Below are positions 1-64,000 of a stretch of 64,000 nucleotides of DNA, piece by piece. The stretch is taken from positions 703,806-767,805 of the forward strand of contig JAEPNP010000001.1 in assembly GCA_017643395.1 (NCBI GenBank). Reading direction: 5' to 3'. The notes beneath the pieces were generated by a model, which saw only the letters and a program-made list of their open reading frames with translations, ran no database searches and was not told the origin of the DNA. A program made the position numbers and the translations under genes. Source of the stretch: Rhodothermales bacterium. Lineage in GTDB: Bacteria > Bacteroidota > Rhodothermia > Rhodothermales > UBA10348. Positions within the stretch are counted from its first letter, which is position 1, and each line of letters begins with the position of its first letter.

Positions 1-24
1 TCCGAAACCGAGCCTGGGTCTGCG

Positions 25-849
25 GTGAACACAGTCAGCCACATACTCTCCAACTGGCAACACGCCGCCAGGCGTGACGGCTGGACAGAGGATGCCATCG
101 AGGAAGCTCTTCCCCATGTGATGGCCCTCATTCAGCAACACCTCGACCGAGATACGCCACCCTCGCACATCCTGGCGCTGGTGAACAGGGAGTTTGGTCA
201 CCCGGCCTCACTGGCCCTGGAATTGCGCCAGGCTCGCTCCCCCCTGACACATCTGATGGAATCGATGAACTCCAGCCACGTCCTTTCAGCGCTCTTCGGG
301 GCAGCCCTCTGCGCCGCCGTCATTCTTGTCTGGCCGCAGGCCGAGCCGGAGCGTGGTGTCCCCCACCCGGGTGGACTCACGATGACCGTACATCCCGACG
401 AGTTCGGCAACTTTGTGGTGTTGACGGCCAGGGACAGCCGTCTGCCGCCACCGATCACGTCGGCCACGGTCGGAAGCGCCATCCGCCGCGCAGAGGTCGC
501 CGTCAACGCGTTCTACATGGCCCTGGACGAGAATGATCAGGAGATGCTCGCCCTGGCGGTTGACCAGTCTGGACGGAGTTATTCGGATCTCTCACGGCTT
601 CTCGGTTACAAGGTCACGAGTCGGGAGGATGTGGTGGCCTCGTTCGACAAGGGCCACACCGAGATATCTCTCGTCACGGCCGCCCTCTATGCCCACGAGT
701 TCTCCGGGCCTCGGGGTGAGGGTATTCTGAGTGGAGGGCGTGGCGGCTCGGTGGACGCCAAGTACTACCTGGCGGCATTCGACCAGACGCTGAAAGAGCT
801 TCGCGCCTGCGCCGACAAAGGAACGTGTTCCCCGCGGAATGTTGACTAA
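25..849 (+). CDS. unknown single-pass membrane protein
   Basis: I do not recognise this protein. From the GTG at 25 it is 274 aa. Residues 1-80 are polar and helix-prone, residues about 85-103 form one hydrophobic membrane segment, and the remaining 170 residues would lie on the far side of the membrane. The reading frame is open upstream to the first base of the window, so the true start may lie outside it and the N terminus is unsure. The only downstream neighbour is convergent. Codon use matches the rest of the window, which supports a real gene. No catalytic motif was seen. Confidence 0.6.
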   Translation: MNTVSHILSNWQHAARRDGWTEDAIEEALPHVMALIQQHLDRDTPPSHILALVNREFGHPASLALELRQARSPLTHLMESMNSSHVLSALFGAALCAAVILVWPQAEPERGVPHPGGLTMTVHPDEFGNFVVLTARDSRLPPPITSATVGSAIRRAEVAVNAFYMALDENDQEMLALAVDQSGRSYSDLSRLLGYKVTSREDVVASFDKGHTEISLVTAALYAHEFSGPRGEGILSGGRGGSVDAKYYLAAFDQTLKELRACADKGTCSPRNVD

Positions 850-866
850 CACAGGGTCGGGCCCCG

Positions 867-2273
867 CTACCGCTCAAACGCCGCCAGCACCCCCTGCTCC
901 AGAATCGGCCAGATCTGGTTCATGAGACTCGACCCGAAATTCCCGCCGGTCGACACGATCACAAGGTCCAGATCATCCACCAGAATGATGTACTGCCCGC
1001 CGTTCCCGGACGCGTACTGCACGCGATACGTGCGCGGCGTCCGGGTGCGAAGCGTGCGCATCCACCACTGGTAGCCATAGGACACATCGCCCGAGAACTG
1101 GAAGCGCTCGGTCAAGCTCTCCTCGACCCAGTCCTCCGACAGCACGCGCGTCTCCTTCCACATCCCGTCCGACAGAAAGACCTGCCCCAGCCGCAGCATG
1201 TCCCGCGGACGCGTTACCGCACCGAGCGGATTGCCGACACCGGGCAGCACGTCACTCTCGGTTGGGTCTGCCATGAATTCCCGTACGAAGTTGGCCACCT
1301 GCATGCCGGTGCCCCGGGCCAGAATGTCGTTGAGCATGATGCTCGCACCGGTGTTGTAGACCCACGTGCCGCCCGGCGTAAACTGGAGCGGCTGATTGAG
1401 CACAAAGCCCGTCCAGTTCGACGGCGGAGTACGGTACATCTGCGACAGGTGATTGCTCGTATTGCCCGCCGCAGCGCCGGACTCATTCCACTCCAGCCCC
1501 GTGGACATGGTCAGCACGTGCTCCAGGGTGATGGCCTCCTTGCCCGCATTGAACTGATAGTCGGGAAAGAACCCCGACAGCGGCTCATCAACCCCGCCGA
1601 TCAGACCTCGGTCAATGGCCATCCCGATCAATGCGGATCGATAGGACTTGCTGGCTGACTGCACCTCGTGCGCCGTAAAACGGTCCCAGTTGATCTGCTG
1701 ACCGCTTGAATTGCCTCCGGGCCAGTACTCCTCGAATACCAGCTTCCCTTGGTGGGCGATGAGCAGCGAGTGGATCCCGCTCCATCTGCCACTTCGGATC
1801 CCGTCCACTTCCGCGAAGAGCAATTCCGGCCTGGGAGCGTCCATCGCCGCGACCTCCCAACCGTCCTGGTCATCCGGCGGCTGGAAATACCGGTAGGTCG
1901 CCACCGCAGAAACCAGGACCGCATTCGAGCCTTCGGCTTGGACGCGCAAGGACTGCGAGTAACCAGTGCCGAGGGTCCACTCAAACGAAGCCCGTCCTTC
2001 GGCGTCGGTCTGCGCCGTGGCCTGCTCAACCCGGCCTCCACCTCCGGTAACGTTCGCTGAAACGGAAACGCCTGGAGCGAGCTCTCCCGTCTCAAAGCGC
2101 GCCTGGATGACAACCGGCGCGTCGACGCGCAATCCCTGCGGCGCCTTTTGACCACCTCCGGACTCCAGGCTCAGCTGCACCGTGCGCACTTCCGGCTCGG
2201 GATCCGGATCGGGCGATGTGATGGCCGATTCGCCGCACGCGGCGATCAGCAGAATCATGGGGAGCAGGCGCAT
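867..2273 (-). CDS. lipoprotein serine hydrolase (beta-lactamase class C / PF00144) with Ig-like domain
   Basis: Secreted or outer-membrane-anchored penicillin-binding-protein-like hydrolase. From the ATG at 2273 the N terminus is a lipoprotein signal ending LIAAC, with the lipidated Cys at residue 13. A Pro/Asp linker and an Ig-like beta domain (about 30-127) follow, then a class C beta-lactamase fold. The catalytic SxxK is SASK at residues 206-209; the YxN position reads YNT, and the KTG-equivalent is a Ser-Gly-Asn-Gly motif near the C terminus. All three catalytic elements are present, so it is probably active, but the substrate (peptide, ester or amide) cannot be told. In-frame starts further upstream (to 2321) would only lengthen the signal region. 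It converges on the first gene with a 17-base gap. Confidence 0.85.
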   Translation of the reverse strand: MRLLPMILLIAACGESAITSPDPDPEPEVRTVQLSLESGGGQKAPQGLRVDAPVVIQARFETGELAPGVSVSANVTGGGGRVEQATAQTDAEGRASFEWTLGTGYSQSLRVQAEGSNAVLVSAVATYRYFQPPDDQDGWEVAAMDAPRPELLFAEVDGIRSGRWSGIHSLLIAHQGKLVFEEYWPGGNSSGQQINWDRFTAHEVQSASKSYRSALIGMAIDRGLIGGVDEPLSGFFPDYQFNAGKEAITLEHVLTMSTGLEWNESGAAAGNTSNHLSQMYRTPPSNWTGFVLNQPLQFTPGGTWVYNTGASIMLNDILARGTGMQVANFVREFMADPTESDVLPGVGNPLGAVTRPRDMLRLGQVFLSDGMWKETRVLSEDWVEESLTERFQFSGDVSYGYQWWMRTLRTRTPRTYRVQYASGNGGQYIILVDDLDLVIVSTGGNFGSSLMNQIWPILEQGVLAAFER

Positions 2274-2390
2274 GGGGAGTAGCAACATAGTGGCGGGCGG
2301 CCCCTCCACGGCCGTGCGCACGCTGAACCGTCAATTCTATCGGTCGCGCAGTGCCGCGATGCGCTCTTCCGGAGGGCAGCGCCGCTCCAC

Positions 2391-2600
2391 CTAATTCCGG
2401 AGCCGGATCAGCACCTCCTCATCCACGCCGGGGTAGAACCACTCGTCCTCCATCTCCACGTGATCCTGCTCCGCCAGCCAGGTATCGACGGGCGTATTCG
2501 CAAACCGCCAGGCGTATCGCCCGACCTCATCCACCACGTCCAGGAGGGCTTCCCGGGCGATGGGGTGCGAGAGGATGCGATGGGTCTGCTTCGTCTTCAT
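2391..2600 (-). CDS. small acidic protein of unknown function
   Basis: A 69-residue ORF in the gap between the serine hydrolase and hrpB. I do not recognise the family. It is rich in Asp/Glu and Trp with no membrane segment, so a soluble cytoplasmic protein is likely. The ATG at 2600 follows an AGGAG about 5 bases upstream on the minus strand, one of the few clear Shine-Dalgarno sites here and the main argument that it is translated. It is divergent from hrpB, with 53 bases between the two starts. Confidence 0.55.
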   Translation of the reverse strand: MKTKQTHRILSHPIAREALLDVVDEVGRYAWRFANTPVDTWLAEQDHVEMEDEWFYPGVDEEVLIRLRN

Positions 2601-2653
2601 CCTCTCCTATCATACGACGTTCCAGCGACATTCGACTCCGGTATCTTTCGTAG

Positions 2654-5071
2654 GTGAGCATTTCTGCCCCCGATCTCCCCGTGCGCGCGGCGCTGCCGGA
2701 CCTCCTGCGCGAGCTGACCGAACGCACGGAAGCGGTGCTTCAGGCCCCTCCCGGCGCCGGAAAAACAACCCTGGTCCCCCTAGCGCTCCTGGACGCCCCA
2801 TTCACGGGCGGTGGGCGCATTCTCGTGCTCGAACCTCGCCGGCTGGCCGCACGCGCTGCGGCACGGCGGATGGCGCAACTCCGCAGGGAACAGGTCGGCG
2901 AGACGGTGGGCTACCGGGTCCGGCAGGAATCACGCATCGGCCCGAATACCCGGATCGAGGTCATCACGGAAGGCATCCTGATCCGACTGCTGCAGGACGA
3001 TCCCTCCCTCGAGGGCGTCGCGGCCGTAGTGTTCGACGAGTTCCACGAACGCAGCCTGCAGGCGGACCTCGGACTTGCACTCACCCTGGATGCACGCTCC
3101 GCCTTCCGGCCCGAGCTGCGGGTGCTCGTGATGTCGGCAACGCTGGACGGCGCCCGCGTTTCGCGCATGCTGAATGATGCGCCCGTCATCAGCTCCGAGG
3201 GCCGCATGTTTCCGGTAGACGTCAAATGGCTCGACCGGGTGCCGCAGGGACGCGTGGAGGACACCGTGGCCTCCGCGGTTCGAAACACGCTCCCTGAAAC
3301 GGAGGGCGATGTGCTTGTCTTTCTTCCCGGAGCCGGAGAGATCCGCCGCACCGCCGAGCGACTCGAAGGTCTGGCCGCCGACATCCGCCCCCTCTACGGT
3401 GCATTGCCCTTCAACCAGCAGGACGCCGCCATCAAACCCAGTCCCGCGGGCCGGCGCAAGGTGGTGCTCTCGACCGACATCGCCGAGACCAGTCTCACCA
3501 TCGAAGGCGTGCGTGTAGTCATCGACTGCGGCCTCGCCCGCCGGCCCCTGTTCGAGCCAAACAGCGGCATGACCCGGCTGGTGACCATGCCGACGTCGCG
3601 CGCCTCTGCCGAACAACGAGCGGGCCGCGCCGGCCGACTGGCTCCGGGCACCTGCCTGCGCCTCTGGACGCGCGCGGAGCACGCGGCTCGGCGCGATTTC
3701 GAGCCCCCCGAAATACTGGGCGCGGACCTCGCCCAACTATTGCTCGAGCTCGCCGTCTGGGGTACCACCGCCGACGCGCTGAGATGGATGGATCCTCCCG
3801 AAGAAAGGGCGCTCGCCGGCGCGTCGGAGCTGCTGAATCAGCTCGGCGCGCTCGATGGGGACCGCATCTCCGCACAGGGCCGGCGCATGGTGCGATTCGG
3901 TGCCCACCCGCGTCTGGCGCACATGCTGCTGGCAGCCACTTCGCCCTCGGCGCAGGTCACGGCGACCCAGTTGGCCGCACTGATCGAGGAAGGAGACCCG
4001 CTGCGCAACGCGTCCTCGGCAGACGTTGCTCTTCGACTCCCGCTCCGCGACAAGCGCCTCCAGCGTACGGCGGCAGAATTCGCCCGAAGGCTGAAGGCGC
4101 CGAAGGCAGACGTCGATCCGGCCGTGGCAGGAATGCTATTGGCCAGGGCCTACCCGGACCGCATCGCCCAGCGAACGGCGGAGGGTCGGTTCAGACTGCG
4201 CAACGGTCGGCAGGTGCATCTTCACAAGGGAGATCCCCTGTGCGATGCGGACTTCCTCGCCGTAGCGCACACCGGTGGTCGCAACCATCAGGTGTTTCTG
4301 GCGGCCCCTCTGGAGGCCTCCGAAGTCGAGGCGGTGTTCGAGGATCAGATCACGGAGGAGACGCTGGTCTCCTGGGATGCCTCGTCCGATCGGGCCGCGG
4401 CCGTGCGGCGGAGGGCACTCGGCGCGGTCGTGCTCTCGGAGGCCTCGGCGTCCGACGTCGGCTCAGACGAAATCGCCCGAGCCCTCATGGAGCAGGTCCG
4501 GGAACGAGGCCTGCACCTCCTGCCATGGGACAAAGCCAGCCGGCAACTGCAGGACCGATTGAACTTCCTGCACGCGCGCGACCCGGACTGGCCGTCTCGA
4601 AGCGAGGCCTGGTTGACCGAACACGCCGAAGAATGGCTGCTGCAGCACCTCACCGGCATGGCGCGACTCTCGGATCTCAGAAAGCTGGATTTGGCGGAGG
4701 CGTTACTGACCGGCATGGACTGGTCCATGCGTCAGGCCCTGGACGGCCGAGTGCCGACTCACCTGCAGGTGCCGACCGGCTCCCGGATTCGCATCGACTA
4801 CTCCGACCCGCAGAGTCCGGTATTGGCCGTGCGCATCCAGGAGGTCTTCGGCATGACCGATACGCCACGCATTGAAGGCGTGCCGGTAACGATGCACCTG
4901 CTCTCACCCGCGCAGAGACCCCTCCAGATCACCACGAATCTGAAGGGGTTCTGGGAATCGAGCTATTTCGATGTTCGCAAGGACATGCGCGGGCGGTATC
5001 CCAAGCACTACTGGCCCGAGAACCCGCTCGAGGCGGAGCCTACCCGCAGGGCCAAGCCCCGCAAGCGCTAG
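2654..5071 (+). CDS. hrpB: ATP-dependent RNA helicase HrpB
   Basis: DEAH-box helicase of the HrpB family, 805 aa, the usual length. Walker A (GAGKTT) lies near residues 37-42, the DEFH box near 128-131, the SAT motif near 160, and motif VI ends QRAGRAGR in the second RecA-like domain. The helicase-associated and HrpB-specific C-terminal regions follow, ending in a Lys/Arg-rich tail. HrpB is a cytoplasmic RNA helicase whose physiological RNA substrate is not settled. The start is a GTG at 2654. A TATCTTTC at 2643-2650 resembles the Bacteroidota -7 element, which would make the transcript almost leaderless. It converges with the TonB receptor gene, 2 bases apart. Confidence 0.95.
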   Translation: MSISAPDLPVRAALPDLLRELTERTEAVLQAPPGAGKTTLVPLALLDAPFTGGGRILVLEPRRLAARAAARRMAQLRREQVGETVGYRVRQESRIGPNTRIEVITEGILIRLLQDDPSLEGVAAVVFDEFHERSLQADLGLALTLDARSAFRPELRVLVMSATLDGARVSRMLNDAPVISSEGRMFPVDVKWLDRVPQGRVEDTVASAVRNTLPETEGDVLVFLPGAGEIRRTAERLEGLAADIRPLYGALPFNQQDAAIKPSPAGRRKVVLSTDIAETSLTIEGVRVVIDCGLARRPLFEPNSGMTRLVTMPTSRASAEQRAGRAGRLAPGTCLRLWTRAEHAARRDFEPPEILGADLAQLLLELAVWGTTADALRWMDPPEERALAGASELLNQLGALDGDRISAQGRRMVRFGAHPRLAHMLLAATSPSAQVTATQLAALIEEGDPLRNASSADVALRLPLRDKRLQRTAAEFARRLKAPKADVDPAVAGMLLARAYPDRIAQRTAEGRFRLRNGRQVHLHKGDPLCDADFLAVAHTGGRNHQVFLAAPLEASEVEAVFEDQITEETLVSWDASSDRAAAVRRRALGAVVLSEASASDVGSDEIARALMEQVRERGLHLLPWDKASRQLQDRLNFLHARDPDWPSRSEAWLTEHAEEWLLQHLTGMARLSDLRKLDLAEALLTGMDWSMRQALDGRVPTHLQVPTGSRIRIDYSDPQSPVLAVRIQEVFGMTDTPRIEGVPVTMHLLSPAQRPLQITTNLKGFWESSYFDVRKDMRGRYPKHYWPENPLEAEPTRRAKPRKR

Positions 5072-5073
5072 TT

Positions 5074-7233
5074 CTAAAATTTCCAGGCCAGGCCAAGGCG
5101 CAGAGCGCGCGGCCATCCCGGTGTGAAGTGGCGTTCTTCGATGCCTGCCGGCTCGTTGGACAGGCGCGAGAGGGTGGCGAACTGGGCTTCATCCCAATCG
5201 GAATCCGTCACGTTCTGGATGGCAGCGGTGACGTCCAGCGAACCGAACGTGCGACCGATCTCAGCATCGACCCGGAACTGGGACGGGGCGGTCAACGAAC
5301 CGTCTTCGTTGAGCGGTCGCTCCCCAAGCCCCGTCATCGACAGAGACGCATGCGACGCGCCCGGAGTCCAGGCGATCTCGGCTGACCCAACCATGCGCGG
5401 TGCCAGCGGCACACGGCCGCCTTCCACCATGCGTGCGCGGGAGGCCGTCGCCGATCCCTCCAGGAACAGGCTCTGAGCAAGCGCGAAGCGTGCGGAGGCC
5501 TCCACGCCCAGGCGACGGGTCGCACCACTCAACTCGGTGGTACCGGCATCGCCCACAAAGACGAACTCCCGATCCAGTGCAATCCGCCACAACGCCACGG
5601 ACAGCGTGGTGCGGTTGCCCGGGCGTGCACGCACGCCCACCTCGGAAGCCAGAGCCGGCGCCACGGGCGTGGAGTCCGGGCCGCCACGAACGACGCTGCG
5701 CGCATCGTTCGAATGAAATGCCCGGCCGATGCCGCCGAACAGCTCGGTGCCCGGACTGATCGCGTACGCCGCGGAAACCCGTGGGCTAAGCAGGGCGGCG
5801 CTGCGACTGGTGCCGTCGAGCTCAAAGCGAAACGCATCGGCCCGCAGGGCAGCGGTGGTTCTGAATCTCGGACCTATGACGGCCGTCCAGCTGGTCCAGC
5901 CACCGGTATGCAACTGGGCGATCTCGCCGCGGTCGATAACCGAGCCGCGCTCCCTTGAGGGACTCTGCCACAGCCCGACAGAAATGTCGTCCGCGCGAAC
6001 CGAAGCGGCGAAGGTTCTCGTCACAAGCGCAGGACCGAACTCGAAGCGGTCGGTAAGCATCACCCGGCCGCCGCCGAGGGTCCGGCGATCCTGCTGCTCG
6101 ATCATGTCGCCCTGCTCCTGGTTCTCCAGGAAGAAGGTGAAGTTGGAGTACAGGTTCAGGCGGTACCGCGACACCCACGCGTTGGCCTGCACAGTGCGCG
6201 AGCCCTCCTGGCGCTCCCACGCAGCAGTGGCCCACTGCCGTTCGGTGTGCCCGCCCTCCAGCGGATCCAGTGAACCAAAGCGACCGATCTGACCGCTGGC
6301 CACAGCGCGATCCGGGATTTGGCCCGATGCGGTCCAGTCGGCGTCGTACGCGCCCGCCGAGACATGCAGGTTGCCAAAGGTCTGTGAGGCAAACAGATTG
6401 GTGCGCCGCACGCCCTGCGGGTTCGCAAACGGACCATCGGCGCGGTCGTGACTGACGGCGGCGTAGCCGTTTCCGAGCTGCAGCAGTCCCATCGCCCGAC
6501 GGCCTCCGAAAGACCCGCCCTCGACGGTAATCATGTTCTGCGGAATGGTCCGTCGTGTCGAGAAGGCGACGCCCCCGGCGGTGGCCAGGTCACCGAACTC
6601 TGCGGATACGGGTCCCTTCTCCACGCGCACGCTCTCAACCGTCTCGGGGATGAAGAAGTGCAGGTCCGCATAGCCCTGCCCGTGCCCGTGGGACACCAGG
6701 TTGATGGGCATGCCGTCGATCTCGAGGGCCACGTCGGTGCCGTGGTCGGCGTCGAATCCGCGCAGGAACAGCTGCTCAGCCTTGCCGCCGCCCGCGTGCT
6801 GGGAGGCCACCAGGCCAGGTACCAGCTCAAGGAGGTCCGGCGTGGTCTTGCGGGGCCTTCCGCTGCGGTCGGCCGTGCGTAGTGTGATGGACGATGCGGA
6901 GGTCGCCGGGGCCAACGCTTCCGCCACGATCTCCGAGAGATCAACGGTGCGCTCTTCCAGGCGGATTTCCTCAGCGGGCAAAGCCGATTCGGCGGCGACA
7001 AAACCGACATAGTGCACACGGATCCGGACCCCTGCGTCATCGGCGGCCGTCAGTTCAAAGCGACCATCGAAGTCGGTCACGGTGCCCTGGGAAGTCCCCA
7101 CCACAAACACCTGGGCGCCCGGCAGCGGTTTGCCGGTGTCGGCGGCGACCACTCGCCCTGAAATACGCTGCTGGCTGAAGGCCTGGTCGGCGGTGGCCAA
7201 AACGAGGGCCAGTAGAATCAAGAGTGCTCGCAT
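5074..7233 (-). CDS. TonB-dependent outer-membrane receptor
   Basis: A 719-aa TonB-dependent receptor. A signal peptide (1-20) is followed by a carboxypeptidase-regulatory-like beta domain (about 21-95), a plug domain (about 110-220, with a His/Gly-rich stretch after the DGMPIN motif) and a 22-strand-type barrel ending in an aromatic C-terminal strand (LGLAWKF). Such receptors import a ligand across the outer membrane with energy from TonB. The ligand is unknown. It is the last gene of the operon 11233-5074. Its ATG overlaps the stop of the TPR gene (TGATG), so translation is coupled. The histidines in the plug hint at a metal or metal complex, but that is inference. Confidence 0.92.
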   Translation of the reverse strand: MRALLILLALVLATADQAFSQQRISGRVVAADTGKPLPGAQVFVVGTSQGTVTDFDGRFELTAADDAGVRIRVHYVGFVAAESALPAEEIRLEERTVDLSEIVAEALAPATSASSITLRTADRSGRPRKTTPDLLELVPGLVASQHAGGGKAEQLFLRGFDADHGTDVALEIDGMPINLVSHGHGQGYADLHFFIPETVESVRVEKGPVSAEFGDLATAGGVAFSTRRTIPQNMITVEGGSFGGRRAMGLLQLGNGYAAVSHDRADGPFANPQGVRRTNLFASQTFGNLHVSAGAYDADWTASGQIPDRAVASGQIGRFGSLDPLEGGHTERQWATAAWERQEGSRTVQANAWVSRYRLNLYSNFTFFLENQEQGDMIEQQDRRTLGGGRVMLTDRFEFGPALVTRTFAASVRADDISVGLWQSPSRERGSVIDRGEIAQLHTGGWTSWTAVIGPRFRTTAALRADAFRFELDGTSRSAALLSPRVSAAYAISPGTELFGGIGRAFHSNDARSVVRGGPDSTPVAPALASEVGVRARPGNRTTLSVALWRIALDREFVFVGDAGTTELSGATRRLGVEASARFALAQSLFLEGSATASRARMVEGGRVPLAPRMVGSAEIAWTPGASHASLSMTGLGERPLNEDGSLTAPSQFRVDAEIGRTFGSLDVTAAIQNVTDSDWDEAQFATLSRLSNEPAGIEERHFTPGWPRALRLGLAWKF

Positions 7234-8513
7234 CAGCCCGCCAGGATGTCGGTGGCCTCGGCAGCGGCCGAAGGCGACTCGATGTGAAGACCTTCCTCCA
7301 GGGCGCGCTCAAGAAGCGTGCGCCCCTGGGCCACCAGCCCCGCTCCGACATAGATCTGACCGGCGCGGAAGCTCAGTTTGGCGTCCCCGTTGTCGAAACG
7401 CATCGCATGGTCGATGAACTCGATGGCCTGTTCCGAGCGACCCAGCTTGTGAAGCACCCAGGCGTAGGTCTCGTTGGCATGCAGGTGGTCCGGGCGGCGC
7501 GCGATTTCGATGCTGGCCAGCCAGAGCGCGCCGTCCAGTCGGGTCTCCTCGTCGGCGTAGAAGTCGGCCAGCTCCATGTTGACGTTCTCTCCCATGGCCT
7601 GCGCGTCTTCTAGGCCGCGCTCAATGGCGATCGTGGCTTCCGCTGCCCGCTGCTCGTCGCCCATGGCGAGGTACACCTCCAGAGCCAGCTCTTCGAAGCC
7701 TGCTCCGGGGGCCAGCGCCATGGCCTGCTCGATCAGGTAGTCCGCGTGCTGCACCCGGCCCTCCAGCAGAGCAAGGTGGGCCAAACCGGCGACCGCATGC
7801 GCATACCCGGGATGCTCCTCGAGAATTCCGGTCAGGATGCGACGCGCCGCAGCATGGTCTCCGCTGCCGAGGGCCAGTTGAGACAGTTGGTAGAGTGCCC
7901 AGGAGCGGCCTTCGCTGCCGATGGTGCCTGCGCCTGCCGCAAACTCCATCGCCCGAATGGCACCTTCTTCGTCGCCGAGCAGCTCACGGATATAGGAGGC
8001 GCGGGAGTAGGAGGAGAGGTCGGGGCGGCGCTCCAGCATCTGATCCATGGCGGTGACGGCCTCGTCGTAGCGACCCAGCTCGACAAGCGCGTCGACCAGG
8101 GTGCCGTAGTTGTAGGCGTGACCCGGCGACTCGGCGATCAGCTCGCGAGCCTGCGCTTCAGACTGCTCGAACTGATGCAGCTTGTTGAGCAGCGTGCCCC
8201 GCAGAACGCGTGCGCGGTAGTGGTTTGGGTCCAGGTCGAGCGCTTTTTTTAGCTGCGCCTCTACACGTGGTACGAAAAAGGTCTCGTCCGCAGTGGCACG
8301 GGCCTGGCCCAGGTAGTATTGCGCAAGGTCCACATAGCCGTCCGCGCGGTTGGGCTCGCGCATGACGCGCTCGATCAGGGAAGCTTCCGCGCCGGCGGAT
8401 GAAGCGGAGGCAGTGACGATGGTGCCGCGGTCGGGCAACGACTGGGTGTCGGCTGTCAGCAGGAATGCTGCGGCACCTGCAAAGAGCAGCGCGGCAAAGA
8501 TGAATCGTTTCAT
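7233..8513 (-). CDS. exported tetratricopeptide-repeat protein
   Basis: A 426-aa TPR protein with an N-terminal signal or anchor (residues 1-22) and about ten helical repeats filling the rest. TPR proteins act as scaffolds, and in this position it probably serves the neighbouring DUF4331 protein and TonB receptor in the periplasm. The frame extends to a TTG at 8531, but the ATG at 8513 begins a standard signal peptide (MKRFIF...) and is preferred. Its TGA overlaps the receptor ATG. Upstream, 117 bases holding a strong hairpin separate it from the DUF4331 gene. Confidence 0.88.
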   Translation of the reverse strand: MKRFIFAALLFAGAAAFLLTADTQSLPDRGTIVTASASSAGAEASLIERVMREPNRADGYVDLAQYYLGQARATADETFFVPRVEAQLKKALDLDPNHYRARVLRGTLLNKLHQFEQSEAQARELIAESPGHAYNYGTLVDALVELGRYDEAVTAMDQMLERRPDLSSYSRASYIRELLGDEEGAIRAMEFAAGAGTIGSEGRSWALYQLSQLALGSGDHAAARRILTGILEEHPGYAHAVAGLAHLALLEGRVQHADYLIEQAMALAPGAGFEELALEVYLAMGDEQRAAEATIAIERGLEDAQAMGENVNMELADFYADEETRLDGALWLASIEIARRPDHLHANETYAWVLHKLGRSEQAIEFIDHAMRFDNGDAKLSFRAGQIYVGAGLVAQGRTLLERALEEGLHIESPSAAAEATDILAG

Positions 8514-8577
8514 GACAGAGAGGAGGTTCAAGGTGGGTGATGAGAGCGCCGATCCGGCGCGTTTCGATGGGATTCAC

Positions 8578-8618
8578 GTGTCGCCGGGGCGCCCCGTCGG
8601 GCGCCCCGTTGGCGACAC
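8578..8618 (-). terminator. strong hairpin in the operon, possible attenuator
   Basis: A 41-base near-perfect inverted repeat. Outer arms GTGTCGCC/GGCGACAC flank inner GGGCGCCCC arms. It lies 13 bases after the DUF4331 stop and 65 bases before the TPR start. No U tract follows on the minus strand, so it may stabilise the 3' end of the upstream message or attenuate, not fully terminate. Confidence 0.55.
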
Positions 8619-8630
8619 GCTCCCCTCTGC

Positions 8631-10733
8631 TTATTTGACCAGAAGTGCCTGGCGGACTGCCGCCGTCTTTCCGCCCGCTTCGATGCGGTAGAAATAGGCC
8701 CCCGAGGGCAGACCCTCGGCATTCCACTCAATGGCGTGGGTGCCTGCAGAGTGATTCCGATCCACCAGCGTCTGGACAAGGCGTCCCTGCACATCGTAGA
8801 TGCGCACGGCCAACGGGCCGGAGGTGGAGGCCTTGTATTCAATCCGCGTGCTGGGATTGAACGGATTCGGGTAGTTCTGCGCGAGCTGGTACTGGTCCGG
8901 CACGCCGATTCCCAGAACGCCCGGGTCGATGCGGCTGGTGTTGGTGCTCGTGCCCGGAGAAGCCGCCGTCAGCTGCTTGACGTAGTCGTAGCCGCGGTGC
9001 GGGTTGGCCTGGTACGGGAATTCGTCCAGCAGGGCGACGTCGTTCGCGGTCGGACCGGCGTTGTAGGTCAGCACGTCCAGGAGATCCTGGGTAACCGGGC
9101 TGGCCGAGCTGTTGGGATCGTAGTCGTCGTACCAGAGGCCAATGGCAGCCAGCACGACGCCGGACACCGCCTGCAGCTCGATGGTGGTGACGTCATCCTC
9201 GAGCCGGCGCCCGTTGGGGAAACCGTCCATGTTCGGGATGAACTGGATGTCCGTCGTCGCATTGAAGCGGGCATCGGTCAGTCCGAGCACGGCCGCCTGC
9301 ACCAGCCCGAGCGTGCTGAAGTCTGCGTCGTTGCGCGGCGTCGGCGGCACGGCCATGTTCAGACGCAGCATGTCGCCGCCAGTGGGCATGAAGTTGTTCA
9401 CGAACGGCTTGCCTGCAGCCAGCGGGTCTCCGCCCTTGCCGGTGGCCAGCTGGTAGGGACGCACGTTGGGCACGCCCACGTAGAAAGCAGGCCAGAGATC
9501 GACCGAGCGCGGCTGGCCCGGACCAGGAAGCAACAGGGTGCCGAAGACCGCATCGTCCAGAGCGGTGCCTTCCACGGCGGCGGAGCCTTTCAGGCCGTAG
9601 AGACCGTCCTGGCCGTTGCCGAAGTCAAATGCGCCGAGTGAATTGCGCTGAACACGCAGAGCGGACATGGCCGGCACGGCGCCACCGAACTGATCGTCAT
9701 CCATGTAGAGCGCCAGCTCGGGATTGTAGAAGTAGGCGTTGTGCGCGGGGTCCTCGTTGTACGGGGTGCGCGCATTCCAGCGGTCCTTCTCGCCGAGGGG
9801 AATGACGGCTTCATTGGTCAGCGGCATGCCAAGGCGGGATACCTGCACCCAGGGGCCGCTGTACGTCGGCGCTTCGCCTTCTGCTGAGAGCGTCTTCATC
9901 TGGGGCCGGCTGGCGGATGCCCAGACGCCGATCACAAAGTCGCCGTCCAGAATGTTGGCGGCCTCGGAGGCCATTTTTCCATCCTTCTGCAGTGTGGAAA
10001 TCGGCACCTGGAGCGCGATCGTGTGGGTATTGAAGCCGGCGACGGCGTCTCGTGCGTTGTCCGGGTTGCTCGCGTCCATTCCATAGGAGGAGCGCGTCTC
10101 GCCGAGATCAAAGATGCCGCCGAGGTCGACGAAGAAGGCGTCATCGCGCGGTCCGGCGAAGACCACCTCGCCCGTACTTGCGGTCGTTATGGCTGCATCT
10201 ACCAGGGCCTGGTAGGTGGTGCCGAGACCGGCACCGCCTTCGATGGAGCGTGGGCCGATGTTGTTCGGAGGCACGATGCCGCCTGTGACGATGGTCTCAA
10301 ACGAGCCACCCGCCATGCTGCGCTCCAGCGTGTAGGTGGTTTTCAGGTTTTCCTTGCCCAGGCGAATGTTGAAGAACGTGGTCGGGTCTTCGTTTTCGCG
10401 GGCAAAGGTGAATCGATACGTGATGTCGTCGCCGGTGGTCGAGGCGTCGTTCTTGACGTGGATCTCGTAGCGCACGTTCTCCGAGAACGTGTTGTAGTTC
10501 GGGCCGCCTTCCGGCAGCTCGAGCGGGATATAGTTGGCGATGATCGTGACGGTCTCCGGATTGTCCGGCGAGACGAAGGCGTAGAGATCCGTGTTGTCGG
10601 CCAGCGGATCATTCGCGATCAGCGGCGCCTCCCGGTGACTGGACGCATCGCCCAGCTCCGGGGTCTCCATTAGGAGCCAGCCTGCCAGAAGGACCGGAAT
10701 CAGTAGCAGTCCTCGCTTGATGGAAGTTTTCAT
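8631..10733 (-). CDS. DUF4331 family protein with T9SS C-terminal sorting tail
   Basis: A 700-aa secreted protein. A signal/membrane segment (about 8-22) is followed by the DUF4331 signature near residues 31-55 (SSHREAPL, then DPxADNTDxYAF). The body is beta-rich, and the last 80-90 residues form a Por-secretion tail (YPNPFNPST near its start, ending in a short basic strand). The protein is therefore exported to the surface by the type IX system. The biochemical role of DUF4331 is unknown. I chose the ATG at 10733 because it starts the signal peptide and overlaps the SnoaL-like stop as ATGA. The longer frame to 10997 is the antisense-like part of the upstream gene. Confidence 0.9.
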   Translation of the reverse strand: MKTSIKRGLLLIPVLLAGWLLMETPELGDASSHREAPLIANDPLADNTDLYAFVSPDNPETVTIIANYIPLELPEGGPNYNTFSENVRYEIHVKNDASTTGDDITYRFTFARENEDPTTFFNIRLGKENLKTTYTLERSMAGGSFETIVTGGIVPPNNIGPRSIEGGAGLGTTYQALVDAAITTASTGEVVFAGPRDDAFFVDLGGIFDLGETRSSYGMDASNPDNARDAVAGFNTHTIALQVPISTLQKDGKMASEAANILDGDFVIGVWASASRPQMKTLSAEGEAPTYSGPWVQVSRLGMPLTNEAVIPLGEKDRWNARTPYNEDPAHNAYFYNPELALYMDDDQFGGAVPAMSALRVQRNSLGAFDFGNGQDGLYGLKGSAAVEGTALDDAVFGTLLLPGPGQPRSVDLWPAFYVGVPNVRPYQLATGKGGDPLAAGKPFVNNFMPTGGDMLRLNMAVPPTPRNDADFSTLGLVQAAVLGLTDARFNATTDIQFIPNMDGFPNGRRLEDDVTTIELQAVSGVVLAAIGLWYDDYDPNSSASPVTQDLLDVLTYNAGPTANDVALLDEFPYQANPHRGYDYVKQLTAASPGTSTNTSRIDPGVLGIGVPDQYQLAQNYPNPFNPSTRIEYKASTSGPLAVRIYDVQGRLVQTLVDRNHSAGTHAIEWNAEGLPSGAYFYRIEAGGKTAAVRQALLVK

Positions 10734-11233
10734 GTTGTGGGTTGCGGGATGGTCCCGTGGTTGATGGTGCGGAATGCATTGTTCATCCCGTGTCGCAGCC
10801 CGGTAGCACTGCGCCGGTTGGGCAGGTCGGGCAACAGTCGCAGGCGGCGCAGCAGGCCGGCCATGTCCCAGAGGTGCATGGCTCGGTGCAGCGTGCCACC
10901 CGCGAATTCGAGATGGGAAAACCCGCAGACCTCGACTTCCCGCTGGGTTGCGGGAATGCCCAGGAACGTGCCCTTGTGGGTGCCGGAAAGCACCCATACC
11001 ACCTGTGCGGAGGAGCCCTCGGTCATGGCATGCATCGGAGTGATGCGGCCGTCCGGAAAGGCGGTTGTCAGTCGGCGCAGATCACCCAACAGGGCAATGC
11101 GACCATGCTGAGTAGCCTCACGACTTGCGTCGAACCCACGATACGTGGGTGCACACAGCGAACGAATGAGCGACTCATCTCCGCCGTTGATTGCGCGGAA
11201 GAGCCGGTCTGCAAGTGTGGTGGGAGATTCCAA
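10730..11233 (-). CDS. SnoaL-like / ester cyclase fold protein
   Basis: A 167-aa small alpha+beta barrel protein of the SnoaL/NTF2-like group, recognised from the N-terminal helix pattern (LADRLFRAINGGD), the Arg/Asp strand region and the GTHKG(T)FLGIPAT motif typical of ester-cyclase-like members. Members hydrolyse, cyclise or bind small ligands, and no specific substrate can be assigned. The start is a TTG at 11233; an in-frame stop lies only 13 bases further upstream, so this is close to the true start. First gene of the coupled operon. Its stop overlaps the DUF4331 start (ATGA). The phased heptamer repeat lies 68-96 bases upstream of the start. Confidence 0.75.
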   Translation of the reverse strand: MESPTTLADRLFRAINGGDESLIRSLCAPTYRGFDASREATQHGRIALLGDLRRLTTAFPDGRITPMHAMTEGSSAQVVWVLSGTHKGTFLGIPATQREVEVCGFSHLEFAGGTLHRAMHLWDMAGLLRRLRLLPDLPNRRSATGLRHGMNNAFRTINHGTIPQPTT

Positions 11234-11300
11234 TTGGGCGTGGAGTCATTGGGTTGACCCCATCGTACCGGGAGATTCTGCCCGCCCACCAGATCAAAAC

Positions 11301-11336
11301 CTGCTCATCTTCTGCTCACTTTCTGCTCATGTGAGC
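11301..11336 (-). promoter_or_regulatory. three 11-bp-phased TGAGCAG heptamers upstream of the SnoaL-DUF4331 operon
   Basis: On the plus strand CTGCTCA occurs at 11301-11307, 11312-11318 and 11323-11329, spaced exactly 11 bases, one helical turn. The third overlaps a GCTCA-TG-TGAGC palindrome (11325-11336), followed by seven T. Evenly phased short direct repeats are typical of activator sites. The location, between the regulator gene and the operon it precedes, fits an operator. The binding protein is inferred. Confidence 0.6.
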
Positions 11337-11380
11337 TTTTTTTCAGGGATTTGTGAGCAAAGCACCCTTGGCCCGCGAGC

Positions 11381-13480
11381 CTAGTCTCCGATCTCCATGC
11401 GCCAGAGCGTCTCTCCCACCTCGTCCACAGCACGCGCCAGCTGACGACGGAATGTGGAGTAGGCCATGCCCGTCATCTCGGCCGCGGCTTCCTGACTCCC
11501 CGCGGGTCTGAGATACGTGCGATCGAGCGCCTGATAGGCGCGCTCCAGCTTCGGCAATCCGGAAAGCCCACCGGCCGCATCGGCAATCAGCTGCCGCAAC
11601 GTTTCAATGCGGTCCGCTTCATCCGGGCCGGGAGCGCGGGTGGCTACCAGCGACGAGCGGAGCAGCGGATTTCCGGGCATGCGCTCGGGGCGCGCATAGT
11701 GCTGAAGGGCCTGCTTCAATGCTTCCGCAAAATCGCTGCGATCCAGGATATGCAGGGTCTCGCGCACGGGCGGACGGGACTCCGCCACACTCGCCCCCTC
11801 CTGTCGCTGCCCCATCAACTCCAGCCACGCGTCTGGCGGGACTACCCGCCAGTCATGCCCGAACATGCCGAAGTCCCGGCCGCCCTGCCTGTAGGTCACC
11901 GGGAGCCGATGAATGTCTCCGTACGCCATGATTGGCTCCAGGTCATCCGCGATGCCCGACGGCAGAAAGGAGAACGCGAGCGATGGTGTTGTGAGATAGT
12001 GCTGAACCATGTGCACAAAGATGGCCATCTGCACGTACGAAAGACCCTGGTACTCGTCAGCCGCCATCCAGAAACGGAACACGGTGGCGCGCTCGCCCGG
12101 TCGCAGCGGCGCGGTGCGCTTCAGATACTCCGAGGCGGCGCTCATGCACGGATCTTCCGCCCGCAGCGCATCCGGGTGAGTCTCGAGATCCAGCAGAAAC
12201 AGAAGGCCGTTCGGCACGCCGGCACCGTCTCTGAAAATCACGAGCTCCTCGGACGAAGCTTCCTGAATCCAGGACGCAGCGAACGTGCCCGCCTCCGGGC
12301 CCTCGTGGCGCGTTACCATCTCCCGAACCGCCTGAGCGTCCGCGTCGGCAATGCGCGTGTCAGAGTGTGCCTCGGCCCGACCGTGCCCGGCCCGGAGCTG
12401 CTGGTACAGAGGCTGCACCAGTGGATTGTCCCGGTGCAGGTAGACCAGGTCCCGCAGGTGTCGACGCTGCAGTCCCTTGTCCGACGTGCCGTGCATGGCT
12501 GCGACATAGTAGCGCCGGGCTCGTCGATGCAGCTCCCGGTACTGCCCAGGATTACGCCAACGCAAGTCTGCCGCGAGGGCCTCGCGCGCTACGTCGTGCA
12601 TGGTGAGGCCGGACTCGGAGGCCTCAATAAAGGCCAGTCCACGCAACCACAGGAAGGTCTCGCCCGCCTCCGGGGCGTCCAGCATGGCGGCCAGCAGGTC
12701 CTCCGTCATCGCGTGCGTGATGGCGCATGCCTCCAGCGCCAGTCGATGAGCAGGACTCGGCACCTTCATCACCAGTCTCTCGACCAGCGCGCGCACGATG
12801 TCGGGGGCGTCTGTGGGATCGACATCCACGCCACCCTTCAGCTGGTACAATTCCAGTACCAGGGCTACCGCAAGCGGATGTCCGTGTGTCGGCGCAAGCA
12901 ATGCGTGCACGCGGTCCTCCGGCACGCCGGCCCGATGCAGCATTTCCGCCGCCTCGACCAGCTTCAGATTTCGAAGGGGGAGGGCACGCATGAGGCTGTT
13001 CCATCCGGGCTCGCGGCGCCACGCGTCTGACGGACCGTGTCGCCCGGCCAGCGCCACCACCACGTTGTCCGGCAGGCGTGGCAGAAACTCTCGCACCAGC
13101 CATGGCTCCATGTCGGCGGCCAGCTCGAACGTGTCAATCAGGAGCGCCACACGTTCCTCAACGGCGCCAAGCGCGGCCCACACATCGCAATCATTCGTAG
13201 CCTCCAGCCGCTGGCACACGGACTTCAGAAAGGCGGGCGCCGAATCTCCGAAATCCCGGGCGTCAAGAAGAAGCGCCCGACCGCCTGTCTCGCCGCACAA
13301 TCGTGCGAATGCCTTGAGGAGCGTACTCTTGCCTATGCCCCCCGGACCGTGCACCATGAGTACCAGGTGCTCCGGCTCGGGCTCGACCAACATGCGTCTG
13401 AAGGCCGCCATTTCCTCCCCGCGGCCGACGAAGTCGCGGCCGGCTGCACGGTTGAGTCGATCCTGAAAACGCGAGGACAT
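11381..13480 (-). CDS. STAND-type ATPase transcriptional regulator
   Basis: A 699-aa regulator-like ATPase. A Walker A (GPGGIGKST) lies near residues 50-58 and a Walker B (VALLIDTFE) about 65 residues later. A winged-helix/helical region typical of STAND NTPases follows, then an all-helical sensor region, and at the extreme C terminus a helix-turn-helix-like segment (YSTFRRQL, then LW). STAND proteins couple ligand binding and ATP hydrolysis to oligomerisation and often activate transcription. The ATG at 13480 is preferred over a TTG at 13546. It reads towards the SnoaL-DUF4331-TPR-TonB operon with 147 bases between, where the phased repeats lie, so it is the likely regulator of that operon. 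The ligand is unknown. Confidence 0.75.
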   Translation of the reverse strand: MSSRFQDRLNRAAGRDFVGRGEEMAAFRRMLVEPEPEHLVLMVHGPGGIGKSTLLKAFARLCGETGGRALLLDARDFGDSAPAFLKSVCQRLEATNDCDVWAALGAVEERVALLIDTFELAADMEPWLVREFLPRLPDNVVVALAGRHGPSDAWRREPGWNSLMRALPLRNLKLVEAAEMLHRAGVPEDRVHALLAPTHGHPLAVALVLELYQLKGGVDVDPTDAPDIVRALVERLVMKVPSPAHRLALEACAITHAMTEDLLAAMLDAPEAGETFLWLRGLAFIEASESGLTMHDVAREALAADLRWRNPGQYRELHRRARRYYVAAMHGTSDKGLQRRHLRDLVYLHRDNPLVQPLYQQLRAGHGRAEAHSDTRIADADAQAVREMVTRHEGPEAGTFAASWIQEASSEELVIFRDGAGVPNGLLFLLDLETHPDALRAEDPCMSAASEYLKRTAPLRPGERATVFRFWMAADEYQGLSYVQMAIFVHMVQHYLTTPSLAFSFLPSGIADDLEPIMAYGDIHRLPVTYRQGGRDFGMFGHDWRVVPPDAWLELMGQRQEGASVAESRPPVRETLHILDRSDFAEALKQALQHYARPERMPGNPLLRSSLVATRAPGPDEADRIETLRQLIADAAGGLSGLPKLERAYQALDRTYLRPAGSQEAAAEMTGMAYSTFRRQLARAVDEVGETLWRMEIGD

Positions 13481-13624
13481 GGACGGAAGCAGATTTGGCG
13501 TGCCAGTATACCGATTGCTTCTGCCACGGCCGGGGTTCTGCTTCAAGCGGCGCAGGCACCTACACGGAAACCCCGATTCCCCTCACGGGAAACCGAGGCC
13601 GCCGCTGACCCACCCCATGGGCCG

Positions 13625-13837
13625 TCAGGCCTGGCCGTTCTTGGGGGCCCTTCGCTCCAGGGCCCAGAACGTGACCCGCAAAAGGACCATGCTCCATATT
13701 GCCCCCCCGGCCGCGCCAAGTCCCGCGGGCCAGAGGACCGGTAGATCCGGGTGCCGATAGACCATGGCTACGGCCCCGGCAATCGTGCTCAAGAGGACCA
13801 CGGCTACCACGAATCGGGTTCTTTGGGTCGATCTCAT
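13625..13837 (-). CDS. small two-helix membrane protein
   Basis: A 70-aa protein with a charged start and two membrane helices (about residues 10-28 and 38-58), ending Lys-Asn-Gly-Gln-Ala. I do not recognise the family. The ATG at 13837 lies 4 bases after the stop of the glycine-rich lipoprotein gene, so the two are almost surely cotranscribed. The longer frame to 13975 would overlap that gene and lacks support. Confidence 0.6.
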   Translation of the reverse strand: MRSTQRTRFVVAVVLLSTIAGAVAMVYRHPDLPVLWPAGLGAAGGAIWSMVLLRVTFWALERRAPKNGQA

Positions 13838-13841
13838 GGCG

Positions 13842-14831
13842 TCAGTCCGAGCAACGGAGTTCGTACTGGTCGTGGCGCTGCGCAAAGGGCAGATCCTTCT
13901 GCCTCTTGCACCAGTCGTCCATGTCCTGGGCATGATCGAACACGTCCTGCATGAAGTGCGCAACACCGGACACAAACGTGCCGACTCCTACCCCGATTCC
14001 ACCACCAAGCGTGCCGCCGATGGCTGCGCCTCCAGCACACGCGGGCGGACCGCCAATCAACAAGCCGATCCCGCATCCAACACTCGCGCCGACAAGTACG
14101 CCGCCCTGACCGGCAGTCACACCGTCATTGATCGTGTTGCTCCACCAGTCTCCGGGGTCGAAATGCTCGGTGAACTCGGGCGGGGCCTCCGGTTGGGGAT
14201 CAGTGCCTGTCGAGTCCTGGATACGCAGGAATCGGGGGCTCGCCGAGGCCTGGGGCCCGGCCGCAAACCGGAGAGACGTCGCCAGCTGCTTCAGCGCGTA
14301 CTCGTTCTTTTTGTCGGTAAAGAACTCGAACTGAGCCTGCAACATGGCTGCTGCTTCCAGAACTGGCCGGGCTCCTTCTTCGCCCAGTGCACGCCGGGCA
14401 TCCCTGAGGAGGGGAGCAAAGGCCGCCCGCATGGCCTGCGGAGTTTCAACCCGGGCGGCCTCGAAGACCCGCGTCAGATGGGCGTTGTGTGTGTCGGTGA
14501 GACCTGGCACCTGGATGGGACCCTTTCGCGCGGGGTTCGACCAGGCTTGAGCAAGCCGCCGGCCCGTGTCCTCCACGTCCAGGTCAATCACGTCGGGGGC
14601 ATAGGCATTCATGGCCTCCAGCAGTATGAGCCCGGGGTCTCCGTGCGTCCCGTTGTAGGCGTTGGCGTACTCTATGGTGTGGTCGACCAGTTCGTCCACG
14701 AGAATGCGCGCATCGTCCAGATAGGGATTGGTGTCGGTTTCGTCCGGCAGCAGCAGATCTCCCGCACAGCCCGTCATGAGCAAAGAGAGAATCACCACTG
14801 CGGCACCGAGGGGGATTTGGTGTCGTTTCAT
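13842..14831 (-). CDS. lipoprotein with glycine-zipper region, unknown function
   Basis: A 329-aa predicted lipoprotein. The signal ends LMTGC with the lipid Cys at residue 22. The central part is mostly helical. Near the C terminus a very glycine-rich stretch (about residues 250-285, repeated GxxxG) suggests a glycine zipper able to insert in a membrane or oligomerise, followed by an Asp/Lys-rich tail with two Cys. The start at 14831 is set by the signal peptide; the frame continues upstream to 15284 but would cover the divergent sdaA. The gene precedes the small membrane protein, and the pair may form one envelope complex. Function unknown. Confidence 0.75.
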   Translation of the reverse strand: MKRHQIPLGAAVVILSLLMTGCAGDLLLPDETDTNPYLDDARILVDELVDHTIEYANAYNGTHGDPGLILLEAMNAYAPDVIDLDVEDTGRRLAQAWSNPARKGPIQVPGLTDTHNAHLTRVFEAARVETPQAMRAAFAPLLRDARRALGEEGARPVLEAAAMLQAQFEFFTDKKNEYALKQLATSLRFAAGPQASASPRFLRIQDSTGTDPQPEAPPEFTEHFDPGDWWSNTINDGVTAGQGGVLVGASVGCGIGLLIGGPPACAGGAAIGGTLGGGIGVGVGTFVSGVAHFMQDVFDHAQDMDDWCKRQKDLPFAQRHDQYELRCSD

Positions 14832-14934
14832 GGATCTGTGAGATTTGTGCGTTGAACTTGATTTGCGTGGAGCGCCAGCCGAGACTCGCGCCCGCTCAGA
14901 TCCATAGAAGCGGCTCGGCGCGATTCTGTAACGC

Positions 14935-16353
14935 ATGTCGGCTATCAGCATCTTCGAAATGCTCAAGATTGGGGTGGGGCCTTCCAGCTCCCACACCCTT
15001 GGACCGTGGCGTGCGGTGCAGCGATGGATGCGCGAGCTCACCGCCGAGACAGACCCCCAGCGCATCGAGGGCATCCGCGTCCTTTTGTACGGATCGCTGG
15101 CACTGACCGGCCGGGGACACTGCACGGACACGGCCGTCTGCCTTGCGCTGCTGGGAGAAGAGCCGGAGACGGTGGAGGTCGCCGGCATTGCCGGTTTGGT
15201 GGAGGCGCTGCAGGAACGACGAACCGTGCAACTGGGCGACGCGACGATTCCGTTCGATCCCTCCCGCGACATCGTCTTCCGCATGTCTGAGCGGCTGCCC
15301 TTTCACGCCAACGGCATGGTCTGTCAGGCCTTGGTGGACGGCGAGATCCGGGAGTCGACCTACTACTCCGTAGGCGGAGGCTTTGTGGTCAAGGCTGGGG
15401 AGGAGGACGAGGATTCGGGCGATGTGGTCCTGCCCTACCCGGCCTCCTCAGCCGGCGATTTCGAGAAGCACGCCCGGCGCACCGGCATGTCCATCGCCCA
15501 ACTGGTGCGTGCCAACGAGCGGGTCTGGCGTATGGACGATGCCATTGACCGCGACATCGCGACCATCTGGGACGTGATGCGCGAGTGCATCTATCGGGGC
15601 TGCCATACAGAAGGCACCTTGCCGGGGGGCCTGGACGTGACTCGGCGCGCGGCAGCCCTGCACGGCAAGCTGCTGCCGGACGCCACCTACGGCGACTCTC
15701 ATGAATGGATCAGGGTCCTGAAGGGCCTTTCGCCCAAGTTCAGTCAGGTCCTGAAGTGGGTATCCTGCTTCGCGCTGGCAGTCAACGAAGAGAACGCCAA
15801 TCTGGGACGGGTAGTGACCGCCCCGACCAACGGAGCAGCCGGCGTCATTCCGGCCGTGCTCATGTATCTGGTGTGCTTCAACGAGCGGGAGATGTCGGAC
15901 CGTGATATCGGTGACTTCCTCATGGTCGCCGGCGAGATCGGAACCTATTTCAAGAAGCGGGCGACCATCAGCGCCGCGATGGGCGGGTGCCAGGCGGAGA
16001 TCGGTGTGTCCTCGGCGATGGCCGCCGCGGCGCTTACGGAGAGTCTGGGTGGCACAGTGCCCCAGGCCCTCATGGCGGCTGAGATCGCCATGGAACACCA
16101 CCTGGGTCTAACCTGTGATCCCGTGGGAGGGCTGGTCCAGATTCCCTGTATCGAGCGCAACTCCATGGGCGCCATCAAGGCCATCAATGCGGCCGAGCTG
16201 GCCCTGAACGGAGATCCGGAAAAGGCGAAGGTCTCGCTGGATGACGTGATCCGAACCATGGACGAGACCGCCCGCGACATGTCGCACAAGTACAAGGAAA
16301 CGTCCGAGGGCGGCCTGGCCGTCAACATCTCGGTGCGTATTCCCGAGTGCTGA
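14935..16353 (+). CDS. sdaA: L-serine ammonia-lyase (iron-sulfur, single chain)
   Basis: L-serine dehydratase, converting serine to pyruvate and ammonia in the cytoplasm. The 472-aa chain fuses the alpha and beta domains, as in enterobacterial SdaA/SdaB. The N terminus carries the GPSSSHT motif (about residues 15-21). Cysteines at residues 352, 394 and 405 have the same spacing (42 and 11) as the three [4Fe-4S] ligands of the E. coli enzyme, so the labile cluster should be present. The ATG at 14935 is the first in frame that starts the conserved N-terminal helix. It is a single gene, divergent from the glycine-zipper lipoprotein (103 bases apart). Confidence 0.96.
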
Positions 16354-16396
16354 GGCAGACCGCCCTCGTGCTTTCCTGACCCGCCGTCGGCGGGCG

Positions 16397-17107
16397 TCAG
16401 AACGCGATGGTCACGCCAAAGCGGGGCTGAACAATGTCTACGGTGGATCGGGTGGTATTGAACGAGTAGCTGCCAAGCTCACGCTCGATATCGCCTTCGC
16501 GCAGGTATTCTGCCTCGCCACCGAGCAGGTAGCGCGCTCCGAAGGTCAGGTATACACGTCCCGGGCGATCGTCGTCGCCCATCGCCCCCTGCCAGACCTG
16601 CACGTCCAGGCCGGCGCCGACGCCGTAGCTCACCGTGTAGTCGTCAAAGTTGGTCGAGCCGACCACCTCCTCATCGAACTCGTTCGTGAGCGATGTCCGG
16701 GTGTAGAGATATTTGACACCGTACAGGCCGTCCACGTATGGGCGCACCTTGCCGGTGATGGGCTGCAGGCGCAGCATGCCGTGTACCTGGGCCAGGTTGT
16801 TCGTGGTGTGTACGCGCGCTTCGATATCCGGGATGGTCATCGACAGCGGTACGTACCGGTTTTCGCTGCCGTAGACGTGGATCCCGGCATCAATTCCGAC
16901 AAAGAGCGGGCTGCGGAACAGGTGCGTTCCGCCGTGCAGGTTGATGCCGAAGCCGGTTTGATCCACGTTCTGCTGGAACGCGCCCTGCGGAACCGCGAGG
17001 GCCAGGTCCACGCCGAACTCGGTACCGGATTGCGCGGAAGCGGAGATGGGTGCCATCAGGGCGATGGCGAGGCCTGCGATCAGGAGGTTGTAACGAATGT
17101 CCTTCAT
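16397..17107 (-). CDS. outer-membrane beta-barrel protein
   Basis: A 236-aa protein with a clear signal peptide (cleavage after SASAQ, about residue 26), alternating amphipathic beta strands and a C-terminal strand ending in Phe, as recognised by the Bam machinery. It resembles the porin-family / OMP_b-brl group of 8-12-stranded barrels with no known transport substrate. It converges with sdaA, 43 bases away. Upstream lies a 211-base non-coding stretch with a GC-only run and a degenerate intergenic repeat. Confidence 0.8.
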   Translation of the reverse strand: MKDIRYNLLIAGLAIALMAPISASAQSGTEFGVDLALAVPQGAFQQNVDQTGFGINLHGGTHLFRSPLFVGIDAGIHVYGSENRYVPLSMTIPDIEARVHTTNNLAQVHGMLRLQPITGKVRPYVDGLYGVKYLYTRTSLTNEFDEEVVGSTNFDDYTVSYGVGAGLDVQVWQGAMGDDDRPGRVYLTFGARYLLGGEAEYLREGDIERELGSYSFNTTRSTVDIVQPRFGVTIAF

Positions 17108-17159
17108 GGGAGTCGCCGTGTCTGTGTTTTAGGACGGGGGTCACGGCGTGTGTCCCAGA

Positions 17160-17310
17160 AATCAGCCCAAAAAGGCCGGAACCAGGCGGTTGCGCCGCTT
17201 GGGTCCCATGAATTGCAAGGTGAGTGCCTGTCCGCGGGCGCGGGGTCGGCGCGGGGGCGCGGGGAGGGCGGCGTCGGGGGTCGGCGCGCAGCGCGCGGGG
17301 CCGACGATTA
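17160..17310. repeat. degenerate intergenic repeat next to a GC-only run
   Basis: Positions about 17165-17215 weakly match the repeat unit seen at 22879-23058 (an A-rich start, GGCCGGA, then TTGCG-CCG-TTGGG). They are followed by an almost pure G/C run at 17235-17310 that includes a GGCGCGC/GCGCGCGG inverted repeat. The repeat-beside-GC-run arrangement matches the other two loci, but the similarity is low. Confidence 0.35.
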
Positions 17311-17318
17311 GCAGGGGC

Positions 17319-17723
17319 CTACTTGTCCGAAAACGCCTGGGGCCATTCCTTGCGCGGCAGCGCCATCTCCAGGCCGTAGAGGAACGACTTGCTTTCGCCT
17401 TTCCAGTTGAAGGGGTCCCTCGCCCGGAGCTGCTTCTGAAGGAAGCGGCTGATGTTGTAGAGCCACGCCTCCAGCACGCGATCCCGCTCTTCCCGACTCG
17501 CAATCAGAGCAATGTTGCTCATGAGCTGCCGAAAATCAGAACCGTTGGGAGCCTGGAATCGGTATGCCGCCAGGTTCGTCAGGCAGTCCTGCTGGATGGC
17601 CATCAGCTGGCTTCGACGGATACGACGGGCAGCCCGCGCCTCAAAGGCTCCTCGCCATCGGGCCAGTTCGTTGATGGCGTTCTGAACGGTAGCGGCCGGG
17701 GGATTCGCCATGGCGGCTAACAT
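17319..17723 (-). CDS. unknown helical protein
   Basis: A 134-aa soluble, mostly alpha-helical protein with many Arg, Trp and Gln residues. I do not recognise it. The start is the ATG at 17723, preceded by AGGAG with 8 bases spacing, a good ribosome site here. The next ATG is at 17711, and the longer frame to 17828 overlaps the upstream gene. It begins 11 bases after the T9SS cargo gene stops and is probably cotranscribed with it. Confidence 0.65.
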   Translation of the reverse strand: MLAAMANPPAATVQNAINELARWRGAFEARAARRIRRSQLMAIQQDCLTNLAAYRFQAPNGSDFRQLMSNIALIASREERDRVLEAWLYNISRFLQKQLRARDPFNWKGESKSFLYGLEMALPRKEWPQAFSDK

Positions 17724-17734
17724 AGTCGGGTCTC

Positions 17735-18850
17735 CTAGCGAACGTGAATCAGGGGCTTGCTGGTTCCTCCTGTATCGGTCTGAATCATCACGAGATAAGT
17801 CCCCGTCGGGTGCCCGGAAGCATCCCATGGAACCTCGTGAATCCCGGGACCGCGGAATTCCGCCAGCGGCCTCGCGACGACGCGGCCCAGCATGTCCACT
17901 ACCTGCACACGCACAGGGGATCCGTGCCCAAGCTCGAAGGAAATCAGCGCCTGACCCCGGACCGGGTTGGGGGCGACGGGCTCCAGCCGGAAGGCCCTCG
18001 GTGCGATGGGCTCGATGCCTGTCGCGATGACGGACACCTCATTGGACGGAGCACTCTCCCCGGAAGCACCGACTGCCACGACCTGAAAGTGCCAGGTGCC
18101 CGCCCCCGGAAGTACGTGCGATGCGCTCAGCGCCTCCGCGCCAACATCCACGACGGCTTCGCCGTTCGCGCGCGCGCCGACCACGTCGGAGCGATATACC
18201 CGAAATCCCGTGACGGATTCGGCCGCCACTGCCCCGCTCACGGTCAGTCGGTAGTCCGATTCCTGCGCGCCGAGGGACGGATCGAAGATGGACACGCCGA
18301 CGAGGTACGTGCCGGCAGAAAGCGTGTCCATCCGGATGGTCTCGTCCAGGGTCCCGATGTTCAACGACTCACCGACGATCTGCAGCCCCGTGCCGGATTC
18401 TCCCAGCAGGTACACATCGCAGTCTTCTGAGAGGTCACTGAGGACCACCGTGCCGCCGGACTCCAGCAGATCGAACACGTAGAGATCCTCGAAGTCGTCC
18501 TGTGCCCCACCCTCGAAGCTCACTGAGAGCTGACCGGTGTCGCTGATCTGGGCCGCGCCCGTCACGACAGCAGGAGCGGGACCGTAGAGGCGCTGAGCCT
18601 CTTCAAGCCGATTGTTAGGCTCGATCTCGGCCAGTTCGGGAGCACTGACGCTCTCGGGATGCTCCCAACTCAAGAGCGCCGCCGAGCCCTGCAGCCTGAC
18701 GTCGAAGTTGCGGGGTGGCGACAGGAAGGCTGCAGATCGAGCCGGGAGCGTCGTGAGTTCGGCGGCTTCGGGCTCAGAAATGCGGACTTTCTGGGCCGCT
18801 GCAGCAGGCACGAGCAAGCCGCATAGCAGGAGGGCGTACAACGTCTTCAT
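17735..18850 (-). CDS. secreted PPC/fibronectin-like protein with T9SS sorting tail
   Basis: A 371-aa exported protein. A signal peptide (1-19) is followed by a short region, a bacterial pre-peptidase C-terminal (PPC) type beta sandwich (about 75-205, starting at EPNNRLEEAQ), a fibronectin III-like domain (about 205-280) and a C-terminal Por-secretion tail (VAPNPVRGQ, then a GTY-L strand). No catalytic domain is present, so it is probably an adhesive or binding surface protein secreted by T9SS. It is divergent from the first LVIVD gene. Confidence 0.8.
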   Translation of the reverse strand: MKTLYALLLCGLLVPAAAAQKVRISEPEAAELTTLPARSAAFLSPPRNFDVRLQGSAALLSWEHPESVSAPELAEIEPNNRLEEAQRLYGPAPAVVTGAAQISDTGQLSVSFEGGAQDDFEDLYVFDLLESGGTVVLSDLSEDCDVYLLGESGTGLQIVGESLNIGTLDETIRMDTLSAGTYLVGVSIFDPSLGAQESDYRLTVSGAVAAESVTGFRVYRSDVVGARANGEAVVDVGAEALSASHVLPGAGTWHFQVVAVGASGESAPSNEVSVIATGIEPIAPRAFRLEPVAPNPVRGQALISFELGHGSPVRVQVVDMLGRVVARPLAEFRGPGIHEVPWDASGHPTGTYLVMIQTDTGGTSKPLIHVR

Positions 18851-18907
18851 ACCACAATCTAGTCCTCCGACAGGCGCTCACCCCGGCGCGCCGGCCAACG
18901 GTGCTTC

Positions 18908-18939
18908 TTTGCGATTCGTCGGCACCCGGTGTATCGTGA
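18908..18939 (+). promoter_or_regulatory. possible Bacteroidota-type promoter for the first LVIVD operon
   Basis: TTTG at 18908-18911 and TATCGTGA at 18932-18939, separated by 20 bases, resemble TTTG/TAnnTTTG. Initiation near 18946 would leave a 45-base leader to the ATG at 18991. The -7 element is only a partial match. Confidence 0.35.
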
Positions 18940-18990
18940 CCAGACTTGTCAGCGGCACGACGCCCGCCTACAGAAATCCCACCGAACGGC

Positions 18991-20106
18991 ATGCATCGAT
19001 CCATCCCCTGCCTGCTCGTCGCCGCGGTGCTGGCCGGCCCCGCCCTTGCCCAGACCCAGGGCTCGCGAAACGTGACCCTGGACAGCCACCTGCCGCTCCG
19101 TGCGCAGGGCGCAGCCGTTGCCGCAACCTTCGGCGCCCCCGACCGGCTGCTGTATGTGGCCCACGAGCGGGCTGTCAGCCTGATCGACATCGAGTCCCGA
19201 CAATCGGTGCTGCACTGGTCGGTCCCGGCACAGGTCAGCGGCCTGGCAGCGAGCCCATCGCTCGTGGCCGTGGCAACCGATGCTGGACTGCATTTTTTTG
19301 ACAACTCCGGGGCGGCGATGGACACCGCGGCCCTCGGTGAAGTCCGGGATGTCGCTGCCTACCGTCATTCAAACGGGTCGGTGTACTTCCTGGCAGCGAC
19401 GGCATCGCACATTGTGATGCTGGCAGGCCCGGAGAAAGAAGTGGGACGTGTGGCCGTTCCGACAGACGTGCCCAATCGGGACAACGGATTCCACGGAGTG
19501 TATGCGGCCTACGACCTCGGCACGGAGTCTGACAGGCTGTACGCGGCGGGGGGCGGCGGCTATTTCGTCTTCGATGTCACGAATCCGATGGAGCCCGCCC
19601 TGCTCACCTGGGTGAACTCCGCCGCGGTGCAGGTAGGGGTCGGAATCCAGGCCACGCCGGACGCGAGCCATCTGGTCACCTCCACCGGATATCGTTCCGC
19701 ACCCATCCGCATTTTCGACATCCGCCCGGCACTCGACGGGACCATTTCCCAGGTGCGCACCGCGGCAGGAGCCTGGACGGCAGACTGGCGCAGCCACGCC
19801 GAACAGTTCGAGGTGCGGTGGCCGTACGTTTTTGTAGCAGCTCAGGACCAGGGCATGGCGGTGTTCAACATGCGAAACGCATTTGAGCCCTACACCACCG
19901 CGTGGTTCAGGACCCCGGCTGCCGTGGACGTGGCCGTGCGAAACTCGGACGGACTTGTCGCAGTGGTCGATGCCGAGACCGGACTCTGGCTCGTGCGGGT
20001 CGAAGACTTCCGCGGCTGGGATGGCCGCGGCTGGGGTGTGGGCAACATCAGCTCCGTGCAGGACTGGATAAATGGCCCTGTGGGCGCAGACCGGTGGCAA
20101 CCATGA
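18991..20106 (+). CDS. LVIVD-repeat exported beta-propeller, divergent paralog (1 of 5)
   Basis: A 371-aa secreted protein with a signal peptide (about 1-20) and four to five LVIVD-type blades (FDVTNPMEP, IFDIRPAL, VFNM). It is the most divergent of five paralogs. The motifs GGFHN, YHD-Y, GHTFTP and HNHEVRWP of the other four are changed here to GFHG, YDLG, VGIQATPD and AEQFEVRWP, so most of the shared histidines are lost. The C-terminal WG...ISSVQDW motif is kept. The ATG at 18991 starts the signal peptide; the 18946 start is a TTG. Its TGA overlaps the ATG of the next paralog (ATGA), so it heads a coupled three-gene unit. Confidence 0.82.
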   Translation: MHRSIPCLLVAAVLAGPALAQTQGSRNVTLDSHLPLRAQGAAVAATFGAPDRLLYVAHERAVSLIDIESRQSVLHWSVPAQVSGLAASPSLVAVATDAGLHFFDNSGAAMDTAALGEVRDVAAYRHSNGSVYFLAATASHIVMLAGPEKEVGRVAVPTDVPNRDNGFHGVYAAYDLGTESDRLYAAGGGGYFVFDVTNPMEPALLTWVNSAAVQVGVGIQATPDASHLVTSTGYRSAPIRIFDIRPALDGTISQVRTAAGAWTADWRSHAEQFEVRWPYVFVAAQDQGMAVFNMRNAFEPYTTAWFRTPAAVDVAVRNSDGLVAVVDAETGLWLVRVEDFRGWDGRGWGVGNISSVQDWINGPVGADRWQP

Positions 20107-21476
20107 AACGACTTCTTGCGGCACTTCTGATCATGCCCGGGCCTGTGGTTGCACAGGTGGCCGTGGACCAGCCGTCCCACCCCCCTCCGCCAGGTGAGCG
20201 CGGCAGTGCCAACATGCATGTGGTGGCGCACGTCCCGCTTGGCGCAGCGGGTTCGATCTCCGATGTCGAGATCGAACAGGATCTGGACCGACCCTACGCC
20301 TATGTGGCCCGGCGCGTGGACGAAATCGGCTTTGACGTCATCGACCTGTCGGATCCGTTCAACGCGAGGGTGATCCATCGGTGGCGGATCGAAGACGAGG
20401 ATCTGCACTCGGGCGGTGCCATGGACGGCCGGTATTTCAAGCACGAGGGCCGCACCTACTACGTGCAGTCCATGCAGCTGAGACAGAGTGGGCCGAACTC
20501 CGACGTCGGAGCCGTGGTGTTCGATGTGACTGACCTGCCGGAACGCATGGTCGAGGTCGGTCGAATCCGCCAGCCGGATAACCCCGGTGGATTCCACAAC
20601 ACCTTCCTGTACAAGCACTCCAGCGGCAAGCCACTGTACGTGGCCACCTCCGGGCAGTATGCGAAGGTGTTCGACATGGACACCTTCCTGGATGGCGATC
20701 AGACGGAGATGGACCCGATTCTGCGCGATGCCAACCGCGCGCTGGTCGGCCGTATCCCGGTACCGCAAACCGAGAACCTGTGGTCGCGGGGCTACCATGA
20801 CTTCTACGTCGGGTATCACGCCGAAACCGGTACCGACCGGTTCTACGGCGGGGGCGGCTCGGGCTTTTATGTCTATGACATCACCGACCTGGGTAGCCCC
20901 GAACTGCTGGTGTCGATTGTCGGCGTGCCCGGCGTGTCCTGGGGACACACGTTTACTCCCACGCCCGACGGCAATTTTGCGGTCGGAGAGACGGAGTTCC
21001 AGTATCAGCCGTTGCGCATTTTTGACCTGCGGCCGGCTCTCGAAGGGGAGGACAAGAACATCGATGAGGCCGTCGGGGTGTGGCATGCAGACTGGAAAAG
21101 CCTGGCGCACAACCATGAGGTGCGCTGGCCCTTTGTCTTCGTCTCCGGCTACGAAAGCGGCCTGAGCGTCTTCAACATGATGGACCCCACCAATCCCTAC
21201 ACGGTGGGCTACTACGACACGTTCGACGGCGTGCATAATGACCGCATCGCCGCCATGGAGCGCCTCGGCAGCCCCTACACCTGGAATGTGTACGATGGGG
21301 CCTGGGGCGTCGACGTTCGCAACGCCGATGGGCTCATCGTCGTGAGCGACATGACCACGGGCTTCTGGGCCCTGAAAATGGACGGGTTCGACGGCTGGTA
21401 TGGCCCTGATTGGGGGCAGCCGGACGTGTCGAGCGCACAAGACTGGGACCGCGGTCCCTCCGGAGGAAACCAATGA
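20103..21476 (+). CDS. LVIVD-repeat exported beta-propeller (2 of 5)
   Basis: A 457-aa secreted propeller with a signal peptide (1-17). The repeated blade motifs (VIDLSDPFN, VYDITDLGSP, VFNMMDPTNP) identify LVIVD repeats. Histidine-bearing motifs GGFHN, YHDFY with a following GYH, GHTFTP and HNHEVRWP are intact and look like a metal or active-site cluster on one face, although that is inference. The C terminus carries the family motif WGQPDVSSAQ. It starts at the ATG overlapping the previous stop and ends overlapping the next ATG, with GGAGG 6-10 bases before that start. It may be involved in envelope copper or redox chemistry together with the multicopper oxidase at 26882-28582. Confidence 0.87.
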   Translation: MKRLLAALLIMPGPVVAQVAVDQPSHPPPPGERGSANMHVVAHVPLGAAGSISDVEIEQDLDRPYAYVARRVDEIGFDVIDLSDPFNARVIHRWRIEDEDLHSGGAMDGRYFKHEGRTYYVQSMQLRQSGPNSDVGAVVFDVTDLPERMVEVGRIRQPDNPGGFHNTFLYKHSSGKPLYVATSGQYAKVFDMDTFLDGDQTEMDPILRDANRALVGRIPVPQTENLWSRGYHDFYVGYHAETGTDRFYGGGGSGFYVYDITDLGSPELLVSIVGVPGVSWGHTFTPTPDGNFAVGETEFQYQPLRIFDLRPALEGEDKNIDEAVGVWHADWKSLAHNHEVRWPFVFVSGYESGLSVFNMMDPTNPYTVGYYDTFDGVHNDRIAAMERLGSPYTWNVYDGAWGVDVRNADGLIVVSDMTTGFWALKMDGFDGWYGPDWGQPDVSSAQDWDRGPSGGNQ

Positions 21477-22786
21477 GAGCTCTGATCCTGGTACTGGCCC
21501 TGGCCGTTGCGCTGCCCGCGTCCGGGCAGGTGCATGAGACCGAGCGTGGCACCGACAACATCGAAGTCATCGGTCACATCCCGCTCGGCAAGCGCCTCAC
21601 CGTCACCGACATCGAAATGGAGCAGGAGCTCGAGCGACCGTTTGTGTATGTCAGCCGGGCCTCCCTGGTGGATGGTGGACCGAAGGGCGTCGACATGATC
21701 GACATCTCCGACCCCGGCAATCCGCGTGTGCTGAAGCGCTGGCGCATCGAGGACAACGACCTGCACCTCAACCGGGGTGGCATGGACGTGAAGTACTTCA
21801 AATGGGAAGGCCGCTACTACATCGTACAGAGCTTCGAATTCAGTCAGGGTGGGCCCAACGCGGACCTGGGCGCCGTCATCTTTGATGTGACTTCCTTGCC
21901 GGATGCATCGGGTGTGCGGGAGGTTGCGCGTCTGCGTCACCCTGACGCACCCGGCGGCTTCCACAACATCTTTATCTACAAGCATTCGTCCGGGCGGGCC
22001 CTCCTGCTCACGACCACGCGCGGCGGCCCGGCGCATGTGTATGACCTCGGCCGGGCTGTGACGGGCGATGTAGATGGTGCCCTTGTCGGCACCGTGCCGA
22101 TTCCTTCCAGTGCGGCCGAGGGTGATCGGCGCACCTCCTACCACGACCTGTATGCCGGCTATCACCCTGACAGCGGGCAGGACCGGTTTTACGGCGGCGG
22201 TACCGGCGGGTACTACGTCTACAACATCACCGACATCGAGAATCCGACCTTGCTTGTATCGCTGATGGGCGTGCGCGGTGTCGATTGGGGACACACATTC
22301 ACACCGAGCGCGGACGGCCGCTACGTGGTGGCCGAGGTCGAGTACCGGTACGCACCGCTGCGCATTTTTGATTTGCAGCCGGCGCTTGATGGGGAGGTTC
22401 AGAACATCAATACGCCGATTTCGGCCTGGACCCACAACTGGGAGAACCTGGTGCACAACCATGAAGTGCGCTGGCCCTTTGTCTTCACGGCAGGGTATCT
22501 GGACGGTTTCGCCGTCTTCAGCCTCATGGATCCGGAGAATCCGCGCACGCTCGGCTACTACGACACCTACACCGGCCCCGAGAGCCACGACTTCATCCCG
22601 TACATCAACGGCGCGTTCGGCGTGGACGTGCGCAACGCGGACGGGCTGATCGTAGTGAGCGACATGACTACCGGCCTATGGACGTTCCGCATGGACGGCT
22701 TCAACGGCTGGAACGGCGAGGACTGGGGGCAGCCCGACATCTCCAGCGTGCAGAAGTGGGACGATCCGCCGCCGGGCACCAACTGA
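21473..22786 (+). CDS. LVIVD-repeat exported beta-propeller (3 of 5)
   Basis: A 437-aa paralog with a signal peptide (about 1-20). It carries the full motif set: MIDISDPGNP, GGFHN, YHDLY with GYH, YNITDIENP, GHTFTP, HNHEVRWP, and the tail WGQPDISSVQ then PPPGTN. Last gene of the coupled first unit (ATGA overlap with paralog 2, and a GGAGG ribosome site). Downstream is a 493-base stretch with tandem repeats, so the unit probably ends here. Sequence identity with paralogs 4 and 5 is visibly higher than with paralogs 1 and 2, which suggests recent duplication. Confidence 0.88.
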   Translation: MRALILVLALAVALPASGQVHETERGTDNIEVIGHIPLGKRLTVTDIEMEQELERPFVYVSRASLVDGGPKGVDMIDISDPGNPRVLKRWRIEDNDLHLNRGGMDVKYFKWEGRYYIVQSFEFSQGGPNADLGAVIFDVTSLPDASGVREVARLRHPDAPGGFHNIFIYKHSSGRALLLTTTRGGPAHVYDLGRAVTGDVDGALVGTVPIPSSAAEGDRRTSYHDLYAGYHPDSGQDRFYGGGTGGYYVYNITDIENPTLLVSLMGVRGVDWGHTFTPSADGRYVVAEVEYRYAPLRIFDLQPALDGEVQNINTPISAWTHNWENLVHNHEVRWPFVFTAGYLDGFAVFSLMDPENPRTLGYYDTYTGPESHDFIPYINGAFGVDVRNADGLIVVSDMTTGLWTFRMDGFNGWNGEDWGQPDISSVQKWDDPPPGTN

Positions 22787-22788
22787 GA

Positions 22789-22878
22789 GGCGCGGCGGCC
22801 GGGGTGGTCCCTGGCGCGGCGGTCGGCGGGCGCGGCGGCGTGGCGGTCGGCGGGCGCGGCGCGGCCTTTGGGGGGCGA
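22789..22878. repeat. GC-only low-complexity run
   Basis: Ninety bases almost without A or T, containing two imperfect copies of a GGCGGTCGGCGGGCGCGG unit about 24 bases apart. Non-coding. It sits directly before the 52-base tandem repeats. Confidence 0.7.
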
Positions 22879-23058
22879 AGGTTCAAAAGCATGCCCGGAT
22901 TCAACCTGTTGCGGCCGTTTCGGGGGGATTAGGTTCACAAACGGGCCCGGTTTCAACCTATTGCGGCCGTTTCGGGGGGATTAGGTTCACAAACGGCCCG
23001 GATTCAACCTATTGCGGCCGTTTCGGGGGATTAGGTTCTCAAACGGCCCTGGATTCCA
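22879..23058. repeat. tandem intergenic repeat, 3.5 copies of about 52 bp
   Basis: Units start with AGGTTC at 22879, 22931, 22983 and 23033 (periods 52, 52, 50), with the last copy partial. Each unit contains AAACGGCCCGGATTC, AACCT, TTGCGGCCGTTTCGGGGG and GATTAGGTTC. On the minus strand AGGTT and AACCT arms can pair, and copy 2 adds an AAAC/GTTT inner stem, so each unit can form a hairpin. The related repeat at 46938-47105 is aligned in the findings. The rest of the gap, 23059-23279, shows nothing recognisable. Confidence 0.8.
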
Positions 23059-23279
23059 TGTAAGCGGCGAATCGTCCGGGGCGGGGTGGCCTTTGAGGGA
23101 GACACCGACAACGCCTTTGCATGGTCTGCGTAGCCGCGACGGGGATCCCAAAGCCGTCGCTGGCCCGGCTTGGGGGCACGACGTACGGGATTCCACCACA
23201 CGCACACGCGGGACGACCCCGACTGTAGCGACACGTCATGACAAGTAGGCTTGGGGACACCAAACCCAACACCCCCGTC

Positions 23280-23486
23280 ATGAAGAAGAATATGGGCACC
23301 ATTGATCGCATCGCTCGCGTCCTGGTGGCCGTGCTCGTCGTCGTCCTCTACCTGACCGACCAAATCACCGGCACGGCCGCACTCATCCTTGGAGCCTTGG
23401 CGACGGTCTTCGTCCTGACCAGCCTCGTCGGGACGTGCCCGCTCTATATGCCGCTGGGACTGTCCACGACTGCAAAGTCGGAATAG
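23280..23486 (+). CDS. DUF2892 inner-membrane protein
   Basis: A 68-aa protein with two membrane helices (about residues 11-30 and 34-52) and the DUF2892 pattern: N-terminal MGTIDRIAR and the C-terminal GTCPLYMPLG. Related domains form the membrane part of YgaP-type rhodanese proteins, but here the domain stands alone with no rhodanese. The Cys of the GTCPLY motif is kept. It starts at the ATG at 23280, not the upstream 23238. A clear terminator follows, so it is a separate transcript inside the LVIVD region. Confidence 0.85.
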   Translation: MKKNMGTIDRIARVLVAVLVVVLYLTDQITGTAALILGALATVFVLTSLVGTCPLYMPLGLSTTAKSE

Positions 23487-23512
23487 CCACGGCTTCCTCC
23501 TGGTTGGAGTCG

Positions 23513-23543
23513 GGGTCGCCGGCGTCCTCGACCCTCTTTTTTT
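23513..23543 (+). terminator. rho-independent terminator after the DUF2892 gene
   Basis: Stem GGGTCG (23513-23518) / CGACCC (23529-23534) with a 10-base loop, followed after TC by seven T (23537-23543). It lies 27 bases after the DUF2892 stop. Confidence 0.75.
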
Positions 23544-23655
23544 GGAACTTTCGCCGCGACCCGTGCCTCATCGTACATTCATGGCTGCCCGACAGGCATA
23601 CCCTGACCGCTCCGTCCGGAAGACGCACCCCTGACAGAGCAAACCGCACCCACCG

Positions 23656-25005
23656 ATGAAGCACCTTCTTCTGGTGGCCGCCCTTTTCGTGGCGGCCCTG
23701 CCTGCGCTCGCGCAAAACGATACGCCGTGGACTCCGCTCAAGCCCGGCACCGACAACATCACGGTCGAGGCTCATGTGCCGCTCGGACCGCTGTTCAGCG
23801 TGATGGACATCGACCTCGAGCAGGAAATGAGCCGTCCCTACGCCTACGTGTCCCGCGGCACGCTCGGCGAGTCCATCGAGCGCGGCACGGACATCATCGA
23901 TATTTCCGACCCGTCGAACCCGCGCGTCGTGCATCGCTGGCGCATCGAAGACCAGGAGCTCCATGCGGGGCTCGGGGGCATGGACGTCAAACATTTCAAG
24001 TGGGACGGCCGCTACTATGTGGTGCAGTCGCTGCAGTTTGCTCCGGGACCGAACGTCGACCTCGGCGCGGTCATTCTCGACGTGACCGACCTGCCGGACG
24101 GTGACTCGGTACGCGAGGTGGCCCGCATACGCGCCCCCGACATGCCGGGCGGCTTCCATAACATCTTTATCTACAAGCACTCCAATGGCCGGGTGCTGCT
24201 GATCACGACGGTCAACGGCGGGCAGGCCAACGTTTACGACATGGGTCTGGCCGTTTCGGGCGATGTGGATGACGCTCTGATCGGCACGATTCCCGTGCCT
24301 GGCCCGAACTCCCGGACCACCGGTAACTCGGTGTCGGCGGGCTTCCTCTTCTACCACGACCTCTACGCGGCCTTCCACCCGGACACCGGTCAGGACCGCT
24401 TCTACGGCGGTGGTGCCGGAGGCTACTACATCTTCGACATCTCGGACATCGAGAATCCGGAGCTCGTCATCACGGTGACCGGCGTGCGCGGCGTGCCGTG
24501 GGGCCACACATTCACGCCGAGCCCGGATGGTCGCTGGGCGGTCGGCGAGACGGAATACCAATACGCTCCCCTGCGCATTTTCGACCTCAAACCGGCGCTC
24601 GACGGCGAGGTCACGAACATCAACCGATCGATCTCCGCCTGGACCCCCCACTGGAAAAACCTGGCACACAACCACGAGGTGCGCTGGCCCTACGTGTTCG
24701 TCTCCGGCTACCACGACGGCCTGCAGGTCTTCACCCTGATGGACCCGCACAACCCCAAGACGGTGGCCTACTACGACACGTACACCGGTCCCCGTGATGT
24801 GGGCGTGATGGGTGGTGCCGTAGGCAACGGCGCCTTTGGCGTGGACGTGCGCAATGCCGATGGGCTCATCGTCATCAGTGACATGTCAACCGGTTTCTGG
24901 ACGTTCCGGATGGAGGGTTTCCAGGGCTGGAACGGCGAGGATTGGGGGCAACCCGACATATCGAGCGCCCAGAAGTGGGACGAGCCGCCTCCGGGCACCA
25001 ACTGA
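23656..25005 (+). CDS. LVIVD-repeat exported beta-propeller (4 of 5)
   Basis: A 449-aa secreted paralog: signal peptide 1-20, then LVIVD blades (IIDISDPSNP, FDISDIENP, VFTLMDPHNP) with intact GGFHN, YHDLY...FH, GHTFTP and HNHEVRWP motifs and the tail WGQPDISSAQ then PPPGTN. Compared with paralog 3 it has a short insertion before YHDLY (a Gly/Asn/Ser loop). It heads the second unit, followed 27 bases later by paralog 5. A terminator upstream (23513-23543) means it needs its own promoter, which I did not find with confidence. Confidence 0.88.
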   Translation: MKHLLLVAALFVAALPALAQNDTPWTPLKPGTDNITVEAHVPLGPLFSVMDIDLEQEMSRPYAYVSRGTLGESIERGTDIIDISDPSNPRVVHRWRIEDQELHAGLGGMDVKHFKWDGRYYVVQSLQFAPGPNVDLGAVILDVTDLPDGDSVREVARIRAPDMPGGFHNIFIYKHSNGRVLLITTVNGGQANVYDMGLAVSGDVDDALIGTIPVPGPNSRTTGNSVSAGFLFYHDLYAAFHPDTGQDRFYGGGAGGYYIFDISDIENPELVITVTGVRGVPWGHTFTPSPDGRWAVGETEYQYAPLRIFDLKPALDGEVTNINRSISAWTPHWKNLAHNHEVRWPYVFVSGYHDGLQVFTLMDPHNPKTVAYYDTYTGPRDVGVMGGAVGNGAFGVDVRNADGLIVISDMSTGFWTFRMEGFQGWNGEDWGQPDISSAQKWDEPPPGTN

Positions 25006-25032
25006 TCAGCCACCAGCAACGAGGACATTGCC

Positions 25033-26346
25033 ATGAAACGCATTCTGACGCTGGCCGTGCTGACCACGGCCCTGACCCTGCCCGCCACCGCACAATGGAC
25101 GCCTGAGAAACCGGGCAGCGACAACATCGAAGTGCTGGGGCACATTCCGCTCGGCCCGATCCTGAGCGTAGCCGACATCGACATGGAGCAAGAAGTCCAT
25201 CGTCCGTATGTCTACGTCTCCCGCATGGTGTACGGCTGGGATGGCCCGAAGGGCACTGACATCATCAGCGTGGCCGACCCGGCGAGCCCTGAGGTGATCT
25301 ACCGGTGGCGCATTGAGGACCAGGACCTGCACCAGCGCACGGGCGGCATGGACGTGAAGCACTTCAAGTGGAACGGCCGCTATTACGTAGTCCAGTCCCT
25401 GCAATTCGGCTCCGGCGGGCCCAACAATGACCTGGGCGCGGTGGTGCTGGATGTAACCGGCCTGCCGGACGCATCCACGGTGCGTGAGGTTGCCCGCATC
25501 CGCGAGCCGGAACTGCCGGGCGGCTTCCACAACATCTTTGTGTACAAGCACTCCACGGGGCGCGTCCTGCTCCTTTCGACCGTGTCGGGACCGTTTGCGC
25601 ACGTCTATGACCTCGGCCACGTGGTCGAGGGCAATCTGGACCAGGCGCTTGTCGGCCGAATCCCGAACCCACAGGAGGGCCGGCGCGGCTACCACGACTT
25701 CTACGCGGGCTTCCACGTTGACACTGGCCAGGACCGCTTCTACGGAGGCGGCACGGGTGGCTACTACGTGTACAATTTCACCGACATCGAAAACCCGCAA
25801 CTGCTCGTCACCCTGACCGGCATCTCGGGCGTGCGTGGCGGACACACGTTTACGCCCGGCCCGAACGGCCGGTACGTGATCGCCGAAACGGAGTACCGCT
25901 ATGCGCCGCTACGCATCTTCGACCTCCAGCCGGCGCTTGAGTCGGAGGGCTCCGATGTACCGAACATCAACCAGCCCATCGGCGCCTGGACGGCCGACTG
26001 GCAGAACCTGGTGCACAACCACGAGGTGCGCTGGCCCTATGTGTTCGTGTCGGGCTACCTGGACGGACTGCAGGTCTTTTCCATGATGGATCCGGAGAAC
26101 CCGGTCACGGTGGCCTACTACGACACCTATCTCGGCGGTCGCGTAGAGGGCCGAACGGGCGAATTCAACGGGGCGTTCGGTGTCGACGTGCGGAACGAGG
26201 ATGGCCTGATTGTCGTCAGTGACATGTCCACAGGCTTCTGGACCTTCCGCATGGACGGATTCAAGGGCTGGAAAGGCACCGATTGGGGCGTGCCCGACAT
26301 TTCCAGCGCCCAGAAGTGGGATGACCCACCGCCAGGCACAAACTGA
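25033..26346 (+). CDS. LVIVD-repeat exported beta-propeller (5 of 5)
   Basis: A 437-aa secreted paralog with a signal peptide (1-17), the full histidine motif set (GGFHN, YHDFYAGFH, GGHTFTP, HNHEVRWP) and the tail WGVPDISSAQ then PPPGTN. It lies between paralog 4 (27 bases) and the 174-aa secreted protein (9 bases), which is followed by the multicopper oxidase. All four are therefore likely cotranscribed and sent to the same compartment. This operon position is the best evidence that the propellers and the oxidase share a job. Confidence 0.88.
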   Translation: MKRILTLAVLTTALTLPATAQWTPEKPGSDNIEVLGHIPLGPILSVADIDMEQEVHRPYVYVSRMVYGWDGPKGTDIISVADPASPEVIYRWRIEDQDLHQRTGGMDVKHFKWNGRYYVVQSLQFGSGGPNNDLGAVVLDVTGLPDASTVREVARIREPELPGGFHNIFVYKHSTGRVLLLSTVSGPFAHVYDLGHVVEGNLDQALVGRIPNPQEGRRGYHDFYAGFHVDTGQDRFYGGGTGGYYVYNFTDIENPQLLVTLTGISGVRGGHTFTPGPNGRYVIAETEYRYAPLRIFDLQPALESEGSDVPNINQPIGAWTADWQNLVHNHEVRWPYVFVSGYLDGLQVFSMMDPENPVTVAYYDTYLGGRVEGRTGEFNGAFGVDVRNEDGLIVVSDMSTGFWTFRMDGFKGWKGTDWGVPDISSAQKWDDPPPGTN

Positions 26347-26355
26347 CCTCTACGC

Positions 26356-26880
26356 ATGCTGCTCTCGCTGCTTGCCGCACTTCTGATCGGCTCCGCTGCT
26401 GCGGCTCCTCCTGCTGAATGCCACATCGGCGACGACCCGCCGCCGTACTACGCCATCGACCTGGTCACCACCAAGAAGGTGCCAGGCGCGCGTTTGGCTA
26501 CAGGCACGGCCGATGTGGTCTTCGCCCGCTCCCCGTTCGGCATTGCCCTGACACCGGAAGGAGAGTACATCTACGAGCTGCGCATCAAGGTGGACAAGCT
26601 GCGTCCGGCTCGGTCGGGGAAGTATGTGGCGTGGGTCACGACCCCGTCACTCGACGAGCGGCGGCGACTCGGCGCACTGGATGAGAACCATCAGGTGACC
26701 GGACGCGTGGACTGGAACAAGTTTCTCGTGGTAGTGACGCTGGAGGAGGACGAAGCCGAAGGCGCCGCCACGTGGGAGGGCCCTGTGGTGGTGCGCGGCA
26801 TGTCCCGGTCCGGGTTCATGCATACGCAGGCCGGCCATGGACCCTTCGAGACCGAACCCTGCGCGGTTTACGGATACTAG
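26356..26880 (+). CDS. small secreted protein between LVIVD and multicopper oxidase genes
   Basis: A 174-aa protein with a signal peptide (about 1-17) and a beta-rich body with one Cys near each end. The stretch around residues 75-135 (YVAWVTTPS, LGALD, FLVVVTLEEDE, GPVVVRG) loosely recalls the sandwich domain of RskA-type anti-sigma factors and related envelope proteins. This is a weak fold-level impression with no sigma-binding part. It starts 9 bases after paralog 5 and ends 1 base before the oxidase start, so it is firmly inside that operon. It may be a partner or chaperone of the oxidase. Function unknown. Confidence 0.75.
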   Translation: MLLSLLAALLIGSAAAAPPAECHIGDDPPPYYAIDLVTTKKVPGARLATGTADVVFARSPFGIALTPEGEYIYELRIKVDKLRPARSGKYVAWVTTPSLDERRRLGALDENHQVTGRVDWNKFLVVVTLEEDEAEGAATWEGPVVVRGMSRSGFMHTQAGHGPFETEPCAVYGY

Positions 26881-26881
26881 C

Positions 26882-28582
26882 ATGCCTCGACTGATCGGCT
26901 GCCTGCTGGCGGCCCTGCTCGTGCTGCCCGCAACGGGGCAGGACCACCACATGCACCATGGTCACGATTTGGGGGCCATGCAGGGCGACAGCCTTGTCTG
27001 GCGCATGGTACCCATGGACATGTCGATGCCCATGTTGCCGGGACTCGAGACCGCCGTTCCTGTGGTCGGTCCGTGGCTGGCGGGCACCGGCATGGACCTC
27101 ATGACGATTCCGGAAGGACGTCCCAGGGAAGTCGTGGAGATGAACGATGGGGATACGCTCCACCTCGAGGCTTCGCTGATCCGCAGGGAGATCGGTGGTC
27201 AGACGGTGGTGATGTACGGATACAACGGACAGTATCCGGGTCCGCTTATTCGGGCTGAGCGGGGCTCCGAAGTGACGGTGCACTTCACCAACAACATCGA
27301 AATGCCGACCACCGTGCACTGGCACGGGTTGCGACTGGATAACGCGTTCGACGGCATTCCCGGCATGACCCAGCCGCCGGTCATGCGGGGCGAGTCCTTC
27401 ACGTACCAGCTCAAGTTTCCCGACACGGGCATCTACTGGTACCACCCACACATGCGGGAAGACATCCAGCAGGACCTCGGGTTGTACGGCAACATGCTCG
27501 TCGACCCCGACGTGGAGGCGTACTACAACCCCGTAACCCGGGAGGAAGTGCTGATCCTGGATGACCTGTTGATGGACGATGCGGGTATCCTGCCCTATGG
27601 CGACGAGTCCCCGACACACGCCTTGATGGGCCGTTTCGGCAACGTCATGTTAACCAACGGCCGCACCGACTACAGCCTGGATGTACCACGTGGCGGCGTC
27701 GTGCGGTACTACATCACGAACGTCGCGAACTCCCGCACTTTCAATGTGGTGTTCGATGGGGCCCGCGCCAAGATTGTCGCTTCAGACGTCTCCAAATTCG
27801 AGCACGAGGAGTTTGTGCCCAGCGTCGTGATTGCGCCTGCCGAGCGGTACGTCGTCGAAGTCCATTACCCCGAGAGCGGCGAGTTCGCCATCCGCAATTC
27901 GGTGCAGGCCATCAACCACTTCCGGGGCGTGTTTTACCCGGAAGAGCATCACTTGGCGACGGTCCAGGTGGGTGACGCTGCGGCGGACCCGGGTGCTGCC
28001 GCGGCCTTTGCGGAGTTGCGGACAAACGATGACGTCACCGGCGACATCGACGCCTATCGGGACCAGTTTGACCGCCAGCCCGACCATACGCTGGAACTCA
28101 CCGTGCGCGTGGACGGCCTTCCCTTGCCCATCGTTCGATCCATGGAGATCGACACACTCTACGTGCCGCCCATCGAGTGGAACGATGCGATGCCCATGAT
28201 GAACTGGCTCTCCAGCGCTGAGCAGGTGGAGTGGGTCATTCGCGATCTGGATACCGGTCGCGAAAACATGGACATCAACTGGGACTTCGGCGTCGGAGAC
28301 GTCGTCAAGATTCGGGTGTTCAACAACCCGAAGTCATTCCACCCGATGAATCACCCCTTCCATGTGCACGGTCAGCGCTTTCTGGTGCTGGACATGGATG
28401 GCGTACGGAATCCGAACCTGGTCTGGAAGGACACCGCCATCGTCCCGGTCGGATCGACCATGGACCTGTTGGTGGACATGTCGAATCCCGGGGACTGGAT
28501 GGCGCACTGCCATATTGCGGAGCACCTGCACGCCGGCATGATGCTTGGCTTCCGGGTGGTCGAAGGAGACCGCAGCCAGTAG
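26882..28582 (+). CDS. secreted multicopper oxidase
   Basis: A 566-aa laccase-like oxidase with a signal peptide (about 1-18) and a His/Met-rich start (HHMHHGH). All four copper motifs are present: HWHG near residue 145, HPH near 187, HPFHVHG near 490 and HCHIAEHLHAGMM near 540. The type 1 axial ligand position is Met, as in CueO/CotA-type enzymes. It oxidises a substrate (Cu(I), another metal or phenolics) and reduces O2 to water in the periplasm or at the surface. Met-rich stretches (MVPMDMSMPM) near residues 40-50 favour a copper link, but no cuprous-oxidase Met helix is certain. Last gene of the LVIVD unit. The start is the ATG 1 base after the upstream stop. Confidence 0.93.
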   Translation: MPRLIGCLLAALLVLPATGQDHHMHHGHDLGAMQGDSLVWRMVPMDMSMPMLPGLETAVPVVGPWLAGTGMDLMTIPEGRPREVVEMNDGDTLHLEASLIRREIGGQTVVMYGYNGQYPGPLIRAERGSEVTVHFTNNIEMPTTVHWHGLRLDNAFDGIPGMTQPPVMRGESFTYQLKFPDTGIYWYHPHMREDIQQDLGLYGNMLVDPDVEAYYNPVTREEVLILDDLLMDDAGILPYGDESPTHALMGRFGNVMLTNGRTDYSLDVPRGGVVRYYITNVANSRTFNVVFDGARAKIVASDVSKFEHEEFVPSVVIAPAERYVVEVHYPESGEFAIRNSVQAINHFRGVFYPEEHHLATVQVGDAAADPGAAAAFAELRTNDDVTGDIDAYRDQFDRQPDHTLELTVRVDGLPLPIVRSMEIDTLYVPPIEWNDAMPMMNWLSSAEQVEWVIRDLDTGRENMDINWDFGVGDVVKIRVFNNPKSFHPMNHPFHVHGQRFLVLDMDGVRNPNLVWKDTAIVPVGSTMDLLVDMSNPGDWMAHCHIAEHLHAGMMLGFRVVEGDRSQ

Positions 28583-28639
28583 GCCCGGCGCCGCGCTCCG
28601 CGCCGCGGTGAGAGTGCGCGGCCGGTCAGCCGGCGACTC

Positions 28640-28723
28640 CTAGATAAAGGCGCCGATCAGAATGATCAGGCCGGCGACTGCCGTGAGCGGCAGGAACGGG
28701 TTTTCTGCTATGAATTTGGTCAT
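28640..28723 (-). CDS. possible 27-residue single-helix microprotein
   Basis: A short frame beginning ATG at 28723 and ending at a stop at 28640: a charged start (MTKFIAENP) and one hydrophobic helix ending IILIGAFI. The shape (short polar head, then a membrane helix to the C terminus) is that of small membrane microproteins. There is no Shine-Dalgarno, so support is only the pattern and its place in an otherwise empty gap. Confidence 0.4.
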   Translation of the reverse strand: MTKFIAENPFLPLTAVAGLIILIGAFI

Positions 28724-28791
28724 GGGGAGGGAGATATAAGCTGGTCGTGATCGGGTTATCGGCCCGTGCCCCAATCGCCTTAAGCCGGACT

Positions 28792-29751
28792 TCACAAAAG
28801 TCCACCCAGGAACTCCATCGCCACCTGCTCTGACCAGCTCTCGGCGTGATCCGTGACAAAGCCTACATGGCCGCCGTGTCGAGGAGTCTCCAGCCGTACC
28901 CACTCACTCTCCCTTGCCAGCTCGCGGGGTATGCAGGACGCTGAGAGAAACGGATCGTCCAGCGCGCTGGCGAGCAGTGCAGGCCGGCGGATCGACGAGA
29001 TGAAGGATCTGGAGCTGCATTGTGCCCAATAGTCCTCGGCATCCCTGAATCCATGTATGGGTGCCGTGTACCTGTCATCGAACTCCTGGAAGGTCCGCAT
29101 GCGGTCAAGCCCGTCCACATCGATCTCCTCCGGAAACATGGCGTGTTTCGTGCGGACCTTTTCCCGGAGCGATCGCATGAACCGAATCATGTAGGGAAGC
29201 GCGGCCGGTTCTGCGAGTGCTCGGGAAGACCCGGCCAGATCACACGGCACGGAGAATGTCGCGGCACCCACGACGGGCGCGTCCTCCCCCTGCTCTCCGA
29301 GGTATTTGAGGGTCAGATTGCCGCCAAGACTGAAGCCGACCAGTGCAACAATCCCAAAGTCCGCGCGAGCACGCTGTACGATGCGGTCCAGGTCATCCGT
29401 CGCCCCGCTGTGGTAGCTGCGCAGCAGCCTGTTGGGCTCTCCCGAGCACCCCCGGTAATTCCAGGACAGCACATCCCAGCCGGCACGGTTTGCCGCGTGC
29501 GCCATGCCGTTCATGTAAACCCGCCGGGAGTTGCCCTCCAGGCCGTGGCTGAGAATCACGCACCGGTCACGGCCCGACACCAACCAATCCAGGTCCAGAA
29601 AATCCCCATCGTCCAGTTCCAGCCGCTCACGATGCCACAGAGGCTGGGTCACAAACCGAAGCAACGAGGCGTATACGGTGTTTACATGCCCGTTCCGTGC
29701 CCACCACGGCGCCTGGTACGCCGTCAGTTCCCTACGGACGACGGACGCCAA
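28792..29751 (-). CDS. YheT-family alpha/beta hydrolase
   Basis: A 319-aa hydrolase of the YheT/EMB8 group. HGLEGNS forms the oxyanion region near residue 70, the nucleophile elbow is GFSLGG near residue 145, and the catalytic His is in RHGGHVGF near the C terminus. The group is thought to hydrolyse esters, but its natural substrate is not established. The TTG at 29751 is the only start that keeps the conserved N-terminal AYQAPWWARNGHVNT; it overlaps the end of the GAF regulator by 20 bases, so the two are cotranscribed. Confidence 0.88.
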   Translation of the reverse strand: MASVVRRELTAYQAPWWARNGHVNTVYASLLRFVTQPLWHRERLELDDGDFLDLDWLVSGRDRCVILSHGLEGNSRRVYMNGMAHAANRAGWDVLSWNYRGCSGEPNRLLRSYHSGATDDLDRIVQRARADFGIVALVGFSLGGNLTLKYLGEQGEDAPVVGAATFSVPCDLAGSSRALAEPAALPYMIRFMRSLREKVRTKHAMFPEEIDVDGLDRMRTFQEFDDRYTAPIHGFRDAEDYWAQCSSRSFISSIRRPALLASALDDPFLSASCIPRELARESEWVRLETPRHGGHVGFVTDHAESWSEQVAMEFLGGLL

Positions 29752-30454
29752 GTTTGTTCATGCGCGAGCGCAACGTATTGGGGTGGATGCTCAGCGCCTC
29801 GGCCGCACCGTCGGTCCCCTCGATCCGGCCCCCGGTCTCCTTCAGGATGTGCTCGATGTAGGCGCGCATGGCTTCATCCAGCGAACTGCCTCCCGGAATA
29901 CAGACGTCGCTGCGCGTTTTTCCGTCTCCGTTGCCGTTGCGCAGCGCGGCACTTACCTGGCCGGCGAACACCGAGAGCAGCCCTTCGGTCCGCTCGTTGA
30001 GGGGATACCGAAGAAAGAGCGCCAGCACGCCAAGCAGTTTGTCGCCGTCCAGCAGCGGATAGCCCGCGAACGCGCGAAAGCGGTTGGATCGCATCCAGGA
30101 CACGTCCGGAGTCTGGCCCCCGTGGTACAGGCGGCTGGTCGCGATCGCCTTCTGGGTGTCCGCGATGCGCATCACCCAGGTCGCGGCCATCACTTCCCGG
30201 CCCGACTCTTCGCTGAGATCCACGTTGACTGAACGATCAGCACGCAGCCGCAGGCAGGTGGAGCGATCCACCGTCAGGGTGCGGAACCGTGAGCGCCCCG
30301 GTGGTCCGGCAATCCAGATGCGAGCCATGGCGGCGTGGAGGCCTTCCACGAGACCATCGACCGTAATGTCGATGATCTGACGCTGACGCCCACGCGCAGT
30401 CATGGCAAGCGCAATGGACGGCAACGAGTCAATCAGCTCGTCGGCTCGCGACAC
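29732..30454 (-). CDS. GAF-domain regulator with Fis-type helix-turn-helix
   Basis: A 240-aa protein: a GAF-like sensory domain (about residues 20-175) and a C-terminal Fis-type HTH (about 198-236, ending with the recognition helix HPNTLRSRMNKL). This is the sensor-plus-HTH layout of NtrC-family proteins without the AAA+ domain, so it probably binds DNA but does not itself activate sigma-54. The ligand of the GAF domain is unknown. The GTG at 30454 is used; a well-matched promoter lies 28-58 bases upstream. Cotranscribed with the YheT-like hydrolase and divergent from glpK. Confidence 0.8.
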   Translation of the reverse strand: MSRADELIDSLPSIALAMTARGRQRQIIDITVDGLVEGLHAAMARIWIAGPPGRSRFRTLTVDRSTCLRLRADRSVNVDLSEESGREVMAATWVMRIADTQKAIATSRLYHGGQTPDVSWMRSNRFRAFAGYPLLDGDKLLGVLALFLRYPLNERTEGLLSVFAGQVSAALRNGNGDGKTRSDVCIPGGSSLDEAMRAYIEHILKETGGRIEGTDGAAEALSIHPNTLRSRMNKLGVRRP

Positions 30455-30481
30455 GAGGATTCAGTGGGGGGAGGGGTTGGT

Positions 30482-30512
30482 CAAAGATAACAGCGTAAAG
30501 CGCAATGGAAAA
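30482..30512 (-). promoter_or_regulatory. Bacteroidota-type promoter of the GAF regulator
   Basis: On the minus strand TTTT (30509-30512) and TATCTTTG (30482-30489), a perfect TAnnTTTG, are separated by 19 bases. Initiation near 30477 leaves a leader of about 23 bases to the GTG at 30454. Confidence 0.6.
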
Positions 30513-30574
30513 CGCTGGGCCGCGACGTGCTGCCCGGCGGGGCGATTATCTTTTCCGCAGCAACCCCTCGCCCC

Positions 30575-32065
30575 ATGCGATACATCCTTGCCCTGGACCA
30601 GGGTACAACTTCCTCACGCGCGATTCTTTTTGACAAAAAGGGGTCTCCCGCCGGGGTGGCCCAGCAAGAGTTCACCCAGCATTTTCCCCAACCGGGCTGG
30701 GTAGAACACGATGCCACCGAGATCTGGCAGACCCAGCTGGCAGTCGCGCGCCAGGTGCTTGAAGAGCAATCAGTCGATGCCTCGCAGATCGATGCGATCG
30801 GCATCACCAACCAGCGTGAAACGGTGGTGCTGTGGGATCGGGCCACGGGCGAACCGGTGCATAACGCGCTCGTGTGGCAGGATCGACGAACCGCGGATTT
30901 TTGCGACGCACTCAAAGCGGCCGGCCATGCGGAGACCATTCAGGCCAAGACGGGGCTGGTGATCGATCCATATTTCTCCGGGACCAAGCTGCGTTGGCTG
31001 CTGGACAATGTACCCGGTGCCCGCGACCGGGCCGCCCGCGGTGAGCTTTGCTTCGGCACCATCGACGCGTGGCTCGTGTACTGTCTGACCGGCGGCGACG
31101 TGCACGTCACGGACGCCTCCAATGCATCCCGCACGCTGCTGCTCAACATTCATGAGGGCAAGTGGGACCCCGACCTGCTGGACATTCTGGACATCCCCGA
31201 GAAGGTGCTGCCGAGGGTGCGCTCATCCAGTGAGATCTACGGCCACACCAGTCTGCTCGGCGCGGACATCCCGATCGCCGGCATGGCGGGTGACCAGCAG
31301 GCCGCACTGTTCGGGCAGGCCTGCCACGAATCCGGCATGGCCAAGAATACCTACGGGACCGGCTGCTTCATGCTCATGAACACAGGGACCGAGCCCATTA
31401 GATCGCAGAAGGGGCTGCTGACCACGATTGCCTGGGATCTGGGCGGTGAGACCATCTATGCTCTGGAGGGCAGTGTCTTCATTGCGGGAGCCGTAGTGCA
31501 GTGGCTGCGCGACGGCCTGCAGATCATTGACTCCGCCCCTGAGATCGAACAGCTTGCGGCCGACGACAACGGTGGTGTCTACTTCGTGCCGGCTTTTGTG
31601 GGTCTTGGTACGCCGTACTGGGATCCTTACGCCAGAGGCACCATGATCGGAATGACACGCGGAACGACACGCGCGCACGTGGCCCGGGCCGCGCTGGAGT
31701 CCATCGCCTTTCAATCCCAGGACGTGATTCGGGCGATGGCCTCCGAGTCCGGCATCGAACTCTCTGAACTGCGCGTGGACGGAGGCGCTACGGCGAACGG
31801 CCTGCTCATGCAAATTCAGGCCGATCTGCTGGGCACTGCGGTCGTGCGGCCGACTGTTCAGGAAACCACCGCGCTCGGCGCCGCCTACCTGGCCGGCCTG
31901 GCCACCGGCTTTTGGGAGTCCCTGGAGCAAATTTCGCGACTTTGGGACCGTGACAAGACTTTTGAACCAGACATGGACCGGGAAAAGGCCCAGCAGTTGA
32001 CTCGTCAGTGGCGCCGCGCCGTGGAGCGGTCAGGACGATGGGCTACCACCGAGGGTGACGCATGA
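30575..32065 (+). CDS. glpK: glycerol kinase
   Basis: Phosphorylates glycerol to sn-glycerol 3-phosphate with ATP, cytoplasmic. 496 aa, full length for the family. The N-terminal phosphate loop DQGTTSSRA (about residues 7-15) and the FGGY signature region ([17 protein letters not shown], about residues 247-263) are intact. I chose the ATG at 30575 because the longer frame from 30527 adds unconserved residues. A TATCTTTT at 30547-30554 resembles a -7 element, which would give a leader of about 15 bases. Its TGA overlaps the glpD start (ATGA). No glycerol facilitator gene is nearby. Confidence 0.97.
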
Positions 32066-33630
32066 AACGCGAGGAACTGATACAGCAGCTGGATGCCCCG
32101 GATGTCTGGGACATCGTGATCATCGGAGGCGGGGCCAGCGGCCTGGGCGCCGCCGTCGAGGCATCCTCGCGGGGGTATCGCACGCTGTTGCTCGAGCAGG
32201 ACGATTTCTCCAAGGGCACCAGCAGCCGCAGCACCAAGCTGGTCCATGGAGGTGTTCGCTATCTGAAGCAGGGGAACGTGTCACTGGTGCTCGAGGCGCT
32301 TCGTGAGCGGGGCCTGCTAATCCGGAACGCCCCGCACCTGGTGCGCAACCTGCCCTTCATCGTGCCCAACTACGACTGGTGGGAGGGCCCGTTCTATGGG
32401 GTAGGCCTGAAGGTCTACGACATGCTGGCCGGCAACCTCGGCCTGGGGCCTTCCCGCACGCTCGACCTGGAGGAGACCCTGGAGCGGATTCCAACGCTGG
32501 AGCCGGAGGGCCTGCGCGGGGGAGTGGTTTATTACGACGGCCAGTTTGACGATGCCCGCCTGGCGGTTAACCTGGCGCAAACGGCTGTGGACCTTGGCGG
32601 CGTTGTACTGAACGGCATACGAGTCACCGGGCTGCTGAAGCGTTCGGGACTGGTGCAGGGTGTGCGTGCCCACGACCGCGAGGCCGACCGCGAGTACGAG
32701 ATCAACGCACGCGTGGTGATAAACGCCACGGGCGTTTTCACGGACTCGGTGCTGCAGATGGACACACCCGATGCGCGCCCCATCGTTCAACCCAGCCAGG
32801 GTGTTCACATTGTTCTGGGCAAGGAATTTCAGCCCGGGGACAGCGCCATCATGGTGCCGAAAACGGACGATGGGCGTGTGCTATTTGCCGTCCCGTGGTA
32901 TGACCGGGTGATCGTAGGCACCACCGACACACCGCTGGAGGCGCCATCGCTGGAGCCACGGGCGCTGCCGGACGAGATAGAGTTTCTGTTGACCCACGCC
33001 TCACGGTACCTGACCAAGGACCCGACCCCGGATGACGTACTCAGCGTTTTTGCGGGACTGCGGCCATTGGTCAGTGCGGGAGGCGACGAGAATACCGCGG
33101 CCATATCGCGCGACCATACAGTGCTTGTCTCACCCTCAGGGCTTGTCACGCTCACGGGCGGCAAGTGGACCACCTACCGGAAGATGGGGCAGGACGTGGT
33201 GGATCAGGCCGCGGTGGTGGCCGGGCTGGATGAACGCTCCAGCGTGACTGAGAAGCTGCGCCTGCACGGGTGGATCAAGAACTCCGAAGAGCGGTCCGGC
33301 GAGTTGGCGGAGTACGGGTCAGATGCCCCCGCCATCGAGCGTATGATCCAGGAGGACCCGGCGACTGCCGCGCTGCTGGATGACCGGCTTCCCTACATGG
33401 AGGCCGAGATTCGATGGGCGACCCGTCACGAGATGGCGCGCACCGTGGAAGACGCGCTTTCCAGGCGGACTCGGGCGCTTCTGCTGGACGCGCGTGGGGC
33501 GATCGCCGCCGCGCCCCGGGTGGCCGCGATCATGGCCGAGGAGCTGGGCCGTGATGCGGCCTGGGCATCCGGACAGGAGAAGGAGTTCACCCAGCTTGCC
33601 CGGGAATACCTGCTCGTGGATCCCGACTGA
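32062..33630 (+). CDS. glpD: glycerol-3-phosphate dehydrogenase, FAD-dependent
   Basis: Oxidises glycerol 3-phosphate to dihydroxyacetone phosphate at the inner face of the membrane and passes electrons to quinone. 522 aa. The FAD-binding GGGASGLG lies near residues 20-27, followed by the conserved [18 protein letters not shown] (about residues 53-70), and the C-terminal DAO_C-like helical domain is complete. It overlaps glpK as ATGA, so the two glycerol-utilisation steps are translated together. It converges with the repeat-bearing exported protein at 33689. Confidence 0.96.
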
Positions 33631-33688
33631 GCCGGCCCCTGCGTTACTGATCGCGCTGCCGGGTGCAGCCCTCAGCCGGCCGACCGGA

Positions 33689-35143
33689 CTAGCGAAATGA
33701 AAATGCGAGTCCGAAGCGCGGGCGGAAGTCCGACAGATCTGTTCCCAGATGCACGGAAACCGGCTTGCTTATGTTCAGAAGCACACCGGCGGTGACCACC
33801 GGGACCGCATCGACCGCATCTCCGTCCTCCGAGAGCCAGACGTCGACCCCGGCCATGGGCTGAAGACCACCGGCCATGCGGCGGAAGACACCGGAAATGC
33901 CCACTACCAGGCGTTCATCGCCCCCTCCGGTCGCCACATCGGTTGAGATGGCCGCATGGATCAGCGCGCCTCCGGACTCCGTGATGCGGCCGGCCTCGAT
34001 GCCGACCGGAGCGTCTGACGGATAGCCGAAGTAGCCGATCGTGCCACCGAAATAGGCCAGGGCACCGACAGCCGCTGCGGCTCCGAGGGCCGGGCCCAGC
34101 AGGTCCCGGTCGTCGTCATCGTCGTTGTCGCCGCGCTTTGGAGCAGGCAGACCGCGTGAGCGACCGCGCTTGCGCTCGCCGTTGCCGGAGTCGGTGACCC
34201 CGGAACTTCCCTGATCAGAGACCCCGGTGCCACTGCGGCCGGTGTCCCCCTGACCGGAAACCCCGGTGCCACTGCGGCCGGTATCTCCCTGATCGGAAAC
34301 GCCCGCGCCGGCACGATCGGTGTCGCGGGTCTCGCCGGGGCTCGTGCGTCCTCCGCGGACCGTGCGGTCATTCGGCGGAGACGATACGCGGCCTGTTTCC
34401 CCACGCGGCCTGCGATTCGGATACCGTGCCCTGCCCCCGCGGCGATACGGATCCGGACCCAGATCCCAACCAATCCAGATGCCGCGCTCGGGCACAAAGA
34501 TGGTCCGCCCTCTGGGCTGCCTGCGTGTGACGGGGACCTCCGTCAGTGCCTCCGGCGGAGCGATGAACTCCACCCGCAGAATTGTCAGATCCTCCAGCGT
34601 GAAGCCTGCGGCGAAGGCAGCGCGCGTCGTCTCGGACGATGCATTTTCAAGCAGCGCCGCCCAGGAATCCTCCAGGGTAATGGCGTGCTCGAAATCCCTG
34701 GCCGGCAGGCGCAGGCTGTCCAGGGCGATGAGCAGAACACCCACGTCCTGTCCCTGCGACCTCAGGGTCGCCTGAAGGTCGATCAGGTTCAGCTCCAGGT
34801 CTTCCGGCATCTCGTCGACAAGCTCGCCGTCGATTACGCCGCCCTCGCCTGGCACCCAGCGCAGGATCAGATTGATTTCGGGCGTGTCTGCAGGGGCAGC
34901 GTACTCAAGCACCAGGGAGTCGAGAAAGGGCACGAAGGCCACATCCGCAAAGTCCTCCATGGCTGCCGATCCCGGCCGGTCCATGGCGCCGGCCTGCGTC
35001 TCATACAGTACGTCGGGCCAATGAGTGCGCGATACGGTTCCGGCAGACTGGGCCCAGACGTCTACTGCGCTGGTCACCATGACCAGCATAGCGACCGTCA
35101 GCATGCGGCGGAGGCGCTCGAAATGGGGCATTCGGAGCAGCAT
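33689..35143 (-). CDS. exported repeat-containing protein, probably outer membrane
   Basis: A 484-aa protein not recognised as a known family. It has a signal peptide (about 1-32, ending WAQS), a globular N-terminal region (about 40-190), then a low-complexity Gly/Ser/Asp linker with a 13-residue repeat (GVSDQGDTGRSGT type). At DNA level the period is 39 bases between 34221 and 34260. An acidic DDDDD stretch, a short hydrophobic glycine-alanine segment and a C-terminal part with alternating strands ending in FSFR follow, which could be barrel strands. It lies 59 bases downstream of the kinase gene on the same strand and may belong to its operon. Confidence 0.65.
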   Translation of the reverse strand: MLLRMPHFERLRRMLTVAMLVMVTSAVDVWAQSAGTVSRTHWPDVLYETQAGAMDRPGSAAMEDFADVAFVPFLDSLVLEYAAPADTPEINLILRWVPGEGGVIDGELVDEMPEDLELNLIDLQATLRSQGQDVGVLLIALDSLRLPARDFEHAITLEDSWAALLENASSETTRAAFAAGFTLEDLTILRVEFIAPPEALTEVPVTRRQPRGRTIFVPERGIWIGWDLGPDPYRRGGRARYPNRRPRGETGRVSSPPNDRTVRGGRTSPGETRDTDRAGAGVSDQGDTGRSGTGVSGQGDTGRSGTGVSDQGSSGVTDSGNGERKRGRSRGLPAPKRGDNDDDDDRDLLGPALGAAAAVGALAYFGGTIGYFGYPSDAPVGIEAGRITESGGALIHAAISTDVATGGGDERLVVGISGVFRRMAGGLQPMAGVDVWLSEDGDAVDAVPVVTAGVLLNISKPVSVHLGTDLSDFRPRFGLAFSFR

Positions 35144-35202
35144 TCGGGGGTGTGGGGATGTTACCCGTCAATGCAGCAAGGACGGTGCCGTTTCCGAGGG
35201 AC

Positions 35203-37899
35203 TCAGGGGGCGGTGGACCCGCTCAGTCGAGCCAATCGGCTCCGCGCAGTCGTCAGGAAGGGATCGTCCAGTTCTTCGAGGGCCGTCAGGGAATCGGCGG
35301 CAACCCGCAGCAGCCCGGCTGCCTCCTGCTCGCGACCCGTTTCAGCCAGTAGCTCGCCCATGCCGACGCGAACGCGCCATGGCCTTCGATCTGCGGAGCC
35401 GAACAGGGAGTCCGCCATCTGAATGGCGAGCTGAAACTCCTGCTCGGCCGCGGTCCACTCCTGCAGTGCGGCCAGGGAGCGGGCAAGCCCCCACCGGGTG
35501 TCAAATCGAATCTTGTCCGGTACGTCCAGCCCCTCTCTGGCCGCAGAGAGGATGCCCTGGTAGATGGTGGTGGCCTCCTGATGCCTCTCCATGAGCATGA
35601 GCGTCCACGCCCAGTTCAGTTCCATCTGGGCCCGGTCGCGCCAGGCCATGCGATCTGTCTGTCGAACCAGCCGCACGGCCTCCCGGAACTGGGCTTCCGC
35701 ATCCTCCAATCGTTCGAGCCGCTGGCTCATCGCGCCCCAGTTGTTGAGCAGGCCGGCCAGTCGGAAGTCGTCCCGCCCGTACATGGCGAGCCGGATATCG
35801 AGCGCTTTTTGAAACTCCTGCTCGGCCTCTGTGGGCCGGTCGAGGAAACCCAGCGAAGCCGCCAGATTCTGCCGTACGATCGACTCGGTCGGGCGGGTGT
35901 TCTCGAGTCGGGAGAGGATCTCGACGGACTCGGCGAACGCGAGCACGGCCTCCGCATACTTGCCCTGCTCGTGGTACACCGTACCCAGATTGGCCAGCGT
36001 GGTGGCCAGCGGTACCGGCGTGGTGCGGGCAATGCTGCGCACGGCGGGAATCAGGTCCACCAGAAGCGATTCGGCCTCGGTCCTGCGATCCATGCTTCGC
36101 TTGAGCAACGCATAGTTGTTCATGGCCACGGCCCAGTGGCGATGCCCGGGGCCAAATCGTCGTTCGAAGACCGGCAACGCCTCTTCGTACAAGGCCTCCG
36201 CCTCGTCAAATCGGCGCTGGAAAGTGCGCACAGAGGCGAGATTCATCCGGGTGGTGGCCACTTCGGTCGAAAGCGCATTGTTTGCGATGCGCAGTTGCAG
36301 GGCTCGTGACAGCAGGGAGTCTGCTTTGACGTGATTCCGCGCGCGCAGCTCGACAACACCCAGGTCATTCATGGACTCGGCCGCGTCGAGACCGTCCGGA
36401 TCGATGTCGATTCGAATCTCCAGCGCCTGCTCCAGGAGGGCGCGCCCGGACTCGCGGTCTCCCACCACGCCGTAGGCACTGCCGATCACGTTCATGAATG
36501 CCGCCCGGGCGACCGGGGTCTGTTCCAGATCAGTCTGGATTCGCAAGGCACCCACATTGAGCACGTCCCGCACGGTGACGTCCTGGGAGTCCGCATTCTC
36601 CGGTGCCGCCTGCTCGAACAGTTCCTCCATGAACGATTGCACCTGGCGGGCGATGTCGCGCTCCTGGGTGACGCGGTCCCGTTCCTGGGCAATCTGTTGT
36701 GCCTGTCGGACGGAAATCAGGGCAAACGCCAGCAGACTGACCAGGAGCAGCGATGCGGCGGTGACTGCGGCCTTGTGCCGACGCACAAACTTGCGCAACA
36801 CATACCAGGCCGTGGTACCACGCGCTTCGACGGGCAAGCCGGCCAGGTGCCTGCGCACGTCATTCGCCATGGCCTCGGGAGAGGCGTAGCGCTGCTCGGG
36901 CTCCTTGCGGAGCGCCTTCATGATGATGTTGTCCAGGTCACCTTTCAGCGCACGGGCAGTTCGACGCCGATCTTCTTCGTTGACCGACTCGGTCACCCGA
37001 ATGGAGGGCGGCTTCGGGATCGTATCCGAAACCGTGCGCTCCACCTCCACCAGCGAGCGTCCCTTGAGGTGAAACGGCAGTGTGCCGCTGAGCATCTCGT
37101 AGAGCACCACGCCCAGCTGGTACACATCACTGGCTGTGGTTACCGCCTCGCCCCGGATCTGCTCGGGCGATGCATAGTCCGGTGTCAGCAGTCGTTCCCC
37201 CGTGCGCGTCAGCGACTCGGTGGAATCATCGTCGTCCAGGAGCTTTGCAATGCCAAAGTCGAGCAGCTTGACGCGCCCCTCCCTGGAGACCAGAATATTG
37301 GTCGGTTTTAGGTCCCGGTGCACGACCAGATGCCGATGGGCATACTGCACGGCATCCGCCACCTGCAGAAAGAGCTCAAGTCGTTCGTTGACGGACCGGT
37401 CCCCGACATAGTCACGGATGGACATGCCGTCCACGCGCTCCATGACGATGTAGGGGCGACCGTCCTCCGTCCATCCGCCGTCCAGCAGACGGGCGATGCC
37501 GGGATGCTGGAGCCGCGCGAGGATGCGGCGCTCCGCGACGAACCGCTCGCGAGCCTTCGTCCCGGCCAGGGCAGGAGGCAGCACCTTGATGGCCACCTCC
37601 ATTTCGTAGTCGCCGACGCGCTCCGCCAGGTGCACCGTTCCCATGCCGCCTCGGCCGAGCTCCCCTACGATGCGGTAGGGGCCGATATCGCCCATGGACG
37701 GCACCTCGGAGGCAGCCGGAGCGGGGATGATGGTGCTGGCCGCCTGATTCGCCTTCAACAGCGCACGGACTTCCGAGGCAATGTCCTCCTCCCCGTCACA
37801 GAGTGCCAGCAGCTCTGCGTCCCGGGGTGCGGTCTCCCCGTCCATCAGGTCGAAGAAGATCTCCTCGGCCCGCTCCCGAGCTTCCGGAGAGAGAGCCAC
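35203..37899 (-). CDS. membrane Ser/Thr protein kinase with TPR sensor domain
   Basis: An 898-aa PknB-like kinase: glycine loop GRGGMG (82-87), catalytic Lys at 105 (VAIKVL), HRDLKPTN (194-201) and DFG (214-216), so it is predicted active. A membrane helix lies near residues 375-395. The C-terminal half is a string of tetratricopeptide repeats (about ten), which would sit outside the cytoplasm and could sense or bind a partner. The start is a GTG directly after the sigma factor stop (TAG then GTG). The sigma factor and kinase are thus coupled; the kinase may phosphorylate the sigma factor or its partners. Confidence 0.93.
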   Translation of the reverse strand: MALSPEARERAEEIFFDLMDGETAPRDAELLALCDGEEDIASEVRALLKANQAASTIIPAPAASEVPSMGDIGPYRIVGELGRGGMGTVHLAERVGDYEMEVAIKVLPPALAGTKARERFVAERRILARLQHPGIARLLDGGWTEDGRPYIVMERVDGMSIRDYVGDRSVNERLELFLQVADAVQYAHRHLVVHRDLKPTNILVSREGRVKLLDFGIAKLLDDDDSTESLTRTGERLLTPDYASPEQIRGEAVTTASDVYQLGVVLYEMLSGTLPFHLKGRSLVEVERTVSDTIPKPPSIRVTESVNEEDRRRTARALKGDLDNIIMKALRKEPEQRYASPEAMANDVRRHLAGLPVEARGTTAWYVLRKFVRRHKAAVTAASLLLVSLLAFALISVRQAQQIAQERDRVTQERDIARQVQSFMEELFEQAAPENADSQDVTVRDVLNVGALRIQTDLEQTPVARAAFMNVIGSAYGVVGDRESGRALLEQALEIRIDIDPDGLDAAESMNDLGVVELRARNHVKADSLLSRALQLRIANNALSTEVATTRMNLASVRTFQRRFDEAEALYEEALPVFERRFGPGHRHWAVAMNNYALLKRSMDRRTEAESLLVDLIPAVRSIARTTPVPLATTLANLGTVYHEQGKYAEAVLAFAESVEILSRLENTRPTESIVRQNLAASLGFLDRPTEAEQEFQKALDIRLAMYGRDDFRLAGLLNNWGAMSQRLERLEDAEAQFREAVRLVRQTDRMAWRDRAQMELNWAWTLMLMERHQEATTIYQGILSAAREGLDVPDKIRFDTRWGLARSLAALQEWTAAEQEFQLAIQMADSLFGSADRRPWRVRVGMGELLAETGREQEAAGLLRVAADSLTALEELDDPFLTTARSRLARLSGSTAP

Positions 37900-38490
37900 C
37901 TAGGCCTCCGCCATGGTCTGCAGCGTTTGGAAGAGGCGAGTCCTGGCAACCGCCCATTCGCGCTTGACCGTGCGCTCGGAGATCTCGAGGATGTCGGCCG
38001 TCTCCGATACGGAGTATCCTGCGAAGAAGCGGCATTCCACGACCCGTGCCTGCCGCTCACTTTGCTGCTCCAGCAGCTTCAACGCCTCGTCCAGCGCGAC
38101 GAGCATTTCCGGTTGCTCCGAGCTGGCGACAGCGGCCTCCTGGATGGGCACCAGCGTGAAGCCGGCGCCTCGCTTCTGGCGCGCGCGCCCGCGGGCGTAG
38201 TCCACCAGAATGCGGCGCATGGCCTGGGCCGCGACCCAGAAGAACTGGTTTCGGTTCTTCCACTGGATGCGCTTCTGGTCCACCAGTTTCAGGTACGCCT
38301 CATGTACCAGGGCCGTGGTATTGAGGGTGTGATCGGAGCGCTCGCGGCGCAATTGGCGGCGTGCCTCCGTGCGAAGCCGTTCATACACAGCGGGAAGCAG
38401 CGCCTCCATGGCCCCTTCATTCCCGTCGCTGGCAGCGACGAGTAGCTGTGTGATGTCGGATCGCGTCATGGAGATGGTGGGTGCTTCCAT
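37900..38490 (-). CDS. ECF-type RNA polymerase sigma factor (TIGR02999 group)
   Basis: A 196-aa sigma factor: a sigma-70 region 2-like segment (about residues 20-110, with WKNRNQFFWVAAQAMRRI) and a region 4 helix-turn-helix (about 140-190, SVSETADILEISERTVKREW). The pattern matches the group that usually sits beside a TPR Ser/Thr kinase, as here. Either the ATG at 38490 or the one at 38469 could be the start. A TATAAT at 38488-38493 overlaps the first, so transcription may start between the two and the shorter form is possible. There is no anti-sigma gene; the kinase probably replaces it. Confidence 0.9.
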   Translation of the reverse strand: MEAPTISMTRSDITQLLVAASDGNEGAMEALLPAVYERLRTEARRQLRRERSDHTLNTTALVHEAYLKLVDQKRIQWKNRNQFFWVAAQAMRRILVDYARGRARQKRGAGFTLVPIQEAAVASSEQPEMLVALDEALKLLEQQSERQARVVECRFFAGYSVSETADILEISERTVKREWAVARTRLFQTLQTMAEA

Positions 38491-38901
38491 TATACGTCCG
38501 GCTGAGGAGGATTGGTGACGCGACGGCCCCTGTGCAAAATCAAAACGGGGGCGCCCCGGCAGGGCTGTGTCCGGGGCGCCCCCTGGCTCGACGCTTAACC
38601 TCTAACACTAAGTATTTCAGGTCGAGCAGATCAGACCCTTGTTGGTATAGGCGACATCGGGCCGCAAGAGGGGCCACGGTAGCTCGGATTTTTTTTGAAC
38701 GAAGCGGGGACGTCCCTCCCGGTCATGGTCGGGACGCCCCACGCCGGTCCGGTTCACGGTGTGCGTGTGCCGGAAGCGGCGCTGCTTCGCCTCCCTTGGC
38801 ACAGCGCATGGGATGACTACACCGTACCATCCCTCAAAGCGCTAATTCGGATCCATTGAGGCCATCCCTGCGGGAGACGCCCCAGTCAGGCGGGCAGGTC
38901 T
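38491..38901. other. 411-base non-coding stretch with two strong hairpins
   Basis: No convincing gene. It holds the minus-strand terminator hairpin (38536-38582), an unbroken T8 at 38689-38696, and a second hairpin GGGGACGTCCC (38706-38716) / GGGACGCCCC (38731-38740). A 61-codon minus frame at 38617-38802 covers the second hairpin and looks fortuitous. Possibly a long 3' untranslated region of the serine hydrolase gene or a structured small RNA. Confidence 0.5.
38536..38582 (-). terminator. rho-independent terminator, minus strand
   Basis: Arms GGGGCGCCCCGG (38548-38559) and CCGGGGCGCCCC (38571-38582), 12 bp with an 11-base loop. On the minus strand the stem is followed by CGTTTTGATTTTG. It ends transcription entering from the 38902-40302 side, before the sigma factor gene. 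Confidence 0.65.
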
Positions 38902-40302
38902 CTACCGCTGGCGTGCGAGTTCCGCTTCCAGGCGCGCAATCATGGCGCGGCCGTTGGTATTGCCGGGATCCAGATCCACGGATACCCGATAGTTGAGCAG
39001 GGCCTTCTCCAGCTGGCCGGAGACCATGAACGCCTCCCCCAAGCTGTCGTACGGATTGCTGGCATCTGGGTATTCCTGCACGTTCAGCTCGAATACCTCT
39101 ATCGCATCCTCGTAGCGCCCGGCGCGCAGCAAACGGTAGCCCAGGTCATTAAGGGTGTCTTCGGTGAAGGCGGACCGGGGGAAGCGATCCTGAGCACCCC
39201 GGTAGGCTTCCCGCAGGGAAGGTCCGGTGGAGTCTGCCATCGCCGCCCGCAGCGTGCGACCAACCTGGAACGAAGGATTGTCAAACCGCTCGTAGTTCAG
39301 CCACGGCACCGAAGGATGCGTCGTGCCATCCAGCACCTCCACCAGTCTGTGCAGAGCGAGCATGCCGTTGTCCGAGTTGCTGAAGAAGACAAACCCCCTT
39401 CCCTGACCCGGGTAGCCGGCTACAAAGGCTTTGTAGCCGCGGTTGTCGCCCCAATGCCAGACAGACTCGCCCTGCGCGGTCCGCTGCAATCCCCAGCCAA
39501 GTCCCCACGCGAGGCCATCGCCCGCATCCGCCTGTCGGGATACCGCGTCCTGCCAGATTGCGTCCGAAAGGCTCCAGCCACGCAGAAATGCCGCCAGGAA
39601 GCGGGCATAGTCGGCCGCGGTGGTATGTAGTGAGTACGCGGCATTGGCCTCGCCGGGAGTGAACTTGTCCAGGGGCGTGCCGTCGTCGGCGTGTCCGACG
39701 GCAACGAACGGGCCGAATGCCTCCCGCCAGACCAGCGAGGAGGAAGGCATGCCCAGCGGTACAAACACCCGATCTTCCACCATCGTGTGGAGCGGCCTGC
39801 GGGCCACCGCTTCCATGGCGCGCTGGAGGTACACGAAGCCCTCGCCCGAATACCCGAACGTGGAGCCCGGCGCATTCCTCAAGTCCAGTTGCCCACCCTG
39901 CGGGCGCCAGTTCGGCAGCCCCGAGGTATGGGACAGCACCATGCGCGCCGTGATCTCGCCGCCACGACCGGTATGCGCCAGGTCGGGGTACTCGACATAC
40001 TCTGCAAGCGGCCTGTCCAGGTCCAGGAGCCCCTCCTCGACCAGCTGAAGCGCCACCAGGGCCACTACCGGTTTGGTCAGGGAAGCCGCCTCAAACACGG
40101 TGGAGGTGTCCACCGCAGGGTTCGTGGCCGCCGAGCGAACCCCAAACGCTCCGGCCCAGGAAATGCGGCCGTCTTCGACTATGGCCGCGCCCAGGCCTGT
40201 GATCTCCGCCTCCTCGAGCACTTCCCGCACGGCCTCGGACCGGTCCTGCGCTTGGACGGCAGAAACGCACACAATCACAGCAAACAGGAAGGCGACGCGC
40301 AT
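38902..40302 (-). CDS. secreted serine hydrolase (beta-lactamase family) with C-terminal TPR
   Basis: A 466-aa protein with a signal peptide (1-19), a class C beta-lactamase fold, and two TPR-like repeats in the last 90 residues. The SxxK motif is SLTK at 74-77, and the second motif is YSG at 151-153 (Y kept, N replaced by G). The third-motif region carries HWGDNRG. It is probably an active esterase or peptidase of the PBP-like group in the periplasm. The start at 40302 is set by the signal peptide; the frame to 40704 would run through the divergent metallo-beta-lactamase-fold gene. Confidence 0.87.
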   Translation of the reverse strand: MRVAFLFAVIVCVSAVQAQDRSEAVREVLEEAEITGLGAAIVEDGRISWAGAFGVRSAATNPAVDTSTVFEAASLTKPVVALVALQLVEEGLLDLDRPLAEYVEYPDLAHTGRGGEITARMVLSHTSGLPNWRPQGGQLDLRNAPGSTFGYSGEGFVYLQRAMEAVARRPLHTMVEDRVFVPLGMPSSSLVWREAFGPFVAVGHADDGTPLDKFTPGEANAAYSLHTTAADYARFLAAFLRGWSLSDAIWQDAVSRQADAGDGLAWGLGWGLQRTAQGESVWHWGDNRGYKAFVAGYPGQGRGFVFFSNSDNGMLALHRLVEVLDGTTHPSVPWLNYERFDNPSFQVGRTLRAAMADSTGPSLREAYRGAQDRFPRSAFTEDTLNDLGYRLLRAGRYEDAIEVFELNVQEYPDASNPYDSLGEAFMVSGQLEKALLNYRVSVDLDPGNTNGRAMIARLEAELARQR

Positions 40303-40407
40303 ATGGATCAGTTGCTTTGGGGACAGCGTTTTCTCACGGTTACCTCCGCATTTTGGTTTCGTGCGGAGCCCATCGCCCGTATTCTTTTGTCCCAAGCCCA
40401 TCGACCC

Positions 40408-41316
40408 ATGCTTTCCCGCCGCGCCTTTCTGGGCGGATTCTCGGCCCTTTCCGTGGGGGCCGCCCTCCGTCCCACTTCGCTGTTTGCCGTCCCGCAGCGG
40501 GGCAAATTCACGCCCATCCGAAGAGGAGTCGGAACGTTTGAAGCGCGAGGTGGCACAACGGGTTACCTGATTTCCCCGGATGCTCTCGTGGTGATTGATT
40601 CCCAATACCCTGAGACTGCGGAGGAGTGCTGGCAGGGCCTTCAGGAGCGTGCCGGGGACCGGCGGATCGACGTGCTTGCCAATACGCACCACCACGGCGA
40701 TCACACTGCCGGCAACATCGTGCTGTCACAGCATGCGGATCGCCACATCGCGCACGCCGAGGCGGCCAGGCTGCATCAGGCCTCGGCCGAGGCACGGGGT
40801 AACGTGGATCAACAACGCGTAGCGGGGGAAACCTATCAGGAATCCCTGACCATGGATGTGGGCGATGAGGTCATCACCCTCACACACCACGGCGCCGCAC
40901 ATACCGGCGGTGACTCGGTGATCCATCTCGAGAAGGCCGACGTCGTGCATATGGGGGACCTGGTGTTCAACCGCATGCCGCCCTTCATCGACAAACCGGG
41001 TGGCGCATCCATCGCCGGGTGGATGGACCTGCTGGAGGCCACCTACGCCCGATTCTCGGACGACACCATCTTCATTCACGGGCATGCGGGCCCGAACTAC
41101 ACCGTCACAGGAACGCGTGAAGACCTGCTGGTCATGCGCGACTTCCTCTCAGGGCTGCTGGACTACGTACAAGCCGGCATCCGCAACGAGACCCCCCTGG
41201 ACGAACTGGCAGTCGACCGCCTGCCGGACTTTCCGGAATACTACCTGGACTCGTGGGCCACGGCGATACCGAACGCCATCCGGGCCGCGCACCAGGAACT
41301 GACCGAAGGAGACTGA
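40408..41316 (+). CDS. Tat-exported metallo-beta-lactamase-fold hydrolase
   Basis: A 302-aa protein. A twin-arginine signal (SRRAFLGG, residues 3-10) means it is exported folded, probably with zinc already bound. The zinc motif THHHGDH is near residues 93-99, a third His is in HHGAAHTGG, then Asp in MGD and the last His in IHGHAG, the full set of a class B-like MBL fold. The substrate is unknown (lactam, lactone, thioester and others are possible). The frame extends upstream to 39691, but the Tat signal fixes the ATG at 40408. The next lipoprotein gene starts 3 bases after its stop. Confidence 0.9.
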   Translation: MLSRRAFLGGFSALSVGAALRPTSLFAVPQRGKFTPIRRGVGTFEARGGTTGYLISPDALVVIDSQYPETAEECWQGLQERAGDRRIDVLANTHHHGDHTAGNIVLSQHADRHIAHAEAARLHQASAEARGNVDQQRVAGETYQESLTMDVGDEVITLTHHGAAHTGGDSVIHLEKADVVHMGDLVFNRMPPFIDKPGGASIAGWMDLLEATYARFSDDTIFIHGHAGPNYTVTGTREDLLVMRDFLSGLLDYVQAGIRNETPLDELAVDRLPDFPEYYLDSWATAIPNAIRAAHQELTEGD

Positions 41317-41319
41317 GCC

Positions 41320-42048
41320 ATGCGCACCCTCTATCTAGTTCTTGTCGCCTCACTCGTTCTGGGGGCATGTGCCTCCGGCGAGGGCGAAGTGGCCGAGGCC
41401 GAGACGCCGGTTGAAACCGTAGTGTCGGATCGCCCAAACCATGAGAACCCTGCCGGCAATCCCGAGGGCGAAGTACCCCCGGGCTGGGAATGGCGGTTTG
41501 ACCGTGGCCCCAACTACTCAGTGGGCTCTGAGGCGGACTCCGTGGACACGTTCTTCGTGACCATGACGCCCGGGTGGCACATCACCACCGCACCGGCGGG
41601 CATATTCTTCCATCCGGCAAGCACGGCGGACGGCTCCTACACGGCATCGACCCAGATCCACCTCTTCCCGCCCGGGAATCGCAATGAAGGGTACGGCATT
41701 CTCGTGGGCGGCTCAGACCTCTCTGGAGAAGCGCAGGAATACCTGTACTTCCTGCTTCGTCGCAGTGGTGAGTACCTGGTCAAGCTCCGGAAGGGCGCCG
41801 AGACGGAGACGCTCATTCCGTGGACGGCCCACGAATCCATCGTTGCCTACACGGAGGATACCGAGGGAACCGCCACCAACGTGATGGCGGTGCAGGTAGA
41901 CGGCGAAACGCTGCGCTTTCACGTGAACGACGTTGAGGTCGCTACGCTGCCGAAAGCCGAACTCCCCACGGACGGGCTGGTCGGCCTGCGGTTCAACCAC
42001 GCCATCGACGTACACGTCTCGGAGCTGACCGTGACTCCGGCGGCCTGA
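41320..42048 (+). CDS. lipoprotein with concanavalin-like beta sandwich
   Basis: A 242-aa predicted lipoprotein (LGAC, lipid Cys at 17). After an acidic linker, residues about 60-240 look like a concanavalin A-like/laminin-G-type sandwich, as seen in glycosidase-associated and DUF1080/DUF1349-like proteins; the family match is only approximate. It starts 3 bases after the Tat-exported hydrolase, so both should be made together and could act on the same extracytoplasmic substrate. Function unknown. Confidence 0.75.
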   Translation: MRTLYLVLVASLVLGACASGEGEVAEAETPVETVVSDRPNHENPAGNPEGEVPPGWEWRFDRGPNYSVGSEADSVDTFFVTMTPGWHITTAPAGIFFHPASTADGSYTASTQIHLFPPGNRNEGYGILVGGSDLSGEAQEYLYFLLRRSGEYLVKLRKGAETETLIPWTAHESIVAYTEDTEGTATNVMAVQVDGETLRFHVNDVEVATLPKAELPTDGLVGLRFNHAIDVHVSELTVTPAA

Positions 42049-42097
42049 CGCGGACGCCCCAGAGCTGCACGCGGGCTCGGGTCGCGATCCTGAGCTC

Positions 42098-43465
42098 CTA
42101 GCGGATCAGGTACATGCGTTCCTGTCGGGGATCGATGTAGGTGGTCGTGCGGCCGTCGAAAATGGCGTCCTCCTCGAGCATGATGCGCACGTCCTTGCCC
42201 CACTCGGGCACGGCAACCACTGCGTTCAGCTCAATCGAGTGCGCCGTGTTGGCGAACAGCGGATAGTCGCCTCGACCGGGCACGCCGCCCTGCTGATCCC
42301 AGAGTCCGATTGTCGGCCCTGCGCCGTGGCCGTGGAAGCCGATGGGGTGCGTGTAGATGGTGGCTCGAATGCCCTCTGCGGCGGCCTGCGCCAGCGCGGC
42401 CGCGAGGATTTGATTGCCTGAGCGCCCCTCCTCGAACTCGTCCGTGAGCACATCCTGAAGGCGATTCCCGACAGCCAGCGCATGCCTGAGGCCCTGTGGC
42501 GCGTCTGTCTCCCCGTGGCGGAGCACATACGCGTGTTGCTGGGTGTCCGTATTCAGGCGCAGATACGTGATGCCGAAGTCCACGTGCAGCAGATCTCCCC
42601 GACGGATGACGGCCGCGTCGGGTCGGCTGGAGAAGTCATCGTCCCTACCACCGGTTTCTGCTCGCTGCACCGAAACGCTGGGGTGGAACCAGGTAATCAG
42701 GCCAAGATCACGGATGCGGTCCCGATACCACCAGACCACATCGTCCGTGGTCGTGACTCCCGGGGATATAGCCTGGTCTGAGAAGCCCTCGCGGATGATG
42801 GTGCGGGCAATGCGCACGATATGCGGGTACATCTCCATCTCCAGGGCGGTGCGCGTTTCGAGCCAGCCGACCGAGAGACGATCCCCGGAGACCAGCCGGT
42901 CGCGGAATCGTGGCGCAAGGGCCGCAGTCAGACCCTGATACTCAGAATGCGTGAGCCCATCGCCCAGGGCAAACGTCTCGGACACGTTGATGGCGATGCG
43001 CTCGGGATCTCTGTCGGCCACGAGGTCTGCGAGGCGTTGCCACTGATCGGGCTGCTCCTCCGGATCCCAGGCCGCCTCGAACAGGGGACCGACCGCGTAG
43101 CGCGCAACGGCCAGACCCTCCACGCCGCTGTCCGTGCGATGCAGCACCAGCACCGTGCGCCTACGGGCAGCCAGCCACGTGGCGGGCAGCATGGTGCGGA
43201 CAACCGGGTCCTCGTTGTACTCGCGGGCGGCAATGATCCAGAGGTCGACCTGCTCCCGGTCCATGAGCGCCGGAACCACGGTTCTCAGGCGGTCCTCCAG
43301 CATGCGGTCAATCACGGCAGCGCGCTCCCGCATGGAGAGAATGGCCGGCATCGTGAGCCCGCCATCGTCCGAAAGCATCCCGGGCTGCGCCTGCACGTCC
43401 GGAGACTGGCCCCGCGCCGGCATGGAAATGAACAGGAGCAGGGGTAGCAGTCTCAGCAGTTTCAT
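42098..43465 (-). CDS. secreted M24-family metallopeptidase (Xaa-Pro aminopeptidase-like)
   Basis: A 455-aa protein with a signal peptide (about 1-20) and the pita-bread fold of M24 peptidases. The five metal ligands can be placed: Asp in HVDFGI, Asp in NTDTQQ, His in HGHGAG, Glu in SIELNA and Glu in LEEDA. It is therefore likely an active di-metal exopeptidase in the periplasm. Its ATG overlaps the stop of the 128-aa unknown (ATGA), which in turn follows uvrA by 3 bases. The operon with a DNA-repair gene has no evident functional logic. Confidence 0.9.
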   Translation of the reverse strand: MKLLRLLPLLLFISMPARGQSPDVQAQPGMLSDDGGLTMPAILSMRERAAVIDRMLEDRLRTVVPALMDREQVDLWIIAAREYNEDPVVRTMLPATWLAARRRTVLVLHRTDSGVEGLAVARYAVGPLFEAAWDPEEQPDQWQRLADLVADRDPERIAINVSETFALGDGLTHSEYQGLTAALAPRFRDRLVSGDRLSVGWLETRTALEMEMYPHIVRIARTIIREGFSDQAISPGVTTTDDVVWWYRDRIRDLGLITWFHPSVSVQRAETGGRDDDFSSRPDAAVIRRGDLLHVDFGITYLRLNTDTQQHAYVLRHGETDAPQGLRHALAVGNRLQDVLTDEFEEGRSGNQILAAALAQAAAEGIRATIYTHPIGFHGHGAGPTIGLWDQQGGVPGRGDYPLFANTAHSIELNAVVAVPEWGKDVRIMLEEDAIFDGRTTTYIDPRQERMYLIR

Positions 43466-43848
43466 GGCGAGTCGGGAGGGGCTGCGATGTTGAGAACGTC
43501 CGGAACGTCGTTGCGCTGCGGATTCGGGTTCACCAGCGCGCCGGTGAGGGGCAATTCGAAGGCAGTGACAAAATGGGCAATCGTCGAGAACCAGAATTCC
43601 TGCTGGAACTCAAAGAAGTCCTCGTCGAAGCCCGACCGCTCACCGGGGTGTCCGTTTATGTCCACATAGAACGTGCGAGGCCAGTCGGGATAGCGCTCTT
43701 GCGCCTCCTTGAGCAGCCCGAACACCTGGTTGGCGGCAGCGGGAAAATCGTCCTCCGGTCCGATCACCGCCAACAGCGATACCGAGTTGTCGAAGTTCAT
43801 GGCGATGCCGGGGGCATCGGGCTTGTTGTAGGCCGGTACGAATGCCAT
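43462..43848 (-). CDS. unknown 128-aa protein between uvrA and the M24 peptidase
   Basis: A soluble 128-aa protein without signal peptide or membrane helix; its sequence pattern (FDNSVSLLAVIG, TFYVDINGH) suggests an alpha/beta fold. I do not recognise the family. The ATG at 43848 is 3 bases after the uvrA stop and its own stop overlaps the M24 start (ATGA), so it is translated in a tight three-gene unit, which supports it being real. Confidence 0.7.
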   Translation of the reverse strand: MAFVPAYNKPDAPGIAMNFDNSVSLLAVIGPEDDFPAAANQVFGLLKEAQERYPDWPRTFYVDINGHPGERSGFDEDFFEFQQEFWFSTIAHFVTAFELPLTGALVNPNPQRNDVPDVLNIAAPPDSP

Positions 43849-43851
43849 GGA

Positions 43852-46821
43852 TCAGCTCGCTTCTGCGTCTTCCAGTTCGGGTGCCTCGTCCTCGTCGTCG
43901 AAGGCCTCCGGCTCGTCCTCGTCGTCGCTCGCAAGTGCGTCGAGGTCCAGATCCGCGTCGGCCCCATCGCCCGAGAGGCCTGCGGACAGTTCCCGATCGA
44001 GCTCCACCTTCAGGTACCGGCCCGTGTGAGTGTCGGTGCCGGCGAGTTCCTCAGGCGTGCCGGCAGCCTGAATGCGACCGCCACCGCTTCCGCCGTCCGG
44101 GCCCAGGTCAATGACGTAGTCCGCGACCTTGACGACATCCATGTTGTGTTCGATCACGAGCACCGTATTGCCTTTGCGCACCAGCGCCTGCAGCACAGTC
44201 AGCAGGTGACGAATGTCTTCGAAGTGCAGGCCGGTCGTCGGCTCGTCCAGGATGTACAGCGTCTGTCCGGTCCCCGGCCGCGACAGTTCCTTGGCCAGCT
44301 TGACGCGCTGCGCCTCTCCGCCGGAGAGGGTGGTGGCCTGCTGACCGAGTCGGATGTACCCCAGCCCGACCGAATGCAGGGTGCGCAGTTTGCGCTCGAT
44401 ACGGGGCACGTTCTCGAAGAAGACCAGCGCCTCCGAAACCGTCATTTCCAGCACGTCCGCGATGGACTTGCCTTTGAAGCGCACGTCCAGCGTGTCCAGG
44501 TTGTAGCGACGTCCCTTGCAGGTCTCGCACTCCACATAGACATCCGGCAGGAAGTTCATCTCCAGCTTCACGATGCCTGCGCCCTTGCAGGTCTCGCAGC
44601 GGCCGCCCTTCACGTTGAATGAGAACCTGCCCGGCTTGTACCCGCGAATCTGGGCCTCCGGCAGTTGCGCGAACAGGTCCCGAATGTGCGAGAAGAGCCC
44701 GCTGTAGGTGGCTGGGTTCGAGCGCGGCGTGCGCCCGATCGGACTCTGGTCGATGTCGATGACCTTGTCGATGTGCTCGAGCCCCCGAATCTCCCGGTAC
44801 GGCAGCGGGACCCGCTTCGCCTGGAAGAAGTGATTGGCCAGAATGGGGTAGAGCGTCTGGTTGATCAGGCTGGATTTGCCCGATCCCGACACGCCGGTCA
44901 CACAGGTCAGCGTGCCCAGCGGCAGGCGGAGCAGATCCTCCTGCAGGTTGTGCCCACGTGCGCCCTCGAGCTCCAGCCAGGCGCCATTGCCGGTTCTGCG
45001 TGCGGCCGGAAGGGCGATGCGCTTCTCGCCGCGCAGATAGGCCGTCGTCAGACTGGACTCGCCATTCTGTCCCGAAGGCAATTTGGCTGGAGGCGCGGCG
45101 CCCAGCACGCGGCCCCCGTGCTCTCCGGCGCCCGGCCCCAGATCCACGACAAAGTCGGCCTCTTCGATCATTTCCCGGTCGTGCTCCACCACGAGCACCG
45201 AGTTCTCGAGGTCCCGAAGTCGTTTCAGGGATGCTATCAGCCGGGCGTTGTCTCGCGCATGCAGGCCGATGGAGGGCTCATCCAGCACGTAGAGCACGCC
45301 CGTCAGCTGCGTGCCGATCTGGGTGGCGAGCCGGATGCGCTGACTTTCCCCGCCGGACAGCGTGCGCGCGGTGCGGTCCAGGCTCAGGTAACCGACACCC
45401 ACGTCCAACAGGAAGTCCAGGCGCTCACAGATCTCCTTGACGATCTGGCGGGCGATGGCCCACTGCCGCTCCCTCCATTCGACGTCGTCAAACCAGGCCC
45501 GCAGTGACGCCAGGTCCATGCGAGCCAACTGCGCGATGTTTTTGTCGCCGATGCGGAAAGAGAGACTCTCCGGCTTCAGTCGGCCGCCGCCGCAGGACGA
45601 ACAGTCCTGCCGACGCATGAAGCCCTCCGCCCATTTGCGCGAGGTGTTGGACGAAGTCTGCTCGTACGTGTGCCAGATATGGCCGTGCACCCCCGTGAAG
45701 CGGTGCTTGTACCGCACTTCCCGGTCCTTGTACTTGTAGACGATGTCGAACTGCTCCTCTCCGGCACCTTCCAGGATTACCCGCTGCTGCTCCTCGCTGA
45801 GCTTCTCGAAGGGGGTGTCGAAATCGAAGTCGTAGGCCTCCGCTACCGCTCGCAGCTGGCTGAAAATCCAGACGTCCCTCGGCTTTCCCAGTGGCGCGAT
45901 ACCGCCCTCGGCAATGGTCTTGTCCGGGTTGGGAACGATGAGGTCCGGGTCCAGCTCGCGGCGCATGCCGAGACCGTTGCAGTCGGGGCAGGCGCCGTAC
46001 GGTGAGTTGAAGCTGAACGTGTTGGGACTTGGATCATCGTAGGACAGTCCGTCATCCGGGCTGAAGAGGTGGCGACTGAAGAGCCGGTCTTCATGCCCAT
46101 CGGCCGATACAATGGAGGCGATCAGCGTGCCGCCTCCCATTCCCAGTGCGGTGTCCACGGATGCCGACACGCGGGAGCGGATACCTTCCTTGACCACGAG
46201 ACGGTCGACAACGACTTCGATGTCGTGCGTCTTGTACCGGTCCACCTTCATGCCCGCGGTGATCTCCGTCAGCTCGCCGTCAATGCGCACACGCTCGAAC
46301 CCCTGGCGGCCGACCTGCTGGAAGAGCTCGCGGTAGTGGCCCTTGCGGCCCTTCACCACCGGTGCCAGCAGGATAACCTTCGTGCCCTCGGGCAGGCCCA
46401 TCACGCCGTCGACGATCTCATCGTCCGACTGCTTACGCATGGCCGCGCCGGACTTCCAGGAGTACGCGTCCGAAGCGCGCGCAAAGAGCAGCCGCAGGAA
46501 GTCGTAGATCTCGGTGACTGTGCCGACTGTGGACCGGGGGTTTCGGCTGACGGTCTTCTGCTCGATGGCGATCACCGGACTCAGACCGTCGATGTGGTCC
46601 ACGTCCGGTCGCTCCATCATACCCAGGAACTGCCGGGCATAGGCCGACAGGCTCTCCATGTAGCGCCGCTGGCCTTCGGCATAGATGGTGTCGAACGCCA
46701 GCGAGGACTTGCCAGAGCCGGACAATCCCGTGATCACCACCAGTTCGTTGCGCGGGATCTCCAGACTGATGTTCTGGAGGTTGTGCTCCCGGGCTCCCTG
46801 TATGACGATGCGATCTTCCAT
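43852..46821 (-). CDS. uvrA: excinuclease ABC subunit A
   Basis: DNA-damage recognition ATPase of nucleotide excision repair. 989 aa from the ATG at 46821, which starts the conserved [15 protein letters not shown]; in-frame codons back to 46905 add an unconserved tail. Two ABC cassettes: the first Walker A is GLSGSGKSS (about 32-40), the second is in the C-terminal half, with two LSGGE signatures. Zinc-type motifs are CPDCNG and CETCKG...CETCKG; CSSCGGG is also kept. An acidic C-terminal tail (many Asp/Glu) is longer than usual. First gene of the unit with the 128-aa unknown and the M24 peptidase. Confidence 0.97.
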
Positions 46822-46937
46822 GGCCGGGCCCACGGCCCGAATTGGCGGCGGCAAAGAACTTCTGTTACCGGGCGTATAGGCAATCGTTTCGCCGGTTGCC
46901 GTCAAAAAATGCTGTCACATATGTGGGTCAGGCCGGT

Positions 46938-47105
46938 CATGTCCGGGCCGGTCTTCCGGGGCCACGTGGAATGGCCGGTCCTGATTCCACGTTCTGGCGT
47001 TTTTTTGGGGAGCCAAGGTGGAGAATCGGCCCTGATTCCATGTCTGGGCGGTTTTTGGCCGGCCCAGGTGGAAAAGGGGGGCTTGATTCCACGTATCAGG
47101 CAAAT
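46938..47105. repeat. tandem intergenic repeat, 50-51 bp period
   Basis: Units begin at 46938, 46988, 47039 and 47090 (last partial), each with GATTCCA[CT]GT-like ends and an AGGTGG-to-CCA inverted element. On the minus strand GTGGAA...TTCCAC arms (7 bp perfect in one copy) can form a hairpin. Related to the 22879-23058 array. No coding signal is credible here. Positions 46822-46937 show nothing recognisable. Confidence 0.75.
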
Positions 47106-47150
47106 CGCTCCTGAGCGCTGTGGCTTGAGCCGGCGCGTGGGGGCACTCGA

Positions 47151-47262
47151 CGGGACCGCGCCGCACTTCGCCCCGACCGCGCAGCGACCGCTCCGACCGC
47201 GCACCGCTCCGACCGCGCCGCACCCCGCAGGTCGCCCCGGCCGCCGCCGCGTGGCGCGTGGC
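47151..47262. repeat. GC-only low-complexity run with short repeats
   Basis: An almost A/T-free run with two copies of ACCGCTCCGACCGCGC 16 bases apart. It follows the tandem repeat and ends 3 bases before the stop of the small membrane protein. Confidence 0.6.
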
Positions 47263-47265
47263 GAA

Positions 47266-47436
47266 TCAGCCCTCGTCCGGAATGAACAGGAAGAGCGCAA
47301 TGGCCAAAAACGCCACCCCTCCGAGCAGCATCCCGGATAGCTCCGTATTCAGCGACCCGTCTTCCATGGGGATGAGTATCGCCAGTACTGCGGCCAGCAG
47401 GCTGCCGCCGAGAATGATCTTCTTGTTCTTGCCCAT
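47266..47436 (-). CDS. small two-helix membrane protein
   Basis: A 56-aa protein: a basic start (MGKNKKII), two hydrophobic helices (about 5-21 and 33-52) and an acidic end (IPDEG). Unknown family. The ATG at 47436 starts the natural head. The rpoZ terminator ends only 17 bases upstream of the start, so the gene either has its own promoter inside that short gap or relies on read-through from rpoZ. Confidence 0.55.
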   Translation of the reverse strand: MGKNKKIILGGSLLAAVLAILIPMEDGSLNTELSGMLLGGVAFLAIALFLFIPDEG

Positions 47437-47452
47437 GGCAGTGCCGGAACGG

Positions 47453-47490
47453 GAGCAAAAGAAAAGGGCGGCCACTCAGCGCGGCCGCCC
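47453..47490 (-). terminator. rho-independent terminator after rpoZ
   Basis: Arms GGGCGGCC (47466-47473) and GGCCGCCC (47483-47490), 8 bp, 9-base loop. On the minus strand the stem is followed by TTTTCTTTTGC. It lies 24 bases after the rpoZ stop. Confidence 0.8.
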
Positions 47491-47513
47491 TCTAAAATCA
47501 GAGTCTGCGAACC

Positions 47514-47819
47514 CTAAAACTCGTCTTCGATCGAGGTGGCCTCGCGATAGTACAGCTCGTTGTTCAGGAACTGGTCGATGGCCTGGTTGGTGGGCTCGGT
47601 GCGAACCTCGTACTCCAGAGAAATGCGGGCCTGCTCTTCCTGGAAGCGCGGGTCTTCAAGCTCCTGGTCGAAGCCTTCGAAGTAGGCCAGTTTCTCATCC
47701 AGCTCGGCCTTGGTGTGCATGGCCACCTGACGTGCACGCTTGGCCAGGATGGCCACGGTCTCGTACATGTTGCCGGTGGTCGCGGCAAGCTGGTCAATAT
47801 CTACGGTCTTGATCGACAT
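47514..47819 (-). CDS. rpoZ: RNA polymerase omega / Rpb6-like subunit
   Basis: A 101-aa protein matching the RNA polymerase Rpb6/omega family of Bacteroidota. It keeps the helix pattern around GNMYETVAILAKRARQV (about residues 17-33), which corresponds to the RxxQ/AxR core of omega, and ends in an acidic helical tail. Omega helps assemble the beta' subunit of RNA polymerase in the cytoplasm. The ATG at 47819 begins MSIKTVDID; the longer frame to 47867 is unlikely. It is divergent from the Nramp-like gene and followed by a terminator. Confidence 0.85.
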   Translation of the reverse strand: MSIKTVDIDQLAATTGNMYETVAILAKRARQVAMHTKAELDEKLAYFEGFDQELEDPRFQEEQARISLEYEVRTEPTNQAIDQFLNNELYYREATSIEDEF

Positions 47820-47922
47820 GGTTCGTCTTGATTTGGCGCCCTGAGAATTGGGGCAGCGTCCTTTCATGCCTTTACAGGCCGGGCTGTTTCTTTCATCAAG
47901 GAAACTTCACGATTTTCGATCC

Positions 47923-49110
47923 ATGAAGACCCGTCTTGGCACCTCCTCGCTCGTCGTAGCCGCATTTGTAGGCCCCGGCACCGTGCTCACCTGCGCCTCG
48001 GCCGGGGTGCGCTTTGACTATGCGCTCGGCTGGGTACTCGTGTTTGCTTCGCTGGCTGTGTTTGTGCTGCAGTCCTTTACAGCCGCTTCCGGCATTCTGG
48101 CCGGCAAGGGCCTGGGCGATGCGCTACGCGACCTGGCCACCCGACCGATCGCCCGGGGCGCCGTCAATGTGCTGGTGGTTCTGGGACTCTGGGTGGGCTG
48201 CGCTGCATTCGAAACCGGAAATCTGCTGGGTGCGGCCGCCGGATTCGAAGCGGCGCTCGGACTGCCGTCGTCCGTAGCGGTCGTGCTCTGCGCGGTCGCA
48301 GCGCTGGTGTTGCTGCTCTTCAACCTCAAGGCCGTAACGACCATACTTGCGGGTCTGGTTGCCGTGATGAGCGTTGTCTTTCTGACGTCTGCTATGCTGG
48401 CGGACATAGACTGGGGTGCCTTTGTGCGAGGGCTGGCGGTGCCCACCGTGCCTGACGGCTCCATTGTGACGGTGATCGCGCTCATGGGCACCACCGTGGT
48501 CACCTACAACCTGTTTCTCCACGCATCGGCGTCGCGACGCTACTGGGCAGCCGACGAAACAGAGCGGGCGTGGAGGGGCGAACTGCGCGGCATGGCGCTG
48601 TTCATTCCGCTGGGGGGACTCGTATCGCTGTGCATTCTGGCCACGGGCGCTGCGGTCTCCGAAGGCGGGATGCCGGCCAGCATCGGTGAGTTTGCCGTGC
48701 TGCTTGAGCCTGCCGCCGGCGCGGCCTCGCGCTACCTGTTTGCGGCGGGTCTGCTGGCCGCCGGACTCACCTCCGCGGTTACCGCTCCCCTTGCGGCCGC
48801 AGCTGGCATCTCCGAGTTGTTCGCCTGGGACGCGGACGGCCCGCGGTTCCGAATCATCTGGGCGTCCGTTCTTGCCACGGGCGTGTTCTTCGCTCTGACG
48901 GGCGTGAGCCCGTTGCAGCTGATCATCGCGGCACAGGCGGCCAATGGGGTGCTGCTACCCCTGATCGCGGGCCTGGTGGTGTTTGTTGCGGTGCGTCAGC
49001 GGGCCACCAGGCTTCCGGGCTGGTACCTCGGCCTGGGCGGGGTGATTGTGCTGGTCTGTGCCGGGCTCGGTGTGCGCACACTGATGTGGGTCTGGGGACA
49101 GCTGGCCTGA
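47923..49110 (+). CDS. Nramp-family membrane carrier with altered metal motifs
   Basis: A 395-aa membrane protein with about 11 helices, recognised as Nramp family (PF01566) from the first and sixth helices. The canonical helix 1 DPGN reads GPGT here (FVGPGTV), and the helix 6 MPHN reads VTYN (followed by LFLHASA). The Asp and Met that bind divalent metals in classical Nramps are therefore missing. Similar GPGT members form a separate clade. The substrate may not be Mn or Fe. The ATG at 47923 precedes helix 1 by about 10 residues. Divergent from rpoZ (103 bases apart). Confidence 0.85.
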   Translation: MKTRLGTSSLVVAAFVGPGTVLTCASAGVRFDYALGWVLVFASLAVFVLQSFTAASGILAGKGLGDALRDLATRPIARGAVNVLVVLGLWVGCAAFETGNLLGAAAGFEAALGLPSSVAVVLCAVAALVLLLFNLKAVTTILAGLVAVMSVVFLTSAMLADIDWGAFVRGLAVPTVPDGSIVTVIALMGTTVVTYNLFLHASASRRYWAADETERAWRGELRGMALFIPLGGLVSLCILATGAAVSEGGMPASIGEFAVLLEPAAGAASRYLFAAGLLAAGLTSAVTAPLAAAAGISELFAWDADGPRFRIIWASVLATGVFFALTGVSPLQLIIAAQAANGVLLPLIAGLVVFVAVRQRATRLPGWYLGLGGVIVLVCAGLGVRTLMWVWGQLA

Positions 49111-49169
49111 GTCCGACGGCTGGCACGGTCTTGGACATCTGCAGGGCATACCACCCTGCTGTCACTGCC

Positions 49170-50651
49170 ATGACTCGCACGCTTTCTGTGGTTGCCTTGT
49201 CGGCAATCGCCCTTTTTTACGCCGGATGTGACGCTTTCGCGCCCGATGAGGATACCGGCGGTACCGTCACTCTCGCCGGTTCGGTCCTGAATCTGGAGAC
49301 AAATAATCCCATCGACGGAGCATTTGTCCGCGTCCTGCCCTTCGACCTGCTGTTTGAGGTCGGCCTGGACGGTTCGTACGAGCTGACCGTAGACGTCGAC
49401 AGCACCATGGACCTTCAGGTGGTCGCAGGCTCGGACGGCTTCGATACCGCGAAGGTGACCGTGCTGGCATTGGCCGGCCGCGTGATCGAAGTCCCCACGC
49501 TCCGGTTGAACCAGGTGGTGGCCAAGGAGCCCGAGTCGGGACGCGCCCACAGCCTGCTGCTGCTGCGGCAGTCTGCAAACGTTATCGGTGTGCGCGAGGG
49601 CGGTTCGGAGGAAGTGGCTTCGCTCACGTTCCAGGTGGTCGACTCGATCGGCCGGCCGGTGGTACTCGACAAGTCAACGTTGGTCGATTTCAGCTTCGGC
49701 GTGCGGCCCGGCGGCGGCGAGTCCATCGCCCCGGCTTCCGCAGAAACGGACAACAACGGCGTAGCTACCGTGACCTTGTCTTCTGGCACGCGGGCCGGCG
49801 TCGCCCAGGTCATCGCGGAAACCAACGTGGCGGGCAAGGTGGTGCGCTCACAGCCGGTTGCCGTAAGTATCCACGGGGGCCTGCCCGACCAGGCCCACTT
49901 CAGTGTGGGGCCAAAGGAATTCAATTTTGAGGGCCTGAACATCTTCGGCATCTCCAACAGCATCTCCATCATCGTGGGCGACCAGTATGCCAACCCAGTG
50001 CGCGCCGGAACCTCGGTCTACTTCACAAGCACGCATGGTGTCATCAGCGGATCTGTGACGACGGACGATCAGGGCCGAGGAAGCGTCGAGCTGCAGGCCG
50101 CAAATCCGCTCCCCCAGGACGGAGTGGCCGTGATTACCGCCACGACTGCCGATGTCAACAACGTCGCGGTCATAGGCCAGACCCCAGTGGTCTTCTCGGG
50201 TATCCCTGTGGTGACCATCTCCCCGACCACGGTGGCGTTGGGCACCACCTATCGTGTCACTGTCACGGACCAGAACGGCAACCCCCTTGTCCAGGGTACC
50301 AGCATCAACAATTCGGTGGAAGGCACGGCCGTCAAGGCCGTGGGAAGTACGAGCATCCAGCTGCCCGACACACAGTTCATCGGGGGCATGACCTACGCCG
50401 ACGTGGCTCGCGGCCCGGGTATCACCGAATTCGTATTCCGCGCGGTCGAAAACGTCGACCCCAATGCCCAGAATCCGCCTACTCCTGTGGTTGAAGCGGT
50501 GACGGTCCGTGTGTCCGGCCGGAACGGTCGGCTTGAACTCGTGCTGGGCGGTGGCTCAAAGCAGGGCCTGGTGCAGACGTCCGATGATGCGATCGTCACC
50601 ACACTGCCCGACGGTACGCTGCGGGTACAGGCCGCGCCGCCAACGCGATAG
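49170..50651 (+). CDS. lipoprotein with bacterial Ig-like (Big_1) domains
   Basis: A 493-aa surface lipoprotein. The signal ends FYAGC (lipid Cys at 20). Then come a carboxypeptidase-regulatory-like domain (about 30-110) and two bacterial Ig-like/invasin-type domains (about 130-235 and 240-345) with the usual VxDxxGNPV and TDxxGxAxVxL motifs. The C-terminal about 140 residues are Ig-like with a Gly/Asp end. It is probably an adhesive or structural outer-membrane protein; no enzymatic motif is present. The ATG at 49170 is set by the lipoprotein signal. Confidence 0.8.
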   Translation: MTRTLSVVALSAIALFYAGCDAFAPDEDTGGTVTLAGSVLNLETNNPIDGAFVRVLPFDLLFEVGLDGSYELTVDVDSTMDLQVVAGSDGFDTAKVTVLALAGRVIEVPTLRLNQVVAKEPESGRAHSLLLLRQSANVIGVREGGSEEVASLTFQVVDSIGRPVVLDKSTLVDFSFGVRPGGGESIAPASAETDNNGVATVTLSSGTRAGVAQVIAETNVAGKVVRSQPVAVSIHGGLPDQAHFSVGPKEFNFEGLNIFGISNSISIIVGDQYANPVRAGTSVYFTSTHGVISGSVTTDDQGRGSVELQAANPLPQDGVAVITATTADVNNVAVIGQTPVVFSGIPVVTISPTTVALGTTYRVTVTDQNGNPLVQGTSINNSVEGTAVKAVGSTSIQLPDTQFIGGMTYADVARGPGITEFVFRAVENVDPNAQNPPTPVVEAVTVRVSGRNGRLELVLGGGSKQGLVQTSDDAIVTTLPDGTLRVQAAPPTR

Positions 50652-50735
50652 GTCTCGGTCCTGCTACCGCACGGCGCCGTGCACTAATTCCGACAGGCGT
50701 ACGTTAAGGGGGAGTCTCAAGACCCCACTCCCCAC

Positions 50736-52421
50736 ATGCGATTGCGTTACTGTCTGCCGCTACTGGCAGCCACGATGCTGGCCGCGCCGAGCACCGCCCA
50801 GCAAGGCCCCTCACCCGAGATCCGCGCTCTGATCGACGCGCTGGTAGAGACCCTCAACAGCTCGCACGATGAGGCCATCCCCCTCTTCGTCGTCCAGCAT
50901 GTGCACCCCGACTACGTGGCCGAACGCGGCAATGAGGGCATCGAGGCCGAGTTGCGAGAGATGCGCAGTGCTGTTTCCGGTGCCAACGACCTGGGCGTGG
51001 ACCGCACCGAGAGCGGCCTGCGACTGATGTTTCGGGGGGCCGGGCGTACGGCCCGGGTCATGGTGGCCATCCCGTTTGAGAGCCCGAATCTGATTACCGG
51101 TCTCGGGCTCGACGTCTCGGGGGGAGGACGCGCGGATGTGGCGCAGGAGCCCACATCAGCCTCAGAGGCCATCGGTGTCCGTCTGCGTGGCCTGGAAGGG
51201 GTGTGGGAGACTGGAAGCGCCGACGGTTTCATCAGCGAGCACGTTGACCCGAATGCGGTGGACGCGGACATGCTGGAGGCGCTCGAGCATGCTCGCATCA
51301 TCGGCTCACGCGCCGGCGGCATCATGGTAGGACAGGAAGGGGGCGTGGGCCTTCTGAAACTGCGCGGGCCAGGAGTAGGCGGCGATTTCCGGCTCTGGGT
51401 CCAGGAAGGTGCGCCGTACAAGGTGACACGACTGGAATTCGACGCGGTCAGTGAGACCGAAGGCGAGGAGCCCGCGGCTCCGTCCTTCGACTGGGAGACG
51501 GTGGAGCAGGCGCTGGAAGAGCGGGCTCGCGAAGGTTTCAACGGTTCCGTCCTGATCGCAAGGGACGGCGAGGTCGTATTGCAGCGAGGCTTTGGCCGCG
51601 CCAGCAGTGACCCGCCGAGCAGCCTGACGCCGGAGCACCAGTTTGATATCGGGTCGATGCCCATCGACTTCACACGTGGCGCGCTGCTGCTCCTGGCCCA
51701 GCAGAATCGCATCGATCCGGATCATGCGATCACCGAGTATCTGGATGACGTGCCCCAGGACAAGGAGAGCATGACCCTGCGACATCTCATGACCGGCGCG
51801 TCAGGTCTGCCGAATTATCATCATCTCCCGGAGGACGACGACGCCGACCTGACCTATATCGACAGGGAGGAGGCCGTACGGCGCATTCTGGCTCGCCCGC
51901 TGCTCTTTGCGCCGGGTGCAGGTGAGGCTCATAGCCATTCCGCCTGGACCCTGCTGGCAGCGATCGTTGAAGTCGCCTCCGGCGAGTCCTTCGAGGAGTT
52001 TCTGATGGCACACTTCTTCGGGCCCGCCGGGATGACGCGGACCACGTGGTATGGCCCGGACAGCAGATTCTCGGTGTCCGACCAGGCGGTGGGCTATGGT
52101 CAGCCTGCGTCTGACCCGAACATCCCCCTTGAATGGGGCAGGGCCTCGTGGCTCGTCATGGGCGGAGGTGGCATGGTGTCTACCCCGGGCGACCTGTACC
52201 GGTGGCACCGTTTTGTGCGGTCAGACGCGCTCCTGACCGCCCGGTCTCGAGACATGCTTCCGCAACAAGGCGTTTTCATGGGCGATTCGGACCGCGGCTT
52301 CCTCACCGTGGTATCGTTCACGCCGCAGGATGTGGTCATCGCCAGCACCAACTCATTCCGTCGCGACGGCGACATGGCCCACCAGACCCTGCGTGGCCTG
52401 GCACGCCTCACCATGCGCTAG
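50736..52421 (+). CDS. serine-hydrolase-like protein with lost catalytic residues
   Basis: A 561-aa secreted protein with a signal peptide (1-21), a domain of about 230 residues with weak similarity to C-terminal domains of PBP-like proteins, and then a class C beta-lactamase fold. The SxxK motif reads SMPI (307-310): Ser is kept but the general-base Lys is Ile. The second motif reads HSH (399-401) instead of YxN. The usual machinery is thus broken, and it may bind ligands or have a different chemistry. The other two serine hydrolases in this window keep their SxxK and Tyr. Codon use looks normal, so it does not look like a decaying pseudogene. Confidence 0.75.
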   Translation: MRLRYCLPLLAATMLAAPSTAQQGPSPEIRALIDALVETLNSSHDEAIPLFVVQHVHPDYVAERGNEGIEAELREMRSAVSGANDLGVDRTESGLRLMFRGAGRTARVMVAIPFESPNLITGLGLDVSGGGRADVAQEPTSASEAIGVRLRGLEGVWETGSADGFISEHVDPNAVDADMLEALEHARIIGSRAGGIMVGQEGGVGLLKLRGPGVGGDFRLWVQEGAPYKVTRLEFDAVSETEGEEPAAPSFDWETVEQALEERAREGFNGSVLIARDGEVVLQRGFGRASSDPPSSLTPEHQFDIGSMPIDFTRGALLLLAQQNRIDPDHAITEYLDDVPQDKESMTLRHLMTGASGLPNYHHLPEDDDADLTYIDREEAVRRILARPLLFAPGAGEAHSHSAWTLLAAIVEVASGESFEEFLMAHFFGPAGMTRTTWYGPDSRFSVSDQAVGYGQPASDPNIPLEWGRASWLVMGGGGMVSTPGDLYRWHRFVRSDALLTARSRDMLPQQGVFMGDSDRGFLTVVSFTPQDVVIASTNSFRRDGDMAHQTLRGLARLTMR

Positions 52422-53032
52422 GTGCGGTAGTGGGCGTACAGCTCCAGGTCGTACCGCTCGAAGTAGAACTTGTGCTCGCCACGGGCTTCAACGTGGGGAA
52501 TCACGAATCGCGCGGGGCCGGAGGCTGCGGTTGAAAACAGAGTGCGCAGCCGGTCTGCCTGCGGGGCAGGCGAGAACAGCGCCCAGTCTACGCCATCATG
52601 GGCTGGTTCGGCGATGAGCACGATGCCGCCCCCGTCCAGCCGCGGGCGGAGCGACGGCAGGCGTTCACGGACCGGACCGGGGGACAGTGGCTCATGAGGT
52701 CGGAGGCCGGCAGTCAGCACATCGCCCTGGAGACCTGCCGCGAGCGCATGGCCCGTATCAACCTGGTCCAGGGACCCTGCCCGCTCCCGGTAGACATGAT
52801 CCGAGGCCAGAAGCGTGACCAGACTGGGTATCCAGGCGGACGCCACCGTCGTGGCTCCCGTTCGGTCGGCTTCGAGGTCTGTGCCCGCCAGGTAGCCTCG
52901 ATAATAGCGTGGACCTCGCAGAAACTGCTCGAGAGACTGCCGCATGTCGGGCTGTCGGGCCTCGGCAGACAGGTCCGTGGCCAGAATCTCGAGGGACGCC
53001 GGCTCCTCATGGAAGTACTTGACTACCTGCAC
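52418..53032 (-). CDS. unknown 204-aa protein
   Basis: I do not recognise this protein. It has an N-terminal helical region, then repeated hydrophobic alpha/beta elements (VASAWIPSLVTLLAS, GGIVLIAEPA), with no signal peptide. It overlaps the end of the serine-hydrolase-like gene by 4 bases (convergent), and its GTG start at 53032 overlaps the DUF1572 stop by 1 base (TAGTG), so it is probably translationally coupled with it. The coding density fits, but there is no other evidence. Confidence 0.55.
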   Translation of the reverse strand: MQVVKYFHEEPASLEILATDLSAEARQPDMRQSLEQFLRGPRYYRGYLAGTDLEADRTGATTVASAWIPSLVTLLASDHVYRERAGSLDQVDTGHALAAGLQGDVLTAGLRPHEPLSPGPVRERLPSLRPRLDGGGIVLIAEPAHDGVDWALFSPAPQADRLRTLFSTAASGPARFVIPHVEARGEHKFYFERYDLELYAHYRT

Positions 53033-53568
53033 TACCAGCGCGTGGTCACCGAGCCGTCGGCGGCAGCCTCGTAGAAACCGAGGTCTTCTTCGATTCGGAG
53101 CTTGGTGATGTAGGTGATCTGCCCCGTGTGGCCGGAGAAGTGCTCGACCACGTGGTACACCGCCTGCAGCACGGTCATGGAGAACCCCTGCACCGTGCGC
53201 GTTTCGGAGAGCCGCGATTCCTCCAGGTTGGCGAGCGCAGCGTCGATGTCCTTCATGGTGGTCTCCAGAAGTCTTGCCAGCGTTGCCGCATCGAACTCTC
53301 CATCAGCGGAGAATTCTGCGCTGCGTACCCGGATGTCATGCTCGCCCGCGATGGAGGCGATGATCCACTGGCGAGCATTTCCGCAGAGGTGCAGCACCAG
53401 GTTGCCGATGCTGTTCGAGGCCGGGTTGGGTCGCCACCAGACATCCTTGTCCTGCAGGCGATCAAGGCAGGCAAGGATCTTCGGCACGTACTCGTCCCGC
53501 AGTTGCGCACGACTCTGCTGAAGAAAGGCAGCGGCCGGATGGGCGGAAACCTCTGGAAAGACGGACAT
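53032..53568 (-). CDS. DinB/DUF1572 family metal-binding protein
   Basis: A 178-aa four-helix-bundle protein of the DinB superfamily (DUF1572). His in LHLCGN (about residue 60) and a HxxxH pair in VVEHFSGHTGQI near residue 145 match the metal-binding triad of the fold. Members are linked to thiol or amine transfer, but no substrate is assigned. The start is the ATG at 53568. It lies 39 bases downstream of the 1090-aa T9SS cargo gene on the same strand. Confidence 0.82.
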   Translation of the reverse strand: MSVFPEVSAHPAAAFLQQSRAQLRDEYVPKILACLDRLQDKDVWWRPNPASNSIGNLVLHLCGNARQWIIASIAGEHDIRVRSAEFSADGEFDAATLARLLETTMKDIDAALANLEESRLSETRTVQGFSMTVLQAVYHVVEHFSGHTGQITYITKLRIEEDLGFYEAAADGSVTTRW

Positions 53569-53607
53569 GCGATGCTCGGGATGGGTGATGCCGAGCAGGG
53601 TCCGGTC

Positions 53608-56600
53608 TCAGAATACGTTGAGCGTGGGCTGTTTCTTCACCACGCCCAGCTTCAGGACCTGCTCTCCCCGCTCGGTGTCGATGTGAACAAGGTACATGCC
53701 GGAGGCGATGGGAAGGTTCTCCGATGTGCGCAGATCCCAGGGCAGGTGCCGGTCCGGAGAGTTCTTCTGCAGCGTGCGTACCAGGGTGCCGGAAAGCGTG
53801 TAGATGCGAATCTTGGCCCAGATGGGCATGTTGGTAAAGCGCACCTCGTCCGTCAGCTGGCTCGTCTCGTAGGCGGAGGCACCCTTGTAGGGGTTGGGCG
53901 TCACCCCGATGAGGTAGTCCTCCTCCTGTACACCCTCCGGCCTGACGAGCGCAGACGTATTGAGTACGAATCTGTCGCCGGGCTGCACGCTGGCGGTGGT
54001 GGACAACCGAATGGTGGTTCCGGGCTCCGGCATCCATGCATTCAGCACGCCGTCCGCGGCGGGTCTTCCCATGGCTCCGTTCCAGTTCATCAGCGACATC
54101 CGTCCCCACGTGACGGGTCCAAACGCGGCGGATCCATCCTGTCTGGCAGTTTGCAGCCAGGTTGCATACCCGGATTCTCCCGGGCTCTCGTCCAAAGGCA
54201 GGTGCCAGTAGAACCAGTCCGTAAACGGATCATCCGGATCCGGGGAGGCCGGATGATCAGACAGCAGGATGTTGAAAACGCCGTTGCCGTCGATATCGTT
54301 GACCACGGGGATCATACGGACGTCGTCGCTGGGATCACCCGTGCTGCGAATTCCGGTGCGCCACAGTTCAAACGGCACTCTGATCAGACCGCCTGTGGTC
54401 CAGGGGTCCCACGCATATGCGTCGCGCTCCGTGAAACGAATCTCCCATTCCCACGGGGCAATCCGGTCCCAGCCTCCCTGCTCGCGAACGGTGCGATCCA
54501 GGAAGACCTCCCACGGTGAGCAATCCAGATCAGGGCAGAGCCGCGACTGGCCGGTGACGACCATCCAGGTGGCATCGGTCGTCGACTGCTGTCGTCCCGC
54601 CTGCGCAGCCGGAGTCGGGTAGCCGAGCCAGGCCGGCGCCGCAGTAACAGGCTCCGCCAGCCGCCCGGCGTTGTTGGAAACGACCTCAATGTGGCTCACC
54701 GCCGCGGGCGCGACGGTACTGGTCACGTTCAGGGACAGCCCGTCAAACCGGAGCACATCGACCCCTCTGGGCGGCCCGGGAAGTGGAGATGTTGAGCCGT
54801 CGAATGCCAGAGTTCCGTCCTGTCGTGTCACCGTCAGGGAAAGCCGGTCCGCATCGGTCGAATCCAGTCCGGGGATTTGCACGAACGAGATATCGTAGAT
54901 GTCGCCGGTGAGTTGCACGTCGTTCACCACGTTCGCGCTGACCACGCTGGAGCCCACGTTCTCGTTGGACTCGATGGCGAGCAGCGATCCAATGCCACGG
55001 GCCATGTTGCTGCCCGACTCCTGGAGATACTGCTCGCCAAGGGGAGTGATCGCGGAAACGCTGCGGCTGGGTACGATTTCGACGCGCGTGATTGGCCCGT
55101 TCAGCACGCGCGGACTTGAGTACGGGTTGTAGGCGTATGCCTGCACCCCATACCAGTAGCTTCGGTAGTTCGTCAGCCCCTGCAGCAGATAGTGGTGGCG
55201 GAGTCCCGAGTCGGAGCCGTTTGCAGCGAGGTAGGTCAACTCCTCACCCTCGACTACCCTGGTCACGCCATTCTTGACATCGAAGGTGGCGACCTCCTGT
55301 CCCCTCACATCGGCCGGCCCGTCGAAGCGCAGTACCCGATAGCCTTCCAACCGATAGTGGCGGTCGGGCGCCCGGGGGGACAGGGCCTCATTCGGCATCT
55401 GATAGGAGTCCAGATAGTTGTTGTCCTGCTGCCTGTAGTTCCACTGCAGCAGTGCTTCGCCGTTGCGCTCGGTCACAGTCAGGCGCGGCGCATCGGGAGG
55501 TTCGGCGGTTTCAAAGCCGACATCGTAGAAGTGCTGGATGATTCGCGCGTCTTCCTTGAGCTTGCGCACCGAGTCGATGTTGTCGGCACCAAAGGAGGTG
55601 ATGATCGCAAAGGCGAACCGCACTTCCTCTCCCGGCGCGAGGTCGAAGACCGTCGTCGTGGCCAGCATGCGGCGATCGGCCGGGGCCCTGGCCGTGCCCT
55701 TGTTGTCCGAATCGAACTCGGACCAGTACTCCGGAGGCATGGCCGGGAAGAAGAAGTTGGTGGGCTCGTTTGAAAAGTCACGCCCATTCCCCCCTACGGT
55801 GAGGCGCTGGCCGTCCTTCCACCGGGCCTGCATGAAGTTGTACATGTCCCGGGCGTCTCCGGGGTCTCCCATGACGCCGCCGCCACCGCTGTAGTACATC
55901 ATGGAGCTCATGAGGCGCGGCCGTTGCTCTTCCGGGCTCTCCTCCCCGGAGCGTACTACCTGGGTTTGCGGATTGGGGACCTCCAGAAACTGGTAGCCGG
56001 TCGCCGGCGGCGCGTCGCCGTAGCCTGCCGACCCTTCGTCGTGGTTGTCCGAGTTGTACACGTACATGAGGCCAAGCACGGAATCAGAGCCCACATAGTC
56101 GTCATCGAAGTTACCCAGATCGGGGTCCGTGAAGACGGAGATGTAGGCGTCCTCGAGGAGAGCATCCCCTTTCATGAACACGCGGTACGTGTGGAACGTG
56201 GTGTTTCCGAGCACATCGCCGCTGGAGAACACAAACGCGGATGCATGGATCTCCACCCCCAGCGGGAGTGCATTCGTGCGGGTGTGCACATTGCCCCGGT
56301 CATTCATGATCCACCAGGCCATCTGATCGCCGGAAATGTCCGGACGCTCGCCGGCGCGGAGGTCGATCCTGCGCTCCACCCGCTCGGCGAGGGGTAGATG
56401 CAACAGGTCGACCGGTTCGCCCCACCTGTCTACGGTCGGCGCTCCGAGTCCGGTCGGCCAGTCCGCCAGGTCCGGCGATGCGATCCCGCTGTTCTCGTAA
56501 GTCGCTACATCCTCCCGCGCTACTTCGTACACCCGGTCATAGAAGCTGCAGTCCGCCGGGGGTTTGCCCGCATCGTCCAATGGGCCGGCCCAGAATTCGT

Positions 56601-56880
56601 GCGGGCCGTAGGTCGAACCTGCCATGCGGAGTTGCCTGCCCACCTGACCTCCGATCCAGATGCCACTCGCAAAGATCGCGTTGGCAGGACCACCCTTCGG
56701 CACGTTGTAGACGTGGGGTGAGCCCCGCCAGAACAGGCCGCCGTTGTTGAGAATGCGCGCCCGCACGTTGCCGACGTCCAGATAGGCCTCGCCGATACTC
56801 CTCTGACAGGTGCCCGTGCTCTGGGCATGCACCGTCGCGGTCGCGACCAGCAACAACAGGATCAGGGGGAGGGTGCGCAT
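53608..56880 (-). CDS. large T9SS-secreted surface protein
   Basis: A 1090-aa protein with a signal peptide (1-19), a beta-rich body including a fibronectin-III-like region near the middle (DAPRLTVTERNGEALLQW), and a C-terminal Por-secretion sorting tail (VTPNPYKGA, then GTLVRTLQ and a final basic strand ending LNVF). It resembles a common Rhodothermota group of long T9SS proteins with no assigned function. No catalytic motif was seen. It is exported by the type IX system and anchored or released at the surface. It lies 64 bases downstream of crtYcd on the same strand but is unlikely to share its role. Confidence 0.85.
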   Translation of the reverse strand: MRTLPLILLLLVATATVHAQSTGTCQRSIGEAYLDVGNVRARILNNGGLFWRGSPHVYNVPKGGPANAIFASGIWIGGQVGRQLRMAGSTYGPHEFWAGPLDDAGKPPADCSFYDRVYEVAREDVATYENSGIASPDLADWPTGLGAPTVDRWGEPVDLLHLPLAERVERRIDLRAGERPDISGDQMAWWIMNDRGNVHTRTNALPLGVEIHASAFVFSSGDVLGNTTFHTYRVFMKGDALLEDAYISVFTDPDLGNFDDDYVGSDSVLGLMYVYNSDNHDEGSAGYGDAPPATGYQFLEVPNPQTQVVRSGEESPEEQRPRLMSSMMYYSGGGGVMGDPGDARDMYNFMQARWKDGQRLTVGGNGRDFSNEPTNFFFPAMPPEYWSEFDSDNKGTARAPADRRMLATTTVFDLAPGEEVRFAFAIITSFGADNIDSVRKLKEDARIIQHFYDVGFETAEPPDAPRLTVTERNGEALLQWNYRQQDNNYLDSYQMPNEALSPRAPDRHYRLEGYRVLRFDGPADVRGQEVATFDVKNGVTRVVEGEELTYLAANGSDSGLRHHYLLQGLTNYRSYWYGVQAYAYNPYSSPRVLNGPITRVEIVPSRSVSAITPLGEQYLQESGSNMARGIGSLLAIESNENVGSSVVSANVVNDVQLTGDIYDISFVQIPGLDSTDADRLSLTVTRQDGTLAFDGSTSPLPGPPRGVDVLRFDGLSLNVTSTVAPAAVSHIEVVSNNAGRLAEPVTAAPAWLGYPTPAAQAGRQQSTTDATWMVVTGQSRLCPDLDCSPWEVFLDRTVREQGGWDRIAPWEWEIRFTERDAYAWDPWTTGGLIRVPFELWRTGIRSTGDPSDDVRMIPVVNDIDGNGVFNILLSDHPASPDPDDPFTDWFYWHLPLDESPGESGYATWLQTARQDGSAAFGPVTWGRMSLMNWNGAMGRPAADGVLNAWMPEPGTTIRLSTTASVQPGDRFVLNTSALVRPEGVQEEDYLIGVTPNPYKGASAYETSQLTDEVRFTNMPIWAKIRIYTLSGTLVRTLQKNSPDRHLPWDLRTSENLPIASGMYLVHIDTERGEQVLKLGVVKKQPTLNVF

Positions 56881-56944
56881 TCAGGAAGCGAGTTGGACGT
56901 CGCGAACAAACGAACACCCGGGTCCCTGCACCGCGGGATTTCGC

Positions 56945-57700
56945 TTATGCGGTCGGCTCCGCCCGCCCGACTGATTCCCTGCGGTCCCGACTGGAGAAGT
57001 ATTCCAGAAGGGCGACGTTCAGCCCAATCAGCAGGAAGGCATACAGGAAGTCGTCCAATGGTATGCTCAGGAACCGAACAGCCAGGTTCTGCGCGTTGTC
57101 GTACCAGACCACATGATCCACCACCGCCTGTGGCTGTGTATTGATCAGGGGATACTGCCAGAAACGCACCCCGGTCAGCACCCCGTTGGTTCCTACGAAG
57201 GGCACGAGCAACACGAGGTAGGCGGTCCAGAAACCCGGAATCCAGGGTGGACGCTTCCACACCATCCAGCCTGCAAAGAGGGCGACCAGGACGCAGGTTG
57301 TCGTGGTGTACAGGCGGCCCCAGTAGATAATCGCCAGAACCAGGGCCAGGAATCCGACGCCAGCCGTCAGGCCTCGCGCGAGCCCATCGCCCACCCACTG
57401 CACGGACAGGCGTGCCAGGCAGTGATAGGTGAAGACGCAGGCGTACGGAATGCAGAGGAAGAACAGCCACTCCTCCAGAGGCAGGCCGGCGATGCGCGGG
57501 CCGAGCAGGTAACGGTCATCGAACCCCCACACGCCCCACGCTGCGAACGGAATGTCCCAGGCAATGAAGAAGAGCAGCACCAGGAGACAGGCCGGGAAGA
57601 ACGCTCTCCAGCGGTCCACAAAGCGCAGTTCTCCGTGCCAGGAGAAAGCCAGCGGGATGGAGATAACCGCCGCGTTCAGCGCGAGGTACAGCCAGGACAT
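56945..57700 (-). CDS. crtYcd: lycopene cyclase, fused CrtYc/CrtYd type
   Basis: A 251-aa membrane protein with six to seven helices. Two copies of the lycopene cyclase domain are fused: the motif LPLEEWLFF in the first and IPLDDFLYAF in the second. In actinobacteria and archaea these halves are separate heterodimer subunits or fused. It cyclises lycopene to beta-carotene in the membrane. The ATG at 57700 begins MSWLYLAL; it lies 4 bases after the crtZ stop. Last gene of the carotenoid operon. Confidence 0.9.
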   Translation of the reverse strand: MSWLYLALNAAVISIPLAFSWHGELRFVDRWRAFFPACLLVLLFFIAWDIPFAAWGVWGFDDRYLLGPRIAGLPLEEWLFFLCIPYACVFTYHCLARLSVQWVGDGLARGLTAGVGFLALVLAIIYWGRLYTTTTCVLVALFAGWMVWKRPPWIPGFWTAYLVLLVPFVGTNGVLTGVRFWQYPLINTQPQAVVDHVVWYDNAQNLAVRFLSIPLDDFLYAFLLIGLNVALLEYFSSRDRRESVGRAEPTA

Positions 57701-57704
57701 GAGG

Positions 57705-58199
57705 TCAGGCGTTCGCCTGAATCCGGGCGCGCTTGCGTGCGTCGACAACAGCCTTCGCTTCCCGGTAGTACTTGGGTGGAGCCAGCAGCATACCGAAGCA
57801 CTCGCCGTCCTCCGGACCCAGATGTTTGTGGTGGACCAGGTGCGCCTTGCGGATGGCCGTGAAATAGGCGTTGTCCGTACGCCTGAACCACTTCACGCGC
57901 TGGTGGATAAAGATGTCGTGCACCAGGACGTAGCAAATACCGTAAAGCAGTATGCCCAGTCCGATAAAGAATCGGAAGTCGCTGTTGAGCGTGCCTGTTG
58001 CGAAGAACCACGCACTCGGAACGGCGAAAATCAGGAAGAACGCATCGTTCTTCTCAAAAAACCCGGGCTGGTGGTTGTGGTGATCATGATGAAACCACCA
58101 CATGAAGCCGTGCATCACGTACTTGTGTGCACTCCAGGCTACCCCTTCCATCAGGACGAAAGTCAGCAGCACGATGCCGGCATTCAGCAGGAATTCCAT
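57705..58199 (-). CDS. crtZ: beta-carotene hydroxylase CrtZ
   Basis: A 164-aa fatty-acid-hydroxylase-superfamily membrane enzyme. All four iron-binding histidine motifs are there: HKYVMH (about 25-30), HHDHH (37-41), HDIFIH (about 94-99) and HLVHHKH (about 120-126). It hydroxylates the beta-ionone rings, using O2, to give zeaxanthin-type products. ATG at 58199, 7 bases after the idi stop. Only this modifying enzyme is present in the operon; no ketolase is seen. Confidence 0.95.
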   Translation of the reverse strand: MEFLLNAGIVLLTFVLMEGVAWSAHKYVMHGFMWWFHHDHHNHQPGFFEKNDAFFLIFAVPSAWFFATGTLNSDFRFFIGLGILLYGICYVLVHDIFIHQRVKWFRRTDNAYFTAIRKAHLVHHKHLGPEDGECFGMLLAPPKYYREAKAVVDARKRARIQANA

Positions 58200-58206
58200 G
58201 CAGGGG

Positions 58207-58734
58207 TCAGGAAGTGGGCCAGTTGTGCGCGGAATGCGCCGCGCGTTCGAAGCAGATACGAAACCAGGACGTGTAGTCTCCCGCGTTTTCGATCAACTCC
58301 TGACGAATCACGGCCGGTGACGCATACCGCCATTCGGCCACCTCATGCGGGTTGATTTTCGGCTGCGTGTCGCACCATCCGACGAGCACGTGGTCATACT
58401 CGTGCTCAATCAACCCCCGGTCGAGCGTGCTTCGGTAAACGAACGTGAAGCTCTTTTCGAGCTCGCAGCGCATGCCCATTTCTTCCCGCAGACGCCGCAC
58501 GGCCGCTTCCTCAACCGTCTCCCCGGGGCGCGGGTGGGAACAGCAGGTGTTTGACCACAACCCCCTGCTGTGATATTTGTCCAGAGCGCGGCGCTGCAGC
58601 AGCAACTCGCCATTTCGGTTGAAAACGAACACCGAAAACGCCCTGTGCAGCACACCTCGGCGATGGGCTTCCATCTTTTCCATTTCGCCGAGCGGCCGGT
58701 CTTCCGGATCGACGAGTACAACATTCTCCTGCAT
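58207..58734 (-). CDS. idi: isopentenyl-diphosphate isomerase, type I
   Basis: A 175-aa Nudix-fold enzyme interconverting isopentenyl and dimethylallyl diphosphate to supply the carotenoid pathway. Catalytic Cys in NTCCSHP (about residue 64) and Glu in HEYDHVLVG are present, with the Nudix-type RRLREEMGM helix. The ATG at 58734 is preferred over the GTG at 58743 because it overlaps the stop of the upstream gene (TGATG). Cytoplasmic. Confidence 0.95.
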   Translation of the reverse strand: MQENVVLVDPEDRPLGEMEKMEAHRRGVLHRAFSVFVFNRNGELLLQRRALDKYHSRGLWSNTCCSHPRPGETVEEAAVRRLREEMGMRCELEKSFTFVYRSTLDRGLIEHEYDHVLVGWCDTQPKINPHEVAEWRYASPAVIRQELIENAGDYTSWFRICFERAAHSAHNWPTS

Positions 58735-59237
58735 CAGGGACACGATTGGGTGGCTTCCAGTACGGACTGCACAAATCTGCGGTGTACGGGATCGGAACGC
58801 CAGTATCCCTGCTCCAGGCCGCGACGAACGGCCACACAGTCCGACACAACGCCGGAGCGGTAGGCAAGTATTCGGGGCGCCTGGTCCTTGACCGTCATGC
58901 GGAGAAATCGGATTTCCGGATTCAGCGAATCGGCCTCCACCTGCCGGTCCAGCTCCTTGCTCCAGGCCCGGAATCGCCTGAGTTTGCTGAACGGGTTGCC
59001 CTTGTAGCCGACCGAGATCAGCTCTGCGGAGGCTCGGAAGGCCACCGCCAGCGGGTGATCGGAGTCTCGATCCACCACGTCCAGATATGCCTCACTGCCT
59101 TGCTCGGTGTCGGCATTCCGGAGAGCCTCCCTCCAGACGCTGACCTCGGCTGAGTCGGGTGCCTGTGCGCCCGCTTCACCGGGCATGAGCAGCGCACCAA
59201 TGAGTGCCATTTTCCAGCATAGCCTGCGCAAGGTCAC
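58734..59237 (-). CDS. unknown secreted protein inside the carotenoid operon
   Basis: A 167-aa protein with a signal peptide (about 1-24, LMPGEAGAQA) and a helical body with two Cys (near residues 132 and 166). I do not recognise it. Translation is coupled on both sides: its GTG overlaps the crtB stop and its TGA overlaps the idi ATG. Such tight placement argues for a role with the carotenoid genes, perhaps in membrane or pigment assembly. There is no catalytic motif. An alternative start is the ATG at 59210. Confidence 0.7.
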   Translation of the reverse strand: MTLRRLCWKMALIGALLMPGEAGAQAPDSAEVSVWREALRNADTEQGSEAYLDVVDRDSDHPLAVAFRASAELISVGYKGNPFSKLRRFRAWSKELDRQVEADSLNPEIRFLRMTVKDQAPRILAYRSGVVSDCVAVRRGLEQGYWRSDPVHRRFVQSVLEATQSCP

Positions 59238-60106
59238 ACCAGGTTCAACCGGTTGCGCGTGTAGGCTGACGCGAGGAGCATCATCTTCTGCAGGTCAGGC
59301 ACGCGCACCCGGGTCTGCATCACCTTTCCGGATGGCACCCGGCTGATTCGTCGCAATAGCTGACGGTAGTAGGTGTAGGCGAGGTAGACGCCGAACCGGG
59401 CGTCTCGGGGCAGCTGCACGATGCCTTCCAGGGCGGCATCGAGATCCTCGGCGATCTCCTGCTCGATCTCTGCCTTGACGGCATCGTCAAACCGGTCCAG
59501 GTCGACATTCGGAAAGTAGGTGCGCCCGAGGTTTTCGTAGTCCTCCTTGAGGTCTCGCAGGAAGTTGACCTTCTGGAAGGCCGCGCCCAGGCGCACCGCC
59601 GAGGGCTCCAGGCGGTCATATTCGGCCTGATCCCCTCGCAGAAACACCTTCAGGCACATGAGACCGACCACCTCCGCCGAGCCCACGATGTACTCGTCGT
59701 AGCCATCGCGGTCGTACGCGTTCCGGTCCAGGTCCCATTCCATGCTCCTGAGAAACTGCTCTACATGCGAGCGGTCGATTCCGTACTGGTGATACGCCTG
59801 CTGGAATGCCTGGAGAATGGGATTGGTGCTGATGCGCTGGTCGAGAGCCAGAAAGGTCTCCTCTTTCAGTCGCGCAAACAGCGTACGCTGGTCGTAGCCA
59901 TGAAATGAGTCGACGACCTCATCGGCCAGGCGCACGAATCCATAGATGGAGTAGATGCCGTCCCGAATATCGGCGCCCAGCGCCCGGATACTCAGTGAAA
60001 ACGAGGTCGAGTAGGAGCGCGTCGTCAGACGACTGCACGCCACCGACACTTCCCCGAACAGGGCCAGGCGCTCTGGTCTTGCTATGTCAGGCGGTGACGG
60101 GGACAT
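59234..60106 (-). CDS. crtB: phytoene synthase
   Basis: A 290-aa squalene/phytoene synthase that condenses two geranylgeranyl diphosphates to phytoene. The first aspartate-rich motif is ADEVVDS (61-67), the second is NFLRDLKEDYENLGR near residue 185, and RSYSTSF near residue 30 is also conserved. The ATG at 60106 overlaps the end of crtI by 20 bases. It is peripheral to the inner membrane. Confidence 0.96.
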   Translation of the reverse strand: MSPSPPDIARPERLALFGEVSVACSRLTTRSYSTSFSLSIRALGADIRDGIYSIYGFVRLADEVVDSFHGYDQRTLFARLKEETFLALDQRISTNPILQAFQQAYHQYGIDRSHVEQFLRSMEWDLDRNAYDRDGYDEYIVGSAEVVGLMCLKVFLRGDQAEYDRLEPSAVRLGAAFQKVNFLRDLKEDYENLGRTYFPNVDLDRFDDAVKAEIEQEIAEDLDAALEGIVQLPRDARFGVYLAYTYYRQLLRRISRVPSGKVMQTRVRVPDLQKMMLLASAYTRNRLNLV

Positions 60107-61580
60107 GCTTGATCAGCCAGGCGTCGGTCAATTCCGCCGCCATCTGGCCACTTATGAGGGTGGGCGGCATGCCGGGACCAGGAGTAGTCAGCTGGCCCGC
60201 GAAGAACAGGCCCGGCAGCTTGCTTTTCATTTTCGGCTTAAGGAATGCGGTCTGCCACAGGGTGTTCGCCAGTCCATACGCATTCCCCTTGTAGGCGTTG
60301 TAGTCTCGCTCAAATTCGCGATGGGCATAGTCGTGTCGTACGACCATGTGCTCTCGCACCGGGAGCCCCAGGTGGTTCTCCAGTCGATCCATTACCTGGC
60401 CGAAGAGCCGCTCTCTCGCCTGCTCGTCATGGTCGAGGCCGGCCGCAAGCGGCACCAGGATAAACAGATTCTCACAACCGTCCGGCGCTACGGAATCATC
60501 GGTGACAGACGGCGCGCAGACATAAAAGAGAGGGTCTTCGGGCCACCCCGGCTCGTCGTAGATGGTGTGGGCGTGAGGGTCAAACGGCGCGTCGAAGAAC
60601 AGATTGTGATGGCGCAGTCCGGGAAGTCTGCGATTGATGCCCAGGTAGTAAATCATGGACCCGGGCGACATGGTGCGCTTGTCCCAGTAGTCCTCGTCGT
60701 AGCGCCGGTACTTCTCCTCCAGCAGATGCTGCTCCACATGATGATAGTCGGCAGCAGCGATCACGGCCGCCGCGCTGTAAACGTCGCCGTCGACACGCAC
60801 TCCCGAGGCCACACCGTCTTCGGAAATCACCGAGTCCACGGCAGACCCAAACCGGAACTCCACCCCGAGATTGGAAGCGACGCTTACCATGGATTCCGCG
60901 ATTCGATGCATGCCGCCCATGGGATACCATGTTCCCAACGCGGTGTCGGCATAGTTCATCATGCTGTACAACGCGGGCGTGTTCTCTGCGCGGGCACCGA
61001 GAAAGAGCACGGGGAACTCGAGAATCTGCCGGATGCGGGGGTCTTGGAAGTACCCGCGCACATGCTTGGCCAGTGAGGAGAACATGGTCAGTTTGAGCAC
61101 GTCCGGCAGCACTGTGGGATCCATGAGTTCCAGCGGGCTGGTGCCCGGCTGGCGCACGAAGCGGTCCATTCCGATACGATACTTGTGCTCCGCCTCTGCC
61201 AGGAACTCCTGGAATCGGGGTCCCGCCCCCGGCTCAAGTTCATCAAACAGTTCAGCCACCGCGTCCGCACCAGCAGGAATATCTACGGGTGCATCTGCAA
61301 ACCAGGTTCGGTAGGACGGGTCGAGCCGGACCAGGTCCAGGTGCTGGTTGACGTCCGAAGCGGCCATGCGGAAATACTCCTCGAACACATCCGGCATCCA
61401 GTACCAGCTCGGACCCATGTCGAAGGTAAATCCTCCATCCTCGAACTTGCGGGCCCGTCCTCCAGCGGAATCGAGCTGCTCGACCACCAGCACGGAGCGA
61501 CCAAGTGTCGCCAGCCGCGTGGCCGCGGCCAGCCCCGCGAAACCCGCGCCTATGACAATGACCTCGTGTCGCTCTCTCAT
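60087..61580 (-). CDS. crtI: phytoene desaturase CrtI
   Basis: A 497-aa FAD-dependent desaturase taking phytoene to lycopene. The N-terminal GAGFAGLAAA dinucleotide motif (residues 10-19) is followed by VEQLDSAGGRAR, and the C-terminal FAD motif around LPGLFFAGQLTTPGPGMPP is complete. The ATG at 61580 overlaps the regulator stop as ATGA. The end overlaps crtB. A cytoplasmic, membrane-associated enzyme. Confidence 0.96.
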   Translation of the reverse strand: MRERHEVIVIGAGFAGLAAATRLATLGRSVLVVEQLDSAGGRARKFEDGGFTFDMGPSWYWMPDVFEEYFRMAASDVNQHLDLVRLDPSYRTWFADAPVDIPAGADAVAELFDELEPGAGPRFQEFLAEAEHKYRIGMDRFVRQPGTSPLELMDPTVLPDVLKLTMFSSLAKHVRGYFQDPRIRQILEFPVLFLGARAENTPALYSMMNYADTALGTWYPMGGMHRIAESMVSVASNLGVEFRFGSAVDSVISEDGVASGVRVDGDVYSAAAVIAAADYHHVEQHLLEEKYRRYDEDYWDKRTMSPGSMIYYLGINRRLPGLRHHNLFFDAPFDPHAHTIYDEPGWPEDPLFYVCAPSVTDDSVAPDGCENLFILVPLAAGLDHDEQARERLFGQVMDRLENHLGLPVREHMVVRHDYAHREFERDYNAYKGNAYGLANTLWQTAFLKPKMKSKLPGLFFAGQLTTPGPGMPPTLISGQMAAELTDAWLIKHVPVTA

Positions 61581-62509
61581 GACTGGCTTTGTAGGTATGC
61601 CGAAAACGGGCCGAACGCGTAGAAGCGCATGCCGAATAGCGGTGGGTCAGGCCAGGCGCCGCTTCCACCAAACGCGAGGGATGTACCGGAGGCAGCACAC
61701 GCGGCACCCAGCATCTGGGCAAATTCGGCCAGTTCGACCGTGTCGCTGGACGCTTCGGAGGCGCTGATTGCGATCATGGCCACCTCACCGGCGGCGGCAA
61801 CGGCATAAAGCTCCTCAAGCGGCGTCGATGCACCGACCCATAACGGTCTCCATCCCCGCTCGCGCACGCACAGTTGCAGGAAGGATAGCCCCAGGGTATG
61901 CATGTCGCCGGTGACGCAGGCCAACATGCAGACCGGCTCCTCTTCCGCACCCGGCATCGTCTCCATTATGGCGGAGAGCGCACGAGCCAGGCGCTCGGAG
62001 GCAATGTGCTCATCCATCACGCTCATCTCGCCGCGCATCCATCGCTCTCCCACCTCACTGAGCCCGTGAGCAGCTTCGTCCGCCGTCGCGTGCCACGAGC
62101 CGCGCCTGCTTCTGGCATGCAGCAGAAGGGCCTGCAGCTCAAAAACATCCGAATCTCTCATGGCGTTGGCCCAGAAGACTCCTGCACTCTTAGGGTCGTC
62201 CGGGTTCTCGGGGGCTAGGTGAATTTCCGGCCCCGCCAACTTCTTTATGAGGCCTATTCGGGATATGGAGAGTGCCGAGCGCAGGTCCCGCGGCTTCGAC
62301 GGAAGGCTCGATTCCCGCGCCAAAGCGGTCGAAACGGGCGACGAAGAGGACTCGTCCAGAAAGCGCAACAGATCAGCTCTGTTCACGCGGCGGTGCCCAC
62401 CAGGCGTGCGCACAACCTGAATCAGGTCCTGATCTGACCAGCGCTTGATGCTGCTCACGCCGACGCCCGCCAGCAATGCGGCCTCGGTTGTGGTGATATA
62501 CTCTTCCAC
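61577..62509 (-). CDS. carH: CarH-like MerR regulator with B12-binding domain
   Basis: A 310-aa regulator. A MerR-type winged helix (about 1-55: TTTEAALLAGV, RWSDQDLI, TPGGHRR) is followed by a B12-binding region. W157 and E167-H168 form the exact W-x9-EH capping motif of CarH, and D202-M-H204-T-L-G207 is the cobalamin-binding DxHxxG with the lower-axial His. CarH uses adenosylcobalamin: in the dark a tetramer binds DNA and represses carotenoid genes, and light breaks it. All key residues are present. First gene of the operon, overlapping crtI as ATGA, so it probably represses its own transcription. Confidence 0.92.
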   Translation of the reverse strand: MEEYITTTEAALLAGVGVSSIKRWSDQDLIQVVRTPGGHRRVNRADLLRFLDESSSSPVSTALARESSLPSKPRDLRSALSISRIGLIKKLAGPEIHLAPENPDDPKSAGVFWANAMRDSDVFELQALLLHARSRRGSWHATADEAAHGLSEVGERWMRGEMSVMDEHIASERLARALSAIMETMPGAEEEPVCMLACVTGDMHTLGLSFLQLCVRERGWRPLWVGASTPLEELYAVAAAGEVAMIAISASEASSDTVELAEFAQMLGAACAASGTSLAFGGSGAWPDPPLFGMRFYAFGPFSAYLQSQS

Positions 62510-62513
62510 GGGC

Positions 62514-62556
62514 TTGACGATTTGAACGTTTAGGACGATTATACGTTTTCAAATCG
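62514..62556. promoter_or_regulatory. divergent promoter and inverted repeat between carH and the epimerase
   Basis: Perfect 9-bp arms CGATTTGAA (62518-62526) and TTCAAATCG (62548-62556) are separated by 21 bases. On the plus strand TTTG (62521-62524) and TACGTTTT (62542-62549) match TTTG-N17-TAnnTTTG; TTGACG (62514) with GATTAT (62537) is another reading. On the minus strand TATAAT at 62538-62543 would serve the carH operon. This is a plausible CarH operator. Confidence 0.6.
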
Positions 62557-62571
62557 ACCAAAGCGACCACG

Positions 62572-64000
62572 ATGAATATTTTTGTTACCGGCGCCACCGG
62601 GTTTATAGGCCGAGCTCTGGTCCTCCGACTGCGTCGCGATGGACATGATGTCACAGCCATGACCCGAAATCCGGAGCGCGCGCGGTCTCTGCTGGGCCAG
62701 GAGGCCGTCTATGTCGATGCAGATGCCAGCGCCGAGGCTCTCCACGCCGCCCTCGAGAGAGCCGACGCGGTTGTCAACCTGGCCGGCGAACCGATTCTTG
62801 GAAGCCGGTGGGATGAGGACAAGAAGAAGCGCCTGTGGTCCAGCCGGGTAGACCTCACCCGCAGCCTGGTCGAGGCCATGGGCCGCTGTGCTACCCCCCC
62901 GCGCACGCTTGTCTCCGGAAGCGCGGTGGGTTTCTATGGAAACCGTGGCGACGTCGAGCTCAGCGAATCGGCCGATCCCGGAGACGGTTTTCTTGCCGAA
63001 CTCTGCAAGGCATGGGAAGCGGAAGCCCTCAAGGCGGAGGATCACGGCGCCCGGGTGGTGGTGCTGAGGACCGGCGTCGTGCTCGGCCGAGCGGGCGGGG
63101 CGCTCGAGCCCATGCTGCCTCCGTTTCAGTTCGGGGTTGGGGGGCCGGTGGGTCCGGGCACGCAGTATGTGCCGTGGATCCACCTGGACGATTTGCTGGA
63201 GATGATCGTCAGCGCACTTCAGGTCGAATCTTGGAGCGGCCCCATCAATGGCTCCGGCCCGACACCGGTCACCTTCCGCGAACTCGCGTCCGAGTTGGGC
63301 AGGGTGCTCAACCGGCCGGCTTTCCTTCCGGTGCCGACCGTGGCCCTGAAAGTGATTTTCGGCCAGGCGGCATCGGTCCTCGTCGATAGCCAGCGAGCCA
63401 TCCCGCAACGGGCGGCGGCCCTTGGATTCGAGTTCCGGTATCCCACCCTGCGCGAGGCGCTGGCCGACATTCTCAACAACGACTTTGTCGAGGTTAATGG
63501 GGTGCGCAGCGGCGCGGAGCTTCCCGAGTCCAGCTACCTGGACGCCAACAAGCCGGCCTTCGAACTCGGCACCAGGGTGCGCATTGCCAAACCACTCTCC
63601 GAGGTCTTCTCGTTCTTCTCGCGGGCCGAAAACCTGGGGCTCCTCACTCCGCCCCAGATGCAGTTCCGCATTACGCAGCCACCGGAGCGCATGGAGGCCG
63701 GTGCTGAGATCAAATATCGTCTAAAGGTTGGACCCGTACCCATTTCCTGGACCACGCGCATCGATCAGTGGGAAGAGAACGCTGTGTTCGTCGACTCCCA
63801 GGAGCAAGGTCCGTACGCGTGCTGGTGGCACGAACACCGATTCGAGGCGGACGGAAACGAGACCGTCATGACGGACCGGGTGTTGTACGCGCCTCCCCTG
63901 GGACCTCTCGGGCGCATCGCCAATCATGTCTACGTGGCAGATGAACTGCGACGCGTGTTCGGCTACCGTTCGGCAGTCATCCGGCGGCGGTTCGGGGCAG
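62572..64000 (+). CDS. TIGR01777-family epimerase fused to SRPBCC domain (3' truncated)
   Basis: An open frame from the ATG at 62572 to the window end (476 codons seen, no stop). Residues 1-300 are an NAD-binding Rossmann epimerase (GATGFIG at 7-13) of the SDR39U1/TIGR01777 type. From about 320 an SRPBCC ligand-binding domain follows (KPLSEVFSFFSRAENLGLLTPP). The epimerase part is close to the usual family length, so the SRPBCC domain is an added module. The substrate is unknown. It is divergent from the CarH-like operon across 62 bases and may share its light control. The C terminus is outside the window. Confidence 0.88.
   Translation, partial: MNIFVTGATGFIGRALVLRLRRDGHDVTAMTRNPERARSLLGQEAVYVDADASAEALHAALERADAVVNLAGEPILGSRWDEDKKKRLWSSRVDLTRSLVEAMGRCATPPRTLVSGSAVGFYGNRGDVELSESADPGDGFLAELCKAWEAEALKAEDHGARVVVLRTGVVLGRAGGALEPMLPPFQFGVGGPVGPGTQYVPWIHLDDLLEMIVSALQVESWSGPINGSGPTPVTFRELASELGRVLNRPAFLPVPTVALKVIFGQAASVLVDSQRAIPQRAAALGFEFRYPTLREALADILNNDFVEVNGVRSGAELPESSYLDANKPAFELGTRVRIAKPLSEVFSFFSRAENLGLLTPPQMQFRITQPPERMEAGAEIKYRLKVGPVPISWTTRIDQWEENAVFVDSQEQGPYACWWHEHRFEADGNETVMTDRVLYAPPLGPLGRIANHVYVADELRRVFGYRSAVIRRRFGA

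Follow-up and report, generated by a model that had tools for sequence, protein, structure and literature searches.

Several bacterial phyla share a gene unit that encodes a predicted β-propeller, a small secreted protein termed P6 and a multicopper oxidase (MCO), and its recurrence suggests a redox system made of these three components. The system appears to be undescribed; literature listings on LVIVD proteins, choice-of-anchor B proteins and MCO-propeller operons yielded no description of it. Both the linkage of the three genes and the conservation of the propeller motifs are strong. The unit was analysed in a 64,000 nucleotide stretch of DNA from a Rhodothermales bacterium (contig JAEPNP010000001.1, positions 703,806 to 767,805; "the window"), in which the genes are arranged as follows.

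18991..20106, + strand: propeller paralog 1, 371 aa, divergent, 33% identical to paralog 4
20103..21476, + strand: propeller paralog 2 (C2), 457 aa, four histidine motifs complete
21473..22786, + strand: propeller paralog 3 (C3), 437 aa, four histidine motifs complete
23656..25005, + strand: propeller paralog 4 (C4), 449 aa, four histidine motifs complete, best LVIVD match of the five
25033..26346, + strand: propeller paralog 5 (C5, P0005), 437 aa, adjoins the P6 and MCO genes
26356..26880, + strand: P6, small secreted β-sandwich protein, 174 aa, MHTQAGHG tail and two conserved cysteines
26882..28582, + strand: MCO, three Pfam Cu-oxidase domains, complete copper motifs, Met-rich N-terminus

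All of the components listed in the earlier note, five exported-looking paralogs, a secreted P6 and an MCO with all of its copper motifs, are present on the + strand between 18991 and 28582, and each of the five paralogs begins with a stretch that by eye resembles a signal peptide. ATGA overlaps couple paralogs 1 and 2 (20103–20106) and paralogs 2 and 3 (21473–21476), and the spacings farther downstream are 27 bases between paralogs 4 and 5, 9 bases between paralog 5 and P6, and 1 base between P6 and the MCO gene. Paralogs 3 and 4 are separated by an 869-base gap that contains a gene for a small YgaP-like membrane protein and short repeats, so co-transcription of the whole gene set is only putative. 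Paralogs 5, 3 and 2 are 69%, 67% and 58% identical to paralog 4, respectively. The MCO is 566 amino acids long if its start is the ATG at 26882.

Seventy-seven related loci were taken from the best 80 of 197 confirmed relatives, a sample in which far relatives are under-represented. Propeller, P6 and MCO genes are together in 56 of them, nine do not have them together in spite of at least 4 kb of downstream sequence, and 12 are too short; the count favours linkage somewhat, since linked loci were accepted at any length while unlinked ones needed 4 kb downstream. The titles of these loci include Rhodothermales, Bacteroidetes, Gemmatimonadetes, Acidobacteria, Gammaproteobacteria and others, and all of them are labelled MAG, which places the system in largely uncultured bacteria. 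Gene order differs in one locus (L129, P6-MCO-propeller-propeller), where the linkage is retained. Where a locus has a single propeller plus P6 and MCO, that propeller always matches paralog 5 best among the window's five. No match to paralog 5 was found in the plasmid collection.

The earlier note had named a genome survey as the check on propeller-oxidase linkage, and the linkage proved strong in surveys of three phyla (E cut-offs of 1e-50 or 1e-80 for the propeller and 1e-60 or 1e-100 for the MCO). In the phylum of the window's genome, the same six genomes out of 148 have propeller, P6 and MCO, which are adjacent in 6/6. In the second survey, of the phylum that includes a locus titled Longimicrobiales (L060), the propeller occurs in 46 of 121 genomes, each of which also has P6 and MCO matches; in 41 of these a propeller and an MCO are no more than 6 kb apart, and by gene copies 47 of 76 propeller matches are that close to an MCO (part-length MCO rows under 400 bits, halves of split matches, were left out of these distances, except for G267). 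The third phylum, that of a locus titled Acidobacteria (L083), has the propeller in 8 of 149 genomes, with P6 and MCO in six, all adjacent; the other two (G305 and G373) have neither a P6 nor an MCO match, and incompleteness of these genomes is possible. Pooled, the 418 genomes include 60 with the propeller and 76 with this MCO type: 58 have both, two the propeller only, 18 the MCO only and 340 neither, and in 53 of the 58 a propeller lies within 6 kb of the MCO. Fisher's test gives 3e-52 for this co-occurrence, a value that is a guide only since related genomes are not independent.

One MCO can go with many propellers. One locus (L012) has eight propellers beside one MCO, and in one genome (G169) there are 14 matches to the propeller and a single MCO match, with no MCO near the propellers. 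On a quick, unrefined tree of 181 propellers, with long branches that meet, the P6-adjacent copies do not form one clade; their 52 rows require 11 changes compared to a mean of 45 when shuffled. Of four genomes examined that carry an unlinked propeller copy, three have P6 elsewhere and the fourth (G152) has no P6 match. Among the copies that lie away from an MCO, those of L063, L064 and L080 directly precede a Gfo/Idh/MocA oxidoreductase gene (by Pfam for L063 only). Beside G169 copies, Pfam identifies SusD in L114, L115 and L118, accompanied by a TonB receptor in L114 and by a plug-domain receptor in L118. Such neighbours suggest that these propeller copies are enzymes for different nutrients.

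The window propellers belong to a broad repeat superfamily with the LVIVD and choice-of-anchor B proteins, as weak HMM matches indicate, but they fall short of both curated cut-offs. Paralog 4 scores 19.2 bits against the LVIVD (PF08309) gathering score of 20.2 and paralog 2 matches at E 0.36; in the wider family, 51 of the 87 members reach E≤1 with LVIVD, the best at 1.7e-8. Paralogs 2–5 score 40–56 bits against choice-of-anchor B (NCBIfam TIGR04312), whose cut-off is 100. The LVIVD label originally given to these proteins is weak, and neither it nor choice-of-anchor B was adopted as a family name, since the window proteins score under both cut-offs. The literature listings searched gave no function for either family. 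Paralog 4 (P0004) alone found nothing better than E 0.29 among PDB sequences.

An AlphaFold2 model of paralog 5, built with 87 sequences (mean pLDDT 93.7, pTM 0.90), reads as seven blades whose inner strands begin at residues 46, 104, 168, 220, 273, 328 and 381. In blades 3 through 6, these strand starts are at most two residues away from H166, H221, H271 and H328/H330; the blade register is that of the DSSP strand starts, and a blade-to-blade profile alignment stopped short of the histidines. Five of the seven histidines that are at least 97% conserved are within two residues of an inner-strand start, versus 8% of all positions (chance about 6e-5, for a test picked after the data were seen). 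The per-position conservation is from an alignment of 134 rows, with P0001-like and P0003-like members left out, and it also reveals conserved acids near the near-invariant histidines. Inner-strand starts of a propeller encircle one end of its central channel, so the four histidine motifs should meet on the axis. By the topology of the predicted propeller they would form one likely axial metal site, and the propellers are likely metal-dependent enzymes. The earlier note had asked whether these motifs come together in one pocket; in the predicted topology they occupy equivalent positions of four consecutive blades, and the idea is partly supported to that extent. The PDB fold matches of the model are mainly WD40-type and other eukaryotic propellers, a likeness of fold that carries no function.

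Every propeller motif that had been quoted for paralogs 2–5 was found there, and the four histidines are kept in 192 of the 221 family members that have at least 300 aligned residues (three further rows, of 224, were too short). Of the 29 exceptions, a manual tally gives 20 that come first in loci with several propellers (the window's paralog 1 is one of them) and two that are truncated at contig ends; some first-gene paralogs elsewhere retain all four histidines. Paralog 1 has R, H, V and F at paralog 5 positions 166, 221, 271 and 330, so that only H221 is kept and three histidines are lost; the closest relatives of paralog 1, in L009 and L010, have none of the four. From its sequence, paralog 1 is probably a pseudoenzyme. 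Five G169 paralogs have H330 replaced and H328 retained, which makes H328 a candidate for the fourth ligand.

Two known families of propeller enzymes bear comparison. Methanethiol oxidase (SELENBP1/SBP56), to which the earlier note had likened these proteins, is likewise a seven-bladed propeller with conserved histidines. According to two papers (PMC5739008, PMC10362175), the sites proposed for SELENBP1 are HxxH and HH motifs with Asp and Glu, and the gene for the bacterial enzyme, MtoX, sits with SCO1/SenC copper chaperone and MauG-type genes for which a maturation role is proposed; the window propellers differ in having one histidine motif per blade, and P6 and MCO as partners in place of SCO1 and MauG. 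The similarity of design stands, but no kinship by sequence was found: SBP56 is not among the 19 Pfam families matched at E≤1 by 87 propeller members, and no SBP56 chain is among ten PDB sequence matches at E≤10, and membership of that family was rejected on these grounds. In the carotenoid/lignostilbene cleavage oxygenases (CCOs), as outlined in PMC6097328, four histidines hold the metal, iron, of a seven-bladed propeller, a design that the predicted window propellers, with their putative axial histidines, recall. The latter differ in that they look exported and are MCO-linked. Membership of the CCO family was also rejected, as its Pfam family, which we take to be RPE65, is not among the 19 matched at E≤1 by the 87 members. 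Structures of SBP56 and CCO proteins are absent from the 50 matches listed by either fold search, an absence that excludes nothing.

The MCO has all of the copper motifs (HWHG, HPH, HPFHVHG and HCHIAEHLHAGM), its Pfam Cu-oxidase, Cu-oxidase_2 and Cu-oxidase_3 matches are all above cut-off, and it thereby belongs to the multicopper oxidase superfamily; its Met-rich N-terminus is conserved. The best named models for it are CueO (160 bits, cut-off 525) and CopA (135 bits, cut-off 479; NCBIfam), so that it is three-domain with the same copper motifs as CueO, CopA and laccase, but falls under both cut-offs and differs from CueO and CopA in having P6 beside it or fused to it.

P6 and MCO are fused as one gene in G000, G030, G085 and nine further frames. 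In the window's own genome, such a fusion (L105, 7688–9745) lies next to an amidohydrolase gene (by Pfam) and uvrB (by eye). Seventeen genomes of the second survey have P6 and no propeller, and in these P6 is found only in frames of 726–1046 amino acids; by manual reading, 16 of them have the MCO match in an equally long frame, G202 being the exception. P6 thus also lies inside long frames that run into the MCO, which makes it an MCO partner by fusion. We note that the role of P6 as a fusion partner, and the association of one MCO with many propellers, had escaped the earlier note.

The window's P6 has no Pfam match. Nine of 36 P6 relatives touch RskA_C (best E 0.0012), and the Cu,Zn SOD family is not among the nine Pfam families matched at E≤1 by the 36 members. 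The P6 model has a pLDDT of 82.4, with the tail as its least confident part. Foldseek found nothing at E≤0.001 with this model (best E 5e-3, to other folds), and VIA-align listed 50 matches, 48 of them (manual count) with a title that names a Cu,Zn SOD or a SOD copper chaperone; the top match, 6flh, has Z 8.6 over 103 residues with an rmsd of 3.1 and 12% identity, and the SOD-type matches lie in the range Z 7–8.6. As a borderline assignment from the model, P6 may have a Cu,Zn-SOD-like fold without sequence kinship to SOD; such a fold, equally borderline, would suit copper handling or docking and shows no function. Cysteines C22 and C169 are conserved in the P6 family and may form a disulphide. 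The C-terminal tail MHTx(A/V)GHG is present in 56 of 59 free P6 rows, mostly close relatives of the window's P6, and in none of nine fused rows; the misses among free P6 include L129, which has MHTMMGHG, and the more distant L130, in which this motif is absent. The tail is not general among free P6 proteins: many of those in the second survey score 84–150 bits, and their matches often end before the tail's end.

We tentatively propose that the propellers are secreted four-histidine metalloenzymes served by a shared P6-MCO pair, either through metal loading or through electron removal. The histidines of blades 3, 4, 5 and 6 would converge on the axis of the seven-bladed propeller and hold one metal, most likely copper and possibly iron; this metal would act extracellularly or in the periplasm, with small organic compounds as substrates. 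P6, through its SOD-like domain, would dock on the MCO, and its MHTxAGHG tail would reach the propeller; the MCO, whose reaction ends in O2 reduction, would oxidise and load the propeller metal or take its electrons after turnover. Duplicated propellers would have different substrate ranges, and paralog 1, with its site lost, could be a structural or regulatory subunit. The presence of one MCO for many propellers favours such a shared service role of the P6-MCO pair over a fixed 1:1 complex. It is possible, though rather doubtful, that the propellers are secreted enzymes of a new class, with copper (or iron) bound by four histidines and with a cofactor that is loaded or kept oxidised by a dedicated adaptor-MCO pair serving many paralogs.

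Alternatively, the system could handle copper: the MCO would be a cuprous oxidase, and both the propellers and P6 would buffer or donate copper in the periplasm instead of acting as enzymes. The nearest named models of the MCO, CueO and CopA (far under cut-off), its conserved Met-rich N-terminus and the somewhat SOD- or SOD-chaperone-like fold of P6 agree with such a role, but the neighbourhoods do not: no cluster of flanking frames occurs in more than 15 of the 77 loci (most clusters are unnamed and may include copper-resistance genes), and paralogs adjoin nutrient-importer genes and a sugar-type oxidoreductase. The strong multiplication of propellers is also unneeded for a buffer, and we consider this explanation unlikely. 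About as unlikely is that the MCO is the main, laccase-like enzyme, with the propellers as subunits that bind substrate or provide a scaffold and in which any metal is structural. That arrangement would accommodate the complete MCO motifs, the many propellers per MCO and the retention of paralog 1 in the operon despite loss of three of its four histidines; on the other hand, the blade starts carry near-invariant histidines close to conserved acids, which is the pattern of a catalytic site, and some propellers have no neighbouring MCO.

It is quite improbable that the propellers are metal-dependent hydrolases akin to the haloalkylphosphorus hydrolase of Sphingobium TCM1, with the MCO acting later in a pathway. 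That enzyme provides the sole PDB sequence matches at E<0.01 (5hrm, 7e-4; 5ioj, 1.5e-3) and ranks second by Foldseek (E 5e-11, 16% identity), so that it shares the propeller fold and a weak sequence match; however, the latter is a repeat-level likeness that covers about 30 residues of repeat motif, the Foldseek TM-score is 0.42, and the near-constant company of the MCO is left unexplained. Chance proximity or passive hitch-hiking, which a single locus by itself could not exclude, is scarcely credible given adjacency in 6/6, 41/46 (within 6 kb) and 6/8 propeller-bearing genomes of three phyla, its persistence in L129 despite the other gene order, and the fusion of P6 and MCO as one gene.

To our knowledge, many multicopper oxidases have no known natural partner, and the literature searches gave no function for these propellers; the tight and widespread pairing described here hands the propellers and the MCO each a testable partner. 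If the MCO matures or re-oxidises the propeller metal, these bacteria would have a second solution to the task that SCO1 and MauG are proposed to perform for methanethiol oxidase, as that task is set out in PMC5739008.

Related loci L033, L035, L038-L041 and L043-L045 each carry a second multicopper oxidase gene, which is a few kb away from the module of propeller, P6 (the small secreted protein) and oxidase genes and runs in the reverse orientation to it; a P6 domain is detected in all of these extra oxidase genes except that of L044, which is split. A second kind of multicopper oxidase pairing, without adjacent propellers, is found in three genomes, where a P6-oxidase fusion gene adjoins an amidohydrolase gene (L105, 6232-9745, in the window's own genome, identified by Pfam; L108 and L119, by eye).

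Propeller genes also have other neighbours. A Gfo/Idh/MocA oxidoreductase gene with a Tat-like start is directly downstream of a propeller resembling paralog 3 in L063 (Pfam), L064 and L080, and in L027 (8699-11320) a propeller directly follows a gene judged by eye to be Rieske dioxygenase subunit-like. The 2.6 Mb genome G169 (L111-L118) has fourteen propeller matches, some of which adjoin SusD and TonB-receptor genes. In the window, imperfect 52-base tandem repeats occupy 22867-23056, between paralogs 3 and 4.
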